Positions 1-32,239 of a stretch of DNA of 32,239 bases are shown piece after piece. The notes beneath the pieces are model-generated. The model made no database searches. It had not been told where the DNA came from and saw nothing but the letters and a program-made list of their open reading frames with translations. How positions within the stretch are numbered: position 1 is the first letter of the stretch; every line of letters begins with the position of its first letter. A program made the translations under genes and the position numbers. Source of the DNA: Clostridia bacterium (lineage in GTDB: Bacteria > Bacillota > Clostridia > UMGS1883); assembly GCA_030527235.1 (NCBI GenBank), contig JAUNBL010000023.1, positions 1-32,239 of the forward strand, given 5' to 3'.

Positions 1-52
1 GGGTTTCGTTCCCTTTTGTGCCTTGAGCGCAGCGAAAGGAATGGTCATAAAT

Positions 53-1291
53 ATGAACGAATATGCCAAACTCATCCTTGAGCTTCTTTCGCCTCAGCTT
101 CGCGGCAGGAAGCCGCATGTCAATATACCGGACTCTATTTCCCGGGAAAAGCTTTACCATGACAGCGTCGCCCACCAAGTACAGTTTCTCATATGCGACG
201 CACTGCTTAAAATGCCCTCTCAGCTTGAGGCGGACTTTGCGGACGCACTAAACGAGATATTGATGACTGCCGTTGTCCGAGAAACACAGCGTGAGCATGA
301 GATTTCCCATGTTATAAACGCTTTGGCTGCCGAAAACATAGACGTAGTTGCTTTCAAAGGCGCCTACCTGAAATTTCTCTATCCGCTCTCCCAATACAGA
401 ATTATGGGAGATGTTGACCTTTTCCTGACTGATATATCACAAATCGGGAATGCCTGCGCGCTTTTTGAAAGGCTCGGCTACACTTGGAGCAAGGAAGAGG
501 GCGAAACATACTGTTTCCGCCGCGGAGATGACATTCCGATTGATTTGCACACATACGTAAAATTTGTTGAGGAAGGGCATTTCTTTGACGAAAAAAACCA
601 ACGCATTCTCGGAGAGGTATTTCGTCTTTCCGAGTGCATAACCGAAGATGTGGACGGCTGCCGCATGAAGCTGTTTTCACATACTGACCACTTTGCTCAT
701 CTTTTTTCTCATATGGCTTGCCATATAACACTCGGTGGATTCGGGTTTCGCCAGCTTTGCGACGTAGTTGTGTACGTGCTGACGCGGGGAGACCGTATTG
801 ATTACTCTCGCTTCTGGCATATCTGTAAACTAACCGGGTACACTACCTTTGCGGCAAACATCCTGTATGTATGCCGCGACTATCTCGCGCTCGATACCGA
901 TGAAATTTTCGGAGCGCTCAACTCCAGCCCGCCCAATTTTTCCGAAGCGCTTATAGACGACATGTATGAGAACGGCGTATTCGGATACAAAAGCCGCGAA
1001 AAGCTTCTTATCAATAAAGCTGCGGGAGGAGCGGTTCGCGCGAATAAAGAAAAAGGCTCGCGTTTCGGAGCCGTTTCCGCCATGCTACATGCCGCTTTTC
1101 CTCTTTACATTAAACAGGAAAAATACGCCTATGCGATGCACCATCGCATTCTCCTGCCTGTCGCCTGGGCGCATCGGCTCATAGATTTTGTTTTCGGCAG
1201 GATGCGGCCATCCGATTTTAAGACGCTTATCGAACAAAAAAATTCTGTGGACAAACGGCTGAAACTTCTTGCCGATTTGGAACTGTATTAG
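53..1291 (+). CDS. Nucleotidyltransferase family protein (PF14907-like, uncharacterised)
   Basis: This protein of about 412 residues carries the minimal nucleotidyltransferase pattern. Residues 102-103 are KG, R-x-MGDVDLF follows at about 116-124 with the metal-binding pair D120/D122, and a third carboxylate lies in IDLH at about D164. This fits the PF14907 group, whose substrates are mostly unknown. The ATG at 53 is preferred because AAAGGA lies 12 bases upstream. A TTG at 23 and an ATG at 41 are in frame, and the frame stays open to the window edge, so a longer N-terminus cannot be excluded. Its TAG stop overlaps the AGGAGGG ribosome-binding site of the next gene, so it is probably cotranscribed with the SbcD/SbcC-like pair. 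The family assignment is from motifs; the biological role is not known. Confidence 0.7.
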   Translation: MNEYAKLILELLSPQLRGRKPHVNIPDSISREKLYHDSVAHQVQFLICDALLKMPSQLEADFADALNEILMTAVVRETQREHEISHVINALAAENIDVVAFKGAYLKFLYPLSQYRIMGDVDLFLTDISQIGNACALFERLGYTWSKEEGETYCFRRGDDIPIDLHTYVKFVEEGHFFDEKNQRILGEVFRLSECITEDVDGCRMKLFSHTDHFAHLFSHMACHITLGGFGFRQLCDVVVYVLTRGDRIDYSRFWHICKLTGYTTFAANILYVCRDYLALDTDEIFGALNSSPPNFSEALIDDMYENGVFGYKSREKLLINKAAGGAVRANKEKGSRFGAVSAMLHAAFPLYIKQEKYAYAMHHRILLPVAWAHRLIDFVFGRMRPSDFKTLIEQKNSVDKRLKLLADLELY

Positions 1292-1301
1292 GAGGGTACA
1301 T

Positions 1302-2372
1302 ATGCTTATATTTCACTGCGGGGACATTCATCTTGACGCGCCATTTGCCGCACTCTCCCGCGATAAAGCTCAAATACGAAAGAACGAGGTTCGCTCAAGC
1401 TTCGCCTCAATTATAAGCGCCGCGCTCGAAAAGAAAGCCGATGTAATGCTTATCGCTGGGGATTTATTTGATTCACCGACGCCTTCAAAGAGCGCTATCG
1501 ACTTTGTAACCACTCAGCTCAATCGTCTCTCTCCAATGCCCGTCTTTATTTCCGCAGGCAATCATGACTACCTTACATATGGTACATACTGCGGGTGTGT
1601 GGAGCTCGGCGAGCATGTTCACGTTTTCAAAGATGCATTGGAAAATGTCCGCCTTGACACGCTTAAACTGAACATATACGGCGCATCATTTACCTCCGCT
1701 GAATCGAATTGCCTCATAGAAAATTTCAAGGCGGAAAATGCAGACGGCATAAACATCCTTTGTATTCATGCCGATATTACCGCACAAAGCCGATATAACC
1801 CGGTTTCATTACCGCAGTTAACCGAATGCGGCATTAATTACGCTGCGCTCGGACATCTTCATACTTCCTCTCTGCAGAAGGTTAACGGCATGCTTATTGC
1901 CTATTGCGGAACACCGAATCCTCATGGATTTGACGAAGCCGGCGCCAAAGGCTACATCGAAGTGAGAATTGACGGCAACGCTATGGACGCCGCTTTTTTT
2001 GAAATTCCCTCACGCCGCTACATTGTGACCGAGATGGATGTCTCGCCTTTTTGCGATAACGATTCTCTTATTAATGCACTCTCGAACATCATAAACAGCA
2101 GAGACTTGTATAAAATAGTTTTTGCGGGGACACTCAGAAACGGCTTTGAAATCAGCGTTCCTTATATTTTGTCGAGACTGGATTACGCATTTTTTGTGAA
2201 AGCAGAGGACAAAACCCGTATTGAGATTGACGTTGAAGCCCTGCTTGCCGAGGAAACACTGCGCGGCACGTTCGCACGCGCTTTGAAAGAAGATATTCAG
2301 GATAACGACACTCTTTTTTACGAAGCTCTTCGCATCGGCTTGGACGCGCTTGCCGGAAGGGAGACGTTCTGA
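1302..2372 (+). CDS. SbcD/YhaO-like metallophosphoesterase (DNA repair exonuclease family)
   Basis: A calcineurin-like phosphoesterase of about 356 residues. All the dinuclear metal motifs are visible in order: GDIH (D8, H10), GDLFD (D54), GNHD (86-89), a His at about 156 in CIHAD, and GHLH (184-187). This is the arrangement of Mre11/SbcD and Bacillus YhaO. The chosen start is the ATG at 1302, eight bases after AGGAGGG; an in-frame ATG at 1269 lies inside the preceding gene and lacks such a site. The stop is one base before the start of the SbcC-like ATPase, which argues for a two-subunit nuclease-ATPase complex working on DNA ends or structures. That role is inferred from the family. Confidence 0.85.
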   Translation: MLIFHCGDIHLDAPFAALSRDKAQIRKNEVRSSFASIISAALEKKADVMLIAGDLFDSPTPSKSAIDFVTTQLNRLSPMPVFISAGNHDYLTYGTYCGCVELGEHVHVFKDALENVRLDTLKLNIYGASFTSAESNCLIENFKAENADGINILCIHADITAQSRYNPVSLPQLTECGINYAALGHLHTSSLQKVNGMLIAYCGTPNPHGFDEAGAKGYIEVRIDGNAMDAAFFEIPSRRYIVTEMDVSPFCDNDSLINALSNIINSRDLYKIVFAGTLRNGFEISVPYILSRLDYAFFVKAEDKTRIEIDVEALLAEETLRGTFARALKEDIQDNDTLFYEALRIGLDALAGRETF

Positions 2373-2373
2373 A

Positions 2374-4260
2374 ATGAAACTCAAAAAACTTGTAATGAAA
2401 AATTACGGCAAATTCACCGACAAAACCATCGAGTTCTCCGATTCGCTCAATGTTGTACTCGGCGAAAACGAATCAGGCAAAAGCACCGCCCGCTCTTTTA
2501 TCCGTCAAATGCTTTACGGTTTCGGTTCCAAAGCTGACGGACGCGACATTTATCGCTCTTGGGGGACCGGCACGCTTGAAGGCGAATTGTATTTTTCTCA
2601 CCAAGGACGCGAATATTGCGTCAAACGCCGTGCCGGAAGCACAAAGGGACGCGACACTTGCGAGCTATTCGACCTCACCGGAGGAGAAACGCTTGACAAA
2701 AGTGCGTCAGACTTTATCGGTGTTTGCGAAGACACGTTCTGCAAGAGCGTCTTTATCGCACAAGACGCCACACTTTTTCACGGCGAAAGCGAAGAAATAG
2801 CCTCACGCCTCTCCAACCTCGCCCGATACGGTGACGAAAACGCGGGAGCGGACAAAGCAATTAAAATGATAGAAAAGCAGCAGACTTCTTTGCTTCACAA
2901 AAGAGGGCGCGGCGGCAAACTGGCTGAACTTGAAGACGAAATCCACCTGAAAAAACGCGTGCTGCGCGCAGCTGAGGAGCGAAGCGCGCTGCGCGCCGAA
3001 TCTCTTTTCGAAAGCCAAAGACTGAAAAGCGCTCTTGACGAACTTTATCAGAAACGCGAGGACCTTATCCGCATAGAAGAATCCGACCGGAAGCAAGCGC
3101 TTTGCAATCGGCTTTGCAAAGCAAAAGAGGAGCTTTTCCAAAGAGAAAAGGACTATACCGAACTTCAGGCGCAGATTGCACCGCTCAGCGCTTTTTCAGA
3201 TGTGAAAAGCGGGGAAATCTCCGAAATTGCTACCATTGATGCCTTGGTGGAAAGGCAAAAGACTTTACATGCCTCATTTCTGTCAAGGCTTATTACTTGC
3301 ATAGCGCTCTTAATAACCGCAGCAGCCTCTGTTTTTGCCGGTATTTTCATATCCTCAGCGCTTTTCATCCTTACGGCGGCAGCTTTTTTTTCCTGCGTTT
3401 TCGCTGCAGTTCTGGCTTTGAAAACCAAGAAGGATAAAGACAAAAATTTGATACAGTATGGACATGTGTGCGAAATTCTCAGTTCTTTCAACTGCAGCAA
3501 CGTACCAGAATTTACTGACAAGTTAAATACCTTTACACGTCTTAAAACTGAAGCGGAAAATTTATCAAATGCGCTCGATGCTTGCCGTGCGGAGTATGCG
3601 GCGGCTTCTGAATGCTGTTGCTGTGACAGCGCCGAGTACCAAGAGATACCGCTGAGACACGAAACTTCACGCGATGTAGATGCCGAAATATTTAAGATTA
3701 CACCAATTTACGAACAGGCAAAGGCGCGTCTTGAAGCGGAAACTGACGAAACGCCTGAGGATATAGCGGCTTCCATAAAACAGCTTGAAGATGAACACAA
3801 AGAATACTCCTCAAGGCTTTTAGCTCTTAATACGGCGCTTTCGGCGCTTGACAAGGCTCGCAGACAAATGGAGCACGAGTTCACACCGAGGCTTAACCGC
3901 GCTGCGTCTGAAATACTCGGAGCAATAACACACGGCCGACACGATGAAGTTCGCGTTACCGGCGCATTTGAGGCAAGCATTTTGGACGATATTCCGCGCG
4001 CTTTCAATCTCTATTCGTTTGGAACTGCACAACAGGTATATCTTGCGCTACGCCTTGCCTTGTCCGAACTGCTCTTTCCCAATGAAGATATGTTTATAGT
4101 TTTAGACGAACCATTCGCATACTACGACTCACGGCGTCAAAAGGCCGCTGAGGATATGCTGCTTGCTCTTTCAGAAAAACGGCAAATTATCATTTTCGTC
4201 TGCCGAGACAATATCGGCATTAAAAAAACGGCTTGTAATTATATTGACATAAACACGTGA
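2374..4260 (+). CDS. SbcC/YhaN-like AAA ATPase with central hydrophobic segments
   Basis: About 628 residues. Walker A GENESGKST lies at 30-38, an ABC-type signature region (YSFGTAQQVYLALR) near 547-560 and Walker B (FIVLDEPFA) near 574-582, the split-ATPase layout of SMC/Rad50/SbcC proteins. Between the lobes are charged, Glu/Lys/Arg-rich coiled-coil stretches. At about 305-350 there are two adjacent hydrophobic segments instead of a zinc hook, a feature of YhaN-type proteins, so the middle of the molecule may be membrane-anchored. A run of four consecutive cysteines occurs near residue 415. The start ATG follows the TGA of the metallophosphoesterase by one base and has GGAAGGGAG upstream; the two are clearly coupled. 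The gene ends on the promoter of the following operon. Confidence 0.85.
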   Translation: MKLKKLVMKNYGKFTDKTIEFSDSLNVVLGENESGKSTARSFIRQMLYGFGSKADGRDIYRSWGTGTLEGELYFSHQGREYCVKRRAGSTKGRDTCELFDLTGGETLDKSASDFIGVCEDTFCKSVFIAQDATLFHGESEEIASRLSNLARYGDENAGADKAIKMIEKQQTSLLHKRGRGGKLAELEDEIHLKKRVLRAAEERSALRAESLFESQRLKSALDELYQKREDLIRIEESDRKQALCNRLCKAKEELFQREKDYTELQAQIAPLSAFSDVKSGEISEIATIDALVERQKTLHASFLSRLITCIALLITAAASVFAGIFISSALFILTAAAFFSCVFAAVLALKTKKDKDKNLIQYGHVCEILSSFNCSNVPEFTDKLNTFTRLKTEAENLSNALDACRAEYAAASECCCCDSAEYQEIPLRHETSRDVDAEIFKITPIYEQAKARLEAETDETPEDIAASIKQLEDEHKEYSSRLLALNTALSALDKARRQMEHEFTPRLNRAASEILGAITHGRHDEVRVTGAFEASILDDIPRAFNLYSFGTAQQVYLALRLALSELLFPNEDMFIVLDEPFAYYDSRRQKAAEDMLLALSEKRQIIIFVCRDNIGIKKTACNYIDINT

Positions 4261-4273
4261 CATGGTTTATAAT
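4244..4273 (+). promoter_or_regulatory. Sigma-A-type promoter for the Asp23-fakA-recG operon
   Basis: TTGACA at 4244-4249 and TATAAT at 4268-4273 are both perfect matches to consensus, separated by 18 bases. The -35 box lies within the last codons of the SbcC-like gene. The Asp23-like gene starts about 80 bases downstream, leaving room for a leader of roughly 70 bases that contains the short inverted motif GGCGCG...CGCGCC. Confidence 0.75.
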
Positions 4274-4353
4274 AACTGTAAAGTTAAATATGTTTGCGGC
4301 GCGTCGCTTCTCCACGTGCATAGCGCGCCCTCAGTGAAAGCGGGAGGTTAAGA

Positions 4354-4716
4354 ATGGCAGCTACGATAAACAACGAATACGGCAGCATTGTTATTTCCAA
4401 CAATGTTATATCCAATATTGCCGGCGCGGTGGCAAATAACTGCTACGGCGTTGTCGGCATGGCAGTACACAATGCCAAGGACGGAATAGTAAGCCTTGTC
4501 AAAAGCGGCAATCTAAACAAGGGCATCAGCGTTTCAGTTGAAAATGACGCACTGTTTCTCGACATTCATATTGTGGTTCAGTACGGAGTCAACATCAACG
4601 CTATCTGCGAAAGCATTATGCACAACGTCAAATACCAGGTCAGTGTACAAACGGGTTTTGAAGTGAGCTGCATAAATGTCTTTGTGGACAGTATGCGTGT
4701 CGCTGCGAGCGAATAA
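4354..4716 (+). CDS. Asp23/Gls24 family envelope stress response protein
   Basis: A 120-residue protein that fits the Asp23/Gls24 (DUF322) family. Typical features are the opening NNEYGSIVISNNVISNIAG, the YGVVGM motif, and the alternating hydrophobic segment around VSVENDALFLDIHIVVQYGVN. It has no signal peptide. In Bacillus the equivalent gene (yloU) precedes yloV and the recG cluster, and the same order is seen here, which supports the call. A GGGAGG site sits seven bases before the ATG. Members are abundant cytoplasmic or membrane-associated proteins linked to cell-envelope homeostasis; the exact role here is not visible. Confidence 0.9.
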   Translation: MAATINNEYGSIVISNNVISNIAGAVANNCYGVVGMAVHNAKDGIVSLVKSGNLNKGISVSVENDALFLDIHIVVQYGVNINAICESIMHNVKYQVSVQTGFEVSCINVFVDSMRVAASE

Positions 4717-4739
4717 ATACGTCGAAGGGGGCAAAAAGG

Positions 4740-6341
4740 TTGTCTAGAACCATAAATGCAGCAGTATTTGCTAATATGATAGTTTCCGGCGCGAATAATC
4801 TCAACTCAAAACGCGGCGAGATAGACGCGCTTAACGTTTTTCCTGTACCCGACGGAGATACCGGAACCAATATGGCGATGACGTTTACCTCAGCGGCGCG
4901 CGAAATTGAGACAAATACCTACAGCACCGTAAGCGATGTTTCCGAGGCTGCGGCAAAGGCAACGCTCCGCGGGGCGAGAGGAAACAGCGGCGTAATTCTT
5001 TCTCAGATTTTCCGTGGGATTTCCAAGGGTTTGTCAGAGCTTTCAGACGCCACGGTACTCGATTTTGCAGCCGCGCTCCAGCGAGGCTGCGACACGGCAT
5101 ATCGTGCAGTTATGAAACCTACCGAAGGCACAATCCTGACTGTTATCCGAAAAATGGCAAAATGCGCTGTCGAGTTTGAAGGCGCAGAATTTGAGGACTT
5201 TTTTACCGCAGTTATAGCTACTGGCAACGAAACGCTTGACAAAACTCCCGATTTGTTGCCACAGCTTAAGCAAGCGGGTGTTGTTGATGCCGGCGGGAAA
5301 GGACTTGTCACTATTTTTGAAGGGTTTCTTCCCGCACTGTCGGGGCAGTCGGTTTCACTTGCAGAAATAGGCGCGCCTAAGATTGCCAGCACCGTTCAAA
5401 GCGTGCCCGCCGCCGAGGAGATTAAATTTGCCTATTGCACCGAATTCATAATCAACAAAAACGGCAACGGCCATAACGCATCAAATATGCGCCGTCTTAT
5501 TTCCCCCAAGGGCGACAGTATGCTCGTTATAGACGAGGATGATATTGTAAAGGTGCATATTCACACCAATCATCCAGGCTATGTGCTTGAGCAAGCCGTT
5601 AAGGTGGGCGAATTAGTGAATATAAAAATTGACAATATGCGTTTTCAGCACAACAACATTATCCAGTCGGCTCCGCGTGAAAAAAAGGCGCTCGGTATTG
5701 TATCTGTTGCGGCGGGCGAGGGTATTGAAAAAGCTTTTTGTGAGATGGGCGTTGACATTATTGTAAGCGGCGGCCAAACAATGAATCCATCTACCGAGGA
5801 CATTTTGCGGGCCGTGTCAGAACTTAACGCCGACAACGCTTTAGTGCTGCCAAATAATAAAAACATTATTCTCGCGGCACAGCAGGCGCAAAAGATATCA
5901 AAAACTCCTATTGAGGTAGTGGAGTCAAGCACTATTCCTCAGGGGCTTTGTGCAATGATGTCCTTTTCGCCGCAAAAGGAGCTCAGTGAAAACGCCGTCT
6001 CAATGCGTAAATCACTTTCCAAAGTTAAAAGCGTCAGCGTGACTTACGCCGTACGCGATACAAAAATTGACGAAAAGGAAATTAAAAGCGGCGACTATCT
6101 GGGAATGCTTGACGGAAAGATTGTATCGGTAAATAAATCTGTCAAAAACTCAGCTCTTGAATCCGTTGCCGCTGCCGCCGATGATGATACGGAAATTATC
6201 ACTGTTTTTTACGGCTCCGATGTGACGGAGAAAGAAGCGTCCTCACTCGCAGCTGAGCTTGAAAAAGCGCATCCCGATTGTGATATATGCCTTAAATGCG
6301 GCGGTCAGCCGGTGTATTACTATATTATTTCTGTGGAATAG
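4740..6341 (+). CDS. fakA: DAK2-domain protein, fatty acid kinase FakA/YloV-like
   Basis: A 533-residue protein with an N-terminal DhaL/DAK2 ATP-binding domain. The metal and nucleotide motif NVFPVPDGDTGTNM lies at 32-45 and RGARGNSGVILSQ near 80-92, followed by a middle domain and a C-terminal DegV/DAK1-like region. This matches FakA, which phosphorylates fatty acids presented by FakB (DegV) proteins so that exogenous fatty acids can enter phospholipid synthesis. No FakB is in the window. Translation appears to start at a TTG with GAAGGGGG upstream, 23 bases after the Asp23 stop. The start choice and size agree with the family. The kinase role is known for Staphylococcus FakA and is transferred here by similarity and synteny. 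Confidence 0.85.
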   Translation: MSRTINAAVFANMIVSGANNLNSKRGEIDALNVFPVPDGDTGTNMAMTFTSAAREIETNTYSTVSDVSEAAAKATLRGARGNSGVILSQIFRGISKGLSELSDATVLDFAAALQRGCDTAYRAVMKPTEGTILTVIRKMAKCAVEFEGAEFEDFFTAVIATGNETLDKTPDLLPQLKQAGVVDAGGKGLVTIFEGFLPALSGQSVSLAEIGAPKIASTVQSVPAAEEIKFAYCTEFIINKNGNGHNASNMRRLISPKGDSMLVIDEDDIVKVHIHTNHPGYVLEQAVKVGELVNIKIDNMRFQHNNIIQSAPREKKALGIVSVAAGEGIEKAFCEMGVDIIVSGGQTMNPSTEDILRAVSELNADNALVLPNNKNIILAAQQAQKISKTPIEVVESSTIPQGLCAMMSFSPQKELSENAVSMRKSLSKVKSVSVTYAVRDTKIDEKEIKSGDYLGMLDGKIVSVNKSVKNSALESVAAAADDDTEIITVFYGSDVTEKEASSLAAELEKAHPDCDICLKCGGQPVYYYIISVE

Positions 6342-6351
6342 GAGCATATCG

Positions 6352-8382
6352 ATGAATATTCTCGCTGAAAAAGTGAGCATCATAAAAGGCGTGGGCAAAA
6401 AACACGAAGACCGCCTTTTGAAGCTTAACATCCGTTCAGTCGGGGATTTGATTTCTTTCTATCCCCGTCGTCTTGAGGACAGACGCCTTGTAAAAAAAAT
6501 TTCAAACCTTGCTGACGGGGAAACGGTTTGCGTAAATGCGGCCGTTTCCTCTCCGGTTTCCGAAAGAAAAGTCCGCCCAGGCTGCACTGTTTACACGGTA
6601 TCGGTGCGGGATGATTCGGGAATATTAAAGCTGACGTTCTTTAATAATCGCTATCTTAAAACATTGCTTCTCCTCGGTCAACGCTACACGTTTTACGGGA
6701 AAGCCGAAATTTGCTGCGGCAAGCGTCAAATGTGTGCACCGGAGTTTGAACGGGAAAGCGAAAATACACTTACCAAGCGTATTTTGCCCGTTTACCCGCT
6801 GACCGCAGGTATTACGCAGCGGTTTTTGGTTGGAATTATTGCTGCCGCATTACGTATTGCCCGTGAGTGCCTCTGCGAGTTTTTGCCGCAGGAGATAACC
6901 GCCGAATATTCGCTTTGCGACAGACTGTATGCTATAGAGAACATCCACTTTCCGCAGGATGAAACAGCGTTTGAGATAGCGCGCCGCAGGCTTGCCTTTG
7001 AAGAGCTTTTCATGCTCACTATCGGATTACGTTCAATTAAAAAAAGGCTTTCTAAAGGCGTAGGCGCGCGTTTTTCAGATACTGATTATTCTGCGTTGCC
7101 TCTCCCCTTTACCTTGACCGAAGCCCAAAAAAGAACAGTGGACGAAATCATACATGATCTCACCTGCGGCATTCCCATGAACCGCCTTGTTCAAGGCGAC
7201 GTAGGCAGCGGCAAAACCGCAGTGGCGGCAATCGCACTCTACCTCGCCTCAAAAAATGGGTTTCAAGGCGCGCTTATGGCTCCCACTGAAATCCTTGCTG
7301 TACAGCATTTTCATTCTTTGACACAGCTTGGGCTCAACGCGAAGCTGCTCGTCGGAAGCATGAGTCAAAAAGCGAAAGCACAGCTTATAGAAAGCCTCAA
7401 AAGCGGAGAAACTGACATTGTAGTCGGCACACATGCTCTTATAGAAGAAAGCGTAGAGTTTAAGAATCTCGCTTTCATTGCGACAGACGAACAGCATCGT
7501 TTCGGCGTCCGGCAACGGGCGGCTCTTGTCTCCAAGGGTACTGCGCCGCACACGCTTGTTATGACGGCAACGCCTATACCGAGGACTATGGCTCTTATTA
7601 TTTACGGAGACCTTGACGTGTCAGTTATTGACACTCTGCCTCCGGGAAGGCAAAAGGTTGACACGTTCTGCGTCAACGAGTCCTATCGAAACCGCGTATA
7701 CGAGTTTATCGAGCGCGAATGCGCCGCCGGTCACGGTTGTTACATCATATGCCCGATGGTAGACGAAAACGACGAGTTGGACTTAAAAGCCGTTACCTCG
7801 TACGCACACAGGCTTGAAAAAGATATTTTTCCACAGCTTAAGGTGGGACTTATCCACGGGAAATTAAAACCTAAGGAAAAAGACGCCTGCATGGAAGCGT
7901 TTATCAACGGCGAGATACAGGTGCTTGTTTCAACCACTGTTATTGAAGTCGGGGTTAACGTGCCGAGCGCCACGCTGATGATTGTTGAAAACGCGGAACG
8001 ATTCGGGCTTTCACAGCTTCACCAGCTCAGAGGGCGCGTAGGAAGAGGCAGCGCGAAAAGCTATTGCATCCTGTTTTGCGAAAACCCAAGCGGTGATGTC
8101 AAAGAACGCATGGAAATTATGACCAAAACAAACGACGGCTTTGCCATTTCGCAAAAAGACCTTGAAATTCGAGGCCCCGGCGAATTTTTCGGGAAACGTC
8201 AGCATGGACTTCCCGACTTGAAGCTTTCTCCGTTTCTTTCGGATATGTCACTTCTGAAGGAGGTGGCGCAGGCTTCCGATTTGATTTTGGAATCAGACCC
8301 CTTGCTTGAACAGGAAAATCATCTTCCGCTTAAACGCACCGTTACAGCTTTATTTGACGCTTCACCCGAAATTATGGCTTAA
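6352..8382 (+). CDS. recG: ATP-dependent DNA helicase RecG
   Basis: About 676 residues, normal for RecG. It has an N-terminal wedge/OB-fold region that opens KGVGKKHEDRLLKLNI, then superfamily 2 helicase motifs: Walker A GDVGSGKT near 281-288, DEQH near 378-381, TATPIPRT near 403-410, and the helicase C-terminal motif with QLHQLRGRVGRG near 560-571. The ATG at 6352 has GGAG eight bases before it; an in-frame ATG at 6259 lies inside fakA and is rejected. RecG remodels stalled replication forks and Holliday junctions. It follows fakA by ten bases in the operon, the arrangement known from other Firmicutes. Confidence 0.97.
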   Translation: MNILAEKVSIIKGVGKKHEDRLLKLNIRSVGDLISFYPRRLEDRRLVKKISNLADGETVCVNAAVSSPVSERKVRPGCTVYTVSVRDDSGILKLTFFNNRYLKTLLLLGQRYTFYGKAEICCGKRQMCAPEFERESENTLTKRILPVYPLTAGITQRFLVGIIAAALRIARECLCEFLPQEITAEYSLCDRLYAIENIHFPQDETAFEIARRRLAFEELFMLTIGLRSIKKRLSKGVGARFSDTDYSALPLPFTLTEAQKRTVDEIIHDLTCGIPMNRLVQGDVGSGKTAVAAIALYLASKNGFQGALMAPTEILAVQHFHSLTQLGLNAKLLVGSMSQKAKAQLIESLKSGETDIVVGTHALIEESVEFKNLAFIATDEQHRFGVRQRAALVSKGTAPHTLVMTATPIPRTMALIIYGDLDVSVIDTLPPGRQKVDTFCVNESYRNRVYEFIERECAAGHGCYIICPMVDENDELDLKAVTSYAHRLEKDIFPQLKVGLIHGKLKPKEKDACMEAFINGEIQVLVSTTVIEVGVNVPSATLMIVENAERFGLSQLHQLRGRVGRGSAKSYCILFCENPSGDVKERMEIMTKTNDGFAISQKDLEIRGPGEFFGKRQHGLPDLKLSPFLSDMSLLKEVAQASDLILESDPLLEQENHLPLKRTVTALFDASPEIMA

Positions 8383-8493
8383 ATATAACAAATTTCATGT
8401 GTATCTCTCCTCAATCTGCGCAAAATAGATTTGCGGGCAAAACCGCAACAAATGTGTAGAAAAGATTAAATAATAAAGGAGAGGAAAATTCAA

Positions 8494-8694
8494 ATGTCCA
8501 GTAACAAAAAGCAGCTTGTACCTGAGGCTCGTGCAGCCCTTGAAAAGTTTAAGCTTGAAGCCGCGTCGGAAGTCGGCGTGAATTTGAAGCAGGGCTACAA
8601 CGGGGATATTACCGCTAAGGACGCAGGTTCCGTAGGCGGACAGATGGTTAAGAAAATGATTATGAAGGCCGAGCAGGATATGGCCAACAAGTAA
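8494..8694 (+). CDS. Alpha/beta-type small acid-soluble spore protein (SASP)
   Basis: A 66-residue protein with the two conserved SASP regions. One is the germination-protease site region KLEAASEVGV at about 20-29 and the other is the C-terminal GGQMVKKMI segment, preceded by a GYNGDITAKDAGSVGG block. These proteins coat and protect DNA in the dormant spore and are degraded at germination. A strong AGGAGAGGAAAA ribosome-binding site precedes the ATG. The gene is monocistronic by layout, with 111 bases upstream and a perfect hairpin downstream. I could not identify a convincing sigma-G promoter; CAAAATA at 8421 is the nearest -10-like string. The gene is direct evidence that the host lineage sporulates. 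Confidence 0.95.
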   Translation: MSSNKKQLVPEARAALEKFKLEAASEVGVNLKQGYNGDITAKDAGSVGGQMVKKMIMKAEQDMANK

Positions 8695-8703
8695 GACCTT
8701 TTT

Positions 8704-8731
8704 CGAGGCGTTTCCGAATGGAAACGCCTCG
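8704..8731 (+). terminator. Hairpin terminator after the SASP gene
   Basis: A perfect 12-bp stem (CGAGGCGTTTCC with its complement) around a GAAT loop begins nine bases after the SASP stop. The U-tract is weak on the plus strand (GTTTATAT). On the minus strand the hairpin is followed by GAAAAAGG, so it would not terminate there. Confidence 0.75.
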
Positions 8732-8767
8732 GTTTATATAAAAATATAAAAAATTTATTAAAAAAGT

Positions 8768-8796
8768 TTGACAAAAATAAAATTATGGTGTAAAAT
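8768..8796 (+). promoter_or_regulatory. Sigma-A-type promoter for the NlpC/P60 gene
   Basis: TTGACA (8768-8773) and TAAAAT (8791-8796) are separated by 17 bases in an A/T-rich stretch, about 30 bases before the start codon. Confidence 0.75.
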
Positions 8797-8826
8797 ATGC
8801 ATGTAAGTTTTTTCGGAGGTATACAT

Positions 8827-9489
8827 ATGAAAAGAACATGTATTTTTCTCATAATTTTATCGGCGCTTTTTATCTCACTTTCAGTGTGCGTATCGGCACA
8901 GGCGGCGGACATTGCATATGTAACGGCTGACGTCCTCAACATCCGCAGCGGAGCGTCGCTCGATGCAGATGTGGTTGCAAAAGCATACTATGGAGCAAAA
9001 GTAACTATCCTGTCGTCTTATGATGGATGGCATTACGTTCGCTTGGAGAACGGCACAGAAGGGCACGCTTCGCTTCTTTATATTTCGTATGACGCCCCTT
9101 CTCCTGTTTCTTCAGGCAGTTTGGGTGCGTCCGTTGCCGAGGCAGCGAAGAATTACCTTGGCTGCAAATACGTCTATGGCGGTGAGGGGGCTTCAACATT
9201 TGATTGCAGCGGATTTACCATGTTCATGATGAAAAAATACGGTGTTTCTCTTCCCCACAGCGCTTCGGCGCAGTCGGCATGCGGCGTGGGGATTGCGAAA
9301 TCCGACCTCGCAGTCGGTGACCTCGTGTTCTTTGCCACTTTAGGCAAAACTTCAATTAATCATGTTGGTATCTATATTGGGGACGGGAATTTCATTCACG
9401 CTTCCAGCGGAAAAGGCAGTGTCGTTATCTCTGATTTGTCTGAGGGCTATTACTACAAATGCTATAAGGGCGCTTGCCGCGTTTTGTAA
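8827..9489 (+). CDS. Secreted SH3-domain NlpC/P60 cell-wall hydrolase
   Basis: About 220 residues. There is an N-terminal signal peptide of roughly 27 residues (MKRTC, hydrophobic core, cleavage near AQA-AD). A bacterial SH3 domain at about 30-88 includes VTADVLNIRSGAS, and a C-terminal NlpC/P60 peptidase domain covers about 100-215. The catalytic Cys127 lies in FDCSGF, His179 in NHVGIYIGDG and the third polar residue is His191 in FIHASS. Members are gamma-D-glutamyl-diamino acid endopeptidases cutting peptidoglycan stem peptides. The ATG at 8827 follows CGGAGGT and replaces an upstream in-frame ATG at 8797. The gene has its own promoter and terminator, so it is a single-gene unit. Confidence 0.93.
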   Translation: MKRTCIFLIILSALFISLSVCVSAQAADIAYVTADVLNIRSGASLDADVVAKAYYGAKVTILSSYDGWHYVRLENGTEGHASLLYISYDAPSPVSSGSLGASVAEAAKNYLGCKYVYGGEGASTFDCSGFTMFMMKKYGVSLPHSASAQSACGVGIAKSDLAVGDLVFFATLGKTSINHVGIYIGDGNFIHASSGKGSVVISDLSEGYYYKCYKGACRVL

Positions 9490-9511
9490 ACGCAAATCCT
9501 GAAGTTTGGTG

Positions 9512-9541
9512 AACGGCACGGCTTAATGCCTGCCGTTTTGT
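9512..9541 (+). terminator. Hairpin terminator after the NlpC/P60 gene
   Basis: AACGGCA and TGCCGTT pair across an inner GGC/GCC stem with one bulged C, followed by TTTTGTTTTT. It lies 22 bases after the stop codon. Confidence 0.7.
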
Positions 9542-9593
9542 TTTTGCAGAAGATAATTTCCTTTGCCGTTTCTCAAAAAAGCGACAAAAACCC

Positions 9594-9622
9594 TTGACCT
9601 TTTCAGCTATATATTGTACAAT
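9594..9622 (+). promoter_or_regulatory. Sigma-A-type promoter for rsmD-coaD operon
   Basis: TTGACC (9594-9599) and TACAAT (9617-9622) with 17-base spacing, about 33 bases before the rsmD start. Confidence 0.7.
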
Positions 9623-9654
9623 GATAAAGTACATAGATTGGGAGGTATGCCTTG

Positions 9655-10191
9655 ATGAGGGTTGTTTCCGGAAGCAGGCGCGGCACAAAACTTTACTCGC
9701 CCGAAGGCTTGTACACGCGGCCAACACTTGACCGCGTTAAAGAAGCTCTCTTTTCGGCACTTACACCGTATATTCCGGCAGCAAGAGTTTTAGACGCTTT
9801 TGCCGGAAGCGGCGCACTCGGAATTGAAGCGCTTTCCCGAGGGTGCAGCGAGTGCACATTTGTTGACAATTCACACGCAGCGCTTGAAATCGTGCGGAAA
9901 AATCTTGAGCTTACAAGGCTTATGCCACTATCCCATGTCGTGTGCGATGATGCAATCAAAGCGCTGTCAAAATTCGATATGCCGTTTGACTTAGTGTTCC
10001 TTGACCCGCCTTATGAATCCGCTTTGATGGCTGAGGCAATGGAGATTATTTCAAGCAAAAAACTTCTTTCAAGCGGCGGCGTGATGGTTCTTGAGTGGGA
10101 CTCGGCACGTCCGGACGTACCGGAGGGTTTTGAAACGATTAGGGAAAAACGCTACGGTCGAGTGAACATTACTTTGGTCAGGGGGATTTGA
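9655..10191 (+). CDS. rsmD: 16S rRNA (guanine(966)-N2)-methyltransferase RsmD
   Basis: About 178 residues, the usual size for RsmD. The N-terminal RVVSGSRRG and RPTLDRVKEALF motifs are diagnostic, the SAM-binding motif I is VLDAFAGSGALGIEAL at 46-60, and the catalytic DPPY is at 117-120. It methylates N2 of G966 in 16S rRNA on the assembling 30S subunit. A TTG one codon upstream could also start the protein; the ATG at 9655 has the better spacing (nine bases) from GGGAGG. coaD follows by two bases, the common bacterial rsmD-coaD pairing. Confidence 0.95.
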   Translation: MRVVSGSRRGTKLYSPEGLYTRPTLDRVKEALFSALTPYIPAARVLDAFAGSGALGIEALSRGCSECTFVDNSHAALEIVRKNLELTRLMPLSHVVCDDAIKALSKFDMPFDLVFLDPPYESALMAEAMEIISSKKLLSSGGVMVLEWDSARPDVPEGFETIREKRYGRVNITLVRGI

Positions 10192-10193
10192 TA

Positions 10194-10676
10194 TTGTTTA
10201 AGACCGCGATAATTCCGGGCAGCTTTGACCCGATTACAAACGGACATCTGGATATTATAACGAGAACTGCGGCGCTTTTTGACAAGGTATATGTTGCCAT
10301 TCTTGAGAACAGCGCGAAAAAACCACTCTTTTCTGTTACCGAAAGAATTGAACTCATAAAAAGAGTCACCTCTGATTTGACAAACATTGAGGTAGAGGGT
10401 TTTTCCGGCTTGCTCGTTGACTACGCGAACAGGCGCAGCGCTAAATTTATTATCAAGGGGCTTCGCGCAGTGAGTGATTTTGAATATGAATTTCAAATGG
10501 CTCTCACCAATAAGCAGCTTGCCGCACACATAGAGACATTTTTTATAACAACAAGCTGCCAGTATTCCTATTTAAGCTCCAGTATAGTCAAAGAAGTTGC
10601 TTCTTTGGGCGGCTCACTGAAAGATTTGGTTCCCGATTCTATTATTAACGATGTTGCAGAAAAATTTAAGAATTAA
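10194..10676 (+). CDS. coaD: Phosphopantetheine adenylyltransferase CoaD
   Basis: About 160 residues, exactly the family size. The nucleotidyltransferase signature is GSFDPITNGHLDI at 9-21 with His18; KGLRAVSDFEYEFQM lies near 87-101 and the ATP-binding tail motif YLSSSIVKEVASLGG near 122-136. It catalyses the penultimate step of coenzyme A synthesis, transferring AMP to 4'-phosphopantetheine. The TTG at 10194 is preferred because it is eight bases from the GGGGG stretch; another TTG at 10188 overlaps the rsmD stop. The TTG start suggests modest, coupled translation. Confidence 0.95.
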   Translation: MFKTAIIPGSFDPITNGHLDIITRTAALFDKVYVAILENSAKKPLFSVTERIELIKRVTSDLTNIEVEGFSGLLVDYANRRSAKFIIKGLRAVSDFEYEFQMALTNKQLAAHIETFFITTSCQYSYLSSSIVKEVASLGGSLKDLVPDSIINDVAEKFKN

Positions 10677-10696
10677 AATATTGGGAGGAATTTATC

Positions 10697-11173
10697 ATGG
10701 AAATTTTGCAGATTATCGACATTCTTGAGGACAAAATTGAGCAAGCTAAAAACATTCCCCTTATCAACCGAGCCATGATTGACAAAGAGGACATCCTCTC
10801 GACTATCGAAGACATTCGTCTTCGCTTCCCTGAGGATTTGAAGCAGGCGCGCTGGGTCAAGGACGAGCGCAAGCGCATTCTCGCCGAAGCTCAGCAAGAA
10901 GCCGAAGGAATTGCAAAGGATGCGGAAGAAAAAGCCGCCGCCTTGGTTACAGAACACGAAATTACCAAAAAGGCCTATGAGCAGGCGAACGAGATTATTG
11001 CCGCAGCGCAAAAGAATGCGCGTGAGCTGCGTCTTGGCGCGCGTCAATATGTAGATTCCCTGTTCGCCGACAGCGAACAGCGGCTTGCAAAGGCTCAGGA
11101 AATTATACGCCATGCACGCGCCGAAGTTCGTCAGGACACCAACGCTTCTGCCAAAACTATTGAGAATAAATAA
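10697..11173 (+). CDS. Coiled-coil protein of unknown function (ATP synthase subunit B/H-like)
   Basis: A 158-residue, highly charged, Ala/Glu/Lys/Arg-rich protein predicted by eye to be almost entirely helical from about residue 50 onwards (RILAEAQQEAEGIAKDAEEK). It has no signal peptide or membrane segment. Similar helices are often labelled V-type ATPase subunit H or F0 subunit B-like, but the N-terminal block LQIIDILEDKIEQAKNIPL is not part of those enzymes and no ATPase genes are near. A strong GGGAGG site and a 20-base gap from coaD place it in the operon. The N-terminal segment followed by a long coiled coil vaguely recalls DivIVA-type scaffolds. Function unknown. Confidence 0.7.
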   Translation: MEILQIIDILEDKIEQAKNIPLINRAMIDKEDILSTIEDIRLRFPEDLKQARWVKDERKRILAEAQQEAEGIAKDAEEKAAALVTEHEITKKAYEQANEIIAAAQKNARELRLGARQYVDSLFADSEQRLAKAQEIIRHARAEVRQDTNASAKTIENK

Positions 11174-11193
11174 TTTTCGAGGTGTAGTCAATT

Positions 11194-11922
11194 ATGTCCG
11201 GACATTCCAAATGGTCAAATATTAAACACAGAAAAGAAAAGTCGGATGCGCAGCGCGCAAAAATCTTTACCAAAATTGGACGTGAGATTGCTGTTATAGT
11301 CAAACAAGGCGGTTCTGACCCGGAGAGCAACAGTAAATTAAAAGATGCCATTGTTAAGGCTCGCTCCAACAACATGCCCAACGATAACATCCAACGCTGC
11401 ATAAGCAAAGCGGCCGGAGAAGGCAGCGGAAACGATTATGAGGATATTGTCTACGAAGGGTACGGTCCTAAAGGCGTTGCCGTTATTGTGGAAACCCTTA
11501 CCAACAACCGCAACCGTACTGCCGGAGAGATGCGCCATTATTTTGATAAGTATGGCGGAAACCTTGGTCAAAACGGCTGTGTGAGCTTTATGTTTGACCA
11601 AAAGGGTGTTATAGTAATTGAACGCACCGATTCCGTTGACGAGGAGACGCTTATGATGGATGCTCTTGATTCCGGAGCCGACGATTTTGACGCGGAGGAA
11701 GAGTGCTTTGAAATTTTGACCTCTCCGGAAACATTTTCCGCTGTTCGAGACAGTCTTGAACAAAAAGGCTATGTATTTGCGCAGGCGGAAATTCAAATGA
11801 TTCCTCAGACCAGCGTAACGCTTACCGACGAAGAGGATTTGAAAAATATGAATAAGCTTCTTGAAATGCTTGAAGATAACGATGACGTTCAGGAAGTTTA
11901 CCATAATTGGCAAGAAGATTGA
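11194..11922 (+). CDS. YebC/PmpR family DNA-binding/translation regulator
   Basis: A 242-residue protein with the unmistakable opening MSGHSKWSNIKHRKEKSDAQ, the family motif NMPNDNIQRCISKAAGEG near 53-70, and VYEGYGPKGVAVIVETLTNN near 85-104. The C-terminal two-domain fold shows the conserved LLEMLEDNDDVQEVYHNW. YebC-type proteins have been described as transcriptional regulators and, more recently, as factors that relieve ribosome stalling; the sequence does not distinguish the two. GAGGTG precedes the ATG, and the operon ends in a strong terminator. Confidence 0.96.
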   Translation: MSGHSKWSNIKHRKEKSDAQRAKIFTKIGREIAVIVKQGGSDPESNSKLKDAIVKARSNNMPNDNIQRCISKAAGEGSGNDYEDIVYEGYGPKGVAVIVETLTNNRNRTAGEMRHYFDKYGGNLGQNGCVSFMFDQKGVIVIERTDSVDEETLMMDALDSGADDFDAEEECFEILTSPETFSAVRDSLEQKGYVFAQAEIQMIPQTSVTLTDEEDLKNMNKLLEMLEDNDDVQEVYHNWQED

Positions 11923-11963
11923 AGGCGTAAATAAACGCGAATGACAAAAGCATTAAAGACAGC

Positions 11964-11995
11964 AACAGGCAACCGAAATCTTTCGGTTGCCTGTT
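11964..11995 (+). terminator. Strong hairpin terminator after the yebC-like gene
   Basis: A perfect 15-bp inverted repeat (AACAGGCAACCGAAA with its complement) around TC. The plus-strand exit is TTATGTTATAT. The convergent TetR gene ends 75 bases further on, so the hairpin may serve both directions. Confidence 0.8.
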
Positions 11996-12070
11996 ATGTT
12001 ATATAAAGAAGGGTTGTCCTGAATGTTTCATCCCTGATTATTAAAGTTCTTGGTTCTTTATGTCTTTAGC

Positions 12071-12637
12071 TTAACCGAAAGATTTTTCTGTTATCATTAT
12101 TTCAAGATACCCTATAAGTGCATCGGAGGATATCGGCATACCGTTTTCAAGCCACCATGCCACGCTGCTCATGCACGCGCCTGCAAAAAAGTTTGAAATA
12201 AGAGGTATTGGCTGTGAAAGTTCCATTCCGCTCTCCTGACACTTCAAAAGCTTTTCGCTGATTTTTTGTGCAAGTGTGTCCTGAAAATTCGTCACAACGG
12301 ATTCTTCCTTGTTCTTTCGTAAAAGCGAAATGAAAAGCTCGCTGTTTCTTTCTATCTCGCTCAAGACTCCTTCTGCCACAGTAATGCAATAGCTTCTGTA
12401 GCCATCAAAGCTATTTGTCGTTAAGTCATTTGTATCGAACGATTTTGTGAACTCGCTCATGCAGTAGTGCAAAAGATCGTACTTGTCCTGAAAATGCGTA
12501 TAGAATGTTGTGCGATGGACAAGCGCATCCTCACAAATGTCTTTTACCGTTATTTTTTCAAACGGTTTCTTCTTCATCAGTTTCAAAAGAGACTCTGTCA
12601 AAAGCTTGTACGTGCGTCTGATTCTTAAATCTTGCAT
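12071..12637 (-). CDS. TetR/AcrR family transcriptional regulator
   Basis: A 188-residue repressor-type protein. The N-terminal helix-turn-helix is typical: RRTYKLLTESLLKLMKKKPFEKITVKDICEDALVHRTTFYTHFQDKYDLL at about 8-57. The C-terminal ligand domain is helical and diverse and resembles the group that includes DhaS/YbiH-like regulators. It starts at an ATG preceded by GAGGTG and is divergent from the CofE-like ligase gene. Both promoters lie within one dyad, so the natural inference is that it represses itself and that neighbour. The ligand cannot be read from the sequence. Confidence 0.9.
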   Translation of the reverse strand: MQDLRIRRTYKLLTESLLKLMKKKPFEKITVKDICEDALVHRTTFYTHFQDKYDLLHYCMSEFTKSFDTNDLTTNSFDGYRSYCITVAEGVLSEIERNSELFISLLRKNKEESVVTNFQDTLAQKISEKLLKCQESGMELSQPIPLISNFFAGACMSSVAWWLENGMPISSDALIGYLEIMITEKSFG

Positions 12638-12711
12638 CTTTCTACACCTCTCAAGTATTGTTCAATTAGTATGCCCATTTTTCGCTCTGCTTCTTGAACG
12701 TTTTCTTGCAC

Positions 12712-12740
12712 ATTATATATTTAAATTATACTGTTGTCAA
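12712..12740 (-). promoter_or_regulatory. Sigma-A-type promoter for the TetR gene
   Basis: On the minus strand TTGACA (12740-12735) and TATAAT (12717-12712) are perfect and 17 bases apart, about 75 bases before the TetR start. Confidence 0.75.
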
Positions 12741-12809
12741 GTTTTATCTGAAGTCTTTTTCCAGAGGACAGTTGTGCGCGTGATAAAACTGTTAAAGTAG
12801 TTGACAACA
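12732..12809. promoter_or_regulatory. Large dyad joining the two divergent promoters (possible TetR operator region)
   Basis: TGTTGTCAA (12732-12740) is the exact inverse of TTGACAACA (12801-12809); these are the extended -35 boxes of the two divergent promoters. Inside them AGTTTTATC (12740-12748) is inverted as GATAAAACT (12782-12790). The symmetry centres near 12768. Binding by the adjacent TetR protein is an inference. Confidence 0.45.
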
Positions 12810-12829
12810 CATCTGTCGTGAGTTATAAT
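12801..12829 (+). promoter_or_regulatory. Sigma-A-type promoter for the CofE-like gene
   Basis: TTGACA (12801-12806) and TATAAT (12824-12829), both perfect, with 17-base spacing; the start codon is 31 bases downstream. Confidence 0.75.
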
Positions 12830-12860
12830 TCTTTTATCTTTTGAGAAACGGAGCTAACAA

Positions 12861-13559
12861 ATGAGCGATAACATGCATGTGAACGAGGGCAAGTCCGAAA
12901 CTATTGAGGTGGACGGAAAACTCTACCGCCGCTTTGGTATCCGGACGCAGGTTATAACAAACAAGGACGATATATGCAGCGTAGCAAAACAATACGCAGA
13001 GCCGCTGCTTGAAGAAAATGACGTGCTCTTTATATCGGAAAAAATGGTCGCGTGTACTCAGAGCCGAGCCATTATGCTCTCTGACATTCACCCGCGCCCA
13101 CTCGCAATATTTCTCTCGAAACACGTCTACAAAAACCCGGGCGGGATTGGACTTGCCATGCCGGAGACCATGGAAATGGCGCTTCGAGAGTGCGGCGTAC
13201 TTCGCATACTTTTTGCAGCCGTATGCAGCGTGGTAGGAAAATTGTTTGGTCAGCGCGGCTGGTTTTATATTGTTGCGGGAAGAAAAGCCGCCTCAATTGA
13301 CGGGCCGTGCCACTATACACTGCCGCCATATAATAAATATGTAGTTCTGGGACCGGACAAACCGAACGCGACTGCGAAAAAAGTATCGAGCGCTCTCGGC
13401 GGTAAGCTCGTACTAATTGTGGATATAAACGACTTGGGCGGGAACATACTCGGCGCCTCTCACGACATTGACAGAGACCTTTATATCCGCATTTTACGTG
13501 ACAATCCACTCGGGCAGGGTTCACAATGCACACCGATGGGTATAATAAGAAACGCTTGA
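12861..13559 (+). CDS. CofE-like protein (coenzyme F420-0:L-glutamate ligase family)
   Basis: A 232-residue protein resembling the F420_ligase (CofE, PF01996) fold. It has a nucleotide/metal-binding segment with FISEKMVACTQSRAI near 52-66 and KNPGGIGLAMPETMEMALRECG near 91-112. A further block, VLIVDINDLGGNILGAS, lies near 196-212 and the C-terminal DNPLGQGSQCTPMGII near 214-229. Archaeal and actinobacterial CofE adds glutamates to F420-0 by GTP-dependent ligation. Clostridia of this type are not known to make F420, and no other F420 gene is present here, so the substrate is probably different. The start ATG is preceded by GAAACGGAG. The divergent TetR regulator suggests inducible expression. 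Confidence 0.75.
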   Translation: MSDNMHVNEGKSETIEVDGKLYRRFGIRTQVITNKDDICSVAKQYAEPLLEENDVLFISEKMVACTQSRAIMLSDIHPRPLAIFLSKHVYKNPGGIGLAMPETMEMALRECGVLRILFAAVCSVVGKLFGQRGWFYIVAGRKAASIDGPCHYTLPPYNKYVVLGPDKPNATAKKVSSALGGKLVLIVDINDLGGNILGASHDIDRDLYIRILRDNPLGQGSQCTPMGIIRNA

Positions 13560-13588
13560 AACAGGCTCAATTTATGCATTCTAGAAAT

Positions 13589-13624
13589 AACGGGAAAGAA
13601 GCTGCCGGCTTCTTTCCCGTTTTC
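13589..13624. terminator. Bidirectional terminator between the CofE-like and HAD genes
   Basis: A perfect 14-bp stem (AACGGGAAAGAAGC with its complement) with a TGCCG loop, followed by TTTC on the plus strand. It lies between two convergent genes and abuts the HAD stop codon. Confidence 0.8.
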
Positions 13625-14217
13625 TATACTTCCCTATCTGAGTTTCTTGCATGCAACGCGTTTTTTAACTCAGCCTCGGGCCATGGAATTATTTTATCAC
13701 CCTTGACTAAAAAGGCTTTCTCGCTCACAATGGCAAGAGGCGTGTCGGCGAAGGAATCTGAATAAAAGTTTTCAATTTTAGCATCGGCGTAAAGTTCGCG
13801 AAATCTCCGCACCTTTTCCTCTCCGCGGCAGTTAATACCGCAATATGTCCCGTCCTTGGGATTAACCTCAGACGCAATCAGGTTTGGGCAGACAAACGAA
13901 AGCAAAAATCTTGGTGAAGCGGAAATGATGACATCGTCCTCTCTTTTTTGAACAATATACCATGTCTTTATCCGCTCGCGATGCGTACTCCAAAAGTCCT
14001 CTGCCGCACGCAGTGTGTCCGGCAAAAGCGCCATGTATGCGAAAAGCGCCTGCTTCATTTGCGTTTTTGTGATTCTGCCTAATCCATAGCAGACGACGGC
14101 GGCCGCTTGACGCGGAGCTTTACGAATTATTTGAGGATAACGCAAAACACAGTAGCGGTAAAAGTCCACGCTGCTGTCGCCGTCGTATATGGTTTTATCA
14201 AAATCGTAAACGTTCAT
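13624..14217 (-). CDS. HAD superfamily phosphatase-like protein (HAD-IB, SerB-like)
   Basis: A 197-residue protein with the haloacid dehalogenase motifs. Motif I is YDFDKTIYDGD (nucleophile D5, acid/base D7), motif II is ISASP near 98-102 (S99), a Lys lies near 135 in EEKVRRFRELY, and motif III is YSDSFADTPL near 152-161. The helical cap between motifs I and II fits subclass IB (phosphoserine phosphatase-like). Substrate cannot be predicted. GGAGGG lies six bases before the ATG. It follows the amidase gene by 57 bases on the same strand and may be cotranscribed with it. Confidence 0.87.
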   Translation of the reverse strand: MNVYDFDKTIYDGDSSVDFYRYCVLRYPQIIRKAPRQAAAVVCYGLGRITKTQMKQALFAYMALLPDTLRAAEDFWSTHRERIKTWYIVQKREDDVIISASPRFLLSFVCPNLIASEVNPKDGTYCGINCRGEEKVRRFRELYADAKIENFYSDSFADTPLAIVSEKAFLVKGDKIIPWPEAELKNALHARNSDREV

Positions 14218-14274
14218 TTCTATCCCTCCGCGTTCATCGGCTTTAGTATATCAAGAAACAGTCCGCACGTCAAA

Positions 14275-14817
14275 TCACGGCGAGCGGAACGGGATTCCAA
14301 AATATTCGTCGAGGGAATATGCTATGTTTGAGGCAATTTTCTCAATGTTCTGCGTCACCCAGCGCGCATCCTCATAATTATCGTGATACCCCAGTTCAAT
14401 GAAAACGCTGGGGGCTTTTGTCCGGCTTACTTCGCCTATACTTGTTGTCGGTACAGCCCGCACCTTATCTGGCAGCGGATAGATAAGCTTAAGATTTTTT
14501 ACAATGATATCTGCCGCGCGCTTGCCCTTTGCGCTTCCGGGATAATAGAACACAAGAATTCCCCGCGCCGTGCCATATTTGCCCGGCGGCGCGGCGTTTG
14601 AATGCAGCGCCAAATGCAAATCGTACGTTCCGGAATTAGACTGGGTTATAGACGACCCAGCTGTCATCGAAGGAGTATTTCTTGTGTAGTATATCCCGGC
14701 CGCGCGCAGATAAGGTACAAGCGCATCGGCAAGTTTGTTCATGTAATACTCCTCACTGTTGCCGGTAACATACATATTGTTTTCTTGTGTTGACGGACTC
14801 AAATAAATTGACGGCAT
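14275..14817 (-). CDS. N-acetylmuramoyl-L-alanine amidase (Amidase_3-like)
   Basis: About 180 residues covering a single Amidase_3 catalytic domain without a signal peptide or cell-wall-binding repeats. Visible motifs are the opening IYLSPSTQENN, a Glu near 22-23 in NSEEYYMN (usual zinc ligand), LHLALHSNA near 66-74 (zinc His and HxNA) and FIELGYHDN near 139-147 (catalytic Glu). The usual first zinc His of the DPGHGG motif is replaced by the SPSTQE segment, seen in a clostridial/phage-like subgroup. It would cleave the MurNAc-L-Ala bond. The absence of a signal peptide suggests mother-cell, lysis or non-classical export. AAAGGGGTG precedes the ATG. Confidence 0.83.
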   Translation of the reverse strand: MPSIYLSPSTQENNMYVTGNSEEYYMNKLADALVPYLRAAGIYYTRNTPSMTAGSSITQSNSGTYDLHLALHSNAAPPGKYGTARGILVFYYPGSAKGKRAADIIVKNLKLIYPLPDKVRAVPTTSIGEVSRTKAPSVFIELGYHDNYEDARWVTQNIEKIASNIAYSLDEYFGIPFRSP

Positions 14818-14864
14818 AAATTCACCCCTTTCATACTTTATTATATGTTTATTATAAAAAGGGG

Positions 14865-14893
14865 TTTACAATTTGAAAAATTTCTGCTAAAAT
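14865..14893 (+). promoter_or_regulatory. Promoter of tRNA-Gly
   Basis: TTTACA (14865-14870) and TAAAAT (14888-14893), 17 bases apart, ten bases before the mature tRNA 5' end. Confidence 0.7.
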
Positions 14894-14903
14894 ATATTTA
14901 GAT

Positions 14904-14978
14904 GCGGGAGTGGCTCAGTGGTAGAGCGTCACCTTGCCAAGGTGAACGTCGCGAGTTCGAATCTCGTCTTCCGCTCCA
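14904..14978 (+). tRNA. tRNA-Gly (anticodon GCC)
   Basis: The cloverleaf can be drawn by eye. The acceptor stem is GCGGGAG with CTTCCGC (one G-T wobble). The D-arm contains GGCTCAGTGGTAGAGC, the anticodon stem is TCACC/GGTGA with loop TTGCCAA (anticodon GCC at 14936-14938), and the T-arm is GCGAG-TTCGAAT-CTCGT. CCA is encoded. It is a single tRNA with its own promoter and terminator. Confidence 0.97.
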
Positions 14979-15017
14979 AATCACGGCAGGCTGATTTTCA
15001 GTCTGCCGTGATTTTTT
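14979..15017 (+). terminator. Terminator of tRNA-Gly, abutting xylB
   Basis: An 11-bp perfect stem (AATCACGGCAG with its complement) with an inner CTGA/TCAG stem, followed by six T residues. It begins directly after CCA. The convergent xylB stop codon overlaps the T-tract. Confidence 0.85.
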
Positions 15018-16506
15018 ATTTTACTCTTTTATAGCCTGCGGTGTATTTCGCATAGTAGGGCTCGTATTCGTCAGCGCAGAGCGGTTTTGTTTCGTCCTTA
15101 ACGCGGATACAACTCTCACAGCCTTCCGCCACATTTTTATATGCTCCCGCACCGACAAGCGCAAGAATTGCTGCGCCCAGCGCGCCGCCTTCGCTAGATG
15201 TGGTGCGCTTTAGCGGGCATTTATAATTTGACGCGATTATCTGCCGCCATAGAGCGCTTTTTGCGCCACCGCCGCAGACTGCCATGTCACGAATATCGGC
15301 TCCGCTTGCACGCAAAACCTCGATACAGTCGCGGAGTGAAAACGCCACCCCTTCCATAACGGCTCGTATAAAGTCTCCTCTCTCAGTATCGGCTCCAATA
15401 TTAAGGAATGCGCCTCGTACTGCTGTGTCAAAATGTGGTGTCCGCTCTCCATTAAGATACGGTAAGTACAATACGCCTCGTGCGCCTATAGGTGAAGCTG
15501 CGGCCAGGGCATCTGTGAGAGCATATATATCCTCGCCAAGAGACGCGGCTCTTGCTTTTTCACCCTCGCAAAAGTTTTCACAAAACCACTTAAGAGAAAG
15601 TCCCGCCGCCTGAGTCACCCCCATTACATGCCATTCATTCGGCACAGCGGCACAGAAAGTGTGCATTCTGCCTTCTTTATCGCGCAGCATTTTTGACGTG
15701 TGAACAAAAACCACACCGCTTGTGCCTATTGTGGTAAACGCCTTTCCGTCGCTGCAAACCCCGGTACCTATCGCGCTGCATGCATTGTCACCTCCGCCGG
15801 CAACAACTATTGTCCCAATCGAAAGTCCTGTCGCTTCCGAAGCGGTTCTGCTCACCAACCCGCTGATTTCAACACTTTCATATACTTTCGGCAGCAAGCT
15901 TTTGTCTATATGCAGCTTGTCCGCCACTTCGCCAGACCATGTACGTTTTTCCACATCAAGAAGCTGCGTCCCGCCTGCGTCAGAAACATCGGTCGCGATT
16001 TCTCCGGTAAGGCGATAGCGGATATAATCCTTTGGCAGCATTATGTGCGAGCATTTGTCGTATATGTGTTCCTCATTGCTTCTCACCCATAGCAGTTTGG
16101 CAGCTGTAAAAGCCGCAGCCGCACGATTGGCCGTTATCTCTACCAGCCTCTCTTTTCCGACTGTGCGCTCAATTTCCTCACATTGGGGCTGTGTACGAAG
16201 GTCACACCAAAGTATGGAATTGCGCAAAACCGCACCGTTTTTATCAAGCATCACCAGTCCATGCATCTGCCCCGAAAGACCAACTGCAGCAATTTGCTCA
16301 GGCCTGACTTCTGCATGCTTCAAAACGGTTTTAATTGCGCTGCAGCATGCCAGCCACCAGTCCTCCGGGCGTTGTTCGGCATACCCGCCGCACGGACAAA
16401 GAAGCTCGTATTCTTTCGCAGATGACGATAGAGCAGTTCCGGTTTCATCAAAGAGCGCCGCCTTTAGCGCAGATGTCCCCACGTCTATTCCAAGAGAATA
16501 CATCAT
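15016..16506 (-). CDS. xylB: Xylulokinase
   Basis: A 496-residue FGGY-family sugar kinase. The phosphate-binding DVGTSALKAALFD lies at 8-20, GYAEQRPEDWW near 41-51, GLSGQMHGLVMLD near 79-91 and the second signature MEGVAFSLRDCIEVLR near 380-395, then CGGGAKSALWRQIIA. Length and motifs fit xylulokinase, which phosphorylates D-xylulose for the pentose phosphate pathway; some close FGGY relatives act on other pentuloses. No xylose isomerase, transporter or pentose regulator is adjacent, so substrate assignment rests on similarity alone. GAGGTG precedes two consecutive ATG codons. Confidence 0.88.
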   Translation of the reverse strand: MMYSLGIDVGTSALKAALFDETGTALSSSAKEYELLCPCGGYAEQRPEDWWLACCSAIKTVLKHAEVRPEQIAAVGLSGQMHGLVMLDKNGAVLRNSILWCDLRTQPQCEEIERTVGKERLVEITANRAAAAFTAAKLLWVRSNEEHIYDKCSHIMLPKDYIRYRLTGEIATDVSDAGGTQLLDVEKRTWSGEVADKLHIDKSLLPKVYESVEISGLVSRTASEATGLSIGTIVVAGGGDNACSAIGTGVCSDGKAFTTIGTSGVVFVHTSKMLRDKEGRMHTFCAAVPNEWHVMGVTQAAGLSLKWFCENFCEGEKARAASLGEDIYALTDALAAASPIGARGVLYLPYLNGERTPHFDTAVRGAFLNIGADTERGDFIRAVMEGVAFSLRDCIEVLRASGADIRDMAVCGGGAKSALWRQIIASNYKCPLKRTTSSEGGALGAAILALVGAGAYKNVAEGCESCIRVKDETKPLCADEYEPYYAKYTAGYKRVK

Positions 16507-16523
16507 TTATTCACCTCGATTCT

Positions 16524-16552
16524 ATATTACTGCTCATATTTAGATTTTGCAA
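16524..16552 (-). promoter_or_regulatory. Putative sigma-A promoter for xylB
   Basis: On the minus strand TTGCAA (16552-16547) and TAATAT (16529-16524) are 17 bases apart, about 18 bases before the start codon. Confidence 0.5.
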
Positions 16553-16561
16553 GTGAATTTT

Positions 16562-16574
16562 AGGAATAATTCCT
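16562..16574. repeat. 13-bp palindrome between divergent xylB and the SPOCS-LysM gene
   Basis: AGGAAT-A-ATTCCT is a perfect inverted repeat placed just upstream of the xylB -35 box. It may be a regulator site or chance. Confidence 0.3.
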
Positions 16575-16592
16575 TTGCTCGGCGCATAATCT
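16564..16592 (+). promoter_or_regulatory. Possible sporulation (sigma-E/K-like) promoter of the SPOCS-LysM gene
   Basis: GAATAATT (16564-16571) and CATAATCT (16585-16592), 13 bases apart, resemble mother-cell sigma-E elements, and no sigma-A consensus is visible upstream of this gene. The match is loose. Confidence 0.3.
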
Positions 16593-16625
16593 TTGGCGAT
16601 GAAACTATTAGGAGGAATTATAAAA

Positions 16626-18143
16626 ATGGATTTGAATTGCCAAACACTTCCGCTTGAATTCAATCGCCCCGGGTGCGGATGCTCGGAAACCTTCCGAGTT
16701 GACACCGACATCATAGTACCAGACACAAAGCCAGATATACTTCGCATATTGGACGTCTCTTCACATGCGTATATAGCGAAAAAGGACCTGCTCGCGGGAC
16801 ACGCCGTTATCAGCGGTGTTGTATGCTTTTCACTCATTTGTCTCGGAGACGACGGTGACAAAAGCGTGTTCGGAATATCCGGAAGCTGTGATTTTTCCCG
16901 CACGGTAGAGGGCGAGTTTATAAACACTGATGTCTCTGTGTGCGCGCGGATTGACGTTGTTTCAGACGGCTGTGAACTCATAAATTCACGCAAGGCGCTT
17001 CTCTTTGCTACACTGCAGCTTCGTCTGTCAGCCTCAAGCACAGACTCTCTTAATCCCATATGCGCCATAGAAGGTGCGCAAGTGATGACACAGCCCGTTA
17101 CATCAACTGTAAAACGTTTTTGCGAGGAGAAAAGCTTCACGGTTGAAGACACATCGGAATTGCCGGATTCCAAGAGCGCTGTATGCGACGTTTTATGCAA
17201 AAGCGTGCGGCTTGGAGAATGCGACTATAAAAGCGTGCAAAACAAACTCATTTTGAGAGGAAATCTCTTTGCGTCAATACTTTACACCAGTGAAAGTATG
17301 ATAGAAAGCGCAGAATTTGAGCTTCCGTTTACGGAAATTCTCGACCTGCCCGGACTGAATCCCGAAACCGGAATAATGCTTGACGCATGTGTCGGAAACT
17401 ACGATATCGGCATTGACAACGATACCAGCGGTATACGCCGCATGGTAAATATCTCTGCAAATGTAACGGTCAACATCTCCGGCAGCGAGTGTATCTCTAT
17501 GAGCGTTGTGACAGACGCATTTTTCCCGCGCAAAAATATGCAGTGCGAAAAACGCGCGCTAAAGCTTAATTCCATCTGTGCCACGCGCTGTGACGAAATA
17601 TACATCAAGGAAACACTTTCGCCGCGTGAGGCATCCACCATCGAAAAGGTATGCTCCGTAACAGGAAACGCGCGGATTGACGAAACACACTGGAGCGGTG
17701 ATTCTCTTAAAATAAGAGGAACTGTTCACGCATCCATGCTCTACATTTCGCTCGACGGACCGGATTGCGTTTCAGTCGATATTCCCTTTGAGCACAGCCT
17801 TGAAGTGCCAGAGTTTTCCGGAGGCGAAGTCTGCGCTGCAGCCTCGCTTCTTCGCATGAGCTACACTATTACTTCTGCAGTAGCCGTTGAGGTTCGTGCT
17901 GCGCCTAAGCTGTGCGTAAGCTGCGAAAAAAGCGCGGAATTAACACTTGTCACCTCTGCGGTTCTGGACGATTCGCCGATGCCTCCGCGACCGAGCGTTC
18001 TCATCACTTTTGCGGAAGAGGATGACACGCTCTGGAACGTGGCAAAGCATTACAATGTGGCTATTGACGAGCTCTGCGCCGCAAATGCAATCGAAAACAC
18101 TGCCGCGCTTAAAAAAGGCGAAAAACTAATTATTCCTACATAA
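16626..18143 (+). CDS. SPOCS (DUF3794) and LysM domain spore-envelope protein
   Basis: About 505 residues. It appears to hold three beta-rich SPOCS/DUF3794-type repeats: one from about 30, a second around 180-330 (TELPFTEILDLPG region), and a third around 345-430 (PFEHSLEVPEFSGG). The last 45 residues form a LysM peptidoglycan-binding domain (EEDDTLWNVAKHYNVAIDEL, ending KKGEKLIIP). There is no signal peptide, consistent with action from the mother cell on the forespore. Relatives occur in spore-forming Clostridia as coat or cortex-associated proteins. AGGAGG lies ten bases before the ATG at 16626; an upstream ATG at 16593 is less well placed. Single-gene unit closed by a hairpin. Confidence 0.85.
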   Translation: MDLNCQTLPLEFNRPGCGCSETFRVDTDIIVPDTKPDILRILDVSSHAYIAKKDLLAGHAVISGVVCFSLICLGDDGDKSVFGISGSCDFSRTVEGEFINTDVSVCARIDVVSDGCELINSRKALLFATLQLRLSASSTDSLNPICAIEGAQVMTQPVTSTVKRFCEEKSFTVEDTSELPDSKSAVCDVLCKSVRLGECDYKSVQNKLILRGNLFASILYTSESMIESAEFELPFTEILDLPGLNPETGIMLDACVGNYDIGIDNDTSGIRRMVNISANVTVNISGSECISMSVVTDAFFPRKNMQCEKRALKLNSICATRCDEIYIKETLSPREASTIEKVCSVTGNARIDETHWSGDSLKIRGTVHASMLYISLDGPDCVSVDIPFEHSLEVPEFSGGEVCAAASLLRMSYTITSAVAVEVRAAPKLCVSCEKSAELTLVTSAVLDDSPMPPRPSVLITFAEEDDTLWNVAKHYNVAIDELCAANAIENTAALKKGEKLIIPT

Positions 18144-18145
18144 AT

Positions 18146-18180
18146 ATTCGGCACAGCGTGCGCTGTGCCGAATGCTTTTA
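18146..18180. terminator. Bidirectional hairpin between the SPOCS-LysM gene and pgi
   Basis: A perfect 13-bp palindrome arm (ATTCGGCACAGCG with its complement) begins three bases after the SPOCS-LysM stop and is followed by GCTTTTA; pgi, convergent, ends within the same short gap. Confidence 0.75.
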
Positions 18181-19527
18181 TTGAAGTCTTTTACGAAGCG
18201 CGTCACCCATTTCCTCGTATCCGGGTTTTCCGAGCAGTGCAAACATGTTTTTCTTATACGCCTCAACACCTGGCTGGTCAAACGGATTTACGCCGAGAAG
18301 ATACCCGCTTATGCCACACGCCTTTTCAAAGAAATAGATTAAATTGCCCAGACAATACTCATCCATTTTTTCTACTTTCAACATCAAATTGGGAACCGCG
18401 CCGTCGGTGTGAGCCAAAAGAGTCCCACTCGCTGCTTGAGCATTTACAAAGCTTACGGTTTGCCCTGCCAAAAAATTAAGCGAATCCACGTTGTCCTTAT
18501 CGTTTTGTATTATAACATCCTTACGCGAATTTTCAAAGAACAACACCGTCTCAAACATTATACGCAAACCGTCTTGTATATACTGACCCATTGAATGCAG
18601 GTCGCTCGAAAAATCAACCGCAGCAGGGAAAATACCCTTGCCATCCTTACCCTCGCTTTCCCCGTAAAGCTGCTTCCACCACTCTCCGAAGGAATGTACT
18701 GCCGGCTCGTAATTTACCATAATTTCTATAGTCTTCCCCTTGCGGTAGAGGGCATTGCGCGCCGCCGCATAACGATAGCAGTCATTTTTTTGCAAATCGC
18801 ATACCGAGTATTCCTCTCGCGCATCGGCAGCTCCCTGCATAAGCGCGTCAATATCGGCTCCGCTCGCCGCAATTGGCAGCAATCCAACCGCCGTAAGTAC
18901 GCTGTAACGGCCGCCGACATCGTCCGGCACAACAAATGTTTCATAACCTTCCGCATCGCAAAGCGCTTTAAGGGCGCCACGCGCCTTATCAGTCGTGGCA
19001 AAGATTCTCTCCTTTGCGCCCTCTTTACCGTACTTTTCTTCTAACAGCGCGCGAAAAACCCTAAACGCTATTGCCGGCTCTGTCGTTGTGCCGCTCTTAG
19101 AAATGATGTTTACGGAAATATCCTTGTCTTTAACCGTCTCTATAAGGTCTGCAAGATACGTCGCACTGATATTGTTCCCTGCAAAGAAAATTTGCGGCGC
19201 ACCTTTTCTCCCGGCTTCACATGCATTGTAAAAACTATGACTCACCATTTCTATCGCCATTTTTGCGCCCAGATACGAGCCGCCTATTCCAATCACCACA
19301 AGTACATCGGAATTTCTCTTTATCTTCTCAGATGCAGCCTTTATCCGCGCGAACTCGTTTTTGTCATAGTCCACCGGGAGGTCAACCCAGCCGAGAAAAT
19401 CGCTGCCTAAACCCGTTTTTTGGTGCAGCGCGTCATGCGCTGTGTGCACATACGGCGCAAGTGCGCTTATCTCCTTCTCCGAAATAAACGGCGCCGCTTT
19501 TGAAGAGTCAAATTTGATTTTCGTCAT
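18178..19527 (-). CDS. pgi: Glucose-6-phosphate isomerase
   Basis: A 449-residue protein, the size of the short bacterial Pgi form. The sugar-phosphate-binding SIS fold is seen in [19 protein letters not shown] near 76-94 and [17 protein letters not shown] near 139-155. The catalytic Glu region lies around [17 protein letters not shown] near 283-299 and the C-terminal catalytic Lys segment is [19 protein letters not shown] near 416-434. It interconverts glucose 6-phosphate and fructose 6-phosphate. GAGGG precedes the ATG. It has its own promoter although it lies downstream of scfB on the same strand. fba lies nearby, but no glycolytic operon is formed. Confidence 0.97.
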
Positions 19528-19563
19528 TACGTATTACCCTCTTTCGTTTTTTTGCTTTTGATT

Positions 19564-19592
19564 ATATTACCATTGCTTTGCGCCAAAGTCAA
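19564..19592 (-). promoter_or_regulatory. Sigma-A-type promoter for pgi
   Basis: On the minus strand TTGACT (19592-19587) and TAATAT (19569-19564) are separated by 17 bases in the gap between scfB and pgi. Confidence 0.65.
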
Positions 19593-19603
19593 GATGCGCT
19601 TTA

Positions 19604-20932
19604 TCATGTCTGCGCCAAAAGCGCCGCCGCCGCGATTGCACATTCAACCCTTTTCTTCTCCATCTCACAGGCAATGGAATACGGTTTTTCAATATCACCG
19701 TTCATCTGATATGCGTTTGCGGCACATCCGCCGCTGCAATAAAAACGCGCCCAGCATTCGGAGCATCCCTTCTTTGTGTATATATTGCTCCTCAAGAATT
19801 TTTCACGTACCGCGCTGTTAGTTATGCCTCTAAACACATCACCCATCTTAAACGATTTATCCGAAACAAACTGGTGGCACGGATATATGTCCCCATTGGG
19901 CGTCACTGCGGCGTACTCATGTCCGCTGCCGCACCCCGCTAAGCGCTTGTATGCGCACGGTCCCTGTTCAAAATCTATCATGAAGTGGAAAAAATTATAG
20001 AATCCGCCTTCTTTACGTGTTTTCACTAAATCAAGAGCGAGCTGTTCGTACTGCTTGAAAATTTCCGGCAAATCACTTTCACAAAGCGCATAGCTCTCAT
20101 TTGCCTTCGCCACAACAGGCTCCACGCTTATTTGTTCAAACCCGAGCGAGTGTATATGCTTAACGTCATTCAAAAAGTCAAGATTGTCGCGCGTGAAAGT
20201 ACCGCGAACATAATAACTCTTTTCTCCGCGCCCCTTCACAAGCTTTTGGAACTTCGGCACTACCGCGTCATAGCTGCCGCTCCCGTCCAGGCGCACACGC
20301 ACACTATCGTGCACCTCTTTTCTTCCGTCAAGAGAGAGCACCACGTTAGACATGTTTTCATTTATATACTCAATCTTTTTATCGTCAAGCAACATGCCAT
20401 TCGTTGTAATTGTAAAACGGAATTCCTTGTCGTGCTCGCGCCCTTGCTCTTTTGCATAATTTGTAATTTCACGCACTGTATCAAAATTCATCAGCGGCTC
20501 GCCGCCGAAATAATCTATTTCAATATTCCGGCGGTTTTTGCTTTCCTTGATAACAAAGTCTATCGCCGCCTTGCCTACCTTTGCGCTCATAAGTTCCCGC
20601 TTACCCATATACTCTCCGCCGTGCGCAAAGCAATACCTACAGCGCAGGTTGCAATCGTGCGCGATGTGAAGGCACAGCGCTTTTATAACGCTTTGTTTTT
20701 CCCAGTGGTTCGCTATTTCCCTGTACACATCGGGAGTAAACAGCTCTCCTCTGTCTTTGAGCATCAAAAGTTCAGCTTCAGCCTCGCTCATCTGAGCGCC
20801 GACATATTCCCCGCTCTCGGTGAAATTGTCAAGCGCGTTATACGCCGTTTCTGAAAGCACATGTACCGCGCCGCTCGCAATGTCCGCCACACAAAAGATT
20901 CCGAGTACGCTAAATTTATGTATTCTGGGCAA
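19604..20932 (-). CDS. scfB: SCIFF peptide maturase, radical SAM/SPASM thioether-forming enzyme
   Basis: A 442-residue radical SAM enzyme. Residues 1-80 fit a peptide-recognition (RRE-like) segment, starting RIHKFSVLGIFCVADIASG. The SAM cluster motif CNLRCRYC contains C94, C98 and C101, with GGEP at 143-146. A SPASM/twitch region carries auxiliary-cluster cysteines at about 326, 334, 352, 390, 393, 399, 403 and 422. This matches the SCIFF maturase (ScfB/CteB), which joins a Cys sulphur to a Thr carbon in the precursor. The start is a TTG, ten bases after GGAGG; an ATG just upstream runs straight into TAA. The 48-residue substrate gene is encoded 53 bases upstream. Confidence 0.95.
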   Translation of the reverse strand: MPRIHKFSVLGIFCVADIASGAVHVLSETAYNALDNFTESGEYVGAQMSEAEAELLMLKDRGELFTPDVYREIANHWEKQSVIKALCLHIAHDCNLRCRYCFAHGGEYMGKRELMSAKVGKAAIDFVIKESKNRRNIEIDYFGGEPLMNFDTVREITNYAKEQGREHDKEFRFTITTNGMLLDDKKIEYINENMSNVVLSLDGRKEVHDSVRVRLDGSGSYDAVVPKFQKLVKGRGEKSYYVRGTFTRDNLDFLNDVKHIHSLGFEQISVEPVVAKANESYALCESDLPEIFKQYEQLALDLVKTRKEGGFYNFFHFMIDFEQGPCAYKRLAGCGSGHEYAAVTPNGDIYPCHQFVSDKSFKMGDVFRGITNSAVREKFLRSNIYTKKGCSECWARFYCSGGCAANAYQMNGDIEKPYSIACEMEKKRVECAIAAAALLAQT

Positions 20933-20949
20933 TTATATCATTCCTCCGC

Positions 20950-20974
20950 AAAAAAGGCTGCCTCATGGGCAGCC
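20950..20974 (-). terminator. Intercistronic hairpin with U-tract between scfA and scfB
   Basis: On the minus strand GGCTGCC-CATGA-GGCAGCC is followed by six T residues. It lies eleven bases after the precursor stop and just before the scfB ribosome-binding site. It looks like a partial terminator or attenuator that would keep maturase transcripts below precursor transcripts. Confidence 0.7.
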
Positions 20975-20985
20975 CTCGCATATTT

Positions 20986-21132
20986 TCATCTGTTTTTATT
21001 CTCGCACTTTTGGTTTGCTACAGTACACGACGTTTTGCACGCGCTCTGACAAGAGGTTTGGCACTCGCCGCAACCGCCTTTTTTAACAGATTTAGTAAGA
21101 CTTGCACTTGTAAGCGTCTTCACATGCTTCAT
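20986..21132 (-). CDS. scfA: SCIFF precursor peptide (six-cysteine ribosomal peptide)
   Basis: A 48-residue peptide. The leader MKHVKTLTSASLTKSVKKGG is followed by a core with exactly six cysteines at 21, 24, 28, 32, 36 and 43 (pattern C-x2-C-x3-C-x3-C-x3-C-x6-C). This is the SCIFF (six cysteines in forty-five residues) family, nearly universal in Clostridia. Cys32 and Thr37 sit at the positions reported to be joined by a thioether in the Clostridium thermocellum peptide. AAAGGAGGG precedes the ATG and a consensus promoter lies about 36 bases upstream of it. The maturase gene follows. The biological function of the modified peptide remains unknown. Confidence 0.95.
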   Translation of the reverse strand: MKHVKTLTSASLTKSVKKGGCGECQTSCQSACKTSCTVANQKCENKNR

Positions 21133-21167
21133 ACCACAAAGCCCTCCTTTATTACATCATTGTATTA

Positions 21168-21196
21168 AATATACCACGCGCCGCTCGTGTTGTCAA
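21168..21196 (-). promoter_or_regulatory. Sigma-A-type promoter for the SCIFF precursor
   Basis: On the minus strand TTGACA (21196-21191) and TATATT (21173-21168) are 17 bases apart, giving the peptide gene its own transcription start independent of the upstream membrane-protein gene. Confidence 0.7.
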
Positions 21197-21208
21197 CACA
21201 TTTTTACG

Positions 21209-21613
21209 CTATTTTTCGCGCCGCAGATTAATGCCGACTATTCCTCCCGCACCACCGGAAATCAGTCCGTAGAGTACGCCGAGAAGCGTATGTATATTTA
21301 TATCTATCCCGTCATAAATCAGAAAACCTGCGCTGTAAAGCATAAGCATATAGAGCGCACCTGCGGCAGCGCCGTAAAGGTACCCAAAACGCCGGCTCCT
21401 CATTGAACAAAGCATACCCGCAAGCGCAATCGAGATATAATTTACCGCTCGTACCGATATGGAAACATACTTTTCATCAATCGGCGAATAGCAAAACACC
21501 ACCGCCAGCAAGGCAAGCAAAACTACCGCAAAGAGAAACGCCAGCAAAATATTCTTCAAGCAGCGCTTTATCCCAAGCGCGCTTTCCTTACGCGCCTCGT
21601 CTATTTTCATCAT
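21209..21613 (-). CDS. TIGR04086-type small membrane protein
   Basis: About 134 residues with four hydrophobic segments, near 21-42, 52-70, 76-95 and 104-128. It has a charged N-terminus (MMKIDEARKESALGIKR) and ends NLRREK. It fits the TIGR04086 family, small clostridial integral membrane proteins that, as I recall, are commonly encoded beside the SCIFF genes; the position here agrees. Function is unknown. The ATG at 21613 follows GGAGG by eight bases; a second ATG is immediately next. The ribosome-binding site lies inside the 3' arm of the upstream fba terminator hairpin. Confidence 0.8.
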   Translation of the reverse strand: MMKIDEARKESALGIKRCLKNILLAFLFAVVLLALLAVVFCYSPIDEKYVSISVRAVNYISIALAGMLCSMRSRRFGYLYGAAAGALYMLMLYSAGFLIYDGIDINIHTLLGVLYGLISGGAGGIVGINLRREK

Positions 21614-21617
21614 CTCA

Positions 21618-21662
21618 AAAACCTCCGAACACGCTTTTTGGTAAAGCATATTCGGAGGTTTT
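21618..21662 (-). terminator. fba terminator hairpin that contains the next gene's ribosome-binding site
   Basis: On the minus strand AAAACCTCCGAA pairs perfectly (12 bp) with TTCGGAGGTTTT around an inner GCTTT/AAAGC stem, eight bases after the fba stop. The U-run of the hairpin is short. The GGAGG in the 3' arm is the Shine-Dalgarno sequence of the TIGR04086-type gene. Confidence 0.75.
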
Positions 21663-21670
21663 CTCTTTTA

Positions 21671-22534
21671 TTACGCCTTGTTAACCGAACCGAAGATTTC
21701 CATTTTTTCCTTAACTGTGGCCTTAATAGCTTCAAATCCGGGTGCAAGAAGCTTTCTGGGGTCAAAGCCCTTGCCCTGAAGGTCCTTACCTTCTTCGATA
21801 TATTTGCGTGTGGCCGCCGCAAAAGCAAGCTGGCACTCTGTATTAACATTGATTTTCGCAACGCCGAGCGAAATAGCTTTCTTAATCATATCAGTGGGGA
21901 TACCCGTACCGCCGTGAAGCACAAGCGGCATGTTGCCGGTCGCTGCCTTTATCTTCTCAAGCGTATCAAAGTCAAGACCTTTCCAGTTCTCCGGGTACTT
22001 GCCATGAATGTTGCCGATACCTGCCGCAAGCATTGTCACGCCGAGAGCCGCGATTCTCTTGCATTCTTCAGGGTCTGCAATGTCTCCGTTGCCGATAACG
22101 CCGTCTTCCTCGCCGCCGATTGCACCGACTTCCGCCTCAACAGAAAGTCCTAACGCATTCGCCTGCGCGACAAGCTCCTTTGTTTTTTCAATATTCTCAT
22201 CAATCGGATATTTGGATCCGTCAAACATAATAGACGGAAATCCCGCTTCAATGCAGGCCTTTGCACCTTCGTAGGAGCCATGGTCCAAATGAACGGACAC
22301 GGGGACTGTGATGTTCAGGCACTCAATCATTCCGCGAACCATGCCCATTACCGTTTTGTAGCCCGCCATGTACTTGCCTGCGCCTTCGCTGACGCCCAAG
22401 ATTACAGGTGAGTTGTTTTCCTGTGCCGTAAGAAGGATGGCCTTTGTCCACTCAAGATTGTTAATGTTAAACTGACCAACCGCATACTTACCGTCACGTG
22501 CTTTTTCGAGCATTTCCTTTGCCGATACTAACAT
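21671..22534 (-). CDS. fba: Class II fructose-1,6-bisphosphate aldolase
   Basis: About 287 residues. Motifs are FNINNLEWTKAILLTAQENNSPV near 21-43 with the letters typical of class II aldolases, the zinc-binding VHLDHGSYEGAKACIEAGF near 81-99, SIMFDGSKYPIDEN near 101-114, ECKRIAALGVTMLAAGIGNIHGKY near 160-183 and LVLHGGTGIP near 205-214. It is a zinc-dependent enzyme cleaving fructose 1,6-bisphosphate; close relatives use tagatose bisphosphate. The ATG at 22534 follows GGGAGGT; an in-frame ATG at 22621 lies in the leader and has no such site. Confidence 0.95.
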   Translation of the reverse strand: MLVSAKEMLEKARDGKYAVGQFNINNLEWTKAILLTAQENNSPVILGVSEGAGKYMAGYKTVMGMVRGMIECLNITVPVSVHLDHGSYEGAKACIEAGFPSIMFDGSKYPIDENIEKTKELVAQANALGLSVEAEVGAIGGEEDGVIGNGDIADPEECKRIAALGVTMLAAGIGNIHGKYPENWKGLDFDTLEKIKAATGNMPLVLHGGTGIPTDMIKKAISLGVAKINVNTECQLAFAAATRKYIEEGKDLQGKGFDPRKLLAPGFEAIKATVKEKMEIFGSVNKA

Positions 22535-22611
22535 AACACTACCTCCCAATTCTTTTGTTCTAAAAATATATTCTCTTAAAAAAGCTTTTTCCCTCCATTT
22601 AATTTTCCGAA

Positions 22612-22640
22612 AGTTAACCAAATTTCGACCGCAGCGTCAA
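22612..22640 (-). promoter_or_regulatory. Possible sigma-A promoter for fba
   Basis: On the minus strand TTGACG (22640-22635) and TTAACT (22617-22612), 17 bases apart, about 78 bases before the start. The -10 box is weak. Confidence 0.35.
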
Positions 22641-22653
22641 GTCCCTTGTGTAC

Positions 22654-22680
22654 ATATTTACCTCCGGTCTCAAATAGAAT
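22654..22680 (+). promoter_or_regulatory. Possible sigma-E-like promoter for spoIIP
   Basis: ATATTT (22654-22659) and AATAGAAT (22673-22680), 13 bases apart, loosely resemble sigma-E elements; spoIIP is a sigma-E gene in Bacillus. No sigma-A consensus is apparent here. Confidence 0.3.
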
Positions 22681-22703
22681 AGATATGAAAGGACTGAAGT
22701 CAA

Positions 22704-23786
22704 ATGAAAAAAAGCCCCAAGCTGTATGTTTTTCGAGGAAGATGCATCCTGCGCACGCTTCTGCTCGTTTTCACCGCGCTATTCGGCGTGCTGTGCGCCT
22801 CGCTTCCGATAAATCTGCCTCCCTCCTCCGCCTTGACAAACGCTCTGCTCGCCCGCGGACTGCTGCTGTCAAGTCCAACGGATGCGCGCATATCATTCCT
22901 GATGAAACTGGCCTTGCCGGCTTTTGCCGCAATGGAAAAGCCACTTGCGTCCGAACCCTCCGCAGCCGTTTCCGCCGCTCCAAGCGAGCCCGTTTCTGAA
23001 CCTACGGACGCGACGAACGAAGCAACATATCAGACAACCTCGCAAAAAGGGTACACTTCCATCGAAGGACTTTACATAAATAACCAGACAGAGTACGCCT
23101 TTGACATAAAGCAGCTGCTCGAAAAACCGCTTTCGTTTGCCGTAGGCACACAGCCTCTCGTTTTGATTGTCCACACCCACACAAGCGAAAGCTACACGCC
23201 CAGTCCTAATTTCCAATACACGCCTACGGACACAGACCGCACCGAGGACATTAATTTCAACGTGGCACGAGTAGGCGTAAACATTGCGCAAAAACTCCAA
23301 GCCGCCAATATCCCCTACATACACGACAAGGCGATAAACGACTATCCTTCTTACAGCGGAAGCTATGCCAAAACTCTCACCCTTATAGAATCGTATTTGG
23401 AAAAATACCCCTCGATAAAGGTTGTATTAGATATTCACCGCGATTCCATCATGCGCTCTGACGGTACAAAAATGAAAGCTGTCTGTACTATAGACAATGA
23501 AAAGACTGCGCAGATAATGCTTGTTGTCGGGACGGACGGCAGCGGGCTTGAACATCCGGCATGGCGCGATAACCTCTCCTTTGCACTGAAGCTGCAATAT
23601 GCAATGAACGAAATGTTCCCCACCCTCGCACGTCCCGTCAATCTGCGCAAGCAGCGGTTTAACGGGCATACCGCGCCGGGTGCGGTTATCGTCGAAGTGG
23701 GCAGCGATGCAAACACCATGGAGGAAGCCCTTTTGGGAGCAGATAGGTTCAGTGAGGCGCTCATAGAAGTATTAAGCGCCCGCTAA
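22704..23786 (+). CDS. spoIIP: Stage II sporulation protein P (SpoIIP)
   Basis: A 360-residue protein with one N-terminal membrane anchor at about 15-35, a low-complexity Pro/Ala/Ser/Glu-rich stretch around 78-112, and a C-terminal amidase/endopeptidase domain. Metal-site motifs are LIVHTHTSESYTP at 154-166 (H157, E162), LDIHRDS near 242-248 (H245) and NGHTAPGAVIVEVGSDANTMEEA near 319-341 (catalytic Glu). SpoIIP degrades septal peptidoglycan with SpoIID and SpoIIM during engulfment. AAAGGA precedes the ATG. Its TAA overlaps the stop codon of the convergent permease gene, so the two transcripts must run into each other. Confidence 0.95.
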   Translation: MKKSPKLYVFRGRCILRTLLLVFTALFGVLCASLPINLPPSSALTNALLARGLLLSSPTDARISFLMKLALPAFAAMEKPLASEPSAAVSAAPSEPVSEPTDATNEATYQTTSQKGYTSIEGLYINNQTEYAFDIKQLLEKPLSFAVGTQPLVLIVHTHTSESYTPSPNFQYTPTDTDRTEDINFNVARVGVNIAQKLQAANIPYIHDKAINDYPSYSGSYAKTLTLIESYLEKYPSIKVVLDIHRDSIMRSDGTKMKAVCTIDNEKTAQIMLVVGTDGSGLEHPAWRDNLSFALKLQYAMNEMFPTLARPVNLRKQRFNGHTAPGAVIVEVGSDANTMEEALLGADRFSEALIEVLSAR

Positions 23787-25000
23787 GCTTTTTCCCCGCT
23801 TTCTGCTGCCGTGTCCTCTCCGCTGTTAAAATATGCCTGCGTTTCTTCCGGCAGATTCTTCGCTCTGAGCCGCTTTTCGCAAAATGACTTGACAAGCATA
23901 TAAATAACCATGAACACCGGTACTCCTATCAGCATTCCGACAATGCCCCATAACTCGCCGAAAAAGAGTATTGACATCATTACAAACAGACCGTCTAAGC
24001 CTGTCGTATGGCTCACAATTCTTGGCTTCAAAAGATTGCCGTCAATCTGCTGAAGTACAACTATAAAAATGACAAACACCAAACACTTTATCGGGCTCTC
24101 CATAAGTATCAAAAAGCCACTCGGTATCCCGCCTATGAACGGACCGAAAAACGGGATTATATTTGTTACGCCTACGATGACGCTTACCAGCAGCGCATAG
24201 GGCACCTGCAAAATTGAAAGTCCTATAAAGCACGCCATTCCGATAATAATAGAATCCAGCGCCATGCCGCTCAGGTATCCGCCGAAAGTCTTATGCGCAA
24301 CCATCAGCACCTCCGCCGTTTTTCGCGTTATATTGCTGCCGAAAACCGCGTTTGACAGTTTGCGTACGCGCGCATTAAGTTTCTCTCTTCCGCTGAGGAT
24401 GTATATCGACACAATAAGTCCGAGCGAGATGTTTATCATGGTGCTTATTACACCGGCTATGCCCGACGTAAGATTTGTCACAACTGTACTGAAGTACGGC
24501 ATAACATCCGTCTGCAGCCAGCTGGAAGCGTACTGCACCGCGTTCTCATACATCTCTCGGGCAAAACCGCCGAAGGGCAGCTCATCATCCAAAAAACCTT
24601 CAAACCATTTCGCCCCGTTCTCCAAATAGGCGGGTGTTCTGGTCACAACCCGCTCTGCGCTTTGGTAAAGCTGCGGCACAATCATGAAAAGCAAAATTGT
24701 CACAAAAGCGACCGCCGTCGCAAGCGCGCAAGCCACCGCAACATAGCGGGGCGTACGCGGGTTCTTGGGCTTCATTAACTTACAAAAAACCTTTTTCTCA
24801 TAAAAATTTGTAAGCGGAAAAAGTATATACGCGAACACCATGCCGAAAACAAGCGGGATAATCCCGTTAAGCATAGAATCGCCCCAGCCCATGATTATCT
24901 CCCAGCTCGGCATCACACGGGAAATTAAAATACTTGCGGCTATAACAAGAAATGCCGTCACACCCCAATAGAGGTATTTCTTATCCCATTTATATTTCAT
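23783..25000 (-). CDS. AI-2E family transporter (PF01594 permease)
   Basis: A 405-residue integral membrane protein. Hydrophobic segments lie near 9-27, 43-63, 88-111, 180-205, a cluster from about 243 to 330, and near 345-378. The soluble loop at about 112-175 and the motif VTNIIPFFGPFIGGIPS near 278-294 are hallmarks of the family, as is QQIDGNLLKPRIV near 321-333. Members have been proposed as autoinducer exporters or sodium/proton antiporters; the substrate here is unknown. The ATG overlaps the trhP stop as ATGA, so it is the last gene of a coupled operon. The acidic C-terminal tail is species-specific. Confidence 0.88.
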   Translation of the reverse strand: MKYKWDKKYLYWGVTAFLVIAASILISRVMPSWEIIMGWGDSMLNGIIPLVFGMVFAYILFPLTNFYEKKVFCKLMKPKNPRTPRYVAVACALATAVAFVTILLFMIVPQLYQSAERVVTRTPAYLENGAKWFEGFLDDELPFGGFAREMYENAVQYASSWLQTDVMPYFSTVVTNLTSGIAGVISTMINISLGLIVSIYILSGREKLNARVRKLSNAVFGSNITRKTAEVLMVAHKTFGGYLSGMALDSIIIGMACFIGLSILQVPYALLVSVIVGVTNIIPFFGPFIGGIPSGFLILMESPIKCLVFVIFIVVLQQIDGNLLKPRIVSHTTGLDGLFVMMSILFFGELWGIVGMLIGVPVFMVIYMLVKSFCEKRLRAKNLPEETQAYFNSGEDTAAESGEKA

Positions 25001-26217
25001 CTGTTCTCCGCCTTTCTCATTCGCAGCATTGAGTCTTCACAAACATCCTGTTCCATCTCCATGTAGATGGTCTGCGCAGCGTGCGGGGCGCTGTCTATCT
25101 TTTCCCGCTCATTGTTCCAGAGGCGCTTTACCTCCTGCTTGAAATACGGTTTGAGGGGAGAAATAACCTCCACCTCGTCTCCCACGGAAAACTTATTTCT
25201 CTGCTCAAGGCGCGCAATGCGGGTTTTCGTGTCATACTCGCGAACTATCGCCGCTATGTTATAGTCTCGTATGTATGAGCTTGAGCCGAAAATCTGCTCG
25301 CCCTTTGGCGGCATCTCATAGAAAAACCCTGTGTCGTATTCGCGGTGGCTTACCTTACAAACCTCGTCCAAAAGCGTGCTGTCAAACGGCTTGCCCGCCT
25401 TATAGTCGTCGATAGCCCGCCTGTAAGCGGCCACAACGGTGGCAACATAGAACTCGCTCTTTACTCGCCCTTCTATCTTGAACGATGCGATTGAGCTCTC
25501 AATAAGCTCACCCATGTGTGAAATCATGCACAAATCCTTGGAGTTCATTATAAATGTACCGCGCTCATTCTCAAAAACTGGAAAATACTCCCCTGGACGC
25601 TTTTCCTCCATAAGAGCATACTTCCAGCGGCACGGGTGCGAACACGCGCCCCGATTAGAATCGCGGTGCGTCATGTAGTTGCTCAGAAGGCATCTGCCCG
25701 AATAAGACACGCACATCGCCCCGTGGACAAATACTTCCAATTCACACATTCCTTTTACTTTGCGCCCAATCTCGCGCAGCTCCTCAAGCGACAGCTCGCG
25801 CGCCGTCACAACGCGCTTTGCGCCCAAGTCCGCCCACGCCTTCACGCTCATATAATTGGTATTATTCGCCTGCGTACTCACATGTATCTGAAGCTTCGGC
25901 GCCACCAAACGACACAGCGCGAATGCGCCCAAATCAGATATTATAACGGCGTCGGCCTGTATTTCTTCAAGGAACGCAAAGTATTTGCGCATCTGCTCAA
26001 TATCCGAGTTGTGCGCTATAATGTTAGCCGTAACATACACTTTTTTCCCCATGCTGTGCGCATACTCTATCCCTTCGCGCAGCTCACCGGGCGTAAAATT
26101 ATCGGCTGCGGCACGCAGGGAAAAAGACTCCCCTCCGACATAAACCGCGTCGGCGCCGTACTTCAGCGCAATTTTTAACTTGTAGAGATTGCCGGCAGGG
26201 GCAAGCAGCTCGCACAT
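24997..26217 (-). CDS. trhP: U32 peptidase-family tRNA hydroxylation protein (TrhP/YrrO-like)
   Basis: A 406-residue U32-family protein. The TIM-barrel start ELLAPAGNLYKLKIALKYGADAVY is typical. The family signature near 160-200 contains EVFVHGAMCVSYSGRC, DSNRGACSHPCRW and cysteines 169, 176, 192 and 196, which can hold an iron-sulphur cluster. U32 proteins of this type (E. coli TrhP, Bacillus YrrN/YrrO) supply the oxygen for 5-hydroxyuridine at tRNA position 34, using prephenate as a source. The gene lies three bases after trmR, which encodes the methyltransferase acting on that product, supporting this over a collagenase role. GGAGATAG precedes the ATG. Confidence 0.85.
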   Translation of the reverse strand: MCELLAPAGNLYKLKIALKYGADAVYVGGESFSLRAAADNFTPGELREGIEYAHSMGKKVYVTANIIAHNSDIEQMRKYFAFLEEIQADAVIISDLGAFALCRLVAPKLQIHVSTQANNTNYMSVKAWADLGAKRVVTARELSLEELREIGRKVKGMCELEVFVHGAMCVSYSGRCLLSNYMTHRDSNRGACSHPCRWKYALMEEKRPGEYFPVFENERGTFIMNSKDLCMISHMGELIESSIASFKIEGRVKSEFYVATVVAAYRRAIDDYKAGKPFDSTLLDEVCKVSHREYDTGFFYEMPPKGEQIFGSSSYIRDYNIAAIVREYDTKTRIARLEQRNKFSVGDEVEVISPLKPYFKQEVKRLWNNEREKIDSAPHAAQTIYMEMEQDVCEDSMLRMRKAENR

Positions 26218-26220
26218 ATT

Positions 26221-26838
26221 CTATCTCCTTACCGAAATTGCCGCCCCGTCGCCTACAGGCACAAGGCAGGTCGTGTATTCTTCGCACGCGGTTATTTTTT
26301 CTATATAGCTTCTGAGGCGCTCTACTATCGTTATTTTCCGCCTGACCACAAGCGAATCATCTTCCGTCATGCCCCGAAAAAGAACATTATCCGAAAAAAG
26401 CATCCCGCCAGGACGAAGCAGCTGTGTTATCCGCGGCAAAAACTCTATGTACTGCCCCTTTGCCGCATCTAAAAACACAAAGTCAAACGTCCCGTCAAGC
26501 CACATTAGAACTTCTGCGGCTTCGCCCGCGACAACACTTATCCGCTCCGCCATATTGACCGCAAAAATGTTGTCAATCGCCCTGTCGGCAGCCTTTTGGT
26601 AACGCTCTATAGTGATTATTTTAGCGCACGGCGCGTGTGAGGCCATAAGTATCGCACTGTAGCCTATCGCTGTTCCGATTTCCAGAATCCGACGCGGCTT
26701 TTGCGCCTCTATCATCGTAACAAGCAGCTGCGCTGTATCCGGTGCAACAATGGGCGCATAAGACTCTTCCTTGGCCGCTTCCTCGCGCAGGCTTTTCAAA
26801 AACTCGCTCTCGCCGTAAGGCGTTTTGGCAAAACTCAA
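26221..26838 (-). CDS. trmR: tRNA 5-hydroxyuridine methyltransferase (TrmR/YrrM-like O-methyltransferase)
   Basis: A 205-residue SAM-dependent O-methyltransferase of the Methyltransf_3 family. Motif I is RRILEIGTAIGYSAILMA near 49-66, IERYQKAADRA near 76-86, the metal-binding DAAKGQYIEFL near 123-133, and FSDNVLFRG near 148-156. Bacillus TrmR (YrrM) converts 5-hydroxyuridine at tRNA position 34 to 5-methoxyuridine; the adjacent trhP gene makes this assignment likely, while a small-molecule (catechol-type) methyltransferase is the alternative. It starts at a TTG overlapping the previous stop as TTGA, with GAGGGTG upstream. Confidence 0.85.
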   Translation of the reverse strand: MSFAKTPYGESEFLKSLREEAAKEESYAPIVAPDTAQLLVTMIEAQKPRRILEIGTAIGYSAILMASHAPCAKIITIERYQKAADRAIDNIFAVNMAERISVVAGEAAEVLMWLDGTFDFVFLDAAKGQYIEFLPRITQLLRPGGMLFSDNVLFRGMTEDDSLVVRRKITIVERLRSYIEKITACEEYTTCLVPVGDGAAISVRR

Positions 26839-27338
26839 CGCAACACCCTCGTTTCACAAACAACAAAATCCATTCCGACATCGCCCGCGTGTACAGGCAG
26901 TGAGTCTACTATCTGGCAATCAAACGCCGCGCCAATCTTTACGGCGCGAATGTTTCTCAAAAAAGCGTCGTAATATCCCTTGCCGTAGCCGATGCGGTTT
27001 TTCGCTTCATCAAAAGCCACGCCCGGCACAATCACTGCGTCTATAGACTCCGGCTCGGCAAACTGCGGATTTACAGGCACGCGCACGCCGAACTCGCCTT
27101 CCACGGTATCATCCGAATACTCGGCGGCAAGAATTTTCCCGTTTCTTGTAACAGGCACAAAAAACTCCTTGTCGTCCGCCAAAAGCTCCGTAACGTCCGC
27201 CTCGCCTTTAATCGGAAGGTATATCATCACACGCTTTGCCGCGGCATATGATTTCAGACATCGCAATGCGGCCGAAATTGCAGCGCTGCTGCCTCCGCAC
27301 CGTATGCGCATTTTTATGAGCAGCCCCCTGTCAATCAT
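26835..27338 (-). CDS. 5-formyltetrahydrofolate cyclo-ligase
   Basis: About 167 residues if translation begins at the ATG at 27338, which overlaps the upstream DJ-1 gene by eight bases. Diagnostic are RVMIYLPIKGEADVTELL near 36-53 and the C-terminal signature GVAFDEAKNRIGYGKGYYDA near 105-124. The enzyme converts 5-formyl-THF to 5,10-methenyl-THF with ATP. The N-terminus is short for the family: the usual Lys/Arg-rich first helix (KKELR...) is poorly matched by MIDRGLLIKMRIRCGG. Alternative ATGs lie at 27380 and 27311. The latter has AGGGGG upstream, but it would shorten the protein further. Confidence 0.85.
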   Translation of the reverse strand: MIDRGLLIKMRIRCGGSSAAISAALRCLKSYAAAKRVMIYLPIKGEADVTELLADDKEFFVPVTRNGKILAAEYSDDTVEGEFGVRVPVNPQFAEPESIDAVIVPGVAFDEAKNRIGYGKGYYDAFLRNIRAVKIGAAFDCQIVDSLPVHAGDVGMDFVVCETRVLR

Positions 27339-27867
27339 AGCAGCGCATCGAGCGGAGTATTTCACTTGGGTCTTTCCCAAACGCCCTAACTATCTCTGCG
27401 GCAAAATCCCATGTAGTCCCCGGTGCAACAGAGGTAATAATATTCCCATCGCGCACGGCGCGCTTCTCGGACAGTTTCGCCCCGATAAGCTCCTTCGCGT
27501 ACGAGGGAAAGCATGTGGCATCTTTCCCCTGCAAAAGCCCCATTCTGCCGAGTACTGCCGGTGCGGCGCAAATTGCAGCGATAAAAAGTGAATTGTCCCG
27601 CGCGAACTCAAGCAAAGCGCGCACCTTTTCATTCTTCTCCAGATTCGCCGCCCCCGGCATACCTCCCGGAAGTATAAACATCTGGGCTCTGTCCGGCTCC
27701 ACTTCGTCTATGGTTATATCTGCTTGCACAACTATTGCATGCGCTCCGCGAACAGCCTTGTCCGCGAGCGACACCGTCAAGACATCCAGCTTGGCACGGC
27801 GCAGAATATCAACGGTCCCCACCGCCTCCGTTTCCTCAAAACCCTCCGCAAGAAATAAATATATCAT
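27331..27867 (-). CDS. DJ-1/PfpI family protein
   Basis: A 178-residue protein of the class I glutamine amidotransferase-like superfamily, DJ-1 (ThiJ/YajL) branch. The conserved Glu is in LAEGFEETEA near 7-16, and the nucleophile Cys lies near 102 in the elbow AICAAPAVLG. Other family motifs are FILPGGMPGAANL near 64-76 and TSVAPGTTWDFA near 151-162. Members are described as protein deglycases, chaperones or glyoxalases; names linking them to thiamine synthesis are historic. GGAGGT precedes the ATG at 27867. The gap to the upstream DUF2156 gene is four bases. Confidence 0.88.
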   Translation of the reverse strand: MIYLFLAEGFEETEAVGTVDILRRAKLDVLTVSLADKAVRGAHAIVVQADITIDEVEPDRAQMFILPGGMPGAANLEKNEKVRALLEFARDNSLFIAAICAAPAVLGRMGLLQGKDATCFPSYAKELIGAKLSEKRAVRDGNIITSVAPGTTWDFAAEIVRAFGKDPSEILRSMRCYD

Positions 27868-27871
27868 TTTT

Positions 27872-28756
27872 TCATACCTCCACTGCCGCATATTTTTCCA
27901 CAAGAAGTATCGGGCGGTAACTCTCTTTCGCGCGCTTTAAGCCTTCTATGCCCATATCCTCCTCGCGGTTTATATACGCGCAGCCGCTCCACTCGTTTTC
28001 GCAAAAGAGCTTATTTATCGCGGCATACGCGCCTTTTATCTCCTCGTCCGCCTTTTCAATCTGCACCAATGCCATATCATCGGACAGCTTTTCCCCAAAG
28101 CTCATCGCGACAATTTTACCGCCGATGCGTATAACAGCGCCAAGCTGATTGAGCGCCTCGTAGTTCTCAAAATACCGCTCCATGGCGCAAAGCTCAAACT
28201 CATTTATGTTTTGCTTCTTCTCTCTCACCCACTTATACATGAGCGGCGCGCATTCGGAGAGCACCGTTTGCAGGTTGGGCCTCTCATAACAAAAATCATA
28301 CGAAGCCAAAAAAGTATTCCAATGGTTCTTTTTTGAGTGATACTTCTTTCCTGAAAGCCGTATCAAATCCTCGGTCTTATATACATAATCCCACAGGTCG
28401 CGGCGCGGCTTAAACTCAAAACGACCCGGGAAAAGCGCTTCAATCTTCTCCCTGTCCTTCGCCGTCACAAAACGCAAAATCAGCTTCTGTCCCCGCTCGT
28501 GCGCCAATGCAAAGAGTTCGCCCATCGCCTCTCTAAAATCCCCCTCGCCCGCCGGTACTCCGTATTCGGGCAGTACAGGGTCTATGTTGTAGCGCGTAAA
28601 GTAAAAGCCCTTGTCAACTGCCGTCTCCATTTTGTAGTAGTCATTCCAGATAAATGTGGTTGCAAAAGATTCTTCGCTGTTTGACTTATCCCGCGCCGCG
28701 TGATATGAATCAAAAGCTTTTTTGCGAGAAATATCAAGCTTGCTAAAATTAATCAA
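27872..28756 (-). CDS. DUF2156 (phosphatidylglycerol lysyltransferase-like) domain protein
   Basis: A 294-residue protein matching the soluble GNAT-like DUF2156 domain found at the C-terminus of MprF. It begins FSKLDISRKKAFDSYH. Family-typical parts are FATTFIWNDYYKME near 31-44, SGKKYHSKKNHWNTFLASYD near 134-153, IRIGGKIVAMSFGEKL near 204-219 and the C-terminal YINREEDMGIEGLKRAKESY near 264-283. There are no membrane segments, so it is not a full lysyl-lipid synthase. An aminoacyl- or acyl-transfer role is possible, but nothing shows the substrate. The TTG start overlaps the thyX stop (TTGA) and follows GGGGAG. Confidence 0.85.
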   Translation of the reverse strand: MINFSKLDISRKKAFDSYHAARDKSNSEESFATTFIWNDYYKMETAVDKGFYFTRYNIDPVLPEYGVPAGEGDFREAMGELFALAHERGQKLILRFVTAKDREKIEALFPGRFEFKPRRDLWDYVYKTEDLIRLSGKKYHSKKNHWNTFLASYDFCYERPNLQTVLSECAPLMYKWVREKKQNINEFELCAMERYFENYEALNQLGAVIRIGGKIVAMSFGEKLSDDMALVQIEKADEEIKGAYAAINKLFCENEWSGCAYINREEDMGIEGLKRAKESYRPILLVEKYAAVEV

Positions 28757-29517
28757 AATTTATCTCCCCGATATTCATTACGTTTTTGTTCTGCTTTGCC
28801 GCAGCTCATTTTACCTTCCGGACACGGCCCTGACACGCAAGGCGGGCCGCTCGCGGCAAACAGCGTCGGCGCCACGGCTTTTACGAGGCGGAGCATCTCG
28901 TCCGCCAAGCGGCGAATCTCCCATTGCGCCCTCTCACAACAGCGCAGTGAGAAAAAGTTTTCCAGCGACCTTGCGTTCATTGTGACCACCATTTTAGTTT
29001 CACAAGCATTGGGCAGCACATAGCGCGCATCCTCAATCGCTCTTTTTTGCGCTGCGATTTTCGCCTCCGCTTCACCCATTCCGGCGGCAAGCATCATATC
29101 CAGATGCTTCCTTTCGAGCAGTTTGCTGAGCGCTATGTAGTCTTCCCTGTCGCGCTCCATGGCGCGAAGGAATATAGCTTTCGCTTCTTTTGTTTCCTCT
29201 ATTTTCGGCGGAATCACAAACTCGAATCCGTCCTCCGCCACATATCTCTGGCTCTTTACGCTGTATGAGGCAATTCGATGCCGCGTGATTTGGGCAAGCA
29301 AACTGCGGCTCACTCCCTCTATCGAAAACGTGAACGACACGTGTTCGATGGGACTGGCATGCCCCATACTCATGAGCATCTTAATAAAACTCCTTGTTTT
29401 TTCTTCGTCCAAATTTTGCATTATCCCGCTTGCCGGACTTTTTGAGTAGCATAGCTTTGCCGCAGCCGCTACAACTTTTTCCGGTTCCGGAGTATGGCAG
29501 ATAAGTTCTACCTTCAT
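28753..29517 (-). CDS. thyX: FAD-dependent thymidylate synthase ThyX
   Basis: A 254-residue flavin-dependent thymidylate synthase. The ThyX signature RHR-x7-S appears as RHRIASYSVKSQR at 79-91. MGHASPIEHVSFTFSIEGVSR near 51-71 and the C-terminal ETKMVVTMNARSLENFFSLRCC region are typical. It makes dTMP from dUMP using methylene-THF, NADPH and FAD, leaving THF, so no dihydrofolate reductase is needed for this step. The C-terminal tail carries CVSGPC and SCGK. The tail cysteines may bind metal but are unverified. The ATG overlaps the glycosyltransferase stop (ATGA), showing coupling. Confidence 0.96.
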   Translation of the reverse strand: MKVELICHTPEPEKVVAAAAKLCYSKSPASGIMQNLDEEKTRSFIKMLMSMGHASPIEHVSFTFSIEGVSRSLLAQITRHRIASYSVKSQRYVAEDGFEFVIPPKIEETKEAKAIFLRAMERDREDYIALSKLLERKHLDMMLAAGMGEAEAKIAAQKRAIEDARYVLPNACETKMVVTMNARSLENFFSLRCCERAQWEIRRLADEMLRLVKAVAPTLFAASGPPCVSGPCPEGKMSCGKAEQKRNEYRGDKF

Positions 29518-30242
29518 TTGTATTTCCTCCCCTTAAAAATAACCTTCAACGCAAAGCGCGGCAGCGCGGTCATCCTAATTATTCGTGAAGGTTCTTTTTT
29601 CAGCCTGTACAGCCATTCTATGCCATGCTTTTGGTAGAATTCCGGTGCGCGTGTGCTGTTGCCCGCAAGAACATCTAACGTTCCGCCCGCACCTATGGCA
29701 AGCTTTATGTTAAGGCGTTCTCTGTTCTTTATCATCCACTTCTCCTGGCGCGGGAAGCCAAGGCACACCACAAGCAGCGCCGGTGAAAGCGCATTTATTT
29801 CAGCGATAACTTCATCGTCGTTTTTGAAGTACCCGTCATGCGTGCCGACAATGCGAATGCCGGGATAGCACTCACGGCATTTTTCGGCGGCTTTCTCCGC
29901 CACAGTGGGCTTTGCGCCTAAAAAGTAAACTGTATGCTCCGTCCCCGCAATGCGCGAAAGCAGCTCACAGACCAAATCAAACCCCGCCACACGCTCCGAA
30001 AGCGGTCTGCCCACAAGCTTGGCCGCGTATACAACGCCTATCCCGTCCGGCACAACCATATCGGCGCTGTTCAAAACACGGCAAAACTCCTCGTCGCGCG
30101 ATGCGGCAAGAATCATTTCGGAGTTCGGCGTAACAATTATTTTCGGCTCGTCCGAGTTAAGAAATTCCATCGCTTTTCCGGCGGCGCCTTCAAAATCGAC
30201 TGCCGACACTTTAACACCCAAAATACTGACCGGGTCCGGCAT
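29514..30242 (-). CDS. WecG/TagA/CpsF family glycosyltransferase
   Basis: A 242-residue GT26-family enzyme. Motifs include IVTPNSEMILAASRD near 36-50, the catalytic Asp region ADMVVPDGIGVVYAAKLVG near 60-78, VYFLGAKPTVAEKAAEKC near 105-122, VVCLGFPRQEKWM near 158-170 and AIGAGGTLDVLAG near 181-193. TagA/TarA transfers ManNAc to GlcNAc-diphosphoundecaprenol in teichoic acid linkage-unit synthesis; WecG and CpsF members make other polymers. No teichoic acid genes adjoin it, so the exact product is uncertain. GAGGTGAGG lies before the ATG. It is the first gene of the eight-gene operon. Confidence 0.9.
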   Translation of the reverse strand: MPDPVSILGVKVSAVDFEGAAGKAMEFLNSDEPKIIVTPNSEMILAASRDEEFCRVLNSADMVVPDGIGVVYAAKLVGRPLSERVAGFDLVCELLSRIAGTEHTVYFLGAKPTVAEKAAEKCRECYPGIRIVGTHDGYFKNDDEVIAEINALSPALLVVCLGFPRQEKWMIKNRERLNIKLAIGAGGTLDVLAGNSTRAPEFYQKHGIEWLYRLKKEPSRIIRMTALPRFALKVIFKGRKYK

Positions 30243-30268
30243 AACCTCACCTCACCGTCTTTTTTTGT

Positions 30269-30298
30269 ATTATAACACAAATCGGCAATAAAATGCAA
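30269..30298 (-). promoter_or_regulatory. Putative sigma-A promoter of the tagA-to-permease operon
   Basis: On the minus strand TTGCAT (30298-30293) and a perfect TATAAT (30274-30269) are 18 bases apart, 27 bases before the glycosyltransferase start. Confidence 0.6.
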
Positions 30299-30329
30299 TA
30301 GCCTTTGTCGGTATGATGGCAAACATCAA

Positions 30330-32239
30330 TCAGCCTCTCATCGTACTTTCACTAACTTCACAGCAATCTTGCCCGCTTCGCGTCAATCTTTGATACCTCT
30401 CCATCAAATCAGCCACGCAGCTTGCTTCAGTCGTGTCCTTAATAGAATAGCCGTAGGCCTGCATAACGGCGCGGTCGTTATCCCTATGCGTTTTGAGCAA
30501 TTCCGGCGGCATGGTAAGCGGGTCGTAGAGGTCGGCAAGACTGCTGTCCGTGAAAAGCTCGCGGACATCCAAAATGGTCTGTGCGGTCCGCTCGATTTTC
30601 GCCTTCTGTTCATCGGTAGGTTCAGGCCACGGGAAGTTGTTGTAGACGATATCTTTAGAATAGCGATAATCACTTTTTAATCTGCCGCAGACCGTCCGCA
30701 TCCAAGCGTTATGAACATTTGACGTAAGAACGCCAAAATTATATAAAGTCGCTTTCGGAATCAGGAAAAGCAAATCGCTGGCAACAGTTGTTGCTGGCAA
30801 AAAACCGATAGGAATATATCTGCGCCGTTCAGAAGATACTTTCGGCACGGCAATATACTGTGTATCTGGCTGTGCAATTTGGCAAAACAGCATTGGTGTA
30901 TCTGCAAATTTTCTTGTTGCAGCGGCAACACTGTTTGCACGGAACTCTCTAACAGCCTCAATTCGCTTAACGACCGTGGGACATTGCTTAACTTCGCTTG
31001 GGTTAGCGCCTTGAAGCCACAAACACCAACGAGACTTTTTGTTAATGAACTCATATGAGCCTATGTAGGGACGTATCCACTTTTCAGCTAATGGTTCAGC
31101 CTTTAGTAAGTCCTCGCGCTCCTCATCGGAAAGGACAAAGCCGCCGCCATCTCTCGGCATACTTCCAAAGCGCATGGCAGGCACATCACATAGAGGCGCT
31201 GAATGGCTTTCTATAAAAACATTCGGTGCATCAGCAAGATAAGAGTTAATGTTTTTTACTTTTTTTACTTTGTGTTCACTATCGTCTGTGAAGATTTTTT
31301 TGTTATCAGTATCAAACAAAGAGAATCCCACGATGACGCAATGTACCGCAGCTTTTCCCTTTGCCTCATTGCTCCAGACAAAAGAGTGGTATGCAAAATG
31401 AATTACAAGCCCATCGTCAAACAGCGGTTTCCAAAGCGTAACCGCCTGCCGTCCTTGCACGATAGAATTTGTTGACACAAAAGCTGTCTTAATCTGTGTG
31501 TTTTCCATATAGGAAACAGCCTTCCTATACCAAGCAGATACATAATCCAACTCACCAACGCCTTTTGTATCTTCAAACACTTCAATCATATCAGACTTTT
31601 GTTCACGGCTCATCATCATGCCGCCCACAAACGGCGGATTGCCGAGGATATAGGAAAGCTCCCGCTTTGGAACGACCTCCTCCCAGTCTATCCGCAGCGC
31701 ATTGCCATGCACAATTGTCGCGCTCTGCGTCAGCGGCAGACGGGCATAGTACATCCCGAACTGCTCGGCGGCACGGGTGTTCATCTGGTGGTCCATCAGC
31801 CACATACCTACCTGCGCAATCTGACATGGGAAATCCTCGTACTCAATGCCGTAAAACTGCGCCACATTGACCTTGAGCAGCGTAGAAATATCCATAATAA
31901 GCTGATTGGTGTTGACCTTCATTTTCAATATTTCAAGTTCCAGCGCTCGCAGCTCCCGGTAGGTGATGATAAGGAAATTGCCGCAGCCGCAGGCCGGGTC
32001 GAGAAACTTGAGGTCTGCAATTTTATCATGGAAGGAATCGAGCAGCGCGGGAGTGGTCTTGACGCGCTCAAATTCCGCCCAAAGCTCATCCATGAACAGC
32101 GGGTTAATCAGCTTCAAAATGTTTTCTTCGCTTGTATAGTGCGCGCCCAGCTCACGGCGCTGGTTTTTATCCATGACTCCTTGGAACATAGCGCCGAAAA
32201 TAGCGGGGGAAATCTTGTTCCAGTCAAAATTGCAGCAGT
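30330..32239 (-). CDS. MmeI-like (type IIL) DNA methyltransferase, N-terminus outside window
   Basis: The gene is cut by the window edge. An ATG at 32189 is internal: the frame continues upstream without a stop, and its translation (DWNKISPAIFGAMFQGVMD) fits the family. Visible are GAHYTSEENILK (motif X region), LDPACGCGNFLI (SAM motif I, about 63-74 counted from that ATG), NPPFVGG (adenine N6 catalytic motif, 184-190), a central target-recognition region, and a C-terminal NNFPWPEP segment. About 635 residues are seen against roughly 920 for MmeI, so the nuclease and helical spacer domains, if present, are outside. It could be a full restriction-modification enzyme or a methyltransferase alone. 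The stop is 87 bases from the divergently placed promoter region of tagA. Confidence 0.85.
   Translation of the reverse strand, partial: CCNFDWNKISPAIFGAMFQGVMDKNQRRELGAHYTSEENILKLINPLFMDELWAEFERVKTTPALLDSFHDKIADLKFLDPACGCGNFLIITYRELRALELEILKMKVNTNQLIMDISTLLKVNVAQFYGIEYEDFPCQIAQVGMWLMDHQMNTRAAEQFGMYYARLPLTQSATIVHGNALRIDWEEVVPKRELSYILGNPPFVGGMMMSREQKSDMIEVFEDTKGVGELDYVSAWYRKAVSYMENTQIKTAFVSTNSIVQGRQAVTLWKPLFDDGLVIHFAYHSFVWSNEAKGKAAVHCVIVGFSLFDTDNKKIFTDDSEHKVKKVKNINSYLADAPNVFIESHSAPLCDVPAMRFGSMPRDGGGFVLSDEEREDLLKAEPLAEKWIRPYIGSYEFINKKSRWCLWLQGANPSEVKQCPTVVKRIEAVREFRANSVAAATRKFADTPMLFCQIAQPDTQYIAVPKVSSERRRYIPIGFLPATTVASDLLFLIPKATLYNFGVLTSNVHNAWMRTVCGRLKSDYRYSKDIVYNNFPWPEPTDEQKAKIERTAQTILDVRELFTDSSLADLYDPLTMPPELLKTHRDNDRAVMQAYGYSIKDTTEASCVADLMERYQRLTRSGQDCCEVSESTMRG

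Follow-up and report, generated by a model that had tools for sequence, protein, structure and literature searches.

A SCIFF ranthipeptide precursor and maturase pair in a Clostridia bacterium, with a recurrent intergenic hairpin and a likely Cys32-Thr34 cross-link

The minus strand of the window (the whole 32,239-nt stretch of DNA analysed, contig JAUNBL010000023.1 of a Clostridia bacterium) carries a short gene for a cysteine-rich peptide, scfA, followed directly by a gene for a radical SAM enzyme, scfB. From 5' to 3' on that strand, the locus consists of the following features.

21209 to 21649, minus strand: small membrane protein of the TIGR04086/DUF3792 family, 5' neighbour of scfA (matches to the family models)
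21168 to 21196, minus strand: promoter-like site, TTGACA-17-TATATT with TG ahead of the -10 element (a sigma-70-type consensus match only)
21142 to 21147, minus strand: ribosome-binding site GGAGGG, 9 nt 5' of the scfA ATG (read from the sequence)
20986 to 21132, minus strand: scfA, SCIFF precursor peptide of 48 aa (TIGR03973 and PF13165 matches)
20947 to 20975 with flanks, minus strand: terminator-like hairpin and T run, GGCTGCC-CATGA-GGCAGCC-TTTTTT (our own detector, and folding)
19604 to 20932, minus strand: scfB, radical SAM/SPASM SCIFF maturase of 442 aa with a TTG start (TIGR03974, PF04055 and PF13186 matches)

The 147-nt scfA frame encodes MKHVKTLTSASLTKSVKKGGCGECQTSCQSACKTSCTVANQKCENKNR, followed by a stop codon. 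Its cysteines lie at positions 21, 24, 28, 32, 36 and 43 (C-x2-C-x3-C-x3-C-x3-C-x6-C), and the peptide contains Cys32 as thioether donor with Thr34 and Thr37 as candidate acceptors. The original prediction had described this frame with its cysteine spacing and Thr37, a GGAGGG site and a consensus promoter, and all of these are present: GGAGGG occupies 21147-21142, and the promoter-like site (21196-21168) matches 11 of 12 consensus bases where the promoter scan leads one to expect 0.6 such sites in shuffled sequence. The same prediction called the gene overlooked and placed it below common gene-calling cut-offs. The latter is doubtful, as 48 codons exceed the usual limit; the default minimum gene length of Prodigal is 90 nt. 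SCIFF peptides are easily missed by annotation, yet are readily recognised with TIGR03973, and every SCIFF precursor is expected to have an accompanying maturase (2017 paper, PMC5300114).

Both SCIFF models recognise the peptide, as had been anticipated, with scores far past their cut-offs (TIGR03973, 81.9 bits against 50, E = 2.2e-23; PF13165, 84 bits against 27, E = 6.5e-24). The SCIFF-type maturase said to lie directly 3' on the same strand is also found. After a gap of 53 nt, with GGAGG at 20947-20943 read from the sequence 5' of its TTG start, scfB encodes a protein with radical SAM (PF04055) and SPASM (PF13186) domains that scores 651.9 bits against TIGR03974 (cut-off 425). Its closest solved structures are 5WGG and 5WHY (E 1.1e-176); the alignment spans 2-434 and keeps the SPASM cysteines and the CNLRCRYC motif in register. 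We take these structures to be the SCIFF maturase CteB, although the database entry itself reads 'Radical SAM domain protein'. Two other assignments of the enzyme were rejected: as an orphan 'not_ScfB' maturase (NF040492) it scores 570 bits where 855 are required, and the locus does contain a SCIFF precursor; as a PapB-type enzyme (NF047865) it scores 294.9 bits, under the cut-off of 340. The source genome (2.09 Mb, 100 contigs, 82% complete) contains a single SCIFF gene, no second copy being found in that assembly, and a single maturase that passes the cut-off. It is very probable, judging from these matches, that scfA and scfB form a SCIFF ranthipeptide precursor-maturase pair, in identity and in kind of chemistry.

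Elsewhere in the window, two adjoining plus-strand frames (1269-4260) show weak SbcD/Mre11-like and Rad50-like matches that fall under the family cut-offs. Long frames at 16593-18143 (plus strand, 516 aa) and 30330-32189 (minus strand, 619 aa) have no NCBIfam match at E 1e-10.

SCIFF was identified in 65 of 79 related genomes, and a degenerate DNA pattern search found its core in 318 of 391 genomes of the class. Two genomes of the same family (G002 and G003) yielded neither SCIFF nor maturase. The comparisons below use 71 orientable loci, comprising loci with a SCIFF match, loci with a maturase match and the window, in which a few contigs are counted twice. A maturase-like ORF lies 3' of SCIFF in 64 of these, and is not adjacent in two (L034 and L042). 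These two Romboutsia loci keep the TIGR04086 neighbour, and their maturase starts ~3.1 kb (L034) or ~0.8 kb (L042) past the SCIFF core. In several genomes the SCIFF gene is unlinked and the maturase lies elsewhere; one such maturase (G046:C189:8637-9964) is read as two overlapping frames, from a frameshift or a sequencing error. No searched genome contains two separate SCIFF genes, and a fused double one occurs in G031. A single plus-strand frame in L102 (~4976-5270) encodes two complete tandem units, each with leader and core. There is no sign of plasmid mobility: the sole SCIFF match in the plasmid collection is a 2.6-Mb Acetoanaerobium record, which is probably a chromosome.

The precursor core is strongly conserved. 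All six cysteines and the block K33-T34-S35 are invariant in the 71 loci. Residue 34 is thus threonine in every one, and all 318 core-pattern genomes are retained when a threonine codon is required there. Residue 37 is threonine in 52 loci and glycine in 19 (L051, L055, L056, L063, L066, L070, L074-L076, L078, L083-L085, L087, L088, L090, L093, L096, L102). All 19 Gly37 loci have the maturase directly 3' of the precursor, and all fall within one maturase clade (SH-aLRT 100), consistent with a single change on the tree.

The two forms also differ in genomic context. A TIGR04086/DUF3792 gene is the same-strand neighbour in 34 of 52 Thr37-type loci and in none of the 19 Gly37-type loci, which makes its product a candidate SCIFF partner. 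Other same-strand neighbours of the Thr37 type are SecD/SecF (29), YajC (27), Tgt (22), QueA (18) and RecJ (9), and none of these families, like TIGR04086, is present in any of the 19 Gly37 loci. Conversely, an Orn/Lys/Arg decarboxylase-like gene follows the maturase in 16 of 19 Gly37 loci and in 0 of 52 Thr37 loci. The window locus is of the Thr37 type. It keeps TIGR04086 but not the Sec genes, in place of which it has a fructose-bisphosphate aldolase gene on its upstream side and one for glucose-6-phosphate isomerase on its downstream side. Both types occur within the family of the window (e.g. Thr37 in G004 and Gly37 in G009) and within family f3. This distribution, together with the lack of any genome with two separate SCIFF genes, suggests that one precursor-maturase pair may have been exchanged whole for another, a pattern that may reflect transfer, ancient paralogy or misbinned contigs.

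The Gly37 precursors bear on a disputed point of SCIFF chemistry. According to the reviews PMC8326336 and PMC8172795, the bond is a C-gamma (ranthipeptide) thioether whose acceptor has been given as either Thr37 or Thr34. The same sources relate that the bond of Tte1186a and CteA was first assigned in vitro as Cys32-Thr37, and that later co-expression of CteA with CteB in E. coli produced a C-gamma link between Cys32 and Thr34. Sactipeptide (C-alpha) chemistry was also considered, and is rejected on isotope evidence described in PMC8172795. The simplest reading is that all SCIFF peptides would carry a Cys32-Thr34 cross-link, and Thr34 is a likely acceptor in the window host. The invariance of Thr34 is by itself weak evidence for this, because the residue sits within a wholly invariant block (SCQSACKTSC). 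The case for Thr34 over Thr37 is thus one that draws mainly on the Gly37 precursors of the alignment: a glycine at position 37 offers no site for a C-gamma link, and in that clade Thr37 can therefore not be an obligatory acceptor. The Gly37 clade could, alternatively, have shifted its acceptor, with Thr37-type peptides still using Thr37.

The original prediction, like the in vitro studies of 2016-2017, placed the bond between Cys32 and Thr37 of the same SCIFF pair. Its more general element, a Cys-Thr thioether, stands, as the Cys32 donor and threonines are present and a non-alpha thioether is described for the orthologue CteA in PMC8326336 and PMC8172795. The specific bond seems rather unlikely. 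It agrees with the in vitro assignments and with the presence of Thr37 in scfA and 52 of 71 relatives, but glycine, which has no gamma carbon, occupies this position beside an intact adjoining maturase in 19 of 71 loci, Thr34 is never replaced in the 71 loci or the 318 core-pattern genomes, and the co-expression product reported in PMC8172795 was Cys32-Thr34. The natural Gly37 precursors beside intact maturases are ready substrates for testing the Cys32-Thr34 reading against Cys32-Thr37.

In the proposed maturation, ScfB would bind the scfA leader (residues 1 to ~20) and, through radical SAM chemistry and its SPASM clusters, would join the Cys32 sulfur to a nearby threonine at its gamma carbon with a loss of 2 Da, Thr34 being the more probable acceptor than Thr37. 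The mature product would most likely be a conserved peptide with a regulatory, not an antimicrobial, function. The original prediction had held that the role of the mature peptide was unknown in any clostridium. This is superseded for C. beijerinckii, in which disrupting the genes for the precursor and the radical SAM enzyme led to much lower expression of sporulation genes and to higher agr (Chen 2020, as cited in PMC8102284), a role also listed as quorum sensing in PMC8326336. By analogy, a regulatory role in the window host has perhaps an even chance of being correct. The literature covered yielded no SCIFF receptor and no in vivo mature structure. A bacteriocin-like antimicrobial is a very improbable alternative. 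Genome-mining papers often group ranthipeptides with bacteriocins (e.g. PMC13289728), but SCIFF is near-universal, single-copy and strongly conserved across the class, and many copies adjoin Sec translocon genes rather than immunity or exporter genes; the review PMC8326336 makes a like argument from SCIFF distribution.

In the scfA-scfB gap, the hairpin directly precedes the scfB GGAGG and folds at -18.4 kcal/mol (z -2.57). In 41 of 61 loci, among them the window, a terminator-like element was detected between the two genes; some of the loci are near-duplicates. The same detector gave an expectation of 0.5 from shuffles that preserved base composition only, and found one element in 122 stretches inside the maturase. 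A separate terminator scan of the window listed no terminator at the hairpin, probably because the stem extends into the T run by G-T and A-T pairing. An Rfam search of the window returned one tRNA only, and at the SCIFF operon it showed neither a riboswitch nor a leader RNA. We lean towards regarding the hairpin as a partial terminator. In this scheme scfA would be transcribed from its own promoter, the hairpin and T run just past it would halt most transcripts, and scfB would be expressed through read-through. The 53-nt gap leaves little room for an scfB promoter past the hairpin, so read-through likely sets a high ratio of precursor to enzyme. The hairpin thus probably makes the precursor exceed the enzyme, by a mechanism suggested by its position and structure, and its recurrence between precursor and maturase genes offers a simple, testable account of how precursor excess is set.

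These observations can be combined into a single proposal. Two SCIFF types, Thr37 with yajC, TIGR04086 and secDF, and Gly37 with its own maturase clade and often then an Orn/Lys/Arg decarboxylase-like gene, would replace each other between lineages; the Cys32-Thr34 link would be universal; and transcription reading through a conserved partial terminator would supply scfB. The proposal as a whole is about as likely as not.

Since SCIFF is near-universal among the relatives, scfA is one more orthologue: the prediction of a SCIFF gene is borne out, and the pair is an ordinary further member of a known family. That scfA is instead a fortuitous reading frame or a degenerate copy, as its short length might suggest, is improbable in the extreme, chance origin being excluded by the matches to the family models (E = 2.2e-23 and 6.5e-24), with all six cysteines kept and the promoter, ribosome-binding site and maturase intact. 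The only points of possible specialist use are the Gly37 clade and the conserved hairpin.

The SCIFF family has been known since 2011, and the window locus resembles its characterised members closely. The scfA peptide shares its length, six-cysteine spacing and SCQSACKTSCT core with the SCIFF/ScfA peptides CteA of Clostridium thermocellum and Tte1186a of Caldanaerobacter, whose genes likewise have the maturase adjoining; residues of the leader and C-terminal tail alone differ, and no difference is structural. The scfB product matches CteB (5WGG/5WHY) over its full length, including the SPASM cysteines and the CxxxCxxC motif of radical SAM enzymes, but has an N-terminal region ~10 residues shorter after residue 35 and a TTG start. 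The 'not_ScfB' orphan maturases (NF040492) are related to scfB in sequence, whereas scfB has a SCIFF precursor. Freyrasin (PapA/PapB) and other ranthipeptides are made by related radical SAM/SPASM enzymes and, like SCIFF, contain non-alpha thioethers; freyrasin differs from SCIFF in its Cys-x3-Asp repeats with C-beta links.
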